In this document: one piece after another, positions 1-64,000 of the stretch | Numbering within the stretch: position 1 is the stretch's first letter | Layout of the letters: every line of letters begins with the position of its first letter | Assembly: GCF_900156695.1 (NCBI RefSeq) | Contig: NZ_FTOM01000002.1 | Coordinates: 744,001 to 808,000, forward strand | Source: Phaeovulum vinaykumarii | GTDB lineage: Bacteria > Pseudomonadota > Alphaproteobacteria > Rhodobacterales > Rhodobacteraceae | Direction: 5' to 3' | DNA length: 64,000 nucleotides | Position numbers and translations under genes: made by a program | The notes under the pieces: generated by a model | The model's input: only the letters and a program-made list of their open reading frames with translations | The model's database searches: none | Told to the model about the DNA's origin: nothing

Positions 1-387
1 GCGCAGATCCGCCCCGCGCCGCCCTTCACGACCGAGCTGCCGGAACTTTCCGACCCCGCGCGGCTGGCCGAGGAGGCGCGCGGGCGCTTCACGCTCTATC
101 TGGGCGCTGACGGGCGTCTGGGGTTTCGGGATCGGGCCGGAGAGGCCGCGCGCGTGCTGGCCGATCTGGCCGCGGCGCGCAGGGCCCATTGCGCGGTGCA
201 CGACTGCACGGCCGAGGCGCCCCAGCTGATCCTGCGCGCCGATCGGGCGGTGCCGGCCGCGCGCCTGGCCGGGCTTCTGCCCCGGATCGCGGGCGCGGGC
301 TTCGGGCGCATCGCGCTGGTGGCGCAGGGGCGGGCCGCCGTGGATCGGACCTCGGGCGGGCAGGGGGGCGGGCAGGGGGGCGGCTGA
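1..387 (+). CDS. exbD: ExbD/TolR-like biopolymer transport protein, 3' part
   Basis: The frame is open from the first base of the window for 128 codons and stops with TGA at 385-387, so the start and the N-terminal membrane helix lie outside. The visible part resembles the periplasmic domain of ExbD/TolR (a FTLYLGADGRL-type strand near residue 37, then alternating helices and strands) and ends in a Gly/Gln-rich tail. ExbD works with ExbB to couple the proton-motive force to TonB. The call is helped by the next gene, a TonB-like protein whose ATG overlaps this stop (TGATG). Family assignment is by weak similarity plus context. Confidence 0.6.
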   Translation, partial: AQIRPAPPFTTELPELSDPARLAEEARGRFTLYLGADGRLGFRDRAGEAARVLADLAAARRAHCAVHDCTAEAPQLILRADRAVPAARLAGLLPRIAGAGFGRIALVAQGRAAVDRTSGGQGGGQGGG

Positions 388-1337
388 TGGCGGGACGGCT
401 GGTCGAGATGACGGGCTTTGCGCTGCTGGCGATCGGGGCCCATGTGGCGGTGATGGCCGCGCTGCCGCCGATGCCCGGTGGGGCCTCCGGCGGCGGTGCG
501 CGCGGCGCCGGCGCGATCACGCTGGTGGCCGCCGATGCCGCGACGGCCGCGCAGGTCGCGCGCTGGGAACGGGTGCAACTGCCCGAACCCGAACTGGTCC
601 TGCCCGACACCCCGCCGCCCGTGGCGGTCGAACCTGCCCCCCCGCCGCCTGTGGCGGCAGAGACTTCGACGCCGCCCGTCGCGGCCCTGCCTGTCGTGCC
701 GGTTCCCCCGGCTTTCGAAGCCCCGGCGTCCGAAGCCGCATCTCTGGACGCCCCAGACCCCGAGACTGCGGCCCCCGAGATTGCGGCCCCCGAGACTGCG
801 GCCCCCGAGACTGCGGTCCCTGAAGCCCCGGCCCCCGATCCGGGTCTTGCGACCGCCCGCCCGCGCCCCAAGCCCGCGCGGCAAACGGCACCGCAGCGTC
901 CCCGCTCCGATCCCGCGGCGAAGGCCGCCCCTGGAAAGACGGAGCCGGCGAAGGCGCCCCCCAGCGTGGCCGAGATCGCCCGCGGGCAGGGCGGCGCCGG
1001 TGCGCGCGGCGCGCAGGCGGGGGCGGCGTCGGCCCTGTCCGAGGCGCGCCGGCAGAGCGATCTGGCTGCCTGGGGGGGCAAGATCCGCAGCCGGATCGAG
1101 CGCGCCAAGCGCTATCCCACCGGCGCGCGCGGGCTGCGCGGACAGGTGACGCTGGTGCTGACGGTCACGCCCGCGGGCCAGATCGCGGCGGTGCGTGTGG
1201 CGCGGTCATCGGGTCATGCGCTTCTGGATCAGGCCGCGTTGCACGCCGCGCGCCGCGCCGGGCAGCTGCCGCGCGCCCCGGCCTCGCTGCGCGCGGCCAG
1301 CTACACCTTCACCCTGAAGATGAGCTTTTCCGGCTGA
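387..1337 (+). CDS. tonB: TonB family energy-transducing protein
   Basis: A 316-aa protein with a single N-terminal membrane anchor (about residues 8-27), a long periplasmic linker of Pro, Ala and Glu, and a C-terminal TonB domain (last about 90 residues, with a YPTGARGLRGQVTLVLTV-like strand and a LLDQAALHAARRA helix). It would span the periplasm and energise outer-membrane receptors for siderophores, heme or similar ligands. The start at 387 is chosen because it overlaps the exbD stop and gives a normal anchor; a longer GTG-initiated frame from 189 would run through exbD. The linker contains a 15-bp tandem repeat. No receptor gene lies in the window. Confidence 0.85.
   Translation: MAGRLVEMTGFALLAIGAHVAVMAALPPMPGGASGGGARGAGAITLVAADAATAAQVARWERVQLPEPELVLPDTPPPVAVEPAPPPPVAAETSTPPVAALPVVPVPPAFEAPASEAASLDAPDPETAAPEIAAPETAAPETAVPEAPAPDPGLATARPRPKPARQTAPQRPRSDPAAKAAPGKTEPAKAPPSVAEIARGQGGAGARGAQAGAASALSEARRQSDLAAWGGKIRSRIERAKRYPTGARGLRGQVTLVLTVTPAGQIAAVRVARSSGHALLDQAALHAARRAGQLPRAPASLRAASYTFTLKMSFSG
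762..821 (+). repeat. 15-bp tandem repeat, four copies, inside tonB
   Basis: Four successive 15-bp units (GAGACTGCGGCCCCC with one or two substitutions) encode a PET/PEI-AAP pentapeptide repeat in the Pro-rich linker. Length changes here would stay in frame and alter only linker length. Confidence 0.9.
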
Positions 1338-1399
1338 CCGGCGCAGACACCGGCCCTTTTCCCCTCTGCGCATAAAAATTTGTAAACAATTTCAAGTTA

Positions 1400-2773
1400 T
1401 TGTGCAGCAATAAGAACTTTTGGCCGGTCCGCGTCTTGTCCAACGCCACGATCACGGGAAACAACGGAAGCAATGCCGCGACGGTGACGAACGCGACAGA
1501 CGGCGCCGGCGTGCCGTCTCAATCGGGGGCAAGCGTCACCGTCCAGACCACCAGCGCGACCGTTTCCGACACCGGCCATTTCTACGACGTCAACTTCGTG
1601 GACGGCGATGACACGCTGATCGGCGTGAACATGCCCTGGCCCAATCCGGCCAGCGGCGACACGCTGGGCTTTGACCATATCAACATGGGCTCGGGGCAGG
1701 ATTTCGCCTCGCTCAGCCGCAGCGGCTTTTACAGCACGCTTGACATGGGCGGCGGCGACGACCGGCTGATCCTCGACAATTCCGGCGGCCGCGACGTCCT
1801 TCTGGGCGACGGCAACGACTTCACCCGTCTCGACATGAGCGGCGCCGACCGTGCCTCGGAGGAAGAACTGGCCCAGAAGGTCGGGCATGCGCCGATGGAT
1901 CTGGACGGCGGCACCGGCAATGACACGCTGAACCTGGTGGGCGACTGGACGCTGACGCTTTCGGCGGGCAATTTCACGCTGGACACCGACGGCAACGGCT
2001 TTGGCGATACCACCACCTCGATCCTGCGTTCGGATCAATATGATCAGGTGGTGGGGATGCCGGCGCTTCTGGCCGGAACCGTGCGCTGGGGCGACACGAT
2101 CACCCTGTCGGGCGGCGATACCGTCCTGGCCCAGGCGACCTTCGCCAATTTCGAGGATCTGAACGCCGTCTGCTTTACCGCCGGCACGCCGATCGCCACG
2201 CCCGCGGGCCCGGTCGCGGTCGAGACCCTGGCCGAGGGCGATCTGGTGGTGACGCGGGCGGGGGTGCGGCCCATCCGCTGGATCGGGCGGCGGCGGCTCG
2301 ATCTGGTCGATCTGATGGCCAATCCCAAGATCCTGCCGATCCGGGTGGCGGCGGGGGCCTTTGCTCCGGGGCGGCCTGCGCGGGCCTTGCGCTTTTCGCC
2401 CCAGCACCGGCTGGTGGTGCGCTCGGCCATCGCGCAGGCCATGTTCGGCGCCCCCGAGGTGCTGGTCGCGGCGCGCCATCTGCTGGGGCTCGACGGGATC
2501 GAGGTCGACGGCGAGACCCGCACCGTGACCTATGTCCAAATGCTGCTTGACGAACATGCCGTCCTCGCCGTCGAGGGGATCGAGGCCGAGACGCTGTTTC
2601 CCGGCCCCCAGGCGCTGCGGGCGCTGCCCGCCGACGCCCGCGCCGAGGTCGAGACGCTTCTGCCCGGCTCCGGTGATGCTCCGGTGCGCCCGGCGCTGCC
2701 GCTTCTCAAGGGGCGGGACGCGCGGGCGCTGGCCGCACGGCACCGGCAGGCGGGCGAACCCCTTTGGTCCTGA
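1400..2773 (+). CDS. Hint (hedgehog/intein) domain protein, uncertain 5' end
   Basis: The last about 200 residues form a Hint_2-type autoprocessing domain: it opens with CFTAGTPIATP (nucleophile-position Cys near residue 253), has an RPIRWIGRR segment, and a conserved SPQHRL His motif. The first 250 residues are Gly/Asp/Asn-rich beta-repeat sequence (DMGGGDDRLIL, DGGTGNDTLNL) resembling calcium-binding RTX-type repeats of secreted proteins. Such proteins are common and multi-copy in Rhodobacteraceae; function is mostly unproven. The frame is open from 1376 but contains no ATG before about 1630. TTG at 1400 is the only early start and has no visible ribosome-binding site, so the 5' end may be damaged or mis-set. 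Confidence 0.7.
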   Translation: MCSNKNFWPVRVLSNATITGNNGSNAATVTNATDGAGVPSQSGASVTVQTTSATVSDTGHFYDVNFVDGDDTLIGVNMPWPNPASGDTLGFDHINMGSGQDFASLSRSGFYSTLDMGGGDDRLILDNSGGRDVLLGDGNDFTRLDMSGADRASEEELAQKVGHAPMDLDGGTGNDTLNLVGDWTLTLSAGNFTLDTDGNGFGDTTTSILRSDQYDQVVGMPALLAGTVRWGDTITLSGGDTVLAQATFANFEDLNAVCFTAGTPIATPAGPVAVETLAEGDLVVTRAGVRPIRWIGRRRLDLVDLMANPKILPIRVAAGAFAPGRPARALRFSPQHRLVVRSAIAQAMFGAPEVLVAARHLLGLDGIEVDGETRTVTYVQMLLDEHAVLAVEGIEAETLFPGPQALRALPADARAEVETLLPGSGDAPVRPALPLLKGRDARALAARHRQAGEPLWS

Positions 2774-2849
2774 GCGGGCGGGATCGCCTATGGTGGCTGC
2801 AAGGGCCGGTCAGAAGGACCGGGGCCGCAGAACGACAGGAGCATCGGGC

Positions 2850-3353
2850 ATGGAAAGCAGCCTTCCCGAGGAGGAACGCCGCAAGGTGGTGATCCACATC
2901 GGCCAGGAGGTGGCCGATATCCCTCAGGTGCTGCCGCTGGTGCAGCAGATGCACAAGGAAAGCCTGTTTTCCGATCTGCCCTTCGATCAACCCCAGTTCG
3001 AGCGCATCTGCGGCTTCATCCGCGACAACCCGGGCTTCAACGGCGGGCTCTATGCCGAATATGACGGCGCGCCGGTGGCCTTTGCCTATTACGTCTTCCG
3101 CCCCTTCATGGGCAGCCGCAAGAGCTGGGTGACGGTGATGCATACGCTCTATCTGCGCGCCGATGTGCGCGCCACGCCGCTGGGCGGCTATATCTGGCAG
3201 CGCATCCTGATGGCGGTGCGGGCCTGGTCGGCGCCGCGCGGCTCCAGGGGGATCATGTTCAACGTCACCTCGGGCATCGCCATCGAGGAAACCGACACCG
3301 TCCTGCGCACCGGTGGCGCCACCCATCTGGGCGGCAATATTACACGACTTTGA
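2850..3353 (+). CDS. GNAT-family N-acetyltransferase, possibly cut at its C-terminus
   Basis: A 167-aa protein starting at an ATG preceded by GACAGGAG. It has GNAT-like order: an N-terminal helix pair, GGLYAEYDGAPVAFAYYVF strands, a SWVTVMHTLYLRADVR strand leading to a GGYIWQRILMA helix (acetyl-CoA loop position), and IMFNVTSG. The substrate is unknown. The last residues (THLGGN-ITRL) sit where GC content falls sharply, and the stop lies at the edge of the integrase island, so a few native C-terminal residues may have been replaced. That is inference; an aligned homologue would settle it. Confidence 0.65.
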   Translation: MESSLPEEERRKVVIHIGQEVADIPQVLPLVQQMHKESLFSDLPFDQPQFERICGFIRDNPGFNGGLYAEYDGAPVAFAYYVFRPFMGSRKSWVTVMHTLYLRADVRATPLGGYIWQRILMAVRAWSAPRGSRGIMFNVTSGIAIEETDTVLRTGGATHLGGNITRL

Positions 3354-3410
3354 CTAGCCGACCTATAGATCATTAACCGACGTTTTTTGGGGCGTAAGTG
3401 GTTGCTGGTG

Positions 3411-3480
3411 TTAGATTATCAGAGATCTAAGACAGCTTCCCGGTGTAATGACTGTAAGCCTTACGGTGTCACAGGGTCAC
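3411..3480. repeat. Small inverted repeats at the integrase island edge
   Basis: In the gene-free stretch 3354-3539 there is a 6-bp-arm palindrome TTAGAT/ATCTAA (3411-3416 and 3425-3430), a near-perfect palindrome ACtGTAAGCCTTACgGT (3451-3467) and a 9-mer CAGGGTCAC (3472-3480). The 9-mer recurs directly at 3494-3502 and inverted at 3520-3528. The stretch is visibly more AT-rich than the chromosome around it. This arrangement would fit recombinase arm/core sites or a small intergenic regulatory region. Confidence 0.5.
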
Positions 3481-3490
3481 AAAAGGGGCA

Positions 3491-3531
3491 CACCAGGGTC
3501 ACAGCATGTGTCACGTCGCGTGACCCTGGTG
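3491..3531 (-). terminator. 12-bp perfect inverted repeat after the integrase operon
   Basis: CACCAGGGTCAC (3491-3502) and GTGACCCTGGTG (3520-3531) are exact inverted copies around a 17-base loop. The hairpin lies 8 bases beyond the stop of the small minus-strand gene, and on that strand a CCCCTTTT run follows a few bases later. A transcription terminator is one reading. A recombination site is the other, because the inner 9-mer also occurs as a direct repeat at 3472-3480. Confidence 0.5.
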
Positions 3532-3539
3532 CTCTTGCG

Positions 3540-3707
3540 CTAGTTCAGCTTCGAGGACGGGCAGCGGGCCTTGGCTTCCCAGCCTGCGGTGAAGGCGCGG
3601 AGCAGGGCCTCTTCCGCAAGCTCCCGATCAAGTGGCTCGAGCGGCAGAGGGATGTCGGGATCTTCCATCCAGAGATCGAAGGCGTCCTTGAGTTGGTCTT
3701 TGGTCAT
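3540..3707 (-). CDS. Small protein coupled to the integrase
   Basis: A 55-codon reading frame whose ATG (3705-3707) overlaps the integrase stop as ATGA, implying translational coupling. The product is acidic and Leu-rich in its first half (begins MTKDQLKDAFDLWMEDP) and ends in a basic segment with CPSSKLN. I recognise no family. Coupling, a clean stop followed by the 12-bp hairpin, and normal codon use favour a real accessory gene of the mobile element, perhaps a recombination-directionality or regulatory factor. No function is shown. Confidence 0.55.
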   Translation of the reverse strand: MTKDQLKDAFDLWMEDPDIPLPLEPLDRELAEEALLRAFTAGWEAKARCPSSKLN

Positions 3708-4288
3708 CTCAGCAAGGTCTCCAACTTGAAGATGTCGGTGGGGGTGAGCTTGGCGTATCGCAGGGTGGTGGATATGTTAGTGTGCCCCATCCAGTGCATG
3801 ATACGCCGCAGGTCTGCACCACGTTGCACAAGGCGCGAGGCGCATGTGTGACGCATGGTGTAAAGCACGACGTCATCAAGGCCAAGGTGTTCGGCGGCCT
3901 GTCGGACATGTTCCGACGCTGTATCAGTCGTCAGGCCACCGAAAGGTCTGCTTTCACCTCTCTCCCGTGAGGCGAGGAACGCGGCCTTCGCTCGATCAGT
4001 GAGTGGCAGCACCCTTTGCCCCTTGCTCTTGGTCTTGGTGCGCATCAGGCTGATGACGGCCCGTGCAGTTCCTGTGGCAGGGTCGTTCACGTCCGGTGCC
4101 GTCCCTCCTGCGCTCTTCGATACCTCGGACCATTTGATAGGCAGGCCCTTGGTGCGCCCTACGAGCAGTTCTCCGGGGCGGCAGCCGGTGTCGATGAGAG
4201 CTTCAACAGCCTGGGCGGTGATCTCGCGGCCCCAGTGACGCAGTAGGGCGAGGATCTGTTTCTCCTCTTCGACGGTCAGAAAGCGCAT
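3704..4288 (-). pseudogene. Tyrosine recombinase/phage-type integrase, N-terminus missing
   Basis: A 194-residue frame from an internal ATG covers only the catalytic domain. Visible are the first Arg in TGCRPGELL, the YTMRHTCASR box (Arg, with Tyr in place of the usual first His), MGHTNISTTLRY with the nucleophile Tyr, and a C-terminal helix. Intact relatives have a further 150-200 residues carrying SAM-like and arm-binding domains. The frame continues upstream in family-like sequence (KPEDNAR before MRFLT) only to about 4309, then stops at 4319-4321. The gene is therefore truncated at the point where the glycosyltransferase sequence begins. It probably marks a former integrative element and is unlikely to be fully active. 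Confidence 0.8.
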
Positions 4289-4302
4289 CCTCGCGTTGTC
4301 TT

Positions 4303-4851
4303 CGGGTTTTTCCCCAATTCATGTGCGCAGTCGAGCTTTTGCAAAAGCGGCGCGACGACTTTCACACGCTGGTTCTGGCGCAGGACGCCGTGGCCTACGG
4401 CGACAAGCTGGCCGCGGGGCAGGGCTGGGGGCAGCGCGCGCTTCAGGCGCTGGATCTCGACCGTGACCGGCTGCATCTGCACGGGATGAAGCCGCGGCCG
4501 GACTATCTGCGCGTGCTCCAGGCCTCGAGCGCGCATGTCTATTTCACCGAACCCTTCGTCACCTCGTGGTCGCTGTCCGAGGCGCTGGCGGCGGGCTGTC
4601 TGGTCATCGGGTCGCTGACGCCGCCGGTCGAGGAGCTGATCACCGACATGCAGACCGGCATCCTGGTCGACATGGACGACCCCGAGGAGGTGGCCGACAT
4701 GATCGAATGGGCGTTCGACCACCCCGCCGAGGTGGCCGCGATCCGCGCCCGCGCCCGCGCGATGATCTGCGATCGCTACGCGGCCGAGGGGGGCTTTGCC
4801 GACAAGGCCGCCCGTCTGGCGGCGCTGATTGCGGGCACGCGGACCGGGTGA
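4303..4851 (+). pseudogene. Group 1 glycosyltransferase, C-terminal half only
   Basis: The frame encodes the nucleotide-sugar-binding Rossmann domain of a GT4-type glycosyltransferase: RVFPQFMCAVELLQKRR, a LVLAQDAVAYG strand, the RLHLHGMKP-YLRVLQASSAHVYFTEPF segment, then SWSLSEALAAGCLVIGS (conserved Glu of the EX7E-like motif) and a tail of helices. About 200 N-terminal residues expected for the family are missing. The recognisable sequence begins at about 4303, inside the overlap with the truncated integrase. An ATG at 4321 exists but would give only half a domain. It is interpreted as a 5'-truncated remnant. Confidence 0.75.
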
Positions 4852-5228
4852 ACGCCAGCGTCCGGGCTACACCCATGGGGCGAACGGCGCGGTATCTGCT
4901 AAGGGGGCGAAGCGGCGAATGACGTCACGTCAAACCTGCGCGATCTCGGCGGGAGGGGGGCGGTTCACGGCACCCGTGCATCGCGGTGAATATCCGGAAT
5001 AGTCATTTTAAAACATTTGTTTGACTGTAAACCCTAGTGCGCCCCCGAGACCCCGCCTGTCTGTCCTGCACCCCGCTGGGCGCCGGGCCGCGGGGGTCGC
5101 TTCTGGGTGGAAAGTGAACGGACCGGGTCGAATCCACCCTTGCAAACGCCCCGGCATCGGCATTTCATGCGGCCCGCGTCGTCGTCCGGTTCCAGAAGGC
5201 GATACGCCCAACTTATGGAGGTTTACCC
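4852..5228. other. Intergenic region upstream of the peptide transporter
   Basis: No gene is supported here. The middle (about 5001-5035) is unusually AT-rich and includes TTGACT at 5021-5026, a possible -35 element, but no good -10 at 17 bp. The right end carries TGGAGG seven bases before the dppA ATG. Confidence 0.5.
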
Positions 5229-6827
5229 ATGAAATTCGCGCATCTCGTCGCGGCGTCCTCGCTGGCCGTGATGGCGGCCGCCGGAGCGCATGCCAAGACG
5301 CTGGTCTATTGCTCGGAAGGCTCGCCCGAGGGCTTTGACCCCGCGCCCTATACCTCGGGCACGACGTTCGACGCGACCGGCAAGGCGGTCTACAACCAGC
5401 TGGTGCAATTCGTGCCCGGCTCCACCGAGATCATGCCGGCGCTGGCCGAAAGCTATGACGTTTCGGACGACGGGCTGGAATACACCTTCCATCTGCGCCC
5501 CGGCGTCAAGTTCCATACCACGTCCTTCTTCACCCCCACGCGCGATCTGAACGCCGATGACGTGATCTTCTCGTTCGAGCGTCAGGGCGATGCGGACGAT
5601 CCCTGGCACCAGTACGTTCCGGGGCTGAGCTACGAATATTACAGCGGCATGGAGATGCCCTCGGTCATCAAGTCGATCGAGAAGGTCGACGACCTGACGG
5701 TGAAATTCGTCCTGACCCGCCCCGAGGCGCCCTTCCTTGCCAACCTGGCGATGGATTTCTCCTCGATCCTGTCCAAGGAATACGCCGACAAGTTGCAGGC
5801 CGAAGGTCACATGGAAGACCTCAACAACCTGCCCGTCGGCACCGGCCCGTTCCAGTTCGTGGCCTATCAGAAGGATGCGGTGATCCGCTATCAGGCCTTC
5901 GACGCCTACTGGGCCGGCCGCGAGAAGATCGACAACCTGATCTTCGCCATCACCCCCGATCCGGCGGTGCGCATGCAGAAGCTGCAAGCGGGCGAATGCC
6001 ATATCATGCCCTATCCGGCGCCGGCCGATATCGCGGCGCTGAAGGCCGATCCGAACCTCAAGGTGATGGAACAGGCCGGGCTGAACGTCGCCTATCTGGC
6101 CTATAACACCACCATCGCGCCCTTCGACAACCCGCAGGTGCGCACCGCGCTGAACATGGCCATGAACAAGCAGGCCATTCTGGATGCGGTGTTCCAGGGC
6201 ACGGGCCAGGTGGCCAAGAACCCGATCCCGCCGACGATGTGGAGCTATAACGACGCGGTCGTGGACACGCCCTATGACCCGGAAGCGGCCAAGCAGATGC
6301 TGGCCGATGCCGGCGTCAGCGACCTGTCGATGGAAGTCTGGGCGATGCCCGTGCAGCGGCCCTACATGCCCAATGCGCGCCGCACCGCCGAGCTGATCCA
6401 GGAGGATTTCGGCAAGATCGGGGTCAATGTGGAGATCGTCTCGTATGAATGGGGCGAATACCTCAAGAAATCGACCGACCCGGCCCGCAAGGGCGCCGTG
6501 ATCCTGGGCTGGACCGGCGACAACGGCGACCCGGACAACTTCCTGGCCGTTCTTCTGGGCTGCGCGGCTGCCGGCGACGGCGGGGCCAACCGTGCGCAAT
6601 GGTGCAACAAGGAGTTCGACGACCTGATCCAGCAGGCCAAGGTCGCCGCCGATCACGAGACCCGCGTGAAGCTCTATGAAGAGGCACAGCTGGTCTTCAA
6701 GCGCGAGAACCCCTGGGCCACCATCGCCCATTCGACCGTGTTCATGCCCATGTCGGCCAAGGTGTCGGGCTATGTCATGAACCCGCTCGGCTCGCATTCC
6801 TTCTCGGGCGTGGATATCGCCGAGTAA
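5229..6827 (+). CDS. dppA: Peptide ABC transporter substrate-binding protein
   Basis: A 532-aa SBP_bac_5 family protein. It has a signal peptide (MKFAHLVAASSLAVMAAAGAHA, cleaved before KTLVYCSEG), then the family strand TLVYCSEGSPEGFDPAPY, PALAESYDVSDDGLEYTFHLRPGVKFH and NLPVGTGPFQF segments typical of DppA. It captures di- or oligopeptides in the periplasm and hands them to the DppBC channel. A clear RBS (TGGAGG) precedes the ATG. It is the first gene of a five-gene operon; the 69-bp spacer to dppB is the longest in the operon, which is usual after a highly expressed binding protein. Ligand specificity (dipeptide, heme, other) cannot be read from sequence. Confidence 0.93.
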   Translation: MKFAHLVAASSLAVMAAAGAHAKTLVYCSEGSPEGFDPAPYTSGTTFDATGKAVYNQLVQFVPGSTEIMPALAESYDVSDDGLEYTFHLRPGVKFHTTSFFTPTRDLNADDVIFSFERQGDADDPWHQYVPGLSYEYYSGMEMPSVIKSIEKVDDLTVKFVLTRPEAPFLANLAMDFSSILSKEYADKLQAEGHMEDLNNLPVGTGPFQFVAYQKDAVIRYQAFDAYWAGREKIDNLIFAITPDPAVRMQKLQAGECHIMPYPAPADIAALKADPNLKVMEQAGLNVAYLAYNTTIAPFDNPQVRTALNMAMNKQAILDAVFQGTGQVAKNPIPPTMWSYNDAVVDTPYDPEAAKQMLADAGVSDLSMEVWAMPVQRPYMPNARRTAELIQEDFGKIGVNVEIVSYEWGEYLKKSTDPARKGAVILGWTGDNGDPDNFLAVLLGCAAAGDGGANRAQWCNKEFDDLIQQAKVAADHETRVKLYEEAQLVFKRENPWATIAHSTVFMPMSAKVSGYVMNPLGSHSFSGVDIAE

Positions 6828-6896
6828 GGCGGGGCACTTGAATGCAGGCGCGTCCGGGGGTAGCCCCGGGCGCGCCTCGTATGTTTCGGGAAATCC

Positions 6897-7904
6897 ATGA
6901 TCAGATTCATCCTCGGCAAGATCCTCTATCTGGTGCCGACCTTCATCGGCATCACCATCGTGGCCTTCGGCTTCGTGCGGCTGTTGCCGGGCGACCCGGT
7001 GCTGTTGCTGGCCGGCGAACGCGGCATCACGCCCGAGCGCCACGCCGAGCTGTCGCATGCGCTGGGCTTCGACCGCCCGATCTGGGTGCAGTATCTCGAC
7101 TTCGTGTCGGGGCTGTTCCAGGGCGATTTCGGCCTGTCGCTGACCACCAAGAAACCCGTGCTGGACGAATTCCTGACGCTGTTTCCCGCCACGATCGAGC
7201 TGGGTCTCTGCGCCATCGTGCTGGCCACGTTGATCGGCATTCCGCTGGGCGTGCTGGCGGCGATCAAGCGCGGAAGCTGGTTCGATCAGATGTCGATGGG
7301 CACCGCGCTCGTGGGCTATTCGATGCCGATCTTCTGGTGGGGGCTTTTGCTCATCATCCTGTTTTCCGGCATCCTGAAATGGACGCCGGTCTCGGGGCGG
7401 ATCGACCTGCTCTATTACTTCCCGAACGGCACCGGCTTCATGCTCTATGACGCGCTGATGTCGGGACAGAAGGGCGCCTTCGTGTCGGCCCTGCGCCACC
7501 TGATCCTGCCCTCGATCGTGCTGGCCACGATCCCGATGGCGGTGATCGCGCGGCAGTCACGCTCGGCCATGCTCGAGGTGCTGGGCGAGGATTACGTCCG
7601 CACCGCCCGCGCCAAGGGGATGAGCCCCTTTCGCGTGGTCTCGGTCCATGCGCTGCGCAACGCGCTCATTCCGGTGGTGACCACGATCGGCCTTCAGATC
7701 GGCATGCTGATGGCCGGCGCCATCCTGACCGAAACCATCTTCTCGTGGCCCGGCATCGGCAAGTGGATGATCGATTCCATCTCGCGGCGCGACTACCCCT
7801 CGGTGCAGGGGGGGCTTTTGCTGATGGCCGGCGTCGTGATGGTGGTGAACCTGATCGTCGATCTTCTCTATGGGGTCATCAACCCCCGCATCCGACATTC
7901 CTGA
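6897..7904 (+). CDS. dppB: Peptide ABC transporter permease, DppB type
   Basis: A 335-aa integral membrane protein starting MIRFILGKILYLVPTFIGITIVAFGFVRLLPGDP, the signature N-terminus of DppB/OppB permeases. About six membrane segments follow. The EAA loop that contacts the ATPases is visible around LGEDYVRTARAKGMSPFRVVSVHALRNALIPV. It ends 7 bases before the dppC ATG. Together with DppC it forms the inner-membrane channel. Confidence 0.95.
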   Translation: MIRFILGKILYLVPTFIGITIVAFGFVRLLPGDPVLLLAGERGITPERHAELSHALGFDRPIWVQYLDFVSGLFQGDFGLSLTTKKPVLDEFLTLFPATIELGLCAIVLATLIGIPLGVLAAIKRGSWFDQMSMGTALVGYSMPIFWWGLLLIILFSGILKWTPVSGRIDLLYYFPNGTGFMLYDALMSGQKGAFVSALRHLILPSIVLATIPMAVIARQSRSAMLEVLGEDYVRTARAKGMSPFRVVSVHALRNALIPVVTTIGLQIGMLMAGAILTETIFSWPGIGKWMIDSISRRDYPSVQGGLLLMAGVVMVVNLIVDLLYGVINPRIRHS

Positions 7905-7911
7905 GGGCGCC

Positions 7912-8811
7912 ATGACTGACGTGACCCCGACCCCCACCCGATCCGAGCGCGCGCGGCTCCTGCGCGATTTCTGGTTCTATTTCTCCGAAAACCGCGGCGC
8001 GGTGATCGGCCTTGCGGTCTTCGTGGCGCTGGTGCTGCTGGCGATCTTCGCGCCGCTGATCGCGCCGCATTCGCCCACGCTCCAGCACCGCGACCTTCTG
8101 CTGACGCCGCCGGCCTGGGTGGCGGGGGGCAATCCCGACTTCCTGCTGGGCACCGATGCGGTGGGGCGCGACATCCTCTCGCGGCTGATCTTCGGGGCGC
8201 GGCAATCGCTGTTCATCGGCTGCGTGGTCGTGTCGATCGCGCTGTCGGGGGGTATCCTCCTGGGCCTTGTCGCGGGCTTCTTCGGCGGCTGGGTCGATGC
8301 CGTCATCATGCGGGTGATGGACGTGATCCTGGCGTTTCCGTCGCTGCTGCTGGCGCTGGTGATGGTGGCGATCCTGGGGCCGGGGCTGATGAACGCGATG
8401 ATCGCCATCGCCATCGTGCTGCAACCCCATTTCGCGCGGCTGACCCGCGCTGCCGTCATGGCCGAGAAGAACCGCGAATATGTCATGGCCGCGCGCGTGG
8501 CCGGGGCGGGGCGGCTGCGGCTGATGTTCCGCACCATCTTGCCCAATTGCCTGGCGCCGCTGATCGTGCAGGGCACGCTGTCGTTCTCGAATGCGGTGCT
8601 CGATGCCGCGGCGCTGGGCTTTCTGGGCATGGGCGCCCAGCCGCCGACGCCCGAATGGGGCACCATGCTGGCCGAGGCGCGCGAATTCATCCTGCGCGCC
8701 TGGTGGGTGGTGACCTTCCCCGGCCTGGCCATCCTGATCACGGTGCTGGCGATCAATCTGGTGGGCGACGGGCTGCGCGATGCGCTCGATCCCAAGCTGA
8801 AGCGGAGCTGA
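7912..8811 (+). CDS. dppC: Peptide ABC transporter permease, DppC type
   Basis: A 299-aa permease with an N-terminal OppC_N segment (FWFYFSENRGAVIGLAVFVALVLLAIFAPLIAPHSP), the GTDAVGRDILSRLIFGARQSL motif of DppC proteins, and the EAA loop (NREYVMAARVAGAGRLRLMFRTILPNCLAP). The ATG at 7912 is chosen over an upstream in-frame GTG-type start because it follows GAGGGCGCC and gives the family-typical N-terminus. It partners DppB. The next gene begins four bases after the stop. Confidence 0.95.
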   Translation: MTDVTPTPTRSERARLLRDFWFYFSENRGAVIGLAVFVALVLLAIFAPLIAPHSPTLQHRDLLLTPPAWVAGGNPDFLLGTDAVGRDILSRLIFGARQSLFIGCVVVSIALSGGILLGLVAGFFGGWVDAVIMRVMDVILAFPSLLLALVMVAILGPGLMNAMIAIAIVLQPHFARLTRAAVMAEKNREYVMAARVAGAGRLRLMFRTILPNCLAPLIVQGTLSFSNAVLDAAALGFLGMGAQPPTPEWGTMLAEAREFILRAWWVVTFPGLAILITVLAINLVGDGLRDALDPKLKRS

Positions 8812-8815
8812 GACC

Positions 8816-9664
8816 ATGGCCCTTCTCGAAATCCGCAATCTCTCGGTCAGCTTCGCCACCTCGACCGGCCTCTTCCACGCCGTGCAGGGCATCGACATGT
8901 CGGTCGACCCGCGCGAGGTGCTGGCCGTCGTCGGCGAAAGCGGATCGGGCAAGTCGGTGGCGATGCTGGCGACGATGGGCCTTCTGCCCGACACCGCCAC
9001 GATCACCGCCGATGCGCTGCGCTTCGACGGGCGCGACATGCTGAACCTGAGCGCGGCCGAGCGGCGCCGGATCATCGGGCGCGACATCTCGATGATCTTT
9101 CAGGAGCCGATCGCCTCGCTCAATCCGTGCTTCACCGTGGGCTACCAGATCGAGGAAGTGCTGCGCGTCCATCTGGGGCTGGGCAAGCGCGAACGCCGGG
9201 CCCGGGCGATCGAGCTTTTCGCGCAGGTGGGCATTCCTCAGCCCGAGGCGCGTCTGTCGAGCTATCCCCACCAGATGTCGGGCGGGCAATGTCAGCGGGT
9301 GATGATCGCCATGGCGATTGCCTGCAAGCCCAAGCTGCTGATCGCCGACGAGCCGACCACCGCGCTCGACGTCACGATCCAGAAGCAGATCCTGGATCTG
9401 TTGATGACGCTTCAGGAGGAAACCGGCATGGGCATGATCATGATCACCCATGACATGGGCGTGGTGGCCGAGACCGCCGACCGCGTGGTGGTGATGTTCA
9501 AGGGCCGCAAGATGGAGGAAGCGGGCGTGCTGGAGATCTTCGAGGCGCCGGCGCATCCCTATACGCGCGCGCTGCTTGCGGCGCTGCCGGAACTGGCCAC
9601 GGGCGACCGGCTGCCCACGGTGTCCGATTTCGTCGATGCCGAAGCCCTGGCGGGGGGTGCGTGA
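8816..9664 (+). CDS. dppD: Peptide ABC transporter ATPase, DppD type
   Basis: A 282-aa ATP-binding subunit with Walker [12 protein letters not shown] (about residue 40), Q-loop [10 protein letters not shown], signature MSGGQCQR, Walker [13 protein letters not shown] and the switch His in MIMITHDMG. The C-terminus carries the shortened oligopeptide-transporter extension ([14 protein letters not shown]). It pairs with DppF on the cytoplasmic face. Its stop overlaps the start of dppF. Confidence 0.95.
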
Positions 9665-10536
9665 TGATGGAGACCCGGACCAATCCCCCCGTTCTCGAGG
9701 CCTCGGGCATCGTGCGCGACTATCCCGGCGCGGGGGGCCTGTTCCGTCGCGCCCGGCCGGTGCGCGCGCTCAAGGGGATCTCGTTTGCCGTCGAACAGGG
9801 CCGGACGCTGGCCGTGGTCGGCGAAAGCGGCTGCGGCAAGTCCACGCTGGCGCGCATCATCACGCTGATCGACCCGGCGACCGAAGGCACGCTGAGGATC
9901 GACGGCCAGCCGGTCGATATCGCCCGCGAGACGCTCTCGCGCGAGATGCGGCGCAAGGTGCAGATCGTGTTCCAGAACCCCTATGGCTCGCTCAACCCGC
10001 GCCAGAAGGTGGGCGACATGCTGATGGAACCGCTGATCCTGAACACCGCCGACAGTGCCGCCGAACGGCGCGAGAAGGCGATGGCAATGCTGGTCAAGGT
10101 CGGCCTGGGCACCGAGCATTTCCACCGCTATCCGCACATGTTCTCGGGCGGGCAGCGCCAGCGGCTGGCCATCGCGCGGGCGCTGATGGTCAACCCGCGG
10201 CTGCTGGTGCTGGACGAGCCGGTCTCGGCGCTGGATCTGTCGGTGCAGGCGCAGGTGTTGAACCTGCTGGCCGACCTTCAGGAGGAATTCGACCTGACCT
10301 ATGTCTTCATCAGCCACGACCTGTCGGTGGTGCGCTACATCGCCGACGAGGTGATGGTGATGTGGCTGGGCGAGGTGGTCGAATACGGGTCGCGCGATGC
10401 GCTCTTCGGCGATCCGCAGCATGACTATACGCGCACGCTTTTCGCCGCGACGCCGGTCACCGATCTTGCCGCGATCCGCGCCCGCATCGCGCGCCGCCGT
10501 GCCGCCGGGATCGGGACGGCCGGGATCGGGGCCTGA
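9664..10536 (+). CDS. dppF: Peptide ABC transporter ATPase, DppF type
   Basis: A 290-aa ATPase with Walker A GESGCGKSTLAR, Q-loop FQNPYGSLNPRQKV (the DppF hallmark), signature FSGGQRQRLAIA, Walker B LLVLDEPVSALD and His switch FISHDLSV. GTG 9661, ATG 9664 and ATG 9667 lie in a row; ATG 9664 is preferred because it overlaps the dppD stop (ATGA). It is the last gene of the operon and ends before a convergent hairpin shared with the tetR gene. Confidence 0.93.
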   Translation: MMETRTNPPVLEASGIVRDYPGAGGLFRRARPVRALKGISFAVEQGRTLAVVGESGCGKSTLARIITLIDPATEGTLRIDGQPVDIARETLSREMRRKVQIVFQNPYGSLNPRQKVGDMLMEPLILNTADSAAERREKAMAMLVKVGLGTEHFHRYPHMFSGGQRQRLAIARALMVNPRLLVLDEPVSALDLSVQAQVLNLLADLQEEFDLTYVFISHDLSVVRYIADEVMVMWLGEVVEYGSRDALFGDPQHDYTRTLFAATPVTDLAAIRARIARRRAAGIGTAGIGA

Positions 10537-10598
10537 GGCCCCTCGGGCCGGGCCGGCAGGGGGCGGCGGAAACGCGCGCGCGGATGCTGTGATGCAGT

Positions 10599-10638
10599 GA
10601 TGCTGTTCGGCGGCCGGGCCTGTCAGCCGAACAGCATC
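10599..10638. terminator. 13-bp perfect inverted repeat between convergent dppF and tetR
   Basis: GATGCTGTTCGGC (10599-10611) is repeated exactly in inverted orientation (10626-10638) with a 14-base loop. The right arm lies within the last codons of the tetR gene. Its position between convergent genes suggests a bidirectional terminator, although no T-run follows on either side. Confidence 0.55.
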
Positions 10639-11207
10639 CGCGCCACGTCGCGCTGTTCGGCCCAGGCCATGTCCAGCCCCGCATGCAGGCTGTCGGCCTC
10701 GTCCTCGATCCACAGCCGGATCGCCTGACCCGTGACCCGCATGGCCCATTCCGCCAGCATCTGCGACAGATGTTCGGGGGCGGTGGGCATCCGCCGGGCC
10801 AGGGTGGCGGCCAGATCCTCGGACAGGTTCAGAAGCAAGGTCTCGAGCAGATGCTTGAGCCGGGGCGAGCTGTGCCCCAGCGCCGTCAGATGCTGCAAGA
10901 TCTCGCGGTCTTCGCGCAGCTGGTCGAGATGCACCCCGAGGAACGTCTTGAGATCGGCGCCCAGATGGCCGGTGCCCTGCGCCAGATCGGCCAGCGCGTC
11001 CTCGGGGAACCCCGGCGGCACGCCCATCGCCGCGGCTTCCTTGTTCGGGAAATAGTTGAAGAAGGTCCGCGTGCTGATGCCCGCGCGTTCGGCGATGGCC
11101 TCGGTGGTCACCTCGTCAAGGCCGCGCGCGTCGGCCAGCCGCAGCGTGGCCAGCTGAATCTCGCGCGCGGTCTGCAACCGGCGGCGTTGACGTAACGAAA
11201 GCGTCAT
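10623..11207 (-). CDS. TetR-family repressor, probable regulator of the RND operon
   Basis: A 194-aa protein with an N-terminal TetR helix-turn-helix (about residues 13-58: EIQLATLRLADARGLDEVTTEAIAERAGISTRTFFNYFPNKEAA). The C-terminal ligand-binding part is alpha-helical. The ATG at 11207 is chosen because the codons beyond it run into the intergenic operator region. It is divergently transcribed from the efflux operon, and a TTGCACA-C-TGTGCAA palindrome lies between them, the usual arrangement for a drug-responsive repressor of its neighbouring pump. The inducer is unknown. Confidence 0.9.
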   Translation of the reverse strand: MTLSLRQRRRLQTAREIQLATLRLADARGLDEVTTEAIAERAGISTRTFFNYFPNKEAAAMGVPPGFPEDALADLAQGTGHLGADLKTFLGVHLDQLREDREILQHLTALGHSSPRLKHLLETLLLNLSEDLAATLARRMPTAPEHLSQMLAEWAMRVTGQAIRLWIEDEADSLHAGLDMAWAEQRDVARMLFG

Positions 11208-11217
11208 GCGTCTTTCC

Positions 11218-11232
11218 TTGCACACTGTGCAA
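11218..11232. promoter_or_regulatory. Candidate TetR operator
   Basis: TTGCACA-C-TGTGCAA is an exact palindrome around one central base, 11 bp upstream of the tetR start and in the divergent promoter region. A related TGCACA half-site follows at about 11237-11242. Palindromes of this size are typical TetR-family operators; binding is inferred. Confidence 0.55.
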
Positions 11233-11268
11233 AGTATGCACATAAAGAAGCAAGTTGCAAGATTCCCC

Positions 11269-11330
11269 CGCGTGCCCAGTTCCCACGCGTGCCCCAGTTC
11301 CCACGCGTGCCCCAGTTTCCCCGCGTGCCA
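11269..11330 (+). repeat. 18-bp tandem repeat upstream of the RND adaptor gene
   Basis: About three and a half copies of CGCGTGCCCCAGTTCCCA (first copy 17 bp, others 18 bp, one substitution) fill the leader between the candidate operator and the adaptor start at 11355. Copy number would change leader length. Confidence 0.85.
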
Positions 11331-11354
11331 GCTCGCCGCACCCCGGAGCCCCTC

Positions 11355-12593
11355 ATGACCCTGACCACAACCGCCCCTGCCTGCCGTTCCGAACGGCCCG
11401 CCGCCGCCCTTCTTCTCCTGTCCCTTCTGCTGCCGCTTTTCCTGGCGCTGAGCGGGGCCGCCGCCGCCCAGGAGGGGGCCCCGCCCGCCAAGGTGGGCGT
11501 GATGGAGATGACGCGGGCCGAGGTGGCGCAGACCACCGTCCTGCCGGGGCGCGCGGTGGCGTTCCAGAAGGTCGATCTGCGCCCGCGCGTCGAGGGCGTG
11601 GTCGAGGACATCCTCTATACCCCCGGCCGTCCGGTGAAGGCGGGCGACCCGATGTTCCGCATCGACGACGCGGCCTATCGCGCCGAGGTGGCCGCGGACC
11701 GCTCCGAGCTGACCAAGGCGCGCGCGGCGCTGGAGCTGGCGCGCTCGGCCTATGCGCGGGCGTCGCAGCTCGAGGGCAGCGGCTACACCGCCGCCGAGGT
11801 GGAAAGCGCGCGCGCCGATCTGGCCGAGGCCGAAGCCAGCGTCGAGGCCGCCGAGGCCGCGCTCGATTACGCGCAGACGCAGCTGTCCTGGACCACCATC
11901 ACCAGCCCGATCCACGGGGTGCCCGATGTCGCCGCGGTGTCGGTGGGCGATCTGGTCACCGCGGGTCAGGCCGATGCGCTGACCACGATCACGCGGCTGG
12001 ACCCGATCTATGTCGACATGATCGAGGCCAGCGCGCGCATGCTGTCCCTGCGCAGCCGCATCGCCGGGGGCGAGCTTCACCGCTCGAACCGGCTCGAGGC
12101 GCGGCTGGTGCTTGAAAACGGGCAGGTCTACGAAGGCGCGGGCGAACTGGTCACGCCGGGCGTCAGCGTGGCGACCTCGACCGGGACATTCACCGCGCGG
12201 TTCCGCTTCGACAACCCCCGCCGGATGATCCTGCCGGGCATGTTCGTGCGCGGCGAAGTCGTGGTGGGCTCGGTCGATGCCTTCCTGGTGCCCCAGCGTG
12301 CCGCGACGCGCGCGGTCACCGGGGCGCTGACGGTCTATGTCGTCGATGACACCGGCCACGCGCGCCAGCTCAGCCTGACCGAGAGCGGCAGCAGCGGCAA
12401 TGCCTGGATCGTCGAGGACGGCCTCGAGGAGGGCGCGCAGCTGATCGTGGACGGGCTCAAGAGCCTGCGCGACGGCCAGGCGGTCATCCCCGAGCTGTCG
12501 GTGATCGACGCCGAAGGTCTGGTGCAGCCGGCGCCCGAAACCCCCGACAAAGCCGCAAACCCCGACACTGCCGCAACCGGCACAAAGGACTAG
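11355..12593 (+). CDS. RND efflux periplasmic adaptor (membrane fusion protein)
   Basis: A 412-aa HlyD/AcrA-family adaptor. It has a hydrophobic signal (PAAALLLLSLLLPLFLALSGAAAAQ), then GRAVAFQKVDLRPRVEGVVEDILYTPG (lipoyl half), a coiled-coil hairpin (ELTKARAALELARSAYARA to EASVEAAEAALDYAQTQLSWTTITSPI), the second lipoyl half, and a beta-barrel domain. No lipobox Cys is seen. The ATG at 11355 is chosen over an in-frame ATG at 11289 that would translate the tandem repeat. It links the pump in the inner membrane to the outer-membrane factor. Confidence 0.93.
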   Translation: MTLTTTAPACRSERPAAALLLLSLLLPLFLALSGAAAAQEGAPPAKVGVMEMTRAEVAQTTVLPGRAVAFQKVDLRPRVEGVVEDILYTPGRPVKAGDPMFRIDDAAYRAEVAADRSELTKARAALELARSAYARASQLEGSGYTAAEVESARADLAEAEASVEAAEAALDYAQTQLSWTTITSPIHGVPDVAAVSVGDLVTAGQADALTTITRLDPIYVDMIEASARMLSLRSRIAGGELHRSNRLEARLVLENGQVYEGAGELVTPGVSVATSTGTFTARFRFDNPRRMILPGMFVRGEVVVGSVDAFLVPQRAATRAVTGALTVYVVDDTGHARQLSLTESGSSGNAWIVEDGLEEGAQLIVDGLKSLRDGQAVIPELSVIDAEGLVQPAPETPDKAANPDTAATGTKD

Positions 12594-12597
12594 ACCC

Positions 12598-15500
12598 GTG
12601 GCCCGTTTCTTCATTCACCGCCCGGTCTTTGCCTGGGTGCTGGCCATCGTCACCATGCTGGCGGGGCTCTTTGGCGTGCTCAGCCTGCCGATCTCGCAAT
12701 ATCCCGATATCGCGCCGACCACGGTGCGCATCTCGGCCAGCTATTCGGGCGCCTCGGCCGAGACGGTCGAGAATTCCGTCACCCGCGTGATCGAGGACGG
12801 GATGACCGGCCTTGACGGGCTGATCTACATGACCGCCTCGTCTTCGGAAGGCTCGGCCAGCGTGTCGCTGACCTTCGACGACAGCGTCGACCCCGACATG
12901 GCCCAGGTCGAGGTCCAGAACAAGTTGCAGCTGGTGCAGTCGCGCCTGCCCTCGAGCGTCACCCAGCAGGGCGTTCGGGTCAGCCGCTCGACCTCCTCGA
13001 TCCTGATGGTGGGGGCGCTGGTGTCCGAGGACGGGCGGATGACCACGCTCGAGCTGGGCGACCTTCTGGGCGCGTTGATCGAAGACCCGGTGCAGCGCAC
13101 CGAAGGGGTGGGCTCGATCAATGTCTTCGGCACGCAATATGCGATGCGGATCTGGCTCGACCCGTCCAAGCTCTATCGCTATCAGCTCACGCCCTCGGAC
13201 GTGACCGCGGCGGTCTCGGCGCAGAACACCAACGTCACCGTGGGCGCGCTGGGCGCCCAGCCCGTGGTCACGGGGCAGCAATTCACCGTCTCGATGTCGG
13301 CGCAGTCGCAGCTGACCTCGGTCGAGGATTTCGAACGCATCCTGCTGAAGACCGAAACCGACGGTTCGAGCGTCTATCTGGGCGACGTGGCGCGGGTGGA
13401 GCTGGCCGAGGAAAGCTTTGGCACCACCAGCCGCTTCAACGGCAAGCCCGCCGCGGGTTTCGGCGTCAACCTGGCCACCGGCGCCAATGCGGTGGAAACC
13501 GCCGAACGGGTGCGCAGCGTGATCGCGGGGCTGTCGAATGCGCTGCCCGAGGGCGTGCGCGTCGAATATCCCTATGACACCTCGCCCTTCGTCGAGAATT
13601 CGATCGAGCAGGTCTATCACACGCTGATCGAGGCGGTGATCCTGGTCTTCCTGGTGATCTTGCTGTTCCTGCAAAGCTGGCGCGCGACGATCATCCCCAC
13701 GCTGGCGGTGCCGGTCGTGCTGCTGGGCACGTTTGGCGTGCTGGCGGCCTTTGGCATGTCGATCAACACGCTGAGCATGTTCGCGCTGGTGCTGGCGATC
13801 GGGCTTCTGGTCGATGACGCGATCGTCGTCGTCGAGAACGTCGAACGGGTGATGGAGGAAGAGGGGCTCGGCCCGCTCGAGGCCACCGAGAAGAGCATGG
13901 ACGAAATCTCGGGCGCGCTGGTCGGCATCGTCACCGTGCTGTCGGCGGTGTTCCTGCCGATGGCCTTCATGTCGGGCTCGACCGGGGTGATCTACCGGCA
14001 GTTCTCGGTCACGATCATCTCGGCGATGGTGCTGTCGCTGCTGGTGGCGCTGATCCTGACGCCGGCCATGTGCGCCCAGCTCCTGCGCACCGGGCAGGGG
14101 CATGCGCGCCGCGGGCCGCTGGCCGCCTTCAACCGCGGGATCGAACGTCTGACGCGCGGCTATGGCGGCGCGGTGGGCCGGCTGGCGCTGCGTCCGTTCC
14201 GCATGCTGGTGGTGCTGGCGGCGGTGGGGGGCGCGACCTGGCTGGTCTATGAGCGGGTGCCAAGCTCGTTCCTGCCGGGCGAGGATCAGGGCGTGCTGAT
14301 GTCGATGATCGAGCTGCCCGAGGGCGCGACCACCGCCCAGACCCGTGCCGCGGTCGCCGCCATCGAGGACTATTTCCTGAACACCCGCGGCGACGTGGTG
14401 CAATCGGTCTTCGGCGCGGTCGGCTTCAGCTTCGGCGGCAGCGGCCAGAACAAGGCGATGATGTTCATCAAGCTCAAGGATTACGCCGAGCGCCCCGATC
14501 TGGATGCCGCGACCCTGGCCACCGAGGCCAACCGCACCTTCTTCGGCAACCGCTTCGGCCAGATCTTCTTCATGCAGCCCCCCGCCATTCCGGGCATGGG
14601 GACCAGTTCGGGCTTCACCATGTATCTGGTCGATCAGGCCGGGACGGGGCAGGCGGCGCTGAAGGCGGCGGCCGATGCGCTGGTGGCGGCGGCCACGGCC
14701 GACGGGCGCGTGACCAACCTGCGCGGCAACGACGACGCGACCAAGCCCTCGCTGCGGCTGGACATCGACCAGCAGAAGGCCGAGGCGCTGGGCGTCGCGC
14801 TCTCGGATGTGAATGCGATGCTCTCGACCGTCTTCGCGGGCACCTATGTCAACGACTTCCCGCTGGGCAACGACCTGCGCGAGGTCATCGTGCAGGGCGA
14901 CGCCCCCTTCCGCATGCAGCCCGAGGACATCGACGCCTGGTATGTGCGCAATTCCACCGGCGAGATGGTGCCGCTGGCGGCCTTCGTCACCCGCGTCTGG
15001 GACGAGGTGACCCCCTCGCTCGACCGTTTCGGCGGCACCCGCGCGATGGAGATCTCGGGGGCGGCGGCGCAGGGTGTCAGCTCGGGCGTGGCGATGGAGG
15101 TCATGGAAGAGCTGGTGGCGGATCTGCCGGGCGGCTATGGCGCGGCCTGGACGGGGCTGTCCTATCAGGAACGGCTGTCGGGCCATCAGGAGCCGCTGCT
15201 CTATACCCTCTCGGCGCTGGTCGTGTTCCTGTGTCTGGCCGCGCTCTATGAAAGCTGGAGCGTGCCCTTCGCGGTCATGCTGGCGGTGCCGGTGGGCGTG
15301 CTGGGGGCGCTGGTGGCGACCTGGGGGTTCGATCAGTCGAACGACGTCTACTTCAAGGTGGGGCTGCTGACCACGATCGGTCTGGCCGCGCGCAACGCCA
15401 TCCTGATCGTGGAATTTGCCCAGACCCTGCGCGCGCAGGGCCAGGAGCTGGTCGCGGCCACCACCACCGCCGCGCGCCAGCGTCTGCGCCCGATCCTGAT

Positions 15501-15702
15501 GACGTCGCTGGCCTTCGGCTTCGGCATCCTGCCGCTGGCGCTGGCCACCGGCGCCGGCGCCAATGCCCAGAACTCGATCGGCATCGGCATGCTGGGCGGG
15601 ATCATCTTCTCGGCGGTCATCGGCATCGTGATGGTGCCCGTCTTCTATGTCGCGGTCCTGACCGCCATTGCCCGGCTGCGGGGCAGAAAGGCTTTAGCGT
15701 GA
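12598..15702 (+). CDS. RND multidrug efflux pump, AcrB/MexF (HAE1) type
   Basis: A 1034-aa inner-membrane transporter with GTG start four bases after the adaptor stop. The N-terminus ARFFIHRPVFAWVLAIVTMLAGL and the SQYPDIAPTTVRISASYSGASAETVE porter motif are HAE1 hallmarks. The proton-relay Asp pair is in GLLVDDAIVVVENVER (about 407-408). The Lys of the relay, normally in a GLSAKNAILIVEFA motif, reads Arg here (LAARNAILIVEFA). Two large periplasmic loops and 12 membrane segments fit. It exports hydrophobic drugs, dyes or metabolites using the proton gradient. Substrate range is unknown. Confidence 0.95.
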   Translation: MARFFIHRPVFAWVLAIVTMLAGLFGVLSLPISQYPDIAPTTVRISASYSGASAETVENSVTRVIEDGMTGLDGLIYMTASSSEGSASVSLTFDDSVDPDMAQVEVQNKLQLVQSRLPSSVTQQGVRVSRSTSSILMVGALVSEDGRMTTLELGDLLGALIEDPVQRTEGVGSINVFGTQYAMRIWLDPSKLYRYQLTPSDVTAAVSAQNTNVTVGALGAQPVVTGQQFTVSMSAQSQLTSVEDFERILLKTETDGSSVYLGDVARVELAEESFGTTSRFNGKPAAGFGVNLATGANAVETAERVRSVIAGLSNALPEGVRVEYPYDTSPFVENSIEQVYHTLIEAVILVFLVILLFLQSWRATIIPTLAVPVVLLGTFGVLAAFGMSINTLSMFALVLAIGLLVDDAIVVVENVERVMEEEGLGPLEATEKSMDEISGALVGIVTVLSAVFLPMAFMSGSTGVIYRQFSVTIISAMVLSLLVALILTPAMCAQLLRTGQGHARRGPLAAFNRGIERLTRGYGGAVGRLALRPFRMLVVLAAVGGATWLVYERVPSSFLPGEDQGVLMSMIELPEGATTAQTRAAVAAIEDYFLNTRGDVVQSVFGAVGFSFGGSGQNKAMMFIKLKDYAERPDLDAATLATEANRTFFGNRFGQIFFMQPPAIPGMGTSSGFTMYLVDQAGTGQAALKAAADALVAAATADGRVTNLRGNDDATKPSLRLDIDQQKAEALGVALSDVNAMLSTVFAGTYVNDFPLGNDLREVIVQGDAPFRMQPEDIDAWYVRNSTGEMVPLAAFVTRVWDEVTPSLDRFGGTRAMEISGAAAQGVSSGVAMEVMEELVADLPGGYGAAWTGLSYQERLSGHQEPLLYTLSALVVFLCLAALYESWSVPFAVMLAVPVGVLGALVATWGFDQSNDVYFKVGLLTTIGLAARNAILIVEFAQTLRAQGQELVAATTTAARQRLRPILMTSLAFGFGILPLALATGAGANAQNSIGIGMLGGIIFSAVIGIVMVPVFYVAVLTAIARLRGRKALA

Positions 15703-17045
15703 AACCCGTTCTTCTTCTCAGCGCGCTGGTTCTGGCCGGCTGTGCCGTGGGGCCCGATTTCCGCCGCCCCGAGGTCGCTCTCGAGACCCGCTTCGTGGGG
15801 GGCGATGCCGCCAGTATCGGCGCGGTGGCGCGTCAGGCCTGGTGGCAGGACTACCGCGATCCGGTCCTGTCGGATCTGGTGGCGCGGGGGCTGGCGCAGG
15901 GGCTTGACGTGATGGCCGCGAGCGAGCGCCTCCGCGAGGCCGAGGCCAACCTGCGCGCCACCGGCGACAGCGCGCTGAGCGGGTCGCTTGCGGCGGCGCA
16001 GACGCGCGCGGGGGGCGATGGTCTGGTCAATACCGACACCGCCAGCGCAAGCCTGGGCGCGGCCTATGTGCTTGACCTCTTCGGGGGGGTGCGCCGGGCG
16101 CGCGAAGGCGCGCGGGCCGATGTCGTCTCGGCGCGTGCGGCCGAGGAAACCACGCGGCTGGCCTTCCTGGCCGAGCTGGTCGCGGCCTATTCGGATGCCC
16201 GCTACTATCAGGAAGCGCTGGCGCTTTCCCGCCAGACCATCGCCGCGCGCGCGGAAACGGTCGAGATCACCCGCCGTCAGTTCGCCGCCGGGGCCGCCAC
16301 CGAATACGAGCTGGCCCAGGCCGAGGCGCTTCTTCAGACCGCGCGGGCCGATCTGCCCCAATATGCCGCGCAATTCGACGCGCGGGTCTTTGCCATCGCC
16401 ACGCTTCTGGCCGAGCCCGCAGGCCCCCTGCGCACCCGGCTGCAACGCGGGGCGCCGCAACTGCGCATTCCGGGCGGCAGCCGGACGGGCGTGCCCGCCG
16501 ATCTTCTGCGCAACCGCCCCGACGTGCGCGGCGCCGAGGCCGATCTGGCCTCGGCCGTGGCCGCCGTCGGCGTGGCCGAGGCGGACCTTTATCCGGCGCT
16601 GACGCTGTCGGGGACGCTGGCGCGGGCGAACGGGGCCGATACCTGGTCCTTCGGGCCGGGGCTGTCGCTGCCCGTCCTGAGCCAGGGCAGCCTGCGCGGC
16701 GCCCGCGATGCGGCGGTGTCGCGCGCGCGTCAGGCCGAAATCGACTGGCGCGCCGCGATTCTGGCCGCGGTCGAGGATGTGACGGTGGCGCGCTCGAACC
16801 TCGATCGCTATCGCCAGCGCGCCGCCGCGCTGCGCCGCGCCGCTGACAGCTATGACCGCGCGCTGAAACTGGCGCAGGCGAATTACCGCAACGGCGCGAT
16901 CACGCTTCTGGACCTGCTGGAAACCGACCGCAGCGCGGCTTCGGCGCGGATCGCGGCCGCCTCGGGCGTCAACGAGGCCGCCAAGGCCTGGGCCAGCCTG
17001 CGCATCGCCACGGGCGCCGGCGCCGCGGTGGCCGCGGGCGGCTGA
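15699..17045 (+). CDS. Outer-membrane efflux lipoprotein, NodT/OprM family
   Basis: A 448-aa TolC-like channel. A lipoprotein signal with lipobox VLAGC (Cys near residue 15) is followed by AVGPDFRRPE, the NodT-family opening. Two OEP repeats are visible (AYVLDLFGGVRRAREGARADV, and RNRPDVRGAEADLASAVAAVGVAEADLYPALTLSG with DLYPALTL). The GTG start overlaps the pump stop (GTGA). It completes the tripartite efflux system. Confidence 0.93.
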   Translation: MKPVLLLSALVLAGCAVGPDFRRPEVALETRFVGGDAASIGAVARQAWWQDYRDPVLSDLVARGLAQGLDVMAASERLREAEANLRATGDSALSGSLAAAQTRAGGDGLVNTDTASASLGAAYVLDLFGGVRRAREGARADVVSARAAEETTRLAFLAELVAAYSDARYYQEALALSRQTIAARAETVEITRRQFAAGAATEYELAQAEALLQTARADLPQYAAQFDARVFAIATLLAEPAGPLRTRLQRGAPQLRIPGGSRTGVPADLLRNRPDVRGAEADLASAVAAVGVAEADLYPALTLSGTLARANGADTWSFGPGLSLPVLSQGSLRGARDAAVSRARQAEIDWRAAILAAVEDVTVARSNLDRYRQRAAALRRAADSYDRALKLAQANYRNGAITLLDLLETDRSAASARIAAASGVNEAAKAWASLRIATGAGAAVAAGG

Positions 17046-17187
17046 GGCGCGCGGGGGCAGGGGCGTTCGGGGCAGGGATGAGAGGTTCAGGAAGGACGGG
17101 TGGTTGAGCCCGGCCCGCGAAATCCTCTAAACCGCCGCCAGGGGCCCCGCCGTGCGGGCGGCGGCCCCCCGATCGTGGAGCCGTTCG

Positions 17188-18657
17188 ATGACCCAGACGC
17201 CCGATACCCCCACCCCACCTCCCGCCGCGCCCCCTGCCGGTCCGGCAAACGCGGGGGCAGCCGTGGGGGCAGCCGGGGGGGCGGCACCTCTGGCCGGGCT
17301 CTTGTCGATGCTGCTTCTCGGCGCATTGGTGCTGGGCCGCGTGGGCGAAGGCTGGCTGCCCGGCGCGCAGGCGTTGACCGTTCTGGCGGCGGCCGCGGCG
17401 GTCACGCTGACGGCGCTGCGGCTGGGGCGGGTGTCGCGGATCGCGCAGATCTTCGTGGCGGCGGCGCTGGTGGCGCTGGCGGGGATCGCGCTGATGCTGC
17501 CCGCGGCACTGCCCGCCATGGGGCGGGCGCTGATGCAGGGCACGGCCTTTGCCGCCTTTCTGACCGCGCTGGGGCTGATCCGGGCGCCGGTGCGGGCCTC
17601 GCGGGCCATCGCGCTGGCGGCCGAGGCGCTGTTTGCCCATGCCGCGCGGGTGCGGGTGGTGGCGGTCAGCCTGGGCGCGCAGTTCATCTCGGTGCTGTTC
17701 AACATCGGCACGATCGGGATGATCTCGGACATTGCGGGCGATCATGACGCCCAGCGCGCGGCCGCGGGACGGCGGCGGATCGACACGCGGGCGATGACGC
17801 TGGGGGCGCTGCGCGGCACGCTGATGATGACGGTCTGGTCGCCCATCGGGCTGGGCTTTGCCATCGTCACCAGCTCGATCCCCGCGCTCGATCCGGTGGC
17901 GTTCCTGGCGCTGGCCTTCGCGGCGGCGATGGCGGTGGCGGTGGCCTCGGCGCTTCTGGATGCCCGTCATGCGCCCCCCGCCGCGGGCCCGCCCGAGACC
18001 GCCCCGCCGGGCGCGCGGGGCGCGCTCTGGGCGGTGCTGGCGGCGGTCGCGGGGCTGGTGGCGGTGACCGTTCTGCTGCACCGCGTGCTTGATATCTCGT
18101 TTCTGATCGCGGCCTGTCTGGTGCTGCCGGTCCTGGCGCTGGCCTGGCCGCGGATCGAACGCGGCATGGCCCGCCCGACGGGCCCGGCGCTGGGACGGAT
18201 TGCCTCCGCCTCGGAGGGGATGGCGACCGAAAGCACGATCTTCCTGGCCGCGGCGGTGATCGGGGCGGCGGTGGCCCAGGCCGCGCAGGCCGCCGGGATC
18301 GACGCGCTGATCGAAAGCGGGCAGTTGCCGGCGCTGGCGGTGATCCTCGGCTGTCTGGTGCTGATCCCGGCGGTGGGCGCGGTGATGATCCCCCACACCA
18401 TCGTCATGGTGATGGCGGCCCAGCTTTTCGGCCCGAGCCCGGTCGGCGCCGATCATCCCTATGCGCTGGGGCTGGCGCTGTGCATGGCCTGGGCGCTGGC
18501 GATCTCGGCATCGCCGATCTCGGCGATGTCGATCATCACCGGCCGCCAGTTGGGGCTGCCCCCCCATCGCGTGACCTTCGCCGTCAACCGCGGCTTCACC
18601 CTTTTCGCGCTGGCGGCGGCGCTGGCGCTGACCACGGCGGTCTATCTGCTGGAATGA
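17188..18657 (+). CDS. Polytopic membrane protein, transporter-like, unknown substrate
   Basis: A 489-aa protein with a Pro/Ala-rich N-terminal 40 residues and about 12 hydrophobic segments. Membrane-embedded patterns such as FNIGTIGMISD, VWSPIGLGFAIVTSSIP and ISASPISAMSIITGRQLGLPP, with Gly/Ser/Pro breaks inside helices, recall re-entrant loops of the ion-transporter superfamily (ArsB/DctM-like). No specific family is recognised. ATG 17188 follows GGAGCC. It stands alone, 142 bp after the efflux operon and 101 bp before an alpha/beta hydrolase gene. Confidence 0.6.
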   Translation: MTQTPDTPTPPPAAPPAGPANAGAAVGAAGGAAPLAGLLSMLLLGALVLGRVGEGWLPGAQALTVLAAAAAVTLTALRLGRVSRIAQIFVAAALVALAGIALMLPAALPAMGRALMQGTAFAAFLTALGLIRAPVRASRAIALAAEALFAHAARVRVVAVSLGAQFISVLFNIGTIGMISDIAGDHDAQRAAAGRRRIDTRAMTLGALRGTLMMTVWSPIGLGFAIVTSSIPALDPVAFLALAFAAAMAVAVASALLDARHAPPAAGPPETAPPGARGALWAVLAAVAGLVAVTVLLHRVLDISFLIAACLVLPVLALAWPRIERGMARPTGPALGRIASASEGMATESTIFLAAAVIGAAVAQAAQAAGIDALIESGQLPALAVILGCLVLIPAVGAVMIPHTIVMVMAAQLFGPSPVGADHPYALGLALCMAWALAISASPISAMSIITGRQLGLPPHRVTFAVNRGFTLFALAAALALTTAVYLLE

Positions 18658-18758
18658 AGGCGCGCGCCGCTGCGGTCTTGCGTGCCGTGCGCCCGCCCGA
18701 TATGGCCGAAAGGAGAAAACGCGCGCAAAGAAGACATCGCGCGCGTGGAGAGAGCATC

Positions 18759-19664
18759 ATGAGCGATATCCTTCTGGCCCTGGGGCTTGCGGCGGGCGTG
18801 ATCGTGGTGGGGCGCTGGCTCGTGCATCTGGCGCTTCTGCGCGGGCTGGCGGCGCCGCGGGTTGCGCATGATCTGGGGCCGTCCGATCTGGGCCTGCCGG
18901 CCGAGCGCGTGCGCGAACTCACGCTGGAGGGGCCGGGCGGCAAGCGGCTCTTTGCCTGGCTGATCCTGCCCGAGGGACATGACGCCGGCCCGCCGGTCCC
19001 GGCGGTTCTGGTGATGCACGGCTGGGGCGCCAATGCGTCGATGATGCTCGAGGTGGCGCCGCCGCTGGCGGCCGCGGGGCATGCCGTCCTGCTGATCGAC
19101 GCGCGCTGCCACGGACGCAGCGAAAGCGACCGGTTCACCTCGATGCCGCGCTTTGCCGAGGATGTCGCCGTGGGGCTTTCGACCTTGCGCGCGCTGCCGG
19201 GGATCGACCCTGCGCGCATCGCGCTGCTGGGGCATTCGGTGGGGGCGGGGGCGGTGCTCTTGCATGCCGCGCGCGCCGGCGATGTCTGTGCCGTCATCAG
19301 CCTGTCGGCCTTTGCCCACCCGCGCGAGGTGATGCAGCGCTGGATGGCGGAATTCCACATCCCCTTCCGCGGGATCGGCGCCTATGTGCTGCGCCATGTC
19401 CAGCGCGTGATCGGCGTCAGCTTCGACGAGATCGCCCCCGTCAACACCGTGGCGCAGGTGCGCTGTCCCGTGCTTCTGGTGCATGGCCGCGAGGACGAGA
19501 CCGCGCCCTTTGCCGATGCGCTGCGCCTGAAGGCCGCCGCCCCTGACGCCCAGCTTCTGGCGATTGCGGGTGACCATGATCTGCGCCAGACGCTGGCGCC
19601 GCATGCCGATGCGCTGGTGGCCTTTCTGGCGCGGGCCTGCCGCGGCTGCGCCCCCGCGGCCTGA
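18759..19664 (+). CDS. Membrane-anchored alpha/beta hydrolase
   Basis: A 301-aa protein with one N-terminal membrane segment (ILLALGLAAGVIVVGRWLVHLALL). It then has an alpha/beta-hydrolase fold: oxyanion region VLVMHGWGANASMM, nucleophile elbow GHSVGAG (Ser), acid in LVHGREDETAPF, and His in IAGDHDLR. The substrate is unknown; esterase or peptidase activity is possible. A GGAGAGAGC ribosome-binding site precedes the ATG. Its stop codon is inside a 15-bp tandem duplication. Confidence 0.85.
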   Translation: MSDILLALGLAAGVIVVGRWLVHLALLRGLAAPRVAHDLGPSDLGLPAERVRELTLEGPGGKRLFAWLILPEGHDAGPPVPAVLVMHGWGANASMMLEVAPPLAAAGHAVLLIDARCHGRSESDRFTSMPRFAEDVAVGLSTLRALPGIDPARIALLGHSVGAGAVLLHAARAGDVCAVISLSAFAHPREVMQRWMAEFHIPFRGIGAYVLRHVQRVIGVSFDEIAPVNTVAQVRCPVLLVHGREDETAPFADALRLKAAAPDAQLLAIAGDHDLRQTLAPHADALVAFLARACRGCAPAA

Positions 19665-19680
19665 GCCCCCGCGGCCTGAG
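19651..19680 (+). repeat. 15-bp tandem duplication spanning a stop codon
   Basis: CCCCCGCGGCCTGAG occurs twice in direct succession (19651-19665 and 19666-19680). The first copy contains the TGA of the hydrolase gene, so the duplication supplies a second in-frame TGA. Confidence 0.9.
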
Positions 19681-19689
19681 CCGCAAGAC

Positions 19690-20223
19690 CTAGCGGATCA
19701 ACCGGCGCAGGTCGTGAAAGGCCGGGTGCTCGGCGCTTTCCAGCCATTCGAACAGCACCATTTCGGTGGTCACGATCCCGGCGCCGTTGCGCGCCATCCG
19801 GTCCAGCGCGCGGGTGCGGTTCTCGGGCGCGCGGGATCCGACCGCATCGGCCACCACCTGCACCCGATAGCCGGCGTCACGCAGGCCCAGAACGCTCTGG
19901 GTGACGCAGATATGGGCCTCGCAGCCGCAGACGATGACGGTGCGCGCGGGGGCCAGACGCGCGGGCAGCGCGGGGCAGGCCAGCGCGTCGAAGGTCATCT
20001 TCTCGATGGTGTCCTCGGGGGCCGGGGCCAGTTCGGGCAGCGTGGGGCCCAGCCCGCGGGGGTTCTGCTCGGTGAAGAGAAGCGGCACCGCCAGGCGCCG
20101 CGCCGCCGTGATCAGGGTGGCGGCATTGCGCGCGACCTGATCGCCCCGGTCGATGGCCGGCATCAACCGCGTCTGGAGGTCGATGACCAGAAGCTGGCTG
20201 GCGGCGGCGTGCATCCGGGGCAT
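19690..20223 (-). CDS. Isochorismatase/nicotinamidase-family hydrolase
   Basis: A 177-aa cysteine hydrolase. The catalytic triad is visible as Asp in LLVIDLQTRL (about residue 15), Lys in DTIEKMTFDA (about 80) and Cys in GCEAHICVTQSVLGL (about 113), with the usual cis-peptide region before the Cys. This resembles the YcaC/hydrolase branch rather than true isochorismatases. The start MPRMHAA at 20223 is taken instead of an upstream GTG/ATG-type extension rich in Arg. It is convergent with the hydrolase gene. The in vivo substrate is unknown. Confidence 0.87.
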   Translation of the reverse strand: MPRMHAAASQLLVIDLQTRLMPAIDRGDQVARNAATLITAARRLAVPLLFTEQNPRGLGPTLPELAPAPEDTIEKMTFDALACPALPARLAPARTVIVCGCEAHICVTQSVLGLRDAGYRVQVVADAVGSRAPENRTRALDRMARNGAGIVTTEMVLFEWLESAEHPAFHDLRRLIR

Positions 20224-20326
20224 GGCTTTCTTTCTCCGTTCGGGCAGGCTGTGCCGCATTCTGCGGCGTGGTTCATCTTGCGTCAAATCTTCGCAGCTAT
20301 CTCAGGGGGCAACGGAGGCCTTTTCC

Positions 20327-21553
20327 ATGCGTCATGTCCTGAGTGTCCTGTTCTGTCTTCTCGCCCCTCTTGCCGCCTGGGCTGCCCCGCAGGTGGGCCT
20401 GCCCGAAGGGGGGCGCGCCCCGCGCTCGATCGCGCTGATCCTGTCCGACCGCGCGGCGCTGCCCGACGCCCGCGCCCTGATCGCGCGGCTGCACAAGGTC
20501 GAGGCGATGACCATCCTGCTCTCGGCCGAAGATCTGGCAGGGCAGGGGTGCGACGGCATCGGGGAGGCGGTGCGCGCGGTGGCGCATGACAGTGCTGCGG
20601 CGAAGGGGGTTCCGGCCTTCCTGCCGGTGCTGGTGGGGCTGGGGGCGGGGGCGGATCTGGCGCTGGCTGCGGCCGGCAGCCAGCCGCAGGCGTTCAAGGG
20701 GCTGGCCACGCTCGATCATGCCGCCCTGCCTGCGGGCGGGTGCTGGCAGCCGCGCGCCGGGGCCAAGGCGCCCGTGCGCTGGCATGCGGCCGCAGCGGCG
20801 CAGCCCTTTCCCGGCGTGGCGGGCATTCGGCATTATCCCACCGACAAGGGCCGGACCGGGGCGCTTCTGGGGGCTTATCTGGCGCTCGCGGGCACCGATC
20901 ACGCGCTGCCGCCCGGCCCGTCGGCGCTGCCGGGCTTTCCGCTGACGCTGCACCACGACCCCGCAGCGCCCGCGCGCGACACCTATGCGATCTTCCTGTC
21001 GGGTGACGGCGGCTGGGCCAATTTCGACCGTGAGGTGGCCGACCGGCTGGCCGCGGCGGGTGTTCCGGTGGCGGGGCTGTCCACGCTCAAATACCTCTGG
21101 TCCGCGCGCACGCCGGCGGACATCGCCGCCGACATGGCGCGGATCGACGCGCATTTCGCGCCCCGCTTCGGGCGCCGGCGGGTGCTGCTGGTGGGGTTTT
21201 CCATGGGGGCCAATGTCACCCCCTTCTACGCCCGCCACCTGCCGCCCGAGATGCAGGCGCGGCTTGCAGGGCTTGCGCTTCTGTCGCCCGAGCGGCGGAC
21301 GGGGTTCGAGGTTGTTCTGGGCGGCTGGCTGGGGCGGGCCACCGGCGCCCAGGATGTCGCCGCCGCGATTGATGCCGCTGCGCCGATGCGCGTGGCCTGC
21401 CTTTACGGCGCGCGCGACGACACCTCGGCATGCCCCGATATCACCGCGCCGGTCGCGCTGCATCGCTTCGAGGGCGGCCATCATCTCGACAAGGATTACG
21501 ACGGTGTCGCGCGCCATCTGCTGGCGCTTATCGACAGCGCGCAGGCCGAATGA
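20327..21553 (+). CDS. VirJ/AcvB-like periplasmic hydrolase
   Basis: A 408-aa secreted protein (signal MRHVLSVLFCLLAPLAAWAA). The N-terminal half is a degenerate alpha/beta-fold copy. The C-terminal half is a VirJ domain with FLSGDGGWANFDREVADRLAAAGVPVAG, the nucleophile elbow LVGFSMGANV and a final HHLDKDYDGVA His segment. In Agrobacterium, AcvB (the chromosomal VirJ homologue) acts on lysyl-phosphatidylglycerol made by LpiA. No lpiA/mprF-like gene is adjacent here. The RBS AACGGAGG lies upstream of the ATG. Confidence 0.8.
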   Translation: MRHVLSVLFCLLAPLAAWAAPQVGLPEGGRAPRSIALILSDRAALPDARALIARLHKVEAMTILLSAEDLAGQGCDGIGEAVRAVAHDSAAAKGVPAFLPVLVGLGAGADLALAAAGSQPQAFKGLATLDHAALPAGGCWQPRAGAKAPVRWHAAAAAQPFPGVAGIRHYPTDKGRTGALLGAYLALAGTDHALPPGPSALPGFPLTLHHDPAAPARDTYAIFLSGDGGWANFDREVADRLAAAGVPVAGLSTLKYLWSARTPADIAADMARIDAHFAPRFGRRRVLLVGFSMGANVTPFYARHLPPEMQARLAGLALLSPERRTGFEVVLGGWLGRATGAQDVAAAIDAAAPMRVACLYGARDDTSACPDITAPVALHRFEGGHHLDKDYDGVARHLLALIDSAQAE

Positions 21554-21876
21554 TCCGGCAGAGTGATCCGACCAGCCTGGCAACGCTGTTTTCCGGTTCC
21601 TCGAATGAGTCCCTATAGATATTTGTTTGTTCCGCGGTGCGTGCGACAGGGTGCCGCCACCGGGGCCTGCGCGGCCGGAAAATACCTTCAATTTGAGCGA
21701 CAGCGTCCGGCATCTTTGCCTGTCCCCAACCAGACCCTCCGGCTTGGCGCTTGATTCCCCGACCTTTTCCGCGCCGCCGCCCCGTCCGCTACGCCGCCCC
21801 CTGCGAAAGAACATGCCAAAGATGTTTTCATAAATCAGGCGCAATCTGAACGCGTTTAATCGGTGGAGCGTTTTCC
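21554..21876. other. Intergenic region upstream of the chemoreceptor
   Basis: No gene is supported. The last 70 bases before the chemoreceptor are AT-rich (around 21815-21860) and probably hold its promoter; GGTGGAG precedes the ATG by nine bases. Confidence 0.4.
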
Positions 21877-24087
21877 ATGAAGATCCGTCATCAGGTTCTC
21901 TTGCTGCCCAGTGTGCTTGTGCTCGTCACCTGTGCCCTGCTCGGCGCGGCCATGCTCTATCTCAGCCGCGTCACCATCGACAGCGCGCTCAAGGGCGAAC
22001 GCGACGTGGCCGTGGCGGCGGTCCGTGCTGCGGTCGATGCCAAGCTGGTCGAGGCGCTGGCCCTGGCCGAGACGCTGGCCAGCATTCCCGATGTGCAGCG
22101 CGCGGTGGCCGCGGGTGACGACAGGACGCTCGAGGCGATGTTCGGCGGCGGCTACCCCGATGTGGCCGCGCGCATCGGCCTGAGACAATTGCAGTTTCAC
22201 ACGCCGCCCGCGACCTCGCTGATCCGGGTGCACAAGCTCTCGAAACGCGGCGATGACCTCTCGGCCTTCCGGCAATTGGTGGTGGACGTCAACCGCACCG
22301 GGCAAAGCGCGATGGGCCTCGAACGCGGTGTCGCGGGGATCGGTGCGCGCGGTGTCGCCGCCATCCGCCACGCGGGCCGCCATGTCGGCACGGTGGAATT
22401 CGGCTTCGATATCGACGCAGGCTTCCTGCGCCAACTGGCCGAGCGCACCGGCTATGACCTGGAATTCTACGTCCTGCCCAAGCCCGAGATCGGTGCGCGC
22501 GCGCCCGCCGAGGTGCGCCGGGTCGCGGCCACCTTCGACGGCGCAGAGCTTCTGGACAGCGCCACGATCGCGCGGGTCTCGACGGGCGAGGAGGTCGATA
22601 TCGACCTGCCCGGCGCGGAAGGGAACGCGGTCGGGCGTGCGATCCCGGTCCGCGATGCCGCGGGTGATGTCGCAGGGATCTATGTCGTGACCCGCACCAG
22701 CACGCTGGCCGCCGAACTGGCCGCGCTGGAGCTGAAGGTGATCGTGGGCGCCACCGCGGCGGCGCTGGCCATCGCGCTTTTGCTGGCCTGGGTGATCGGG
22801 CGGCGCATCGTCAATCCGATCTGCCAGCTGACCCGCGCCACCACTGCTCTTGCGGCGGGCGATCACGACCAGCCCATCCCCTCGACCGACCGGCGCGACG
22901 AGCTGGGCGAGATGGCGCGCGCGCTCGAGGTCTTTGCCGGCAATCTGGCCGAGAAGGCCCGGATCGAGGAAGACCTCAAGCGCGAGGAAGCCCATGCCCG
23001 CGCGGCCGAGGCCGCCCAACGCGCCCGCGAGGCCGATCTGGCCGAGGAGCACGCCGCCCGCCAGCGCCGTCAGGAGGAACGCGCCCGCGCCCGCGAGGAA
23101 GAGGAACACCACCTGGCCGAGGAACGGGCCGAGGAGGCCCGCGCGCGCCTGGCCGTGCAGGAACGCCTGGTTGCGGCGCTGGCGCAGGGTCTCGAGGCGC
23201 TGGCGCAGGGCGATCTGACCCAACGTATCGCGGAATTGCCGCCCGAATACGAGAAGCTGCGCGAGGATTTCAACGCCGCCATGGCCAAGCTGACCGACGC
23301 GCTGGGCGAGATCGAAAGCACCAGCGGCCGGATCGATTCGCATGCGGGCGGGCTGGCCGACAGCGCCCGCACGCTCAACCGCGACATGGAGCGCAACGCC
23401 GCGATGCTCGAGCAGGCCGCCGCGGCGCTCAGCCAGCTGACCGCGGCCGTCCAGTCGTCGGCCGACGGCGCCCGGCAGGCGCGCGAGCTGGCCCAGAAGG
23501 CGCGCAGTGACGCCGAGACCGGGGTCGAGGTCGTCAATGATGCCGTTGCAGCCATGAAGCGGATCGAAACCTCGGCCGGCGCGATTTCGCGGATCACCGG
23601 GGTGATCGAGGAAATCGCCTTCCAGACCAATCTTCTGGCGCTGAACGCAGGCGTCGAGGCCGCGCGCGCAGGCGAGGCCGGGCGCGGCTTTGCGGTCGTG
23701 GCCTCGGAGGTGCGGGCGCTGGCGCAGCGGTCTTCGGAGGCGGCCAAGGAGATCTCGGGTCTGATCGAAAGCTCGGACGCCGAGGTGAGCACCGGGGCCG
23801 AGATGGTCGTGCGCTCGGGCACGGCGCTGGGGCGGATCGTCGATTCGGTCGTGGCGATCGAGGCCCGCATCGCCGAGATCGCGGCCTCGTCGGGGGAACA
23901 GGCGACGGGGGTTTCCGAGGTGAACGCCGCCGTCAGCGCGCTTGAGCGGTCCACGCAACAGACCGCGACGGCCTCGGAACGCGCGGCCGAAGTCAGCGCG
24001 CTTCTGCTTGAGGAAAGCTCGGGGCTGACCCATGCGGTGAACCGCTTCCACCTGCACGGGCCCGAAACGGCGCGTCGTGTCGCCTGA
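21877..24087 (+). CDS. Methyl-accepting chemotaxis protein with dCache_3-like sensor
   Basis: A 736-aa receptor. TM1 is at about residues 8-30. A periplasmic domain with [37 protein letters not shown] matches the dCache_3 sensor pattern. TM2 (about 285-308) is followed by a HAMP domain ([27 protein letters not shown]), a long charged coiled coil (about 365-430, mostly Glu/Arg/Ala), a second HAMP-like stretch, and the signalling tip [41 protein letters not shown]. No C-terminal CheR pentapeptide is seen. No che genes are adjacent. The ligand is unknown. Confidence 0.93.
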
Positions 24088-24218
24088 GGGGCGTGGCCAG
24101 GGGGGGGCGCCGCCCGGCCGCGCGAATGGTCCCGGCCGCCTGAGCGCCGCGCGCCGTCAAGGTGGCGACGGGGCAGGGCGGTCCCCCAAGGCACGGACGC
24201 CGGCCCTCAAAAGCGCCG

Positions 24219-24260
24219 CAAAGAAAAACGCCCCCGCAGCGGAAACCGTGCGGGGGCGTT
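24219..24260 (-). terminator. Intrinsic terminator of the atp (F0) operon
   Basis: AACGCCCCCGCA (24227-24238) and TGCGGGGGCGTT (24249-24260) form a perfect 12-bp stem with a 10-base loop. On the minus strand the stem runs directly into TTTTTCTTT (24219-24228 region), a classical rho-independent terminator 24 bases after the b-subunit stop. Confidence 0.88.
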
Positions 24261-24284
24261 CGGAATTTTCGGATCGCCTGCGGA

Positions 24285-24848
24285 TCAGTGCAGGCGACGC
24301 GACACTTCGTCGATGGCGTCGTCGATCAGCGCGGCCTTGCGGTCGGCGCCCATCTGATTGGTCAGCACCTCGGCCGCGGCGGCAACAGCCACGGTCACGG
24401 CGCGGTCCTTGACCTCGCGCAGCGCACCGGCTTCGGCCGAGGCGATCTGGTCTTCGGCGGCCTTCACGCGGCGCGCGATGGCGACCTGAAGATCGGCCTT
24501 GGCCTGTTCGGCGGCGGCTTCCGCGTCACGCTTGGCGGCGGACACGATTTCCTCGGCCTGGGCCTTCACTTCGCGCGACTTGCGCTCGTAATCGGCCAGC
24601 ACTTTCTGCGCTTCCTCACGCAGGAGGCGCGCCTCTTCCAGCTCGGCGCGGATCGCGGCGGCGCGCTTGTCCAGCATCCCGCCCAGCAGGCCGGGAACCT
24701 TGTAATAGATCACCACGCCCAGGAAGACGATGAAGCCCAGCGTCACCACGAAGTTGGTGTTGTGGAGCGAGAAGAACGGACCGCTTGCGGCCAGCGCAGG
24801 CACGGGCGCAAGAAGCGCAGCGCCAAGAACGGGTTTCAGCAGTTTCAT
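24285..24848 (-). CDS. atpF: F0F1 ATP synthase subunit b
   Basis: A 187-aa peripheral-stalk subunit. It has a signal-like N-terminus ([23 protein letters not shown]), one membrane helix ([17 protein letters not shown]), then the long charged helix characteristic of b ([37 protein letters not shown]). It forms a heterodimer with b' that links F0 to F1. It is the last gene of the operon, four bases after b', and is followed by the intrinsic terminator. Confidence 0.96.
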
Positions 24849-24852
24849 GGCC

Positions 24853-25419
24853 TTACCCTTTCAGTCGCTGGGCGACGGCCTGCGCCACCGCCTTTTCATC
24901 CGGCGAGCCGCCCAGGGCCGACACGATCGCGACCGCGGCTTCACGGGCGACCTGATCCACAGCGGTCAGGGCACCGGCGCGGATCTCGGCGATGCGGCGC
25001 GCGGACACGTCGGCACGCTGCGCGATCTCGGCATCGGCCGCGGCGGTCGCGGCGTCGAGGTCACGCTGGATCTCGGCGCGGGTCTGCGCCACGATCTTCT
25101 GCGCTTCGGCACGCGCGTCGGCGAGGGCCTTCTGATAGGTCTCCTCGGCCTCGCGGGCCTTCATCTTGAATTCTTCGGCCGCGATCAGGTCGCCCTGGAT
25201 CGTGCCCTGGCGGTCGGCCAGAACCCCGCTGATGCGCGGCAGCGCGATGCGGGTCAGAACCCACCAGATCGCGCCGAGCGTCACGAGGAGCCAGAAGATC
25301 TGGTTCGGGTAGGTCCCGAAATCCAGTTGCGGCATGCCCGCGCTTTCGGCGGCATGCCCGGCCGCAGCGGCGGCCGCATGCGCGGCTTCGGTCGCGGCGT
25401 CGTGCGTTTCGTTTGCCAT
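24853..25419 (-). CDS. atpG: F0F1 ATP synthase subunit b'
   Basis: A 188-aa b' (b2) subunit found in photosynthetic and related bacteria. An Ala/His-rich N-terminus leads into [50 protein letters not shown] (membrane helix then stalk helix), followed by Ala/Glu-rich coiled coil. It pairs with the b subunit of the next gene. Gene symbol use varies (atpG, atpX or atpF2). Confidence 0.95.
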
Positions 25420-25445
25420 GTCGTCCCCCTGGACCCTTCGTCAAA

Positions 25446-25489
25446 GCCTCTCAAAGAGGCCCGGATGGACCCCGCGAAGGGATCCATCC
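25446..25489 (-). other. Two hairpins between atpE and the b' gene
   Basis: The 93-bp spacer holds GCCTCT/AGAGGC (25446-25451 and 25455-25460, three-base loop) and GGATGGA/TCCATCC (25463-25469 and 25483-25489). They lie just downstream of the highly expressed c-subunit gene, where an RNA-stability or partial-termination element would help set the high c-ring stoichiometry. The role is inferred. Confidence 0.5.
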
Positions 25490-25512
25490 GCCCACAAGGA
25501 TATGATCCGGGA

Positions 25513-25749
25513 TCAGACGGCGAACATCAGCAGAAGCGCGACCAGGAACGAGAAGATCCCGAAGGCTTCGGCGAAGGCGATGCCGATGAACAGCATGGCG
25601 GTCTGGCCGGGGGCGGCCGAGGGGTTGCGCAGGGCGCCCGACAGGAAGTTGCCGGCCACGTTGCCCACGCCGACGGCGGCGCCGCCCATGCCCATGCAGG
25701 CCAGGCCCGCACCGATGTAGGCACCCATTTGAACGATATCGCCTTCCAT
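25513..25749 (-). CDS. atpE: F0F1 ATP synthase subunit c
   Basis: A 78-aa proteolipid with two membrane helices joined by a polar loop ([10 protein letters not shown]). The first helix is glycine-rich ([21 protein letters not shown]), and the essential proton-carrying Glu lies in helix two ([19 protein letters not shown]). The ATG at 25749 is chosen because AAGGAG lies eight bases upstream; a GTG three codons earlier would overlap that site. Confidence 0.97.
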
Positions 25750-25806
25750 GTTCGTCACTCCTTGAGGTTGGAATTGGCAGATTGGGGTCTTGATCCTGCG
25801 TCAGGA

Positions 25807-26565
25807 TCAGTGGTGGGGATGCAGCGCATCCTTGAGGTAGACGCAGGTCAGGATCGTGAAGACATAGGCCTGGATGAAGGCCACCAGCACTTCAAGGCCA
25901 TACATCGCGCTGATGGCGATCACCGAGACCGGCGACACGACGGCGATGGCGGCGAAGGCGGCGAACACCTTCATCACGGCGTGGCCCGCCATGATGTTGC
26001 CGGCAAGACGGATCGAATGGCTGAGCGGACGCACGAAATACGAGATCACCTCGATGATCGCCAGCACCGGGCGCAGCGCCGCCGGCGCCGAGGTCACCCA
26101 GAACAGGCCCAGGAAGCTCGTGCCGTGCTTGATGAAGCCCAGCGCGGTCACCGAGCAGAACACCAGAAGCGCCAGCACCGCTGTCACCGCCACATGCGAG
26201 GTGGTCGAGAACGACCCGGGCAGCAGCGCCAGGAAGTTCGAGAAGACGATGAACAGGAACAGCGTGAAGATGTAGGGGAAGTATTTCAGACCGTCCTTGC
26301 CGGTCACGTCTTCCACCATCTTGTGCACGAAGCCATAGGCCAGTTCCGCCACCGATTGAGTGCGGGTCGGCACCACGGCGCGACCGCGGGTGCCGATCAC
26401 CAGAAGGCCGATGATCGAGAGCACCGCCAGCGCCATCCACAGCGTCACGTTGGTGGGCGTGTACCAGTGGACCGCACCGTCACCGAACAGGGGATGAACG
26501 ATGAACTGGTCAACCGGGTGAAACACCAGACCGCCGGCTTCTTCCGTCGCGTTTTCCGTGGACAC
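25807..26565 (-). CDS. atpB: F0F1 ATP synthase subunit a
   Basis: A 252-aa membrane stator subunit with a GTG start. It begins with [14 protein letters not shown] and has the essential Arg in [19 protein letters not shown], plus the terminal helix [24 protein letters not shown]. It provides the two proton half-channels against the c-ring. It sits between atpI and atpE in the usual order. Confidence 0.97.
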
Positions 26566-26593
26566 TGTCGTCTTCCCTCATTCCCGCCGGCCG

Positions 26594-27025
26594 TCAGCTC
26601 CGGCGCTCGTTTCCGTTTTCCTCGGGGGGCGTCCCCGCCTGAGGTTGCGCGGCCCCGTCGGGCTGCGCGGGTTGCGTCGGGTTCGGGGCGCTGGCCCTTG
26701 CAGCAAGGGCCTGGGCCTGCGCCATCTTGAAACCCAGCTCCTGTGCGGTGCGCAGCATGACCCGCACGCCCGCGGCAAGACCGAAGAGGGTGAACAGCAC
26801 CATGAACACGGGCAGCGTGCCGAACAGCGCGTCAAGCCCGTAGCCGATGCCGAAGCCGATCCCCAGCCCCGAAACCAGTTCGATGACCATCCGCCAGGCG
26901 ACTTCGCCCTGGGCCAGAGTGCCATCTTTCCGTTGGGGCGCCTTGGCGGCCTTGGCTCGGGCGATCTTCTCTTCCAGCGCCTTCAGGCGGTCGGGGTCGG
27001 GCAGATCGTCGGGTCGGTGGCTCAT
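26594..27025 (-). CDS. atpI: ATP synthase assembly protein AtpI
   Basis: A 143-aa protein with a charged N-terminus ([17 protein letters not shown]), two membrane helices ([23 protein letters not shown] and [21 protein letters not shown]) and a Pro/Gln/Ala-rich C-terminal tail. The ATG at 27025 is preferred over an in-frame start further upstream that precedes the -10 region. AtpI helps c-ring assembly and is the first gene of the operon. Confidence 0.9.
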
Positions 27026-27054
27026 GAGGCGTTTTCCCGCAGGACTTGGGCAGC

Positions 27055-27083
27055 TTGGTAAGCATCTGTTGGTCACGAGTCAA
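27055..27083 (-). promoter_or_regulatory. Candidate promoter of the atp operon
   Basis: On the minus strand, TTGACT (27083-27078) and TACCAA (27060-27055) are spaced by 17 bp, 30 bp before the atpI ATG. The -35 is strong (5 of 6) and the -10 weak. Confidence 0.4.
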
Positions 27084-27192
27084 CCCGACTCCGGCGGTCG
27101 AGTTTTGCTCGCAAATTGCTGATATAGAAGGAATTTTAAAATTGCCCGCAGTTTGTGCAGCCGCTGTTGGCGCTATCACCCGGCGGGGCGAT

Positions 27193-27212
27193 ATTCAACT
27201 GCGCGGTTGAAT
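27193..27212. promoter_or_regulatory. Palindromic operator candidate upstream of the arsR-type gene
   Basis: ATTCAAC-TGCGCG-GTTGAAT is a perfect 20-bp palindrome 45 bp before the ATG of the ArsR-family regulator. ATTCAA/TTGAAT inverted repeats are typical ArsR/SmtB-family operators, so autoregulation is likely. Confidence 0.65.
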
Positions 27213-27257
27213 GTGGCCGCGCTTGACCGCGACGGGCGGGCCGGGCAGTCTGCGCGC

Positions 27258-27677
27258 ATGGATCTGGATCACGTTCTGGCCGCGGCGCGGTCGGCTGCGC
27301 TTGACGCGGTGTTCTCGGCCCTGGCGGACCCGACGCGCCGGGCGATCCTGACCATGCTTCTGGAAGACGACATGGCCGTCACCGATGTGGCCGCGCCCTT
27401 CGAGATGTCGCTGGCGGCGATCTCGAAGCATCTGGCGATCCTGGCCGAGGCCGGGCTGATCGCGCAGGAGCGCCGCGGCCGGGTGAAATGGTGCAAGCTC
27501 GAGCCCGGCGGGCTGCGCGCGGCCTCGGTCTGGATGCAGGGTTTCGGGCAGTTCGATCCGGTCGATCTGGATGCCTTCGAGGCGTTTCTGGTGCGCGAGG
27601 GGCTGGCGCGCGAGGTGCTGCCCGACACCGATACCGACATCGAGCTCGCCCCGTCGCCGGCGCCCGAAAAAGGGTGA
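27258..27677 (+). CDS. ArsR-family transcriptional regulator
   Basis: A 139-aa winged-helix protein with the ArsR core ALADPTRRAILTMLLEDDMAVTDVAAPFEMSLAAISKHLAILAEAGLIAQERRGR (recognition helix near residues 55-68). The metal-binding ELCVCDL motif of metal sensors is absent. The single Cys (KWCKLEP) lies in the wing, so the signal is probably not a classical metalloid. This subtype often sits beside an AHSA1/SRPBCC gene, but none is present. It is divergent from the atp operon and convergent with pyrD. Confidence 0.9.
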   Translation: MDLDHVLAAARSAALDAVFSALADPTRRAILTMLLEDDMAVTDVAAPFEMSLAAISKHLAILAEAGLIAQERRGRVKWCKLEPGGLRAASVWMQGFGQFDPVDLDAFEAFLVREGLAREVLPDTDTDIELAPSPAPEKG

Positions 27678-27698
27678 TGTCCGCGCGCCCCGCGGCGC

Positions 27699-28751
27699 TC
27701 AGAGCCAGTCGGCCCGGCCCGTCCCCACCGCCTGCGCCACATTCGAGAACCCGTCGCGCGCCAGCAGCGCATCGAGCCCGCGCGCGATCCGCGGCACAAG
27801 GCTCAACCCCTCGCGCGCAAGCGCCGTGTAAAGCTGCACCGCCGAGGCCCCGGCGCGGATCTTGTGATAGGCGTCCTCGGCCGAGCCGATGCCCCCCACG
27901 CCGATCAGCGGCAGATCATCGCCCAGCATCTGCGACAGTTGCGCCAGAACGCGGGTCGAGTGTTCGAAGAGCGGGGTGCCCGACAGACCGCCCGCCTGAT
28001 GCGCCTGGGCCGAGCGCAGCCCCGTGCGCGACAGCGTGGTGTTGGTGGCGATGACCGCATGAACGCGGGCCGTGCGCGCGACCTCGGCCACATCGGCCAG
28101 CTCGTCGGGGGACAGATCGGGCGCGATCTTGAGAAAGACCGGGATCGGGCGGGCCAGCTCGGCGCGGGCTTCCATCACGCCGGCCAGAAGTGCGGCCAGC
28201 GCGGCGCGGCCCTGAAGGTCGCGCAGCTTCTCGGTATTGGGCGAGGAAACGTTGACGGTGGCGAAATCCACATGCGGCCCGGCGATGCGCAGCACGCGGG
28301 CGAAATCGGCGGCGCGGTCGGGGCTGTCCTTGTTGGCGCCGAGGTTGAGCCCCACCGGCACCGACCGGCGCACGGCGGCCAGGCGCGCGGAAATGGCCTC
28401 GGCGCCCTCGTTGTTGAAGCCGAAGCGGTTGATGACGGCGCCGTCCTCGGGCAGGCGGAAGAGACGCGGGCGCGGGTTGCCGGGCTGCGGGCGGGGCGTT
28501 GCGGCGCCCACCTCGAGAAAGCCGAAGCCCGCGCGCGACAGGGCCGCGACCGCGACCGCGTTCTTGTCAAAGCCCGCGGCCAGGCCCACGGGGTTGGGCA
28601 ATTCGAGCCCGGCGATCTGCGTGGCCAGCCGCGGCGTGCCCACCGGCCCCGGCAGCGGCACCAGCCCCGCGCGCAGCGCCATCAGCGCCAGCCCGTGGGC
28701 GCGTTCGGGGTCGATGCGGCCAAGGACGGCCAATCCCAGTTTCTCGATCAT
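27699..28751 (-). CDS. pyrD: Dihydroorotate dehydrogenase (quinone), class 2
   Basis: A 350-aa membrane-associated flavoprotein that oxidises dihydroorotate to orotate in pyrimidine synthesis, passing electrons to quinone. Family signatures are the N-terminal helix ([26 protein letters not shown]), [40 protein letters not shown] with the catalytic-base Ser, [14 protein letters not shown], and the FMN phosphate site [13 protein letters not shown]. The ATG overlaps the stop of the DUF952 gene (ATGA), so the two are co-translated. Confidence 0.97.
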
Positions 28752-29086
28752 ACCAGCCCCTCGGGGAAGATGTGGCCGGTCGCGCCGAGCGGCAGCGAGC
28801 GGTCCCAGACAACGTCGTCGATATCGAGCGCGCGGAAGAGATGCGGAAAGAGCGCCCCCCCGCGCGAGGGTTCCCATTTCAGCGCGGGCCCAAGGATGTC
28901 GGCCTCGACCGCCACCAGCACCAGGTCGCTTTCGCGGGCGAAATGGCGCGCGGCGGTCTCGACCACCTGGGCGGCCGTCGAGAAATGGATGAAGCCATCC
29001 GCCAGGTCGACGGGGGCGCCGTCGGTGCGGCCCGCGGCGCGGAAGGCATCCCATTCGGAGCGGCGGAATATCTTGTAGATCAGCAT
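28748..29086 (-). CDS. DUF952 family protein
   Basis: A 112-aa protein with the DUF952 pattern: [19 protein letters not shown] at the start, [12 protein letters not shown] in the middle, and a [24 protein letters not shown]-terminal part. The biochemical function is not established. ATG 29086 is chosen because MLIYKI is the usual family start; another ATG lies five codons earlier. It precedes pyrD with a four-base overlap. Confidence 0.87.
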
Positions 29087-29402
29087 GGGTCTGACATGCA
29101 CCTGCGCGCGCGCAGGGTCAATGGCCGCGCGCGCGGCCGAGGGCTGCGGGGGCTGCGGGGGCTGCGGAAGGGGGCAGGATGGCCGCAGGGGGGGGGGGAG
29201 CCCGCGCGGCCCCCATCGAGGGGGCCTTGCGGGCGGGCTGCGCCCCGGCGCCGGGCCCCGGCGGCGGCGCGAGGCGGGCGGGCCGGGGAAAGGGGCGCGG
29301 GGAAAGGCGTGCGGGGAAGGGGGCGTGCTGGCGATGGCGATGCGGGCGCCTCTTTCGCGGGGCGCGCCCCGGCGCTATCCTGCGCCCGAGGGAGGAGCCG
29401 CC
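29087..29402. other. Divergent intergenic region upstream of hupT, G-rich
   Basis: No gene is supported. The left half is low-complexity: tandem GGCTGCGGG-like 9-mers (about 29141-29168), several G5 runs (29148-29152, 29157-29161, 29170-29174) and an 11-G run (29188-29198), all on the plus strand. GGGAGGAG lies seven bases before the hupT ATG. No convincing sigma-70 promoter is visible. Confidence 0.55.
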
Positions 29403-30752
29403 ATGGCCAAGGAAATCACCCGTCAGATCGCGCCCGGCGCGGCGGCCTTCTCGGACGCGGTCTGGATGGATGTGCTTTCGGCCGTCGACCGCACCTATGC
29501 CGATCTTGTCGATTATCAGGAGCAGCTCGAACGCCAGAACGCCGAGATGGAGCGGCTGCGGTCCTTTCTGGGCTCGGTCCTGGCTTCGGTGTCGGATGTT
29601 CTGGTCGTGGCCGGGCGCGGCGGTCTGGTCGAGGAGGTCTCGGCCTCGCTTGTCGCGCAGCTGGGCGCGGGGGCGCCGGCGCCGGTGGGGCGCGCGCTGG
29701 CCGATCTCTTCGTGGCCGACGACCGTCCCGCGCTCGAGGCCGCGATCGCCCGCATGAGCGTCGAGCGGCGCCCGGCGATGCTGGAGGCCAAGCTCGATGC
29801 CGCCCAGGGGCCGGTGCCGGTCGAGCTGAGCCTGTCGCCGCGCTTCGATGACCGCGGGCGGATGGCGGGCATGGTGCTGACCGGCCGCCCCTTGGGCGAG
29901 TTGCGCCAGGCCTATGCCGAGCTGGCCGAAAGCCACGACGAGCTGAAACAGGCCCAGGCGCAATTGGTGCGCAACGAGAAGCTGGCCTCGCTGGGCCGCC
30001 TTCTGGCCGGGGTGGCGCACGAGCTGAACAACCCGATCAGCTTCGTCTATGCCAATGCCCATGCGCTGGAACGCTATGCCACCCGTTTCGAGACCTATTT
30101 CGCCCGCGTCGAGGCCGGGGCCAGCCGCGCCGAGCTGGTCGCCCTGCGCGAGGATCTGCGGCTGGACCGCACCATGCGCAACCTGCGCGATGCGGTGATC
30201 GGCGCGCGCGAGGGGGCCGAGCGGGTGCGCGACATCGTCGAGGATCTGCGCCGGCTGAGTTCGGACGGCGCCGGCGAGATGGTCGATTTCGACCTGGCCG
30301 CCACCGCCAGCGTGGCCACCCATTGGGTGCTGCGTGGCGCCGAGCGCCCGGTCGAGGTGACCTATGGCGGTCTTGACAGCCTGGTGGTGCGCGGCCGGCC
30401 CGGCCATGTGCAGCAGGTGGTGATGAACCTGGTGCAGAACGCCGTCGATGCGCTTGAGGACGTGCCCGACCCGCGTCTCGAGATCGTGCTGGGCTGCGAG
30501 GGCCCGCTGGGCATCCTCGAGGTGCGCGACAACGGCCCCGGCGTGCCCGAGACCCAGGCCGCCTCGATCTTCGACCCGTTCTTCACCACCAAGCCCGCGG
30601 GCCGCGGCACCGGGCTGGGGCTGTCGATCTCGCACAAGATCGCGCAGGAGCACGGCGGCCGGCTGCGGCTGTGTCCCGGCGGACGCGGTGCCTGCTTCCG
30701 GCTGGAGCTGCCGCGGGGGACGACGGGCGGGAACGATGACGCGAAAAGATGA
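29403..30752 (+). CDS. hupT: HupT, sensor histidine kinase of the H2-sensing system
   Basis: A 449-aa soluble kinase without membrane segments. An N-terminal coiled-coil region (YADLVDYQEQLERQNAEMERL) precedes a PAS-like domain (about residues 60-165), the H-box LAGVAHELNNPISFVYANAHALE (His near 206), N-box NLVQNAVDALE, G1 DNGPGVP and G2 GRGTGLGLSISHKI. In R. capsulatus HupT phosphorylates HupR when H2 is absent and so switches off hupSL; H2 sensed by HupUV blocks this. The gene directly precedes hupUV here. Confidence 0.94.
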   Translation: MAKEITRQIAPGAAAFSDAVWMDVLSAVDRTYADLVDYQEQLERQNAEMERLRSFLGSVLASVSDVLVVAGRGGLVEEVSASLVAQLGAGAPAPVGRALADLFVADDRPALEAAIARMSVERRPAMLEAKLDAAQGPVPVELSLSPRFDDRGRMAGMVLTGRPLGELRQAYAELAESHDELKQAQAQLVRNEKLASLGRLLAGVAHELNNPISFVYANAHALERYATRFETYFARVEAGASRAELVALREDLRLDRTMRNLRDAVIGAREGAERVRDIVEDLRRLSSDGAGEMVDFDLAATASVATHWVLRGAERPVEVTYGGLDSLVVRGRPGHVQQVVMNLVQNAVDALEDVPDPRLEIVLGCEGPLGILEVRDNGPGVPETQAASIFDPFFTTKPAGRGTGLGLSISHKIAQEHGGRLRLCPGGRGACFRLELPRGTTGGNDDAKR

Positions 30753-30788
30753 CGGCGGAAGATGACGGGGCATGACGAGCGGGGGCGC

Positions 30789-31781
30789 ATGAATATCCTG
30801 TGGCTTCAGGCCTCGGGCTGCGGGGGCTGCACCATGTCGCTCCTGTGCGCCGAAGCCCCCGGTCTCTTCGACCTGCTCGCGGGCGCGGGCCTCGAGATCC
30901 TGTGGCATCCCGCCCTCAGCCTCGAGAGTGGCGCGGAGGTCACCGATCTCCTCGAGGCGCTGGCGACCGGCGCGCGCCCGCTCGACATCCTGTGCGTCGA
31001 AGGGGCGGTGGCGCGCGGCCCGGCCGGCACGGGGCGGTTCCAGATGCTGTCGGGCACGGGCGCAAGCCTGATGGACTGGGTGCGCCGGCTGGCCCCGCGC
31101 GCGCGCCATGTGGTGGCGGTGGGCTCCTGCGCGGCCTTTGGTGGCGTGACCTCGGCGGGGGGCAACCCCTCGGATGCGGCGGGGCTCCAGATGGAGGGCA
31201 CCCATCCCGGCGGGATCCTGCCGCCTGCGTTTCGCGCGCAAGGCGGGCTGCCGGTCGTCAATGTCGCGGGCTGCCCGGTCCATCCCGGCTGGGTCGTCGA
31301 GACGCTTCTGGCGCTGGCCGAGGGCGCGCTGGGGCCAGAGGGGCTCGACAGCGTGGCGCGGCCGCGCTTCTATGCCGACCATCTGGTGCACCACGGCTGC
31401 CCCAAGAACGAATTCTACGAATACAAGGCCTCGGCGATGGAACTGTCCCAGATCGGCTGCATGATGGAGCATCTGGGCTGCATCGGCACGCAGGCGGCGG
31501 GCGATTGCAACATTCGCCCCTGGAACGGCGAGGGCTCGTGCACGCGGGCGGGCTATCCCTGCATCGGCTGCACCGAACCCGAATTCGAGGAACCCCGCCA
31601 CCCCTTCACCCGCACGCCCAAGGTCGGCGGCATTCCCGTCGGGCTGCCTTCGGACATGCCCAAGGCCTGGTTCATGGCGCTGGCCTCGCTGTCCAAGGCC
31701 GCCACCCCCGAGCGCGTGGCCCGCAACGCCGTGTCCGACCGGGTGCGGATGCCGCCGGCGCCGCGCGGCCGGCGGCGCTAG
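30789..31781 (+). CDS. hupU: HupU, small subunit of the regulatory (H2-sensing) hydrogenase
   Basis: A 330-aa [NiFe] small subunit. Iron-sulfur Cys ligands are visible in SGCGGCTMS (Cys 11 and 14), GSCAAFGG, and the C-terminal HHGCPKNEFYEY, GCIGTQAAGDCNIRPWNGEGSCTRAGYPCIGC region. There is no Tat signal, so it stays cytoplasmic, and it lacks the supernumerary Cys of the uptake enzyme. The start MNILWLQ at 30789 follows GAGCGGGGG; an ATG nine codons earlier is possible. It forms the H2 sensor with HupV and signals to HupT. Confidence 0.94.
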   Translation: MNILWLQASGCGGCTMSLLCAEAPGLFDLLAGAGLEILWHPALSLESGAEVTDLLEALATGARPLDILCVEGAVARGPAGTGRFQMLSGTGASLMDWVRRLAPRARHVVAVGSCAAFGGVTSAGGNPSDAAGLQMEGTHPGGILPPAFRAQGGLPVVNVAGCPVHPGWVVETLLALAEGALGPEGLDSVARPRFYADHLVHHGCPKNEFYEYKASAMELSQIGCMMEHLGCIGTQAAGDCNIRPWNGEGSCTRAGYPCIGCTEPEFEEPRHPFTRTPKVGGIPVGLPSDMPKAWFMALASLSKAATPERVARNAVSDRVRMPPAPRGRRR

Positions 31782-31793
31782 AGGGGGGCGGGG

Positions 31794-33257
31794 ATGGCAC
31801 GATCGCAGACGGGGCAGGGGGGTGCACGCCGCGTCCTGGGGCCCTTCAACCGGGTCGAGGGCGATCTCGAGGTGCGCCTGACGGTCGAGGACGGCCACGT
31901 CCGCCGCGCCGAGGTCAACGCGCCGCTCTTTCGCGGCTTCGAACCGATGCTCGAGGGCCGCGCCCCCGAGGATGCGCTGACGCTGGTGCCGCGGATCTGC
32001 GGCATCTGCTCGGTCAGCCAGTCGATGGCGGCGGCCCGCGCGATCGCCGCCGCGGCCGGGCAGGGGCCGACGCCGCAGGGGGCGCTGGTCGCGGCGCTGA
32101 TCCATGCGGTCGAGAACGCAGCCGACCACCTGTTTCACTTCAACCTGTTCTTCATGGCCGATTTCGCCCGCCCCGCCTATGCCGACCGCGCCTGGGCGCG
32201 CGCGGTCGAGGCGCGCTTCCTGCCCCAGCGGGGGGAGGCGGTGCGCGCGGCGGTGGCGGCGCGCGCGCAGCTGATGCATGTGCTGGGCATGCTGGCGGGG
32301 CGCTGGCCGCATACGCTGGCGGTGCAGCCCGGCGGCGTCACCCGCGCGCCGGGCCTGCGCGAACGGCTGCGCATCCTGGCCGAGCTGACCGCCTTTCGCC
32401 GCCATCTCGAAAGCGCGCTCTTCGGCGCCCCGCCCGAGGCCTTTGTCGCCCTCGAGACAGTGCCGGACCTTCTGGCCTGGGAGGGGGGCGACGCGGGCCT
32501 TTTCCTGCGCATCGCCGCCGATCTCGATCTTGCGCATCTGGGTCCGGGGGGCGGGCGCTATCTGTCCTTTGGCGGCTATGCGCTGGCCGATCGCACGATC
32601 TTCGCGCCGGGCCTGTGGGAGGGGGGCGTTCCTGCCCCCGTCGATCCCGGCGCGATCACCGAAGACCTCAGCCATGCCTGGATGCGCGGCGCCACGGCGC
32701 ATCCCTTCGCCGGCATGACCCTGCCCGACCCCGAGATGGCCGCGCCGGGCTATTCGTGGTGCAAGGCGCCGCGGCTTGCGGGCCGTCCGGTCGAGGTGGG
32801 CGCGCTGGCCCGGCAGGTGATCGACGGCCATCCGCTGGCGCGCGATCTGGCGCGGGACGGGGGTGTGCTGGCGCGGGTGGCGGGGCGGCTTCTCGAACTG
32901 GCCCGCCTGATCGGCGTGATGGAGGATCTGGCCCGCGCCATCACCCCCGAGGCTGCCTTCATGACCCCCGTCACCCCGCCCGAGGACGGCACCGGTGCGG
33001 GCCTTGTCGAGGCCGCGCGCGGCAGTCTGGGCCATTGGCTGCGCATCGAGCGCGGCCATATCGCCGGCTATCAGATCATCGCCCCCACGACCTGGAATTT
33101 CTCGCCGCGCGACGCGTGTGGCGTGCCCGGCCCGCTCGAGGCCGCGCTCGAGGGGATCGCGCTGGCCGACGCGGACGGCACCGACACGGGCACGCCCCTG
33201 GCCGTCCAGCATGTGGTGCGCAGCTTTGACCCCTGCATGGTCTGCACGGTGCATTGA
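31794..33257 (+). CDS. hupV: HupV, large subunit of the regulatory hydrogenase
   Basis: A 487-aa large subunit with both nickel-binding Cys pairs: RICGICSVSQS (about residues 67-72) and the terminal DPCMVCTVH. The protein ends directly at that His with no peptide extension, as known for regulatory hydrogenases, which are not processed by the HupD-type protease. GPFNRVEGDLEVRL and NFSPRDACGVPGPLE are further family segments. It lies 12 bases after hupU. Confidence 0.95.
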   Translation: MARSQTGQGGARRVLGPFNRVEGDLEVRLTVEDGHVRRAEVNAPLFRGFEPMLEGRAPEDALTLVPRICGICSVSQSMAAARAIAAAAGQGPTPQGALVAALIHAVENAADHLFHFNLFFMADFARPAYADRAWARAVEARFLPQRGEAVRAAVAARAQLMHVLGMLAGRWPHTLAVQPGGVTRAPGLRERLRILAELTAFRRHLESALFGAPPEAFVALETVPDLLAWEGGDAGLFLRIAADLDLAHLGPGGGRYLSFGGYALADRTIFAPGLWEGGVPAPVDPGAITEDLSHAWMRGATAHPFAGMTLPDPEMAAPGYSWCKAPRLAGRPVEVGALARQVIDGHPLARDLARDGGVLARVAGRLLELARLIGVMEDLARAITPEAAFMTPVTPPEDGTGAGLVEAARGSLGHWLRIERGHIAGYQIIAPTTWNFSPRDACGVPGPLEAALEGIALADADGTDTGTPLAVQHVVRSFDPCMVCTVH

Positions 33258-33323
33258 CATGCGCACCCGCCCGACCCGCCGCGTCCAAGCCCTTGCCGCT
33301 CGGCGAAAACTGGCGGCCCGGCC

Positions 33324-35603
33324 ATGAGCAACGCTTGGGCGATCCGCGTGCGCGGCCAGGTGCAGGGGGTGGGGTTTCGCCCCTTCGTCTGGCAGCTTGC
33401 GCGCGAGATGGGGCTGGCGGGGCAGGTCCTGAACGACCCCGAGGGCGTGCTGATCCATCTGGCCTGCGCCGATCCCGCGCGCTTTGTCGCCGCGCTGCGT
33501 GATCGCGCGCCGCCGCTGGCGTGGGTCGATGCGGTCGAGCTGGCGCCGCATGTCCTTGACCCCGTGCCGGCCGATTTCAGCATCGCGCCCTCGCAGGGGG
33601 AAGGCGCCGAGACCCGGATCACCCCCGATGCCGCCACCTGTCCCGAGTGCTGCGCCGAGATCGCGGCGCCGGGCCGGCGGCAGGGCTATGCCTTCACCAA
33701 TTGCACCCATTGCGGGCCGCGCTATTCCATCCTGGCGGGGCTGCCCTATGACCGGGCGCGCACCTCGATGGCGGGCTTTGCCCTGTGCCCGGCGTGCCGC
33801 GCCGAATACGAAGACCCCGGCGACCGCCGCTTTCACGCCCAGCCCATCGCCTGTCCCGAATGCGGGCCGCGTCTGTGGCTGGAGGGGGGCGACGGCGCCG
33901 CGGTTCCCGGCGATCCGATCGCGCGGGCGGCCGCGATGCTGCGGGACGGCGCCATTCTGGGGGTCAAGGGCCTGGGCGGGTTTCACCTGGCCTGCGACGC
34001 GACTGCAGCGCCGGTGCTGGTGCGGCTGCGCGCGCGCAAGCGCCGCCCGGCCAAGCCGCTGGCGGTGATGGCGCCCGAGGCGCTGCTTGCGGATCTGGCC
34101 GAGCTGACGGCCGCGGACCGCGCGCTTCTGCGCGATCCGGCCGCCCCCGTCGTTCTGGTGCCGGCGCGCGCGGGCCGCCTGCCTGCGGAGGTGGCGCCGG
34201 GGATGACGACGCTGGGGGTGATGCTGCCCTATACGCCGCTGCATCATCTGCTGCTTGCGGCCTTCGGCGGGCCGCTGGTGATGACCTCGGCCAATCTCTC
34301 GGGCGCGCCGCAGGTGATCGGCAATGCCGAGGCGCGCGCGGCTCTGGCCGGGATTGCCGACGCGCTTCTCCTTCACGACCGCGAGATCCTGCGCCGGCTG
34401 GATGACAGCGTCGAGCGCGCCCGCCCGCCGGCGGTGCTGCGCCGGGCGCGGGGGCGGGTGCCGGGCACGCTGGCGCTGCCGCCGGGGTTCGAGGGCTGCC
34501 CGCAGATCCTGGGCATGGGCGGGCAGATGAAGGCCGCGATCTGCCTTCTGAAGGGCGGACAGGCGATGCTGTCGCAGCATCTGGGCGATCTGGATGACGC
34601 GCGCACGGCGGCGGAATTCGATCTGGCGCGGGCCGACATGGCGCGGCTGTTCGAGCACCGCCCGCAGATCCTGGCCGCCGATCCGCACCCCGGCTACCGC
34701 GCCACGCAGGCCGCCGAGGCCACCGCCCGCGCCCATGGCCTGCCGCTGGTTGCGGTGCACCACCACCACGCGCATCTGGCCGCCTGCCTGGGCGACGCGC
34801 TCTGGCCGCGCGACGGCGGGCCCGTGGTCGGGCTGATCCTCGACGGCACCGGGCTGGGCGCGGATGGCACGATCTGGGGCGGCGAGGTGCTGCGCGGCGG
34901 CTATTCCGACGCCGAGCGGGTCGCGCATCTGGCGCCCGCGCCGCTTGCGGGGGGCGACCGCGCCGCGCGCGAGCCCTGGCGCAACGCGCTGGTGCGGCTC
35001 GATGCGGCGGGGCTGTCGGATCTGGCCGACGGGCTCTTTGCCGATCACCCGCGGGCGGCGCTGCGTGCGGCGGTGGCGGCGGGGGTCAATGCGCCGCTGT
35101 CGTCGTCGGCGGGGCGGCTCTTCGATGCGGTGGCGGCGTGCCTGGGGCTTTGCGCCGAGGGGCAGAGCTACGAGGGCGAGGCCGCGATGCGCCTCGAGGC
35201 GCTGGCCGAGGCCCTGCCCGTGGGCGCGGCCGACCCCTATCCGATGGCGCGGGCGGGGGCGGTGCTGGACCCTGCGCCGCTCTTTCACGCGCTGGCCGCG
35301 GATCTGGGCAGGGGGGCGGCGCCGGGCCTGATCGCGGCGCGGTTCCACGCGGGCCTCGCTGCCGCGCTGGCCGCGGTCGCGCGTGCCGAGATCACGGCCG
35401 GGCGGGCCGTGGCGGTGGCGCTGTCGGGGGGCGTGTTCCAGAACGCCCGGCTCGCGGCGGAATGCATGCATGGGTTGAGCGGCCTGCGCGTCCTGCGCCA
35501 TGCGCGCGTGCCCGCCAATGACGGCGGTCTGGCCTTCGGACAGGTGCTTGTCGCTGCGTCGCGGCATTTCGACGCGCGGGAAATGCGCCCGGAAAGCGAC
35601 TGA
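33324..35603 (+). CDS. hypF: HypF carbamoyltransferase
   Basis: A 759-aa maturation enzyme that activates carbamoyl phosphate to carbamoyl-AMP and transfers it to the C-terminal Cys of HypE, the source of the cyanide ligands. Domains in order: acylphosphatase (RVRGQVQGVGFRPFVWQLA, residues 6-90), two zinc fingers (CPECCAE through NCTHCGPRYS; CPACRAEY through CPECGPR), YrdC-like ATP-binding domain (about 195-375), and Kae1-like domain with VAVHHHHAHLAACLGD and DGTGLGADGTIWGGE. The ATG is preceded by a weak GGCCCGGCC context. It is shared by both hydrogenases. Confidence 0.96.
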   Translation: MSNAWAIRVRGQVQGVGFRPFVWQLAREMGLAGQVLNDPEGVLIHLACADPARFVAALRDRAPPLAWVDAVELAPHVLDPVPADFSIAPSQGEGAETRITPDAATCPECCAEIAAPGRRQGYAFTNCTHCGPRYSILAGLPYDRARTSMAGFALCPACRAEYEDPGDRRFHAQPIACPECGPRLWLEGGDGAAVPGDPIARAAAMLRDGAILGVKGLGGFHLACDATAAPVLVRLRARKRRPAKPLAVMAPEALLADLAELTAADRALLRDPAAPVVLVPARAGRLPAEVAPGMTTLGVMLPYTPLHHLLLAAFGGPLVMTSANLSGAPQVIGNAEARAALAGIADALLLHDREILRRLDDSVERARPPAVLRRARGRVPGTLALPPGFEGCPQILGMGGQMKAAICLLKGGQAMLSQHLGDLDDARTAAEFDLARADMARLFEHRPQILAADPHPGYRATQAAEATARAHGLPLVAVHHHHAHLAACLGDALWPRDGGPVVGLILDGTGLGADGTIWGGEVLRGGYSDAERVAHLAPAPLAGGDRAAREPWRNALVRLDAAGLSDLADGLFADHPRAALRAAVAAGVNAPLSSSAGRLFDAVAACLGLCAEGQSYEGEAAMRLEALAEALPVGAADPYPMARAGAVLDPAPLFHALAADLGRGAAPGLIAARFHAGLAAALAAVARAEITAGRAVAVALSGGVFQNARLAAECMHGLSGLRVLRHARVPANDGGLAFGQVLVAASRHFDAREMRPESD

Positions 35604-35633
35604 CCGCCCACCCCCGCAGATGGCAAGTCCGTT

Positions 35634-35653
35634 ACCCCGCAGCGGCGCGGGGT
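35634..35653 (+). terminator. Hairpin between hypF and hupS
   Basis: ACCCCGC (35634-35640) and GCGGGGT (35647-35653) form a 7-bp stem with a 6-base loop, 30 bp after the hypF stop. No T-run follows, so it is a weak or factor-dependent terminator at best. Confidence 0.35.
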
Positions 35654-35679
35654 GCCGCAAGAATTCGCGTCAAGCAGCT

Positions 35680-35763
35680 GTAATTAAGTGATAATTTTCT
35701 TTTCGGTCGCGGGGGGCTTTTGCTTTGCCGCCGGCCCCGGCTGCCGTCACCCTTGATCCACAA
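35680..35763 (+). promoter_or_regulatory. hupSLC promoter region with HupR-like half-site pair
   Basis: Within the 203-bp hypF-hupS spacer, 35680-35703 is a marked AT-rich patch containing GATAAT (35690-35695), a good -10 with no good -35, as expected for an activator-dependent sigma-70 promoter. On the minus strand TATCACTTAATTA (35693-35681) is one mismatch from the IHF consensus. TTG-ATCCA-CAA at 35753-35763 fits the TTG-N5-CAA pattern reported for HupR in R. capsulatus, but it lies only 44 bp before the start codon. All three are inferences. Confidence 0.4.
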
Positions 35764-35806
35764 TGCCCGAACTGCGCGGGTTCGGACCAGCCGGAGGGAG
35801 GACGAC

Positions 35807-36907
35807 TTGCCCCAGATCGAAACATTCTACGACGTGATGCGTCGCCAGGGGATCACCCGGCGCAGCTTCATGAAATATTGCTCGCTGACCGCTGCGGCGC
35901 TGGGCCTGGGCCCGGCCTTCGTGCCCAAGATCGCCCATGCGATGGAAACGAAGCCGCGCACGCCGGTGATCTGGGTGCACGGGCTTGAATGCACCTGCTG
36001 TTCGGAAAGCTTCATCCGCTCGGCGCATCCGCTGGCCAAGGATGTCGTGCTGTCGATGATCAGCCTGGATTACGACGACACGCTGATGGCCGCGGCCGGC
36101 CATGCCGCCGAGGCGGCGCTGGCCGACACGATCGAGAAATACAAGGGCAACTACATCCTGGCGGTCGAGGGCAACCCGCCGCTGAACGAGGACGGGATGT
36201 TCTGCATCATCGGCGGGCGTCCCTTCGTCGAGCAGCTGCGCGAGGCCGCCCAGCACGCCAAGGCGATCATCAGCTGGGGGGCCTGTGCCTCCTATGGCTG
36301 CGTGCAGGCCGCCGCCCCCAACCCGACCCGCGCCACCCCCGTCCACAAGGTCATCACCGACAAGCCGATCATCAAGGTGCCGGGCTGTCCGCCCATCGCC
36401 GAGGTCATGACCGGCGTCATCACCTATATGCTGACCTTCGACCGGCTGCCCGAGCTGGACCGCCAGGGCCGCCCGGCGATGTTCTATTCCCAGCGCATCC
36501 ACGACAAATGCTACCGCCGCCCGCATTTCGACGCCGGCCAGTTCGTCGAGGAATGGGACGACGATTACGCGCGCAAGGGCTATTGCCTCTACAAGATGGG
36601 CTGCAAGGGCCCGACCACCTACAACGCCTGTTCCACCGTGCGCTGGAACGAGGGCGTCAGCTTCCCCATCCAGTCCGGCCACGGCTGCATCGGCTGTTCC
36701 GAGGACGGCTTCTGGGATCAGGGCGGCTTCTATGACCGGCTGACCACGATCAAGCAATTCGGGGTCGAGGCCACCGCCGATCAGGTGGGCTTTGCCACCG
36801 TGGGCGTGGTGGGCGCGGGCATCGCGGCGCATGTCGCGGCCTCGGCGCTCAAGCGCGCGCAGAAGAAGTCGCAGGACGCGGCACAACACGAGAAGACGGA
36901 GGCCTGA
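35807..36907 (+). CDS. hupS: HupS, uptake [NiFe]-hydrogenase small subunit, O2-tolerant type
   Basis: A 366-aa electron-transfer subunit. A Tat signal (RRSFMK at residues 18-23, cleavage after AHA at 45) targets it to the periplasmic face. The proximal-cluster motif LECTCCSES (Cys 62, 64, 65) plus WGACASYGC gives the six-Cys pattern of [4Fe-3S] clusters known from O2-tolerant Hyd-1/MBH enzymes. The distal and medial Cys ([47 protein letters not shown]) are present. A C-terminal helix anchors it. The TTG start is chosen because GGAGGGAGG precedes it and it gives the family N-terminus ([13 protein letters not shown]). Confidence 0.96.
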
Positions 36908-36910
36908 TAG

Positions 36911-38701
<1,791 letters not shown>

Positions 38702-38714
38702 GGGGGAGGGAAGG

Positions 38715-38831
38715 ATGAGCAAACCTGCACTGACAACGGCGGTCCCGCCCGCCCCCGTGCCCGGTTCCGGGCGCGGGTCGGGGGGGCGCCTTGCGCGCCC
38801 GCCGGGCCACGGGATGAGGGCGGCGCGATGA
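38715..38831 (+). CDS. Possible small ORF between hupL and hupC
   Basis: A 38-codon frame starts at ATG 38715 behind a strong GGGAGGGAAGG site and ends with a TGA that overlaps the hupC start (ATGA). The predicted peptide (begins MSKPALTTAVPPAPVPG, then Gly/Arg-rich) has no recognisable family or membrane segment. The hupC start has a weaker GATGAGGGCG site of its own. It may therefore be a leader that couples hupC translation to the upstream mRNA, or chance. Not confirmed. Confidence 0.35.
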   Translation: MSKPALTTAVPPAPVPGSGRGSGGRLARPPGHGMRAAR

Positions 38832-39613
38832 CCGATACCAAGATCAACATCCACCAGCCCAACCCCGAGGCGCCGACCCCGCTCGAGGCGGCGCGCCTGA
38901 CCGGGGGCGCCCGCCCCGAGGACATCGAGAGCCTGCGTCTTCAGGCCGCCGTCTATGTCTACGAGGCGCCGGTGCGGATGTGGCACTGGCTCAATGCCGC
39001 AGCCATCACCGTGCTGATCGTGACGGGCTATCTGATCGCCAGCCCGCCGCCCACGATGGAGATCGCCGAGGCCACCGACCAATTCGTCTTCGGCTATATC
39101 CGCTTTGCCCATTTCGCCGCCGGCATGGTGCTGACCGTCGCCTTCCTGGGGCGGATCTGGTGGGCCTTCATCGGCAACCGCCATTCGCGGCAGATGTTCT
39201 ACGTGCCCGTGTGGAACCCGCGCTGGTGGCGCGAGCTGTTCTTCGAGCTGCGCTGGTATGTCTTTCTCGAGAAGGAGCCCAAGAAATACATCGGCCACAA
39301 CCCGTTGGCGCATGCGGCCATGTTCACGTTCATCACGCTGGGCATGACCTTCATGATCGTCACGGGCTTTGCGCTTTATGCCGAAGGAACGGGCCAGGGC
39401 TCGGTTCCCGACCTGATGTTCGGCTGGGTGCTCGAGATGGCGGGCAATTCGATGCGGCTGCACACGCTGCATCACCTGGGCATGTGGGCGATCACGCTCT
39501 TTGCGATCATCCACATCTATGCCGCCATCCGCGAGGACATCATGTCCCGCCAGTCGATGATTACCACGATCATCTCGGGCTGGCGGACCTTCAAGGATGA
39601 CCGGGTGGAATGA
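38828..39613 (+). CDS. hupC: HupC, cytochrome b subunit of the uptake hydrogenase
   Basis: A 261-aa di-heme b-type cytochrome with four membrane helices. Probable heme-ligand His lie in VRMWHWLNAAAITVLIVTGY, YIRFAHFAAGMVLTVAF and MRLHTLHHLGMWAITLFAIIHIYAA. It anchors HupSL and passes electrons to ubiquinone. The N-terminal 45 residues are polar and longer than in many homologues. It is the last gene before the terminator at 39656. Confidence 0.95.
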   Translation: MTDTKINIHQPNPEAPTPLEAARLTGGARPEDIESLRLQAAVYVYEAPVRMWHWLNAAAITVLIVTGYLIASPPPTMEIAEATDQFVFGYIRFAHFAAGMVLTVAFLGRIWWAFIGNRHSRQMFYVPVWNPRWWRELFFELRWYVFLEKEPKKYIGHNPLAHAAMFTFITLGMTFMIVTGFALYAEGTGQGSVPDLMFGWVLEMAGNSMRLHTLHHLGMWAITLFAIIHIYAAIREDIMSRQSMITTIISGWRTFKDDRVE

Positions 39614-39918
39614 CCCCGATCCGGGCGGCGGGGCCCTGTGCTCTGCCCTTCCGAGGGGCGCGGCGGATCGCCGCGCCCTTTTGCATTGTGGAGGCCTGTC
39701 TTCCATCGCTGCATGAAGGTGGAAGTTTTCTTTCCGGTTTGGCGTGGAAATTCCTGACGCGCTGACATGATTTCAGGTGCAATTTCAACGCGATGACAAA
39801 ATGCCGCAGAAACTGTGGATCGGTGCTTCCGGCGCCAGGTGCAAAGTCTATTGTCGTTGGAAAGAGAGGGCGCAAGCCCCGCTGCCACAGCGCCAGCACC
39901 GGGCCGAGGGAGGGACCC
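39614..39918. other. hupC-hupD intergenic region
   Basis: This 305-bp spacer holds the terminator at 39656-39682 and then about 230 bp with lower GC content (39683-39870), probably the promoter of hupD and the downstream maturation genes. I see no clear sigma-70, sigma-54 or FNR consensus. GAGGGAGGGA lies seven bases before the hupD ATG. Confidence 0.5.
39656..39682 (+). terminator. Intrinsic terminator after hupSLC
   Basis: GGGCGCGGCG (39656-39665) and CGCCGCGCCC (39669-39678) pair perfectly over 10 bp with a three-base loop, followed by TTTT (39679-39682). This is a strong rho-independent terminator 43 bp after the hupC stop. Confidence 0.88.
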
Positions 39919-40626
39919 ATGCCAGCCGAAGACCTGCGCCTTGCCGCAACTTCCCCCACCACCGCAACCGTCACCGACGATGCCGCCTCCGCGCCGGACG
40001 TGCCCGCGCGCATTCTGGTGCTGGGCATTGGCAACCTGCTCTGGGCCGACGAGGGCTTCGGGCCCCGCGCGCTCGAGGCGCTGGCCGGCCAATATGCCTT
40101 TCCCGACCATGTGCGGCTGCTCGATGGCGGCACGCAGGGCATGTATCTGCTGCCCTTCCTCGAGGAGGCCGACGCGCTTCTGATCCTCGATGCGGTCGAT
40201 TTCGGGCTGCCGCCGGGCAAGCTGGTCGTGCGCCGCGACGCCGAGGTGCCGGCCTTTCTGGGCGCCAAGAAGATGAGCCTGCACCAGACCGGCTTTCAGG
40301 AGGTGCTGGCCACGGCGGATCTGCTGGGCCGGCTGCCGCGCCGGATCACGCTGATCGGCTGCCAGCCCGAGGAGCTCGAGGATTACGGCGGCGGGCTGCG
40401 CGCCTCGGTCGCCGCGCGCATCCCCGAGGCGATCTCGGCCGTGCTGTCGGAACTCGCCGATTGGGGCGTGCAGGCCGAACCGGGCCGTAGCGATGGTGCC
40501 GAGCTGGCCGATCCGGCGATCCGCCGCGCCGCCTACGAGGACGGCCGCCCCCCCGCCGAGACCGCCTGCCGCCTGGGCGATGACCGTTTCTTCCCGAGTG
40601 CGGGGGCCGACGATGTGCGTGGGTGA
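39919..40626 (+). CDS. hupD: HupD, hydrogenase maturation endopeptidase
   Basis: A 235-aa M52/HybD-family protease that removes the HupL C-terminal peptide once nickel is inserted. Nickel-sensing ligands are visible: Glu in [14 protein letters not shown] (about residue 50), Asp in LILDAVDFG (about 96) and His in [10 protein letters not shown] (about 127). It has an Ala/Thr/Pro N-terminal extension of about 30 residues and a C-terminal tail longer than usual. It overlaps hupF by 14 bases. Confidence 0.94.
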
Positions 40627-40924
40627 TCCCGTGCAGATCGTGGCCATCGACGGGATTGCGGGACGCACCGCCGAGGGCGGGCTGGTCGATCTGTCGCTGA
40701 CCCCCGATGTCGCGCCCGGCCAATGGGTTCTGGCCTTTCTGGGTGCGGCCCGCGAGATCCTGCCCGAGACCGAGGCGCTGCGCATCCGGGCCGCGCTCGA
40801 GGGGCTGCGCGCGGTCATGGCGGGCGGCGATCCTGGCGACGCCTTCGCCGATCTCGAGGCCCGCACGCCGCGCCTTCCCCCCCATCTTCAGGCCGCGCTC
40901 GATGCCGGCCGCAGCCAGGGATGA
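40613..40924 (+). CDS. hupF: HupF, HypC-like chaperone
   Basis: A 103-aa HypC/HupF family protein starting [14 protein letters not shown]; the Cys exposed after Met removal binds the iron-cyanide precursor or HupL. In Rhizobium HupF protects HupL during maturation under oxygen. The C-terminal extension ([20 protein letters not shown]) distinguishes it from HypC. It overlaps hupD at its 5' end and hupG at its 3' end (ATGA). Confidence 0.92.
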
Positions 40925-41319
40925 CCTTGATGCAGGACCCTCTGACCCAGCCGCTGCTGGCGCGCCTTGAAACCGACCTGGGCTGGCCGCGGCTCTGCTC
41001 GCTCTCGGATGTGGCGGAATTCACCCACCGGCCCGGCGCGCATTGCCTGCTGGTGCCGGGCGATCCGCAACGCAACCTCGAGACCTCGGACGCCTGCGTG
41101 ATCCTGCCCGAGCTGCGCAGCGCCTTCCAGAACGCCTTTGACTGCGCGCTGGTCGATGACGCGATCGAGGCCCAGATCCGCGAAGCCTACCGCGCGCTCA
41201 AGACGCCGGGCTTCCTGTTCTTCCGCGACGGCCGCTTCCTGGGCGCGATCGAGAAGATCCGCGACTGGGACGATTACCTGAGCCGCATTCCCCACATCCT
41301 TGGCCGCGACGCCGCCTGA
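40921..41319 (+). CDS. hupG: HupG, hydrogenase accessory protein (HyaE-like, thioredoxin fold)
   Basis: A 132-aa protein of the HupG/HyaE family. The thioredoxin-like fold is suggested by [24 protein letters not shown] and [26 protein letters not shown], but the redox CXXC is absent, as in the family. It is thought to act as chaperone for the Tat-exported small subunit. The ATG overlaps the hupF stop; a second ATG lies three codons later. Confidence 0.9.
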
Positions 41320-41333
41320 TCGGAGGATTTCCA

Positions 41334-42170
41334 ATGGTTTCCGGGTTCACCCAGCCGCCCACCGGATTCGGTCCGGGCTCGCAACCGCAGGATGAAGACG
41401 CCGAGCTGAACTTCCTGGCCATGCCCTCGGGGATGCGGACCTATTCCGCCCATGTCCCCGAGACCCGCGACACCGCGGCCGAGGCGCCGGCGCTGGCGCT
41501 TCTGGGCCAGATCGCCGAGGCCTGCGCCGAAGCCGCGCGTTCGGGCACGGGCGCGGCCTTCGATCTGGCCGGGCTGCCGGCGGCGGCGCGGCGGCTGATG
41601 GCCGAGACGCTGGGCCAGGGCGAGGTGTCGATGAAGCTGGCCGGCATTCCCGCGCTGATGGTGCAGGAAAGCGTCTTTGCCGGGGTCTGGTCGGTGGCCG
41701 GCGCCGGGGTGGACCGGGTCGAGGTGGGCGCCGTGCCTGCCGAATGCGCCCCGCGCGCGTTTTCGCCTGCGCGTGCCGCCCAGGGCCTTGGGGCGCCCCG
41801 TCCCGCGGGGCTGGCCAATGCGCCCGCGCTTCTGGTCGAATTGCTGGACCGCTCGGCCGCCTTCACGCCCGGCGCGGCGGCGCATGTGGTCAACCTGTCG
41901 CTCCTGCCGCATACCGAGGCCGATCTGGTCTGGCTTGACGCCGCGCTGGGGCAGGGCAGCGCCACCATCCTGTCGCGCGGCTACGGCAATTGCCGGATCA
42001 CCGCCACCGCCACGCCGCATGTGTGGCGCGTGCAGTTCTTCAATTCGATGGACAGCCTGATCCTGGACACCTTCGAGGTGACCGGCATCCCCGAGGTCGT
42101 CCTGGCCGCACCCGAAGATCTGTCCGACAGCGGCGGGCGCATTCTCGAAGTGCTGGAGGCGATCCGATGA
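41334..42170 (+). CDS. hupH: HupH, hydrogenase accessory protein (HyaF-like)
   Basis: A 278-aa HupH/HyaF family protein required for assembly of the O2-tolerant small subunit or its proximal cluster. Conserved parts include LNFLAMPSGMRTY near the start, a MKLAGIPALMVQESVFAGVWSV stretch, HTEADLVWLDAALGQGSATILSRGYGNCRI and VWRVQFFNSMDSLILDTFEVTGIPEV near the end. The ATG is preceded by CGGAGGATTTCCA. It overlaps hupJ by four bases. Confidence 0.92.
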   Translation: MVSGFTQPPTGFGPGSQPQDEDAELNFLAMPSGMRTYSAHVPETRDTAAEAPALALLGQIAEACAEAARSGTGAAFDLAGLPAAARRLMAETLGQGEVSMKLAGIPALMVQESVFAGVWSVAGAGVDRVEVGAVPAECAPRAFSPARAAQGLGAPRPAGLANAPALLVELLDRSAAFTPGAAAHVVNLSLLPHTEADLVWLDAALGQGSATILSRGYGNCRITATATPHVWRVQFFNSMDSLILDTFEVTGIPEVVLAAPEDLSDSGGRILEVLEAIR

Positions 42171-43024
42171 ACCAGCCCCGTTTCGAAGGCAGCTATCTGG
42201 GCGCCTCGGACCGCATCAGCGCCGCGGCGATCATGGAATGCAAGGTCTGCTGGACCCCCTATGACCCGGCGCAGGGCGACGACACGCGCCAGATCCTGCC
42301 CGGCACGCCGTTTCTGGCGCTGCCCGAGGATTGGTCCTGCCCCAATTGCTCGGCCCCGCGCGACCAGTTCATGGTGCGCGAGGATCCCGGCGCGATGAGC
42401 GCGCAGGCCGCCGAGGATATCGCCCGGCGCACCGCCGCGCTGGTGTCCGATTTCACCGATGTCTGGCACGCCAGGATGCGCGGCCTGCCGATGGTCAACA
42501 CCGCGCTCCACGTCGAGGCGGTGGGCTTCCAGCTGCATGAGGGGCGGCCGCTGGGCGTGCTGGTGGCGCCGTGGTTCATGAACCTGATCCTGCTGCCCGC
42601 CGAGGGCGAGGATTGGTCCACCCTGACCCCCGGCCTCCACGAGGAGATCACCTTCCCCTCGGGCACCTATGAATTCATCCACAACGTCCGGCCGATGGTG
42701 GGCGGCTACAAGGCCTGCTCGCTGTTCTCGCCGATGGGCGATTTCGCCAGCCAGATGCAGGCGGTCGAGGTTGCCCGTGCGGTGATGGTGGGTCTGTTCG
42801 ATGCCGCCAACCGCGCCGAGACCGACCGCGCCGCCGATATCCGCACCGCGCGCGAGGCCGATCTGGCGGCCCTGGCCGAGGCGGAAGCCGCCGCAGAAGC
42901 TGAAGCCGCGCGCGCCGAGGCCGCCCAGCGGCCCACGCGCCGGGCGCTGATCTCGGGCGGGCTGGCCGTGGAGGCGCAGGCGGGCGCGGCCCCCGCAGAC
43001 GACAGCCCGGCGGCGGACGCATGA
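42167..43024 (+). CDS. hupJ: HupJ with N-terminal rubredoxin domain
   Basis: A 285-aa protein. Residues about 20-75 are a rubredoxin (MECKVCWTPYDP and WSCPNCSAPRDQF provide the FeS4 Cys). The rest is the HupJ/HoxT part ([NiFe] hydrogenase assembly chaperone, HybE family) with NTALHVEAVGFQLHEGRPLGVLVAPWFMNLILLP and FPSGTYEFIHN. Rhizobium carries these as separate hupI and hupJ genes; Rhodobacter has the fused form. The C-terminal 70 residues are an Ala/Glu-rich helical tail. The ATG overlaps the hupH stop. Confidence 0.92.
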   Translation: MNQPRFEGSYLGASDRISAAAIMECKVCWTPYDPAQGDDTRQILPGTPFLALPEDWSCPNCSAPRDQFMVREDPGAMSAQAAEDIARRTAALVSDFTDVWHARMRGLPMVNTALHVEAVGFQLHEGRPLGVLVAPWFMNLILLPAEGEDWSTLTPGLHEEITFPSGTYEFIHNVRPMVGGYKACSLFSPMGDFASQMQAVEVARAVMVGLFDAANRAETDRAADIRTAREADLAALAEAEAAAEAEAARAEAAQRPTRRALISGGLAVEAQAGAAPADDSPAADA

Positions 43025-43059
43025 TCTTCGGGGCGGGACGCAAGGGATAGGGGCAGGCC

Positions 43060-43962
43060 ATGACGGGGGCGCTCGACATCCGGTTTCTTCCCGGCCGCGG
43101 GGCCGAGATCCGCGCCGAGGCGGGGCTTCCTGTCGCGGCCCTGGTCATCGGCCGCCCGGTCGAGGCGGTGGCCGATCTGCTGCCGCGGCTCTTCAATCTG
43201 TGCGCCGCGGCGCAGGGGGCGGCGGCGCGGCTGGCGTTGGGCCTGCCGCCGGGGCCGGCGGATCTGGGCCACGAGATCCGGCGCGAACATCTGATGCGGC
43301 TGTGCCTGAGCTGTCCGCAATCGCTGGGGCCCGGCGTGGGGCGGATGCCCGCGGGCTGGGCCGAGGCCACACCGCGGGCGCTGCGCAAGGCGTTGTTCGG
43401 GCCGGCGGCGCAGGCGCCCGGTCCCGCGGATTTCGGGGCCTGGCTCGAATCCGGTCTGGGGCTGGCGCCGATACTGGCGGGCGTCGCGCATCGCTTCGCG
43501 CCGGGCGAGGCCGTGGCCGACCTAGCCCCGGTGCGCCCCGACGGGGTGATGACGCCCCGAGGTCAGGACAATTCCTGCGCCGCGCGCGTGGCCGATCACC
43601 CGCTGATGGGCCATGTCGCGGGGGCCTGGGGGCGCGGGCCGCTCTGGCGCGCGCTGGGCCGGGCGCTCGATCTCGATGCCTGTCTTGAGGTGCCGCCCCT
43701 GGCCACGCGGCTGCCCGACGGCACCGCGCTGGCGCCGGCGGCGCGCGGGACATATGGCTTGTGCGCGCGCGTCGAGGGGGGGCTTGTCACCGCGCTGACC
43801 CGCGTGACCCCCACCGATCATCTGATCGCACCGGGCGGCGTGCTGGAACAGAGCCTGTCCAGCCTGCCCGCGGACAAGGCCGGGCTGGCCCGCCTGGTGA
43901 TCGACATTCTCGACCCCTGCGTGCCTGCGCATCTGACGCTGGCGGAGGTGGCGCATGCATGA
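43060..43962 (+). CDS. hupK: HupK, hydrogenase assembly scaffold related to the large subunit
   Basis: A 300-aa HupK/HoxV family protein. It retains remnants of large-subunit Cys motifs: [12 protein letters not shown] in the position of the first pair and [10 protein letters not shown] at the C-terminus in place of DPCxxC. It is thought to hold the Fe(CN)2CO unit before transfer to Hup[18 protein letters not shown] and [15 protein letters not shown] are further conserved parts. It overlaps hypA by 8 bases. Confidence 0.9.
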
Positions 43963-44296
43963 GATGTCGCTTTGCGAGGGCATTCGCGCCATCGTCGAGG
44001 ATCAGGCCCGCCAGGCGCGCTTTGATCGCGTGACGGTGCTGCGCCTCGAGATCGGGCGTTTCGCCGGGGTCGAGAAACCGGCGCTGAGCTTTGCCTTCGA
44101 CGTGGTGATGCGCGGCAGCCCCGCCGAGGGCGCGCGCCTCGAGATGATCGACCTGCCGGGGCGGGCCTTGTGCTACGATTGCGGGGTCGAGGTCGAGATC
44201 GAGAACCGGCTCGACCCATGCCCCAGATGCGCCGGGGGCCGGCTGATGCCGGTGGGGGGCGATGAAATGCGGATAAGGGACATGGAGGTGGTCTGA
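43955..44296 (+). CDS. hypA: HypA, nickel metallochaperone
   Basis: A 113-aa protein with the nickel site at its very N-terminus (MHEMSL, His 2) and the zinc site formed by [10 protein letters not shown] and CPRCAGG. It delivers nickel to the large subunits together with HypB. The ATG at 43955 is chosen because MHEMSL is invariant in the family. The stop overlaps hypB (TGATG). Confidence 0.96.
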
Positions 44297-45252
44297 TGTG
44301 CACGGTTTGCGGTTGCGGTGGCGCCAGCATCGAGGGGAAGGGACATGACCACGGCCATGACCACGGGTCGGGTCATGCGCATTCGCATTCCCATTCTCAT
44401 GGCGAGGGGCATTCCCACGCCCATTCGCATGGGCATTCGCATGACCACGATCACGCGCATGAGCATGCCCACGATCATGCTCACAGCCACGACCATGCCC
44501 ACGATCACGGCGCCGATCACCACCACCACGGGCTGGGCGCGGCGGGCGTGTCGGTCGCGGGCTTCTCGCAGGCGCGCCTGATCGAGGTCGAGACCGGCAT
44601 CCTGGCCAAGAACGACGCCTTCGCGCTAGGCAACCGGCGCGTTCTGGCCGCACTCGGGGCCTTTGCGGTCAACCTGGTGTCCTCGCCCGGATCGGGCAAG
44701 ACCACGCTTTTGTGCCGCACCATCGAGATGCTGGGCCGCACGACGCCCCTTGCCGTGATCGAGGGCGACCAGCAGACCGCCAATGACGCCGAACGCATCC
44801 GCGCCACCGGCGCCCGCGCGATCCAGATCAACACCGGCAAGGGCTGCCATCTCGACGCGCATATGGTCGGTCATGCGATGGATGATCTGGCGCTGCCTCC
44901 CGGCGCGTTCCTCTTCATCGAGAATGTCGGCAACCTGGTCTGTCCCGCCGCCTTCGATCTGGGCGAAGACGCCAAGGTCGCCATCCTGTCGGTGACCGAG
45001 GGCGAGGACAAGCCGCTGAAATACCCCGACATGTTCACCGCCGCGCGGATCGCCATCCTCAACAAGACCGACCTGGCCCCGCATTGCGATGCCGATCTGG
45101 ACGCCTATGAAGCCAACCTGCGCCGGGTGAACCCCACGATCGAGATCCTGCGGCTGTCGGCGCGCACCGGCGAGGGGATGCAGGCCTGGCTGGACTGGCT
45201 GGCGGCGGGGCTGGCGGCCAAGGCGCGGCCCGCGCGCGACGGGGCGGCCTGA
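44296..45252 (+). CDS. hypB: HypB, nickel-binding GTPase with His-rich N-terminus
   Basis: A 318-aa GTPase. It starts MCTVCGCGG (high-affinity CXXC-G-C nickel motif), followed by about 70 residues with 30 His, mostly alternating with Asp, Ser, Ala or Gly, a nickel-storage segment. The G domain shows P-loop [27 protein letters not shown], the [11 protein letters not shown] nickel/dimer site, [10 protein letters not shown], and the NKTDL base-recognition motif. It powers nickel insertion with HypA. The stop overlaps hupR. Confidence 0.97.
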
Positions 45253-46769
45253 TGGGGGCGCCGCCGCTCGGTCCCGGTGGCGGACGTGCCGCCCCCGTGC
45301 GTCCGACGCTGCTTCTGGTCGATGACGAGGCCCATTCGCTGGCCGCGATGCGCATGGCGCTCGAGGAGGATTTCGAGGTTCTGACCGCCGCCAATGCCGG
45401 CGCCGCGCTCGACCTGCTGGAAACCGAATGGGTGCAGGCGGTGTTCTGCGACCAGCGCATGCCCGGCCGGTCCGGGGTGGACCTGCTGACTGAGGTGCGC
45501 GAACGCTGGCCCGAGACGGTGCGCATCATCATCACCGGTTACACCGACCCTTCCGCCATGGCCGAGGCGATCAATGCCGCCGGTATCCACCAGTTCCTGA
45601 CCAAGCCCTGGCACCCCGATCAGCTGGTGATGGCGGCGCGCAATGCCACGCGGCTGTTCCAGCTTGCGCGCGAGAACGAGCGTCTTGCGCTCGAGATGCG
45701 GGTGCTGACCTCGACCGCCGAGACGCGGCTGGAAAAGCGGCGCAAGGCCCTGCGCGAGGGGATGGGCTTCGAATCGATCCTGCGGGTGCCCAATTCGCCG
45801 ATGAATGCGGTGGTGGCGCTGGCCCGCCAATACGCCAGCTTCGACGTGCCGGTCCTGCTGACGGGCGAGCAGGGCGCGGGCAAGGCGCAGCTGGCGCGGG
45901 CGATGCATTTTGCCTCGCTGCGGTCGGACCGGCCCTGGTTCGAGCTGAACCTGGCCGGCCTGCCCGAGGATCTGGCCGCGATCGAATTGTTCGGCGCCAA
46001 GCGCGGCGTTTTGCCGGGCGGCGTGGCCAAGATGGGGCTGATGCAGAAGGCCGACCGCGGCACGCTCTATCTGGGCGGGATCGAGGAGGCCGCGCCGGGG
46101 CTGCAACTGGCGCTTTTGCGGGTGCTGAGCGAGGGCAGCTTCACCCCTCTGGGCGGGCAGGAAGTGCTGACCACCAATGTGCGTCTGATCGCGGGGGCGC
46201 ATCGTGACCTGCGCGCGCTGGTGGCCGAGGGCGGCTTTCGCGCCGATCTCTTCTTTGCGCTGGCCGTGGGCGAGGTCGCCGTGCCGCCGTTGCGTGCGCG
46301 CCGCGGGGATGTGGCGCTGCTGGCGCAATCGCTTCTGGGCGATCTCTCGGCGCGCCACGGCAAGCCCGTCGCGGGCTTCGAGGAAGCGGCGCTGGAGTTT
46401 CTGGAAAACTATGACTGGCCGGGCAACCTGCGCGAACTGGGCAACGAGATCACGCGCATGCTGATCTTTGCGCAATCGAACGTGCTGGGGGCGGATCTGA
46501 TCTCGCGCCCGATCCTGCAAGCGCCGCCGTCGGACAGCGGCGCCGACCGCTCGGCCGAGGAGGTGCTGACCGCCGATGGCACGCTCAAGGATCGGGTCGA
46601 GCTGATCGAGATGCGGATCCTGCGCGAGACGCTGACCCGCCATCGCTGGAACAAGAGCCGCGCCGCCGCCGAGCTGGGGCTGTCTCGGGTGGGGCTGCGG
46701 GCCAAGCTCGACCGCTACGGGATCGCCGATCCCGCCGAACGGGCCGCGGCCGAAGAGGAGGACGAATAG
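45252..46769 (+). CDS. hupR: HupR, NtrC-type response regulator of hupSL
   Basis: A 505-aa regulator. The receiver has phosphorylatable Asp in [24 protein letters not shown] acid pocket and [10 protein letters not shown] Lys. The AAA+ domain has a Walker A-like [15 protein letters not shown], but the sigma-54 contact loop GAFTGA is absent ([13 protein letters not shown] instead). The C-terminal Fis-type HTH is [29 protein letters not shown]. In R. capsulatus HupR activates sigma-70 polymerase in its unphosphorylated form, which matches the missing loop. It lies inside the hyp genes, overlapping hypB. Confidence 0.95.
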
Positions 46770-47060
46770 ATGTGTCTGGGCATTCCGGGGCAGATCGTGG
46801 CGATCAGCGATGCCGCCCGGCTGATGGCGGTGGCCGAAGTGTCGGGCGTGCGCCGCGAGGTCAGCCTGGCGCCGGTGGTCGAGGGCGCGCCCGAGGATCT
46901 GCTGGGCCGCTGGGCGCTGATCCATGTGGGCTTTGCCATGAGCCTGATCGACGCCGAGGAGGCCGCGCGCACGCTGGCCGCGCTGCGCGATCTGGGCGAG
47001 GCGCAGGAGACGCTCGAGGCGATGGCCGCGGGTCAGGCGGCGCTGGAGGGGCGGGCATGA
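46770..47060 (+). CDS. hypC: HypC, Fe(CN)2CO assembly chaperone
   Basis: A 96-aa protein starting MCLGIPGQIVAI; Cys 2 coordinates the iron being decorated with CN and CO in the HypCD complex. GRWALIHVGFAMSLID is the conserved core. It begins directly after the hupR stop. It works with HypD encoded next. Confidence 0.96.
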   Translation: MCLGIPGQIVAISDAARLMAVAEVSGVRREVSLAPVVEGAPEDLLGRWALIHVGFAMSLIDAEEAARTLAALRDLGEAQETLEAMAAGQAALEGRA

Positions 47061-47073
47061 AGGAGCAAAGGGC

Positions 47074-48219
47074 ATGAAATACGCCGCCGAATTCCGCGAC
47101 CCGACTGCGGCACGCGCGCTTCTGGCGCGCATCGCCGCGCGCGCCGAAGGGCTGGGTGCGACCCGCGCACGCCCCATCCGCATCATGGAGATCTGCGGCG
47201 GTCACACCCACGCGATCTTTCGCTATGGCCTTGACCGGCTGGTCCACGAGGGGATCGAATTCATCCACGGCCCCGGCTGCCCGGTCTGCGTGCTGCCGAT
47301 GGCGCGGGTCGATGAATGCATCGAGATCGCCGAACGCCCCGGCGTGATCTTCACCACCTTCGGCGATGCGATGCGCGTGCCCGGCCGCCGCGGCAGCCTG
47401 ATCGCGGCGCGCGCGCGGGGCGCCGATATCCGCATGGTCTATTCGCCGCTCGATGCGCTGGAACTGGCGCGGCGCAACCCCGCGCATGAGGTGGTCTTCT
47501 TCGGGCTGGGCTTCGAGACCACGACGCCCTCGACCGCGCTCACCATCCAGGCCGCCGCGCGCGAGGGGATCGGGAATTTCTCGGTCTTCTGCAACCATAT
47601 CACCGTGCCCGAACCGATCCGCGTGCTGCTTGAGGATCCGCACATGGTGCTCGACGGCTTCATCGGGCCGGGCCATGTGTCGATGGTGATCGGCATCCAT
47701 CCCTATGATTTCATTGCGCAGGACTTCGGCAAGCCCATCGTCGTGGCGGGGTTCGAGCCGCTCGATCTGCTGCAATCGGTGCTGATGGTGCTGGACCAGA
47801 TCGCCGAGGGGCGCGCCGCGGTCGAGAACCAATATGCCCGCGTCGTGCCCGAACGTGGCAACCCCGTCAGCCTGGCCGCGATGGCCGATGTCTACGAGCG
47901 CCGGCCCAGCTTCGAATGGCGCGGCCTGGGCGAGATCGACGCCTCGGGGCTGCGCATCCGGCCCGCCTATGCCGCCTTCGACGCCGAGGCGAAATTCGGC
48001 GTGGGCTACGGGGCGCCGGGGCGGCCCGCCGCGCCCGAGCCCGAGGCCGAGGGCTGCGCCTGCGGGGCGGTGATGACGGGGCGCATGAAGCCCCCGGCCT
48101 GCCCCGCCTTCGGGCGCGGCTGCACCCCTGAAACGCCGCTGGGCGCGCTGATGGTCAGTTCCGAAGGCGCCTGTGCGGCCTATTGGCAATATGGCGGCGC
48201 CCGCGCCGCGGCGGAGTGA
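47074..48219 (+). CDS. hypD: HypD, Fe-S protein assembling the Fe(CN)2CO unit
   Basis: A 381-aa maturation factor. Conserved motifs: EICGGHTHAIFRYGLD (Cys/His), HGPGCPVCVLP (redox Cys pair), FFGLGFETTTPSTA, GPGHVSMVIG, and the C-terminal [4Fe-4S] ligands in GCACGAVMTGRMKPPACPAFGRGCTPETPLGALMVSSEGAC. AAGGAG lies eight bases before the ATG. It forms the scaffold with HypC and accepts cyanide from HypE. Confidence 0.97.
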   Translation: MKYAAEFRDPTAARALLARIAARAEGLGATRARPIRIMEICGGHTHAIFRYGLDRLVHEGIEFIHGPGCPVCVLPMARVDECIEIAERPGVIFTTFGDAMRVPGRRGSLIAARARGADIRMVYSPLDALELARRNPAHEVVFFGLGFETTTPSTALTIQAAAREGIGNFSVFCNHITVPEPIRVLLEDPHMVLDGFIGPGHVSMVIGIHPYDFIAQDFGKPIVVAGFEPLDLLQSVLMVLDQIAEGRAAVENQYARVVPERGNPVSLAAMADVYERRPSFEWRGLGEIDASGLRIRPAYAAFDAEAKFGVGYGAPGRPAAPEPEAEGCACGAVMTGRMKPPACPAFGRGCTPETPLGALMVSSEGACAAYWQYGGARAAAE

Positions 48220-48223
48220 CCCC

Positions 48224-49243
48224 ATGCTGCGCGATACTCATGTGACGCTGGCCCATGGCGGGGGCGGTCAGGCGATGCGCGACCTGATCGAGGAGGTCTT
48301 CACCGCCGTCTTCGCGCCGCCGGGGATGGAGGATCAGGCCCGTCTGGAAGACCCGCGCCTGACCGTGCCTGGCGCGCGGCTGGCCATGACCACCGATGGT
48401 TTCGTCGTGACCCCGATCGAATTTCCGGGCGGCGACATCGGCAAGATCGCCGTCTGCGGCACGATCAACGATCTGGCGGTGGGGGGCGCAGAGCCGCTGT
48501 GGCTGTCGGCGGCCTTCATCATCGAGGAGGGCTGCGAGGTCGCGCTTCTGCGCCGGGTCGTGGCCTCGATGGCGGCCGAGGCGCAGGCGGCGGGCGTGCG
48601 CATCGTGACCGGCGACACCAAGGTGGTGGGGCGCGGCGCGGCCGACGGGCTGTTTGTCACCACGACCGGGGTGGGGGTGATCCCGCCGGGCCGCGATCTG
48701 GCCGCGGGCCGCATCCGGCCGGGCGATGTGGCCATCGTCAACGGCCCCTTGGGCGATCATGGCGCGGCGATCCTGGCGGCGCGGGGGGATCTGGCGCTCT
48801 CGACCGACCTGCGCTCGGATTGCGCCGCGCTGGGGCATCTGATGGAGGCGGTCCTGGCCGCCGCCCCCGGCGTGCGGGCGGCGCGCGATGCCACCCGCGG
48901 CGGGCTGGCCGCGGCGCTGAACGAGATGGCGGGCGCTGCGGGCGTGGGCATCGAGATCGACGAGGCCGTTTTGCCCCTGCGCGCCGAGGTGCGCGGGCTG
49001 TGCGAGATCCTGGGGCTCGACCCGCTCTATCTGGCCAACGAGGGCACGCTGGTCCTGTTCGTCCCCCCCGAGGAGGCCCCCGCCGCGCTGGCCGCGATGC
49101 AGGCCCGCCCCGAGGGCGCGGGCGCCGCGATCATCGGGAGGGCGACCGAGACCCGTCCCGGCCGGGTCGAGATGCAGACCCTCTTCGGCGGGCGGCGCAT
49201 CGTCGACATGCTGGTGGGCGAGCAACTGCCGCGCATCTGCTGA
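48224..49243 (+). CDS. hypE: HypE, carbamoyl dehydratase
   Basis: A 339-aa PurM-like ATPase that dehydrates its own S-carboxamide to thiocyanate and donates CN. It has the N-terminal LAHGGGGQAMRDLIEEVF, a GTINDLAVGGAEPLWLS ATP site, GDTKVV, and the essential C-terminal PRIC with the carbamoylated Cys as last residue. It is the final gene of the hydrogenase island, four bases after hypD. Confidence 0.97.
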   Translation: MLRDTHVTLAHGGGGQAMRDLIEEVFTAVFAPPGMEDQARLEDPRLTVPGARLAMTTDGFVVTPIEFPGGDIGKIAVCGTINDLAVGGAEPLWLSAAFIIEEGCEVALLRRVVASMAAEAQAAGVRIVTGDTKVVGRGAADGLFVTTTGVGVIPPGRDLAAGRIRPGDVAIVNGPLGDHGAAILAARGDLALSTDLRSDCAALGHLMEAVLAAAPGVRAARDATRGGLAAALNEMAGAAGVGIEIDEAVLPLRAEVRGLCEILGLDPLYLANEGTLVLFVPPEEAPAALAAMQARPEGAGAAIIGRATETRPGRVEMQTLFGGRRIVDMLVGEQLPRIC

Positions 49244-49710
49244 TCGGCGCCGGGCTGCTGAATCCTCTTGTCAGGATGACCGAGGCGGCAGGGCCCCACG
49301 GACCGCTGGCGCATGGCGCCCGCTCCGGTCGCAGGGCCGCGGCCGGGCCTATACGGGCGGGGCCAACAGAGGCCGGGTCCGGCGCGGGGCGCGATCCTGG
49401 CGTGCCCCCCAAGATCCTGCCGTGCCGCCGAAGCGCGCGCCCGGCGCCGCCCCGTGTTCAGGCGTGCCAGGCAGGGCCCATGTCTGGCAGGCCCTTGACT
49501 TGCAGGCCCGTGACTGGCGCGCGCGTGTCGGGCGGTTGCAACTGAGCCCCGTCCAACCAGAGTTGCGACGCCCCCCCCGTGTCTGGCGGGCGCGCGTAGG
49601 GCGGGTGGTCCTCGCGTCGCTGGCGCGCATCTGTCTTGGCGCGCGTCGGGCGGGCGCGGTTGGCCGCCTGTGCCGACGCGCGGCCCGTCATTGGCGGCCG
49701 GGGGGCGGCC
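49244..49710. other. Gene-free region with short tandem and inverted repeats
   Basis: No coding region is supported in these 467 bp. Four imperfect 15-bp units (TGTCTGGCAGGCCCT type) run from 49481 to about 49540, and GTTGCAACT/AGTTGCGAC form an imperfect hairpin around 49535-49570. TGGCGCGC-type words recur towards 49680. There is no clear terminator for the hyp genes. Confidence 0.5.
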
Positions 49711-52257
49711 TCAGCCCTCGTTGCCGCCGAAACGCGGCATGCGCGGCGTTGCGGCCAGCTTGTTGCGGTGGCGCTCGACCCAGGCGATCGTGTCCTCGGG
49801 CGCCATGGGCCGTGCGATGCCGGGCCCCTGCACATGATCGCAGCCCAACTGCGCCAGCATCGCCGTTTCCGCCAGCGAGGCGACATCGCCCGCCAGCGTC
49901 TCGATGCGCAGCCGTTCGGCGACCGAGAGCACCGCGCCCACCATGGCCTGCTGGCCCGGATCGGTGTCGACATGGGCGATGAAGCTGCGCGCGATGCGCA
50001 GCCGCTGGATGCCCGCGCGGCGGATGCCGGTGATCGAGGCGGGGCCAGCGCCGAAGCTGGCCAGATCCAGACGGCACCCCAGCCGGCCCAGCGCCGCGAC
50101 GGAATGCGTCACCACCTCGTCGGCGTCTTCGGCCACCGCCGCTTCGGGCAGCTCGAGCCGCAGGCGCGGCGGCGTCACCGCAAAGCGGTCCATCTCCCAG
50201 GCCAGGCGCTGCGGCAGCTGCGGGTCGGTCAGCTCGGCCAGCGTCAGCCGCATCGACACCTCGGCCTGATCGAGACCGGCGCGGTCCCAGCGGCGCATGG
50301 CGCCGAAGGCGTGGTAGAACATCACCTCGGTCAGGCGCCGGCTGAGTGCCTCGCCCTGCATGACCTCGGTCAGCGCCTCGCCGGTCAGCATGCCGCGGAG
50401 GGGATGCATCCAGCAGGGCACGACCTCGAAGCCGACGACCTGGCCATTGTGGGTCGAGATCTGGGGCCGGAATTGCGCCACCACATCGCCCGCCTCGAGC
50501 GCCTCGGCGGCTTCCTCGGCCTGGGCGCTGCGGGCCTGGGCGGCGGCGCGGACCTCATCGGTATAGGCGCGCACCGATCCCCCGCCGATGCGGCGCGCTT
50601 CCTCGGCCGCGGTCTCGGCCGCGCCCAGCATGGCGGTGCCGTTGGGTTCGGGCGTGCGCGACATCAGGCAAAAGCCCACATGCACCGTCGGGTGCAGGAA
50701 GGCGCGCTCGATCGAGACGGGCTCTTCCAGCGTGGCCTGCATGCGGTTGGCGATCTGGATCGCGGTTTCAAGATCGACCTTGCGCACGGTGTCGAGCACG
50801 ACGCCCAGCCGCGGCCCCTCGAGGCGCACGACCAGATCGTATTCGCGCAGGCTGCCCTTGAGCCGGTCGCCCGAGACGCGCAACAGCTTGCCGATGGCGC
50901 CGTCGCCCCATTGCCGGGCGATATCGTCGACCCCGTCGATGCCGATCACGAAGGCGGCGGTCAGATGCCCGCTCTCGGTCATCTGCTCGAAGGCGTCGTC
51001 CAGCGCCTGCACCGCCTCGGGGCGCAGCGGCAGGCCGGTAATGGCGTCGTTGATGCAGGCGGCGACAGGGCGCATGGGCACGACGCGGCGGGGATGGGCG
51101 CGCGGGCTGTCGGCGGCGGGGGCGGCGGCCGGGGCCGCGCGGCGCATGCCCAGGACAAAGACGCCCAGCGCGGTGGCCGCGGTCAGGCCCAGCCCCTCGG
51201 GGCCGTGCCATTCCCAGGCGAGCGGCGCCGCGGGCAGAAAGGCCATCATGTCGGGCCGCGCGAGGGCGCCGCGCAGGCGCGCCAGAAGGCCCGGCGCCTT
51301 GGACGACGCGCGGCGCGGCTGGGGCGCGGCGGCGGGCGGCGCGACCGGGGCCGGGCGCGCGGCGCGCGGCGGCAGCGTTGCGGCCAGACCGTCCTCGCGG
51401 GCCTTGCCCCGCGCCCGAGACACCCGGCGCACCGGGCTGACCGGCCCCGCGGCGGATGTGTCGGCAGGCGTCTGGGAGCCCGCGTCGGGGGCCGCGCGCG
51501 TTTCCGCGGTGTCCGGTGCGCCCGGATCGTCGGTGCCCCCGTCGGCATCGCCATCGGCGTCGCTGCGGGGCGGGGCGTCGGGCCCAAAGGGCGGCTGCGC
51601 CGGGCCTTCGCCGGTGATCGGCGCGCCCGACATCATCCAGGTGATCGGATCGTCGATGAAGCTGGGCCCGGCGGGGTCGGCGTCATGGCCGCGCCGGGGC
51701 GGCGTGCCCTGGCCTACGGCACCGGCCTCGGGCGGCGTCGTTCCCAGCGCCTGGGCGATCAGCCGCTCGGTCGGGTCGTCGGGCGTGTCTTCGGCACGGG
51801 CGCGGGGTTCAGACCCGCCCTCGTCGGTGACGGGGCCGGCCGCGGACGGCGCGCCGTCTTGCCGTGCGGGATCGTCATGCGCGGGATCGTCACGCGCGGG
51901 ATCGGGGGCGTCCGGCGTGGCGGGCATGTCGTCGTTGGCGGCATCCTTGTGACGCGTCGCATGTGTTTGCGGGGGCGTGCCGACCCGGCGCGGAAGCCCA
52001 CGCGCGGCGCGCGGCGCGACAGGGCGCGCATCCGAGCCGTCCGTGTCGTCATGTGTCGGGCCGGCATGGCCCTTGTCGGTATGGCCGTTGTCGCCATGTC
52101 CCGCGTTGTGGCTGCGCAGGTCGGGGCTGCGCAGGTCGGGGCGGGCGGCGTTCGCAGAGGGGCTGTCCTGATCGCGCTGGCCGTGATCGACATGCGTCGG
52201 ATCAGGCTGGTTGCCGGACCTCTCGGCCCGTCCCAGCGGTTTGCTGCGTTCGAACAT
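49711..52257 (-). CDS. Degenerate GGDEF-EAL protein with long disordered N-terminus
   Basis: An 848-aa protein. About the first 320 residues are Asp/Pro/Ala/His-rich and probably disordered. Two hydrophobic stretches follow (DMMAFLPAAPLAWEW, GLTAATALGVFVLGM). A GGDEF-type fold comes next (NDAITGLPLRPEAVQALDDAF opening; signature replaced by RLEGPRLGVVL). It ends with an EAL-type fold where GFEVVPCW replaces GFEALxRW and DLASFGAGPAS replaces DDFGTGYSS; QGPGIARPM remains. Loss of GGDEF and metal-binding acids predicts no cyclic-di-GMP synthesis or cleavage. A binding or scaffold role is likely. GGAAGGGG lies before ATG 52257. Confidence 0.85.
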   Translation of the reverse strand: MFERSKPLGRAERSGNQPDPTHVDHGQRDQDSPSANAARPDLRSPDLRSHNAGHGDNGHTDKGHAGPTHDDTDGSDARPVAPRAARGLPRRVGTPPQTHATRHKDAANDDMPATPDAPDPARDDPAHDDPARQDGAPSAAGPVTDEGGSEPRARAEDTPDDPTERLIAQALGTTPPEAGAVGQGTPPRRGHDADPAGPSFIDDPITWMMSGAPITGEGPAQPPFGPDAPPRSDADGDADGGTDDPGAPDTAETRAAPDAGSQTPADTSAAGPVSPVRRVSRARGKAREDGLAATLPPRAARPAPVAPPAAAPQPRRASSKAPGLLARLRGALARPDMMAFLPAAPLAWEWHGPEGLGLTAATALGVFVLGMRRAAPAAAPAADSPRAHPRRVVPMRPVAACINDAITGLPLRPEAVQALDDAFEQMTESGHLTAAFVIGIDGVDDIARQWGDGAIGKLLRVSGDRLKGSLREYDLVVRLEGPRLGVVLDTVRKVDLETAIQIANRMQATLEEPVSIERAFLHPTVHVGFCLMSRTPEPNGTAMLGAAETAAEEARRIGGGSVRAYTDEVRAAAQARSAQAEEAAEALEAGDVVAQFRPQISTHNGQVVGFEVVPCWMHPLRGMLTGEALTEVMQGEALSRRLTEVMFYHAFGAMRRWDRAGLDQAEVSMRLTLAELTDPQLPQRLAWEMDRFAVTPPRLRLELPEAAVAEDADEVVTHSVAALGRLGCRLDLASFGAGPASITGIRRAGIQRLRIARSFIAHVDTDPGQQAMVGAVLSVAERLRIETLAGDVASLAETAMLAQLGCDHVQGPGIARPMAPEDTIAWVERHRNKLAATPRMPRFGGNEG

Positions 52258-52375
52258 GACATCCCCTTCCACCGATGTTCTCCCGCTGCATGACCCCCCA
52301 TGCAACGGTTCCCTTCCGGGGGAAGGCTAGGGGCCTTTGGTCAGCACTCCGTTAACGCGCGCGGACCGGGCCATG

Positions 52376-52394
52376 ACGATTTCATTCAAATCGT
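52376..52394. repeat. AT-rich perfect inverted repeat at the ttcA stop
   Basis: ACGATTT-CATTC-AAATCGT is an exact 7-bp-arm palindrome that includes the ttcA stop codon. It is AT-rich in a GC-rich setting and lies upstream of the GGDEF-EAL gene. It could be a weak terminator or a regulator site. Confidence 0.45.
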
Positions 52395-53270
52395 AGCGGA
52401 TGCGTCGCCGCGCTCGGCGGGATCGGAGCGGCCGCCCAGCGCCAGCCCCGCGAAATCGAAGAGCCTGGGGTCGGGCAGATGCGAGGGCCGCGCATTCATC
52501 AGCGCGCGGAACATCACCTGACGCCGGCCGGGGCTGCGCTTTTCCCAATCGTCCAGCAGCGCCTTGACCTGCATGCGCTGCAACCCGTCCTGGCTGCCGC
52601 AGAGATTGCAGGGGATCACGGGAAACTCCATCGCGCGGGCAAAGCGGGCGCAATCGGCCTCGGCCACGAAGGCCAGCGGGCGCAGCACGAAGAGATCGCC
52701 CTCCTCGTTGACCAGCTTGGGCGGCATCGTCGCCAGCCGCCCGCCGTGGAAGAGGTTGAGAAACAGCGTCTCGAGGATGTCGTCGCGGTGATGGCCAAGG
52801 ACGACGGCCGCGCAGCCCTCCTCGCGGGCGATGCGGTAGAGATTGCCCCGCCGCAGCCGCGAGCACAGCGCGCAATAGGTGTTGCCCTGCGGGATCTTGT
52901 CCATGACGATCGAATAGGTGTCGGCATATTCGATGCGGTGTTCGATGCCCATGCGGGTCAGGAATTCGGGCAGCACCGTCGCCGGAAAGCCGGGCTGGCC
53001 CTGATCGAGGTTGCACACCAGCAATTCGACCGGCAGCAGGCCGCGCCATTTCAGCTCGATCAGCGCCGCCATCAGCGTGAAGCTGTCCTTGCCCCCCGAC
53101 AGGCAGACCAGCCAGCGGTCGCCGCGCCGGGCCATCGCATAGGTGTCGATGGCCGCGCGGGTCTCGCGCACGATGCGCTTGCGCAGCTTGCGGAATTCGG
53201 TCGTGTCGGGCGCGCCGCGCAGGATCGGCGGCAGATCGGTGTCGGCGATGTCGTCGGGGCTGTCAGTCAT
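52386..53270 (-). CDS. ttcA: tRNA 2-thiocytidine(32) synthetase TtcA
   Basis: A 294-aa PP-loop ATPase that thiolates C32 in some tRNAs using an Fe-S cluster. Visible are PP-loop [14 protein letters not shown] (about residue 55), cluster Cys in [30 protein letters not shown] and a third Cys region [13 protein letters not shown]. The ATG at 53270 is chosen over an open frame extending through yidD. It overlaps yidD by 8 bases, indicating one operon rpmH-rnpA-yidD-ttcA. Confidence 0.95.
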
Positions 53271-53547
53271 CTTCGCGGTCCTTCGCGGCGGGGCCGTGGT
53301 CATGCCCGCAACCGCGGGGGGCGGGCGCGCCGGGCACCGGGTCATAGCCCGAGCCCCCCCAGGGGTTGCAGCGCAGGATACGCCAGAGCGCAAGCCACCC
53401 GCCCCGGATCGCGCCATGCCGTTCCAGCGCCTCGAGCGCATAGGCCGAACAGGTCGGCTGGAAGCGGCAGGAATTGCCCAGCCAGGGTGACAGCACCAGC
53501 CGATAGGCGTGAACGGGCAGCGCCAGCAGGCGGGCCAGCGGGCTCAT
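53263..53547 (-). CDS. yidD: YidD, membrane protein insertion efficiency factor
   Basis: A 94-aa YidD/DUF37 protein with the signature [38 protein letters not shown] and [17 protein letters not shown]-terminal Cys/His-containing tail ([16 protein letters not shown]) extends beyond the core. It helps YidC-dependent insertion. It overlaps the rnpA stop by four bases. Confidence 0.95.
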
Positions 53548-54059
53548 GGCTTCGGCCCCTTCGGGCGGCGGGGCCCTTGGGAGCGGGCAGCTTGGGGGCG
53601 GGCGGAATGGATGCGCCCCAGAGCGCGCGCCAGATCGGCCTTCAGCTCGGCGAAATCGCGCGCGATCGTGGCCTCGGGGCGGCCGACCAGCACATAATCC
53701 CAGCCCGGCTTGCCCAGGCCCGGCAGCACCTCGCGCACGGCGGCGCGCAGGCGGCGCTTGGCGCGGTTGCGGGCGACGGCATTGCCGACCTTCTTCGAGC
53801 AGGTGAAGCCCACGCGGATCAGTGCGGGCGCGCTGTCAGCGGTGTCGGAAATCTCGCCGGGGGCGCGGCGGCGGGCTTGCAGCAGAAAGCTGTCGGCGCC
53901 CTGTTTCAGCGCCCGCGCGGCGCGCAGGAAATCGGCGCGCTGGCGCAGGGTCTCGACACGCGGGGTCGGCACGGGGCGGGCGCGGCAGGCACCGCCATCG
54001 TCGCCAGGCCCGGCCTGGGGCGGTGTCCGGCCTTCCGCGGCGGTCTCGGGGCTGGGCAT
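53544..54059 (-). CDS. rnpA: Ribonuclease P protein component, long N-terminus
   Basis: A 171-aa RnpA that supports RNase P RNA in tRNA 5' processing. The core is [61 protein letters not shown] (RNR motif) and [12 protein letters not shown]. The 35 residues before the core are Pro/Glu/Gly-rich, and the tail is basic ([20 protein letters not shown]). ATG 54059 is chosen for the GGAG eight bases upstream. Confidence 0.92.
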
Positions 54060-54190
54060 CGGCGTCTCTCCGGCGCAGGCAGGCCGCTGCCCGTCCTGCG
54101 GACATGACAATGCCGCCGGATCACCAGCCCCGGCGCCTTGCGGGCCTTGGGCGTGGGTCTCCGGCGGCATCATCGAAGAGGTGTGAAGCC

Positions 54191-54325
54191 TCAGGCCGAC
54201 AGAACCTTGCGGCCCTTGGCGCGGCGGGCGTTCAGAACCTTGCGACCGGCCTTGGTGGCCATGCGCGCGCGGAACCCGTGGCGGCGGGCCCGGACGAGGT
54301 TCGACGGCTGATACGTGCGTTTCAT
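54191..54325 (-). CDS. rpmH: 50S ribosomal protein L34
   Basis: A 44-aa basic protein with the full L34 signature [22 protein letters not shown] and [20 protein letters not shown]. The ATG at 54325 is family-invariant and follows CCGGAG. First gene of the rnpA operon. Confidence 0.98.
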
Positions 54326-54387
54326 CGCGAATACTCCGGTTCGGGCGGCCCGATGGGATTCGAGCGCCGCTATCATTCGAGGCCCGG

Positions 54388-54416
54388 TCTTTAGTCGGCC
54401 CCGGCCCGCAAGTCAA
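54388..54416 (-). promoter_or_regulatory. Candidate rpmH promoter
   Basis: On the minus strand TTGACT (54416-54411) and TAAAGA (54393-54388) are separated by exactly 17 bp, about 60 bp before the rpmH ATG. Confidence 0.5.
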
Positions 54417-54661
54417 CGCGCAAACGCCCCGTCCGGCGCGGATTTTCGCCCCCCTCGCCGCCGCCTGCATCCGGCCCCCGGCGCGGCCATCCCCCGCCGC
54501 TGCGGCCCGCGCCGGGAAATCCCTGATCGCAGACCTGTCTTTTCTCCAAAGTCTTTGATATTCCTGAGGAGACGCAGGCCGATGCGGCAGGGTTCAGCCA
54601 GGGGTCGGGGGCCGGGCGCCAGGAACCAAGGGCCGAGGACGGGCGGCGGCGGGGAAGGGAA
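54417..54661. other. Remainder of the rpmH-histidine kinase divergent region
   Basis: No gene is supported. The left part is GC-rich. Around 54538-54570 a less GC-rich stretch (TCTTTTCTCCAAAGTCTTTGATATTCC region) may carry the kinase promoter. GGGAAGGG precedes the kinase ATG. Confidence 0.4.
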
Positions 54662-56059
54662 ATGTTTCTGAGAACGCTTTCAGGCCGGTTCTTGCTGCTG
54701 ACGTCGCTTTTCGTGCTGCTGGCCGAGGCGATGATCCTGCTGCCCACGGTCGCCAACCATCGCCGCGACTATCTGCTGACACGGCTGGAAAAGGCGCAGA
54801 TCGCGTCGCTGGCGCTGCTCAACACCGACGGGATGATCGAGCCCGGCCTCGAACGCGAGCTTCTGGCCAATGCCGGCGTCTTCAACGTGGTGCTGCGGCG
54901 CGACGACCAGCGCCGGCTGGTGCTGTCCTCGCCCATTCCAGCGCCGATCGAGGCCACCTATGACCTGCGCGCGCCCACCGATTTCGAGCTGGTGCGCGAT
55001 GCGCTGCACCAGCTTTTCCGCCCCGCCAATGCGGTGATCCGGGTGATCGGCGATCCGGTGCGCGCGGGCGGGCAGTTCATCGAGATCACGCTCGAGACCG
55101 GGCCCTTGCGCGCGGGCATGCTGGAGACGGGCTTTCGCGTGCTGGTCCTGTCGGCGGTGTTCTCGGTGCTGACGGCGATCTTGCTGTTCCTGGCGGTGCG
55201 GCGGCTTCTGGTGAAACCGATCCAGCGGCTGGTCGCACGGATGAGCGCCTGGGCCGAGGCCCCCGAGGACGCCCGCCGCCTGATCGCGCCCTCGGCCCGC
55301 ATCACCGAATTGCGCGAGGCCGAGGAGGCGCTGGCCACGATGCAGCGGCAGATGTCCTCGGCCCTGCGCCAGAAGGAACGGCTGGCGCAGCTGGGCCAGG
55401 CGGTGGCCAAGATCAGCCACGACCTGCGCAACATCCTGACCACGGCGCAATTGTTCGCCGACCGCATGGACGAAAGCTCGGACCCCGGCGTGCGCCGTGC
55501 CGCACCCAAGCTGGTGGGCTCGATCACCCGCGCGGTCAACCTGTGCGAGACCACGCTGGCCTTCGGCCGCGCCGAGGAACCCGCGCCCACGCTCTCGCGC
55601 TTCATGATCGCGGGGCTGGTCGCCGAGGTGGTCGAGGCCGAGATGCTGTCGGCGCGCGCCGCGCGGGTCGATTTCGTCACCGATATCGCGCCCAATCTGG
55701 TGCTGCGCGCCGACCCCGAGCAGATGTATCGCGTGATCTCGAACCTCGTGCGCAATGCCTGCCAGGCGATCGAGGCCACGGGCAAGCCCGGCACCATCGA
55801 GATCGGCGCGGGCGAGGAGGAAGCCGGCTGGTGGATCCGGGTGGGCGACAGCGGGCCGGGCCTGCCCGCGCGCGCGCGCGAACATCTGTTCCAGCCCTTC
55901 CAGGGCAGCGTGCGCAAGGGCGGCACCGGGCTGGGGTTGACGATCTCGGCCGAGCTGGTGCGCGGGCATGGCGGGCAGCTGGAGCTGGTGCGCTCGGATG
56001 CGCAGGGCACCGAATTCCTGATCCACCTGCCGCGCGAGCTGGGCGAGGCCGCCGCCTGA
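54662..56059 (+). CDS. Membrane-bound sensor histidine kinase (orphan)
   Basis: A 465-aa kinase with TM1 (about residues 10-30), a periplasmic domain of about 125 residues, TM2 (FRVLVLSAVFSVLTAILLFLAV), a HAMP-like linker, H-box VAKISHDLRNILTTAQLFADRM (His near 256), N-box NLVRNACQAIEA, G1 VGDSGPGLP and G2 GGTGLGLTISAELV. No response-regulator gene is adjacent, so the partner lies elsewhere. The stimulus is unknown. Confidence 0.92.
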   Translation: MFLRTLSGRFLLLTSLFVLLAEAMILLPTVANHRRDYLLTRLEKAQIASLALLNTDGMIEPGLERELLANAGVFNVVLRRDDQRRLVLSSPIPAPIEATYDLRAPTDFELVRDALHQLFRPANAVIRVIGDPVRAGGQFIEITLETGPLRAGMLETGFRVLVLSAVFSVLTAILLFLAVRRLLVKPIQRLVARMSAWAEAPEDARRLIAPSARITELREAEEALATMQRQMSSALRQKERLAQLGQAVAKISHDLRNILTTAQLFADRMDESSDPGVRRAAPKLVGSITRAVNLCETTLAFGRAEEPAPTLSRFMIAGLVAEVVEAEMLSARAARVDFVTDIAPNLVLRADPEQMYRVISNLVRNACQAIEATGKPGTIEIGAGEEEAGWWIRVGDSGPGLPARAREHLFQPFQGSVRKGGTGLGLTISAELVRGHGGQLELVRSDAQGTEFLIHLPRELGEAAA

Positions 56060-56114
56060 GCCGGCCCCCCGCGCGCTCATCCCCGAAACAGCCCATGCCC
56101 GAACCTGCCCCCGG

Positions 56115-56144
56115 CGGCCCGCCCATGCGCGGCCCGCCCATGCG
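56115..56144 (+). repeat. 15-bp tandem duplication
   Basis: CGGCCCGCCCATGCG occurs twice in succession (56115-56129, 56130-56144) in the spacer between the convergent kinase and argB genes. Confidence 0.9.
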
Positions 56145-56223
56145 CGACGAGCCCGTGCCACCGGGGGCAGGGCGGGCGCCGTTCAGGGCGGGACGTCAGC
56201 GGAGGGGGCTCCGCGGCTGGGCT

Positions 56224-57117
56224 TCAGCGAATGCGAGGCTTGATGCGCGGCTCGGTCGAGCGGATCAGGCTGCCCGCGCCGTGATCGGTGAACAATTCCA
56301 GCAGGCAGGCATTGCGCACCCGCCCGTCCAGGATCACCACCGCGCGCACCCCGTCCTCGACCGCCTTGAGCGCGGTCTCGGTCTTGGGGATCATGCCGCC
56401 CGCGATGGTGCCGTCGGCGATCATGGCGCGCACCTCGTCGGGGGTCATCTGGGTGACGACATTGCCGGTCTTGTCCTTGACCCCGGCCACGTCGGTCAGC
56501 AGCAACAGCCGGTCGGCCTTGAGCGCCCCGGCGATCGCGCCCGCGGCGGTGTCGCCGTTGACGTTGAAGGTCTCGTTGTCGTTCTCGCCGGTGCCGACGG
56601 GGGCCACCACGGGAATGATCCCGGCGCCGTAGAGGTCGCGCAGCACCTGCACGTTCATCTCGACGGGGCGGCCGACAAAGCCCAGTTCCGGGTCGTCGGG
56701 GGCGCAGACCATCAGGTCGTCGTCCTTGCCCGAGATGCCCACGGCGCGCCCGCCCTGATCGTTGATCGCCTGCACGATGCGCTTGTTGACCAGCCCCGAG
56801 AGCACCATCTCGACCACCTCGACGGTGGCCTGATCGGTCACCCGCTTGCCGCGCACCCAATCCGAGGTGATGCCCAGCCGCTTGAGCAGGTCGTTGATCA
56901 TCGGGCCGCCGCCATGGACCACGACCGGGTTCATCCCGACCTGCCGCATCAGCACGATATCGCGGGCAAACTCGGCCATCGCGGCCTCATCGCCCATCGC
57001 GTTGCCGCCGAACTTCACCACCACCACGGCGCCGGTGTAGCGCTGCAGATAGGGCAGGGCTTCAGAGAGCGTGCGCGCGGTGGCAATCCAGTCTCGGTCC
57101 ATGTTCTGCTTTCTCAT
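56224..57117 (-). CDS. argB: Acetylglutamate kinase
   Basis: A 297-aa amino-acid kinase catalysing the second step of arginine synthesis. Signatures: [78 protein letters not shown] and [15 protein letters not shown]. The N-terminal helix ([19 protein letters not shown]) is the arginine-sensing segment of feedback-inhibited hexameric enzymes. ATG 57117 is taken because GGGGA precedes it; an upstream TTG at 57144 and an internal ATG at 57102 are alternatives. Confidence 0.96.
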
Positions 57118-57259
57118 TGCGGTTCCCCGGAAAACGGCGCTCAAGGACTAGCCGTTTCGGCCCCCCCTGCCAAGAGGCGGCTGCGGCATCTTCGCGCCCG
57201 GCTTGCGTCTGGCGCCAGATGCGCTAGCTGGAACCGGAACGGGACCAGAGGAGACCGCC

Positions 57260-57997
57260 ATGGCCGGAGATGATCGCAAGGTGCTGCTGCTGACCGGGGC
57301 CAGCCGCGGGATCGGCCATGCCACGGTCAAGCGCTTCGCGCGCGAGGGCTGGCGCATCGTGACCTGTTCGCGCCAGGCCTTCCCCGAGGAATGCCCCTGG
57401 GGCGGCGGCCGCGAGGATCACATCCAGCTCGACCTGTCGAGCGCGCAGAAGACCATCGAGGCGGTCGCGGACATCCGTTCGCGGCTCAATGGCAAGCTGC
57501 ATGCGCTGGTCAACAATGCCGGCATCTCGCCCAAGGGGCCGGGGGGCAGCCGGCTGAATTCCATCGACACCGACCTCCAGACCTGGGGGCAGGTGTTCCA
57601 CGTCAACTTCTTCGCCTCGATCGTGCTGGCGCGCGGGCTCAAGGACGAGCTGGCCGCGGCGCGCGGATCGGTGGTCAACGTGACCTCGATCGCGGGCAGC
57701 CGGGTGCACCCCTTCGCGGGCGCGGCCTATGCCACGTCGAAGGCGGCGCTGGCGGCGCTGACGCGCGAGATGGCGCATGATTTCGGGCCGCTGGGCGTGC
57801 GCGTCAACGCGATCGCGCCGGGCGAGATCGCCACCTCGATCCTGAGCCCCGGCACCGAGAAGATCGTCGAGGGCCTGCCGCTGCGCCGTCTGGGCCAGCC
57901 GCGCGAGGTGGCCGACGTGATCTGGTTCCTGTGCTCGCCCGAAAGCGAATATGTCACCGGCGTCGAGATCGAGGTGAACGGCGGCCAGCACGTCTGA
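57260..57997 (+). CDS. Short-chain dehydrogenase/reductase
   Basis: A 245-aa classical SDR with the nucleotide motif LTGASRGIGHATVKRF, NNAG in ALVNNAGISPKG, catalytic Ser/Tyr/Lys (NVTSIAG, AAYATSKAALAALTREMA) and RVNAIAPGEIATSI. The C-terminal SPESEYVTGVEIEVNGGQHV is typical of FabG-like enzymes. The substrate is unknown. ATG 57260 follows AGAGGAGACC; an upstream in-frame ATG lacks such a site. It is divergent from argB. Confidence 0.92.
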   Translation: MAGDDRKVLLLTGASRGIGHATVKRFAREGWRIVTCSRQAFPEECPWGGGREDHIQLDLSSAQKTIEAVADIRSRLNGKLHALVNNAGISPKGPGGSRLNSIDTDLQTWGQVFHVNFFASIVLARGLKDELAAARGSVVNVTSIAGSRVHPFAGAAYATSKAALAALTREMAHDFGPLGVRVNAIAPGEIATSILSPGTEKIVEGLPLRRLGQPREVADVIWFLCSPESEYVTGVEIEVNGGQHV

Positions 57998-58180
57998 GCC
58001 GGCTCCCCGGGGCCAGCACCTCGGGGCCAACACCCTTGTGCAGGTTCGCAGGGGGCCCGGGACGGGCAGCCCTGGGCTGATCGGGGCAGACCGTCCATCG
58101 CCACCGCGCCCGCGCGCAGGGCGATCCCGGCGGCGGGGCGTCGGGGCGGGCCGTGGCGTCGGGGCGGGGCGGCGGGCGCC
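57998..58180. other. SDR-engB convergent spacer
   Basis: No gene. Contains short repeats such as GGCCAGCAC (twice near 57980-58020) and GGCGTCGGGGCGGG (twice near 58137-58172). Confidence 0.4.
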
Positions 58181-58828
58181 TCAGCCGATCCCGGCGATCA
58201 GCGCGCGCAAGGTCTCGAGACCCTGTCCCTTTTCTGATGAGGTCATCACGATCTCGGGATAGGCGGCGGGGTGGCGGGCCAGCTTCTCGCGCACCTGCGC
58301 CAGCGTCTTGTCGCAGCCCGCGGCAGTCAGCTTGTCGGCCTTGGTCATCACCACCTGAAAGGTCACCGCCGATCGGTCGAGAAGGGTCATGATTTCCTCG
58401 TCCACCGGCTTGATGCCGTGGCGGGTGTCCACCAGCACGAAGGCGCGGCGCAGGGTGGCGCGTCCGGCCAGATAATCCTTGAGCAGGCGTTGCCATTTCT
58501 CGACCACGCCCAGCGGCGCATTGGCATAGCCATAGCCGGGCAGGTCCACCAGATAGGGCCCGCCGCGGGTGGTGAAGAAGTTGATCTCCTGGGTGCGGCC
58601 GGGCGTGTTCGAGGCCCGCGCCAGCTGCCGCCGTCCGGTCAGCGCGTTGATCAGGCTGGACTTGCCCACGTTCGAACGTCCGGCAAAGCAGACCTCGGGG
58701 CGGTCGTCGGGGGGCAGCCCGTCCATCGCCACCACGCCCTTGAGGAACTCGACCTCGGCGGCAAAGAGCTTGCGCCCGGCCTCGCGGGCGATGTCGTCGG
58801 GCTCGGGGGCCAGGGGATAGGAGATCAT
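58181..58828 (-). CDS. engB: EngB (YsxC/YihA) ribosome-assembly GTPase
   Basis: A 215-aa TRAFAC GTPase needed for late 50S assembly. G1 FAGRSNVGKSSLINALTG, G2 TPGRTQEINFF, G3 VDLPGYGYANAP, G4 VMTKADKL and G5 TSSEKGQG are all present. The ATG overlaps the stop of the MOSC gene (ATGA). Part of the yidC-MOSC-engB block. Confidence 0.96.
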   Translation of the reverse strand: MISYPLAPEPDDIAREAGRKLFAAEVEFLKGVVAMDGLPPDDRPEVCFAGRSNVGKSSLINALTGRRQLARASNTPGRTQEINFFTTRGGPYLVDLPGYGYANAPLGVVEKWQRLLKDYLAGRATLRRAFVLVDTRHGIKPVDEEIMTLLDRSAVTFQVVMTKADKLTAAGCDKTLAQVREKLARHPAAYPEIVMTSSEKGQGLETLRALIAGIG

Positions 58829-59586
58829 GCCAGAACCTCTATGGGATCGCCGCGGCGGATGGGGCCGCCCTTCAGGACGGCGGCGTAAAGACCGAAGTCG
58901 CGGTCGCCAAAGCGCGCCTGAAGCGCGGCCAGCGTGTCGCCTGCTTCCGCGCCGGTTTCGGGGTCGGCGCAGGTTGCCCGGCAGCGCGTGATGGGCCGGG
59001 CCACCTCGAGGATCGCGCCCCCCACGCGCAGCCGCGTGCCCGCGCCAAGGGCGCGTTCGGCGTCTTCCGGCCAGCCCTCGATCCAGAGATTTCCGCGCCA
59101 GCGGTGGATCGACAGATCGCGCCCCATCGCACGGCCCAGGGCCGCATTCGAGGACAGCGACAGGATCGACAGCCAGGGCGCGCGCGCATCGCTCAGCGCC
59201 TGACCTGCGGGCGCGGGCACCAGATCGCGCGGGGCAGGGCGCCCCTCGGGCCAGAGCGGGGCCAGCCAGTCCAGCAGCCGGGCGCGGTCGGCGGCCTGCG
59301 CAGGGGCGATGGTGATCGCGGGGCGGCGGGGGTGGCTCAGGGCGATCCGCCCGCCCTCCATGCGCGCGCGCACCGCCATCAGCGCGGGCGCCGCGGCTCC
59401 GCGCAGGAAATTCGACTTGGGCGCCCAGCCGCGCGGGTCGCCGTCGAATGTCGCGGCCGCATGGGCCACGGCCCAGGCCCGGTCAAACGGCAGAACGCCC
59501 CCCTCGGCGAGGGAGGCGTCCGCGATCTCCTCGACCCCGATCGACTTGATCGGATGGCGCAGGATCCGGGCCAGCGTGGCGGCCAT
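58825..59586 (-). CDS. MOSC domain protein
   Basis: A 253-aa protein with an N-terminal beta-barrel (MOSC_N: ILRHPIKSIGVEEI, LPFDRAWAVAH) and a C-terminal MOSC domain (NLWIEGWPEDAERALGAGTRLRVG, ITRCRATCADPETG with the conserved Cys, GDRDFGLYAAVLKGG). MOSC proteins bind molybdenum cofactor or handle activated sulfur. The substrate is unknown. ATG 59586 overlaps the yidC stop; a GTG one codon earlier is possible. Confidence 0.9.
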   Translation of the reverse strand: MAATLARILRHPIKSIGVEEIADASLAEGGVLPFDRAWAVAHAAATFDGDPRGWAPKSNFLRGAAAPALMAVRARMEGGRIALSHPRRPAITIAPAQAADRARLLDWLAPLWPEGRPAPRDLVPAPAGQALSDARAPWLSILSLSSNAALGRAMGRDLSIHRWRGNLWIEGWPEDAERALGAGTRLRVGGAILEVARPITRCRATCADPETGAEAGDTLAALQARFGDRDFGLYAAVLKGGPIRRGDPIEVLA

Positions 59587-61577
59587 CACTTCTTGTCGCG
59601 CAGCGAATTGCCCGCACGGCCGGATTTCGACGGCCGCGCCGCGGGCTTGCCTTCGGCCGGCGTGGCCGCCCCGGATTTGGCGGTGTCGGCCTTGTGCGCG
59701 GCCTTGGTGCTGACGGGCTTGGGCGCGTTAGCGGGCGCGGCGGCTTGCTTGCGCGAGAAGCTGGCCAAGATGTTGCCGAACAGATCCGGCCGATGCCCGT
59801 GCATGGTCATGATCGTGTATTGCTGGATGAAGGTGATCATGTTGTTCGCGATCCAGTAGATCACCAGACCCGAGGCAAAGCTTCCCAGCATGAACATGAA
59901 CACCCAGGGCATCCAGGCGAAGATCGCGGCCTGGGTGGGGTCGGTCGGCGTCGGGTTCAGCTTCTGCTGAAGCCACATCGAGATCCCCAGGATGATCGGC
60001 AAGATGCCCAGCGAGAAGATGTGCAGGAACGAGCTGGGGTCCGGCACCGGCGTGTTCAGCAGCCCGAAGAGGTTGAGGATCGAGGTCGGATCGGGCGCCG
60101 ACAGGTCATGGATCCAGCCGATCCAGGGCGCGTGGCGCAGCTCGATGGTGACGAAGATGACCTTGTAAAGCGAGAAGAAGATCGGGATCTGTAAGAAGAT
60201 CGGCAGGCAGCCCGCGGCGGGGTTGACCTTCTCGCGCTTGTAGAGCGCCATCATCTCCATCTGGAGGCGCTGCTTGTCGTCGCCGCAGCGCTCCTTGAGC
60301 TTCTCCATCTCGGGCTGGATTTCCTTCATCTTGGCCATCGACACATACGAGGTCTTGGCCAGCGGGAAGACCACCAGCTTGATCAGGATGGTCAGCCCGA
60401 TGATCGCCCAGCCCATCGCGCCCGGCAGGCCATAGCCGGCGAAGAGCTGGTTGAGATGGTGCAGGATCCAGAACATCCCCTTGGTCAGCGGGAAGAACCA
60501 GCCCCAGTCGATCGAGTCGATGAAACGGTCGATGCCCAGGTTGGTCTCGTAATCCTTGATGGTCTGCCATTCCTTGGCGCCGGCAAACAGCATCGTGGTC
60601 GCGCCGACCGTGCCGCCGGGCATGACGTCCATGACCGGAAGGCGCGCCTCGGCCTGATAGATGTCGGCGGCGGGGGCGTATTTGACCACCGAGGTGAAGG
60701 GCTGGCCCGGCTCGGGCACCAGCGTCGTCATCCAGTATTTGTCGGTGAAGCCGATCCAGCCGTTCTCGGTCACGTCGCGGATCTCGGCCATGCCTTCGCG
60801 CGGGACCGGGTCCAGCTTGGCGATGTTCTTGTATTTCAGCTCGTCCAGCTCGCCGTCAGCCATGCCCACCGCGCCCTCGTGCAGGACGTAGAAGGACTGG
60901 CCCTCGGGCTTGCCGTGCCGGGCCACGATGCCATAGGGCGCCAGCCGCACCGGGGTCGTGCCGCGGTTCTCGACGCTCTGGGTCACGGTGAACAGGTAAT
61001 TGTCATCGACCGTGATCTGGCGGTGGAAGATCAGGCCCGCGCCATTGTCCCATTGCAGCGTGACGGGTTGGCCCGGCGCCAGCACGTCGCCTGATTCGAC
61101 CGACCAGATCGTGCGCGCATCGGGCACCAGCGCGGGGTCCATCCCGCCGGCCGGAAGCCAGCCGTAGACGGCGTAATAGGCGTGATCGTCGGCCGCGGCG
61201 CCCACCGGCGCCAGCAGGCGCACATCGGGCGAGCCCGCGTCGAGCGTTTCCTTGTAGTCGAGCAGCAAAAGGTCGTCGATGCGCCCGCCCGCCAGCGAGA
61301 TCGAGCCCGAAAGCCGCGGCGTGTCGATCTGCACGCGGTCGGCGCTGGCCACGCCGGCTGCGGCGGCAGGGCTGGCCGCGGGGGCGGCAACCTGCGGGGC
61401 AGCATCGGGCGCGGCGGCGGCGGGCGGCGGCAGCAGCCCCTCGGCCGGGGTGCTGGCCTCGATCCCGGGTGCCTGCGCCTCGGGCGCTTCCGGCGGGGAC
61501 ACGAACGTGTACCACACCAGGATCACCAGAAAGGACAGCACGCTCGCAAGGATGAGATTCTTGTTCTGATCGTCCAT
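59586..61577 (-). CDS. yidC: Membrane protein insertase YidC
   Basis: A 663-aa Gram-negative YidC. TM1 is NLILASVLSFLVILVWYTFVSPP. Then comes a Pro/Ala linker, a large periplasmic beta domain, and the conserved insertase core beginning ALAYGLPGAMGWAIIGLTILIKLVVFPLAKTSYVSMAKMKEIQPEMEKLKERCGDD-like sequence, with the hydrophilic-groove Arg/Lys region, INPAAGCLPIFLQIPIFFSLYKV-type helix and a Lys/Ala-rich C-tail. It inserts F0 c and other membrane proteins. Stop overlaps the MOSC gene. Confidence 0.96.
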   Translation of the reverse strand: MDDQNKNLILASVLSFLVILVWYTFVSPPEAPEAQAPGIEASTPAEGLLPPPAAAAPDAAPQVAAPAASPAAAAGVASADRVQIDTPRLSGSISLAGGRIDDLLLLDYKETLDAGSPDVRLLAPVGAAADDHAYYAVYGWLPAGGMDPALVPDARTIWSVESGDVLAPGQPVTLQWDNGAGLIFHRQITVDDNYLFTVTQSVENRGTTPVRLAPYGIVARHGKPEGQSFYVLHEGAVGMADGELDELKYKNIAKLDPVPREGMAEIRDVTENGWIGFTDKYWMTTLVPEPGQPFTSVVKYAPAADIYQAEARLPVMDVMPGGTVGATTMLFAGAKEWQTIKDYETNLGIDRFIDSIDWGWFFPLTKGMFWILHHLNQLFAGYGLPGAMGWAIIGLTILIKLVVFPLAKTSYVSMAKMKEIQPEMEKLKERCGDDKQRLQMEMMALYKREKVNPAAGCLPIFLQIPIFFSLYKVIFVTIELRHAPWIGWIHDLSAPDPTSILNLFGLLNTPVPDPSSFLHIFSLGILPIILGISMWLQQKLNPTPTDPTQAAIFAWMPWVFMFMLGSFASGLVIYWIANNMITFIQQYTIMTMHGHRPDLFGNILASFSRKQAAAPANAPKPVSTKAAHKADTAKSGAATPAEGKPAARPSKSGRAGNSLRDKK

Positions 61578-61903
61578 GGGGACCGCCGTTGCCTGAAGGA
61601 TTTGGGCGCAGGTTCAATAGAAGGGGGGGGCAAAGGTCAAGCGGTTTTCCCCCGCGGGCCCTGCGTGACAGGCCCGCAGGCGGGGGGATTTCGCCCTGCC
61701 TGCGCCGCTGTGGTGCCCCCCGCGGTGCCCTCTGCGGCGGCTCCTGTGACGTCCCCTTTGGCGGCGGGCACTCTGCGGCCCGCGCAAGGGGCGTGGCGGG
61801 CACAAGGCAGGGCGGGGACAGCGCCTGGCCGCCCGCGCGCGGGGCGAAAACCATGCGCGCGCCGGGGCTTGCACCACGGCAAGAGGGGCGCGCAGGCCCT
61901 GCG
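61578..61903. other. Intergenic region upstream of yidC
   Basis: No gene is supported. The sequence is GC-rich with short repeats of CCTGCGTGACAGG/CCCGCAGG type near 61660-61690. The rightmost bases are the 3' flank of the heme-protein gene. No clear promoter. Confidence 0.4.
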
Positions 61904-62764
61904 TCAGGCGGGCTCGGCGTCCAGAAGTGCCGCCCAGCCCGCGGCGTCGGTGCCCGCCAGTTCGATCACCGTCGCGCCGGCCGCATCGAGGCCCAGCACC
62001 GCGCCGTCGGGCATCTGCGCGATCCGCGCCAGACGATCGGTGCGCAGATGCATCTCGAGGCCCGGATCGAGCACGTTCCAATAGGGGCCATAGGTGGCGG
62101 TCTTGACGATCGGGCCTTCATATTCCGCCGCGCAGCCGCGGTTGGTCACGCGCAGCCGCACCGGCACGGCCGCCTCGGCCGCCCCGCGCATCAGCCGCTC
62201 GAAGGCGCCGGGGGCAAGCTCGCGCGCGGCCCCCGCGGCGTCCCGGCCCGCCATGCCGCCCGCGGGGGGCGCGGCCGGGGTGAAGAGGTCGCTCTGTTCG
62301 GGCAGGGCCAGGCCCGCGACCATCTCGTCCCAGCCGGGCGCCTCGGAACCTTCCAGCGCAAAGGCCTTGTGCACGGCCTCGCCCGCGGCATCGAAGATCT
62401 GGAGCGACCGGCGCAGCCCGCCCGAGACGGTGCGCGTCATGGCAAAGCCATGCACCCAATGGTCGGGGGTGATGTCGATGCCCACGCGGCCGTCGCCGTC
62501 GCGGTAATGGCCGGTGATCTCGAGAATGGCGATGTCGTTGCGCGTCAGCCCCATGATCGACGGATAGGGCGCCAGCGCCGCCAGGATGCGCGCCGGATCG
62601 GCCTGGATGCGGGTGATCGTGGTGCCGTCATGCGGGCCCAGATGCGCGGCCAGAAGGTCGGCCTCGGTGATCCCCAGCCCATCGGCAAAGTCGCGTTCGC
62701 GCGCGGTGGGGGCGGCGGCACGTTCGGCGCGGATCGTCTCGGGGGTGGGGCGGGGCGCGGTCAT
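61904..62764 (-). CDS. Heme-utilisation protein, HemS/HmuS-like, shorter than usual
   Basis: A 286-aa protein whose central part matches the HemS/HmuS fold: IMGLTRNDIAILEITGHYRDGDGRVGIDITPDHWVHGFAMTRTVSGGLRRSLQIFDAAGEAVHKAFAL. The second half has VRLRVTNRGCAAEYEGPIVKTATYGPYWNVLDPGLEMHLRTDRLARIAQM. Full-length HemS/ChuS are about 340-350 residues, so this form is about 60 shorter. These proteins bind, traffic or degrade cytoplasmic heme. No heme receptor or ABC genes are adjacent. Confidence 0.8.
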   Translation of the reverse strand: MTAPRPTPETIRAERAAAPTARERDFADGLGITEADLLAAHLGPHDGTTITRIQADPARILAALAPYPSIMGLTRNDIAILEITGHYRDGDGRVGIDITPDHWVHGFAMTRTVSGGLRRSLQIFDAAGEAVHKAFALEGSEAPGWDEMVAGLALPEQSDLFTPAAPPAGGMAGRDAAGAARELAPGAFERLMRGAAEAAVPVRLRVTNRGCAAEYEGPIVKTATYGPYWNVLDPGLEMHLRTDRLARIAQMPDGAVLGLDAAGATVIELAGTDAAGWAALLDAEPA

Positions 62765-63010
62765 GGGCGGGCCTTTCGTCTGAAGCGGTCGGGCGCGACT
62801 GTAGCCCCCTGCCGGGGAAGGGCAAGAGGCGGGCAGAAGGGGGCAGGGCAGACCACCCGCCGGGCGCGCGCGGGTGGCAGAGGTTGCGGCGGGCCCGCCG
62901 CACGACAGGGCGCGCCGCTGAGATGGCGCGCGCCCGGATGATCCGGATCCGGTGATGTGGAGACCCGTGATGCAGGGGCCATTACGCGGAGGCCGGCAGC
63001 GCCCGCGCCG
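62765..63010. other. Spacer between the FeoA-domain and heme-protein genes
   Basis: No gene is supported. A feoB gene, which often follows feoA, is not present on this side. Confidence 0.4.
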
Positions 63011-63604
63011 TCAGAGGAATTCGATCTCGACCTGGGCGGCCTCGCGCCGGCGCAGGGCGATGAAGGTGTCGCCCACGCGCAGCTCGATCGGGTCGCGCAG
63101 GGGGGCGGCGCGGATCACATGGACATCGCGCCGGGGCTGGAGGCCCAGATCGAGAAGCCGCTGGCGCACCGCGCCGCAGCCGACCAGCCGCAGCACCCGG
63201 CAATGCGCGCCCATCGGGGCTTCGTCGAGGTTGGGGGCGCGGCTGGTGGGGGCGCAGCCGCACCGCTGGCCCGAGCCCGCGCAATGCTTGCCCTTGCCCT
63301 GATGCAGAACGGGCAGATCGTCGTCCAGAACCTTGCAGCCGGTGTGATGGCCCTGCGACGACGCCCGGCGCTTGCCGTGCGGGCCGCCGTGGCCCATGCC
63401 GTGGCCCATGCCGTGGCTGGCGTCGGGGCCCGGCCCGGTGGCGGCTGCGGCGGCCACGGTGCCCATGGGCAGCGCCTTGCGCAGCCGGGTGCGCCAGCCG
63501 CCCAGAACGCCGTCGGTCAGCGCGTCGGCCTCGGCGCCGGCCTCCATCGGCCCGCGCCCCATCTTGCGCCCGCGTCCACGCCCCGAGAAGATGCCGCGTT
63601 TCAT
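63011..63604 (-). CDS. FeoA-domain protein with His/Cys-rich N-terminal half
   Basis: A 197-aa protein. The C-terminal about 75 residues are a FeoA (SH3-like) domain: CRVLRLVGCGAVRQRLLDLGLQPRRDVHVIRAAPLRDPIELRVGDTFIALRRREAAQVEIEFL. The N-terminal 120 residues are Gly/His-rich (HGMGHGMGHGGPHG) with a Cys cluster (TGCKVL, KHCAGSGQRCGCAP). FeoA normally is a 75-90 aa helper of the FeoB iron transporter; the extension would add metal binding. AGGAGG lies four bases before the ATG. Upstream is a near-consensus FnrL site. FeoB is not next to it. Confidence 0.85.
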   Translation of the reverse strand: MKRGIFSGRGRGRKMGRGPMEAGAEADALTDGVLGGWRTRLRKALPMGTVAAAAATGPGPDASHGMGHGMGHGGPHGKRRASSQGHHTGCKVLDDDLPVLHQGKGKHCAGSGQRCGCAPTSRAPNLDEAPMGAHCRVLRLVGCGAVRQRLLDLGLQPRRDVHVIRAAPLRDPIELRVGDTFIALRRREAAQVEIEFL

Positions 63605-63687
63605 GTGCCCTCCTGCCGCGCCGTTCCGGCAAGAGAAGCCGGGAATTGCTCTGGCGCGAGAATTGACGTCCCTGGTCCCTGCGGGCC

Positions 63688-63701
63688 TTGATCCAGATCA
63701 C
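63688..63701 (-). promoter_or_regulatory. Candidate FnrL binding site
   Basis: TTGAT-CCAG-ATCAC differs at one position from the FNR/FnrL consensus TTGAT-N4-ATCAA. Its centre lies 90 bp upstream of the FeoA-domain ATG, consistent with low-oxygen activation from about -41.5. Inferred. Confidence 0.6.
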
Positions 63702-63738
63702 CGGAGACCGGCCGCCCGATCAAGCTGCATTTGCTGAT

Positions 63739-63757
63739 CTATTTCATCAAGAAATAG
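63739..63757. repeat. AT-rich 19-bp palindrome
   Basis: CTATTTC-ATCAA-GAAATAG has exact 7-bp arms. It stands out by AT content and lies between the FnrL-like site and the neighbouring gene. Terminator of the upstream gene or a second regulator site are both possible. Confidence 0.5.
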
Positions 63758-63941
63758 ACCTGCGACATTTGGGCCGCAAGCCCCGAAGCCCGCCTTCGGG
63801 CAGGGACATTGCCCAAAAAGGTCGCGGGCCGTGCGGGTTACGCAGGCTTTGCGGGCGCCCCGCGAAGCTCGGTGCCCCGTGACGCCCGGTGCCCGCTTGC
63901 CCCGACGCCTGCCTGATTGCGCCGGCGCCGGGCGCGGCCTG

Positions 63942-64000
63942 TCAGTGACAGCCGCAGCCGCCTCCATGCTCATGCCCATGGCCGTGACCGCCACAGCAGC
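63942..64000 (-). CDS. His/Cys-rich C-terminus of a SlyD-like protein (partial)
   Basis: Only the last 19 codons are in the window, ending with TGA at 63942-63944. The readable tail is CCGGHGHGHEHGGGCGCH. This strongly recalls the metal-binding tail of the FKBP-type prolyl isomerase SlyD, which ends in GGCGCH in E. coli and which supplies nickel to hydrogenase maturation through HypB. Other metallochaperones with similar tails cannot be excluded from so few residues. Confidence 0.5.
   Translation of the reverse strand, partial: CCGGHGHGHEHGGGCGCH

Follow-up and report, generated by a model that had tools for sequence, protein, structure and literature searches.

A lone feoA gene with an enlarged His/Cys-rich tail in Phaeovulum vinaykumarii: a possible auxiliary FeoA

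The FeoA proteins of FeoAB ferrous iron transporters share one domain (PF04023), and the locus described here raises the question of what such a domain does when its gene has no feoB beside it and its protein carries 124 extra N-terminal residues. The gene lies in the window, the whole 64-kb stretch of DNA that was analysed (G000:C18:744001-808000), which belongs to a genome of 3.48 Mb in 27 contigs. It is already known that FnrL can control feo genes and that FeoA can be encoded away from FeoB. One publication mentions both separate feoA and feoB loci and FeoA that carries a further domain, and it also considers several FeoA proteins in one operon to merit study (PMC8749426). A search of the literature found no report of a His/Cys tail on a lone FeoA.

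The lone gene, its product and its surroundings

The features of the locus are collected in Table 1. The PF04023 profile is covered nearly in full by the C-terminal part of the product, with a score of 60.4 bits against a cut-off of 23 (E 1.8e-16), and the domain matches 10 distinct PDB sequences at E values up to 0.1, the best being 2k5l (E 3e-9); solved FeoA chains include 2k5l, 2gcx, and 6e55. AlphaFold2, run on a 7-sequence alignment, returned a confident sequence-based prediction of the domain with five strands (10-residue blocks at pLDDT 84-96), while residues 1-120 were modeled at low values without secondary structure, and the tail is accordingly described here as predicted to be disordered. 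The sequence-only reading had proposed a FeoA domain joined to some 120 extra residues containing HGMGHGMGHGG and a Cys cluster, and this was confirmed by the 197-aa frame and its 124-residue extension. In that extension are eight His (residues 64, 68, 72, 76, 86, 87, 101, and 107) and four Cys (90, 108, 115, and 117), the last three of which stand immediately ahead of the domain; the tail is rich in Gly, Ala, and Arg and low in complexity, and the net charge is +11. Twelve His plus Cys residues exceed the 3.3% found in the long ORFs of the window (binomial p 8e-4). When 1050 further stretches of 124 aa from such ORFs were counted, however, 20 contained at least as many, so that the amount is unusual, not unique.

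Table 1. Features of the lone feoA locus and the DUF4198 contig ends; positions are those of the window unless a contig is named.
Feature	Position	Strand	Basis or remark
HemS/ChuX-type haem protein gene, 286 aa, downstream neighbour	61904..62764	-	PF05171, 113 bits
Lone feoA gene, 197 aa	63011..63604	-	ATG start; Shine-Dalgarno-like AGGAGG at 63609-63614
FeoA (putatively SH3-like) domain, residues 125-195	63020..63232	-	PF04023 profile, PDB sequence matches, AlphaFold2
N-terminal extension, residues 1-124	63233..63604	-	composition; predicted without secondary structure, pLDDT blocks 44-53
Cys cluster, residues 108-117 (C108, C115, C117)	63254..63283	-	sequence
His repeat HGMGHGMGHGGPH, residues 64-76, His every fourth residue	63377..63415	-	sequence
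FNR/FnrL-like box TTGATCCAGATCAC (GTGATCTGGATCAA on gene strand)	63688..63701	-	1 mismatch to TTGATN4ATCAA
Weak match to Iron-Rhodo-box-like palindrome	63732..63752	.	matrix from relatives; below scores of source sites
Perfect 7-5-7 palindrome CTATTTCATCAAGAAATAG, CTATTTC-N5-GAAATAG	63739..63757	.	once in genome without mismatch
Terminator-like stem-loop between rhodanese gene and feoA	63756..63783	-	1 found, 0.4 expected in shuffles
End of rhodanese-like gene (L004:3943-4599), upstream of feoA	63942..64000	-	His/Cys-rich C-terminal tail
DUF4198 contig ends	C18 L004 9107-9265; C27 L227 1-492; C7 L005 6481-6567; C12 L229 end

The absence of feoB from the vicinity, also proposed earlier, held when both sides of the gene were searched by tblastn with the two FeoBs of the genome: none was found in the 64-kb window or in the 5.3 kb beyond it, to the contig end, the search returning a 28-aa match that overlaps the end of the lone feoA in a different frame and one weak match (E 0.001) in a YihA-like GTPase gene. 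Downstream of feoA, the HemS/ChuX-type gene is adjoined by yidC. Upstream, an intergenic stretch of 337 bp separates feoA from the rhodanese-like gene, whose product terminates in CGCGGHDHAGGGCCGGHGHGHEHGGGCGCH, and toward the contig end there are a DUF2948 gene, a probable murA (by eye), a tRNA, a CobW-type GTPase gene, a cobalamin riboswitch, and a truncated DUF4198 gene.

Two of these neighbors deserve separate mention. Relatives of the rhodanese part occur on plasmids (89 records); both of the two records examined place them in metal or arsenic gene clusters, and feoA is absent from these two clusters. The HemS/ChuX-type protein is divergent and shorter than its relatives' open frames of roughly 350-400 aa, and its gene, next to yidC, is not in any haem uptake cluster seen here. 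HemS gene matches were obtained in 96 of 295 family genomes (own included), and among the 29 loci from other genomes listed, feoA, the rhodanese gene, and yidC are absent within about 1.5 kb.

Relatives of the lone FeoA and the DUF4198 operons

The genome contains three FeoA matches, the lone one on contig C18 and those on C7 and C6, each of the latter two beside a feoB. The C7 feoA abuts feoB, and the gene that follows encodes a Cys-rich protein whose PF12669 match falls short of the cut-off (24.1 bits against 27); the C6 copy stands with feoB and feoC. Nearest to the lone FeoA is the C7 protein, encoded on that other contig in a DUF4198-feoA-feoB operon (65% over 75 columns). Their domains are identical at 49 of 71 residues, with dN 0.246 and dS 0.733 (NG86), and the resulting dN/dS of about 0.34 over 71 codons suggests that the lone domain is under constraint, although the value is not decisive because a pairwise estimate mixes both branches.

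Outside the genome, close relatives are few. A search with the lone FeoA at E 1e-3 finds matches in 9 of 295 family genomes, the own genome among them, the sole close match being its own C7 FeoA and the next best reaching 1e-7; any FeoA occurs in 12 of the 295. Alignments of close relatives used as query match 25/385 class, 109/398 phylum, and 13/244 order genomes, samples that overlap and each represent part of their group, and besides the own genome only G405 (3e-26, class) and G951 (7e-29, phylum and order) fall below 1e-20. A lone tailed FeoA was found in no second genome among the family, class, phylum, and order samples searched. Plasmid relatives amount to 21 records, 0 of them covering 80% of the query. 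When genome contigs were scanned with the lone FeoA protein no locus was confirmed by tblastn, and alignment A2 gave at least 8 loci at 34-46% identity.

In G405 and G951, a DUF4198 gene, feoA, and feoB are consecutive, the DUF4198 call being by Pfam for G405 and by similarity judged by eye for G951 and G960. G960 represents a divergent form of the arrangement, in which a 77-aa FeoA lacking any extension precedes feoB and the genes for DUF4198 and a small protein point away; TTGATTTAGATCAT was noted by eye upstream of this feoA, and a match to the Vibrio MicX sRNA was found in the same genome. The operons of C7, G951, and G405 and the divergent form in G960 hold the closest FeoAs, but theirs precede feoB and the lone one does not. 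In a tree of 63 FeoA rows and 77 columns, the lone and C7 proteins are sisters (99/81), joined next by G951 and G405 (97/91). The rows are top matches, no random sample; four ORFs were left out, two as duplicates and two because their reading was wrong or too long, rows longer than 90 residues were trimmed to the last 90, and three fused rows were trimmed to the first 80-85.

Within this clade the region ahead of the domain is graded, with 121 residues by this count in the lone FeoA, 35-56 in those of C7, G951, and G405, and no more than 3 in that of G960. Its make-up varies too: the lone copy has both Cys and His, C7 and G951 have Cys, G405 has His in place of Cys (five in the last 35 residues ahead of the domain), and G960 has no tail. 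Across the 63 collected rows, at least 30 residues precede the domain in 8, and at least three Cys lie within 35 residues before it in 5, namely the window protein, C7, G951, L088 (whose extension is 11 residues), and L101 (whose start is probably wrong). Because the operon FeoAs of C7, G951, and G405 are tailed as well, the tail is an enlarged clade trait; the unique fusion envisaged at the outset is not borne out, the nearest FeoAs, in feoAB operons, bearing shorter Cys- or His-rich extensions. A homologue in a feoAB setting with no extension, named by the sequence-only reading as evidence that would count against it, does exist in G960, but it is more distant and the nearest ones are tailed.

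Both ends of each of the 27 contigs were inspected. Two DUF4198 genes are cut at contig ends. Their N-terminal parts lie on C18, where the riboswitch precedes, and on C27, where a small protein gene precedes; their C-terminal parts lie on C7, with feoAB, and on C12, with probable cbiM/Q/O genes named by eye. One end sequence is common to C18 and C27, another to C7 and C12, and these two DUF4198 genes with common sequence break the assembly. A small HTPLCACY gene precedes DUF4198 on C27, and the same order in G405 assigns C27 to C7, so that C18 would go with C12, a pairing that the assembly alone leaves undecided; the C18 gene is thus probably continued, by this comparison of gene order, by the cbiM/Q/O genes on C12. 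Joining C18 to the C7 feoAB operon, which would place the lone feoA some kb from feoAB, was considered and is disfavored by the G405 order, and nearness of the lone feoA to feoB is not claimed because both contig pairings are possible. One DUF4198 gene would then probably belong to the feoAB operon, and the other to an ECF transporter of the cobalt type that is led by a riboswitch; a single genome would thus use this periplasmic protein type for iron as well as for cobalt. The DUF4198-FeoAB genes are accompanied by a small protein of secreted type with the motif HTPL(C/F)(A/S)CYD(N/F)GD (L118/L039 in G405, L114 in G960, L227 on C27); the G405 protein has no Pfam match, and a weak relative of the HTPLCACY protein is present in the C12 cluster (29%, E 0.005).

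Regulatory signals ahead of the gene

The near-consensus FNR box that had been placed 90 bp upstream was recovered with one mismatch, a G in place of T at its first base, 84-97 bp ahead of the ATG (centered at about 90 bp), and the genome encodes an FnrL (NF045989, 466 bits, cut-off 300). In R. sphaeroides the FnrL sequence of feoA is given as TTGACGCGGATCAA and that of RSP1949 as GTGATCTGCATCAA, the latter likewise starting with G for T (PMC4634722). The window has two sites at one mismatch to TTGATN4ATCAA against 0.47 expected; genome-wide, 55 sites deviate by no more than one mismatch, compared with 2 for a backward-pattern control and about 25 at the window's Markov rate; at the genome's site density the chance of a box in the 337-bp intergenic stretch is about 0.5%. 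The motif occurs without mismatch at three places in the genome: before probable ccoN, before probable cydA, and inside probable pufL (gene names by eye). Distances from box to called start are about 97-110 bp for probable ccoN and 68-81 bp for probable cydA, and that for the lone feoA is similar. The C6 feoABC-type locus, searched together with its surroundings over 12 kb, has no box at up to one mismatch. The site inside probable pufL (L038 1501-1514; C23:599247-599260) lies in a gene that indicates photosynthesis genes in the host.

A box common to the lone gene and the C7 operon was considered and rejected. The 12-mer TGATCTGGATCA is also present before the C7 feoA, inside the end of the DUF4198 gene (VIWI codons); common regulation is not supported, since G951 has GTGATCTGGATC at the same place in DUF4198, and the two upstream regions are otherwise unrelated (their alignment scores 27, which the best of 200 shuffles also reaches).

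FNR-type control of feo has been described in the same bacterial group. R. sphaeroides feoABC is preceded by FnrL and CrpK sites (PMC4263372) and is placed under FnrL, CrpK, and IscR, but it is a complete operon, whereas here the box precedes a lone feoA (PMC4263372; PMC4618611). Iron limitation induces R. sphaeroides feoAB mainly without oxygen (PMC4176601). For R. capsulatus, the available account describes FnrL as having no direct control of iron transport genes and as indirectly repressing a FeoA family gene and FeoA2 (PMC4634722).

Further upstream, the palindrome noticed earlier next to the FNR box is perfect; genome-wide, five sites fit its pattern with up to two mismatches, compared with 2 for the control, and no named regulator was assigned to it. 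A second candidate signal partly overlaps it. The DNA ahead of HemS matches was taken from 29 relatives and yielded 13 sites with up to two mismatches to TTGAC-N7-GTCAA (consensus TATTGACTAAATTAGTCAATA), 10 of which were judged clean; judged by size and place, the palindrome so derived resembles the 19-bp Iron-Rhodo-box (PMC4618611). With the 10-site matrix, the site ahead of bfd in this genome scores 19.9, that ahead of the C6 feoA 15.7, and that at the lone feoA 10.9; this last match ranks third in the window and is equaled in 23 of 2000 shuffles; five whole-window Markov sequences gave 0, 2, 0, 3, and 0 hits as good against the 3 observed, and with all 13 sites the match ranks second (9/2000 shuffles). 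Because left-out training sites score 15.2-30.0, the match is a hint only. No sigma-70-like promoter was found ahead of the lone feoA, and the gene has no riboswitch. The fold of its leader RNA has a z of -2.06, with 7 of 200 shuffles folding as well.

Possible roles of the lone FeoA

On sequence grounds, the locus encodes an intact, constrained FeoA paralogue that stands apart from any feoB and bears an enlarged His/Cys tail, and metal buffering by such a protein, for which the sequence-only reading suggested iron or nickel at low oxygen, is plausible. The reading preferred here, to which we give a probability of roughly 0.4, is that of an auxiliary FeoA that is raised by FnrL at low oxygen, docks on FeoB, and binds Fe2+ through its tail to buffer or report it. 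At low oxygen, FnrL would raise transcription of the lone feoA, perhaps in concert with an iron signal of the IscR type; the domain, putatively SH3-like, would dock on the FeoB G-domain, as is thought for other FeoAs; and the disordered tail would bind incoming Fe2+, so that the protein could buffer the ion or report back to the transporter under high ferrous uptake. FnrL control, docking, Fe2+ binding, and buffering or feedback are each steps that we infer. In a natural fusion, FeoA stabilises GTP-bound FeoB (PMC8980893).

The sister relationship with the C7 FeoA, the domain identity and dN and dS values given above, and the Cys- or His-rich extensions of operon relatives favor an auxiliary FeoA, as do the FnrL of the genome and an FNR-like box at the usual distance. 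It is also consistent with the FnrL sites before R. sphaeroides feoABC (PMC4263372), the anoxic iron-limited induction of feoAB in that species (PMC4176601), and the distant-locus FeoA of H. pylori (PMC10353542). Against it stand the R. capsulatus account, in which FnrL lacks a direct role at iron transport genes and represses FeoA genes indirectly (PMC4634722), the search that found no sigma-70-like promoter, an Iron-Rhodo-like score of 10.9 below 15.2, the occurrence of the lone form in one genome among the samples searched, and a low-complexity tail equaled in His and Cys by the other stretches counted above. A further reading, which we consider unlikely, makes this FeoA a cytosolic carrier and gate for ferrous iron under the control of oxygen. 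With Fe2+ bound to the tail and the SH3 domain placed on FeoB, one protein would couple uptake, buffering, and feedback, and FeoA would gain a direct metal role.

The alternative that survives best, though we consider it rather unlikely, is a plain relocated FeoA serving FeoB remotely, with the tail a low-complexity linker devoid of metal function. Its precedent is H. pylori, where FeoA is likewise encoded far from feoB and works with FeoB (PMC10353542), and the conserved domain and structureless prediction for the tail would suit it. However, the H. pylori protein is the only FeoA of its host and is needed, and the published description mentions no His/Cys tail in the parts available (PMC10353542), whereas the present host has two more feoA genes beside feoB. 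The C7 FeoB already has an adjacent FeoA of its own, and Cys or His in the extension recurs across four relatives in one clade, which argues against an inert linker.

It is improbable that the gene is a duplicate of the C7 feoA that is neutral or in decay, with an extension lengthened through replication slippage: occurrence in one genome among the samples searched, a Gly/Ala/Arg-rich tail, and the lack of an adjoining feoB fit it, but the frame is intact, the ribosome site is good, and the dN/dS, if not decisive, is low. Least probable is a protein that handles nickel, cobalt, or zinc, makes protein contacts through its FeoA domain, and is linked to the CobW-type GTPase and riboswitch-led DUF4198 genes, for although His-rich tails are common in Ni/Zn/Co chaperones, those genes lie a few kb upstream with a probable cbiM/Q/O continuation (by eye), and the neighboring rhodanese is likewise His/Cys-tailed, DUF2948 and probable murA intervene, the CobW and DUF4198 genes are transcribed opposite to feoA, no riboswitch leads feoA itself, and its nearest FeoA relatives accompany feoB.

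The role of FeoA is still debated, and the graded tails of this clade, on the lone FeoA as on its operon relatives, are natural variants with which metal handling can be set against action on FeoB alone; the lone copy, moreover, can be deleted without touching feoB. In the same family, two loci of G246 (L015 and L018) encode proteins of about 345-350 aa that combine a regulator-like N-terminal part with two FeoA matches.
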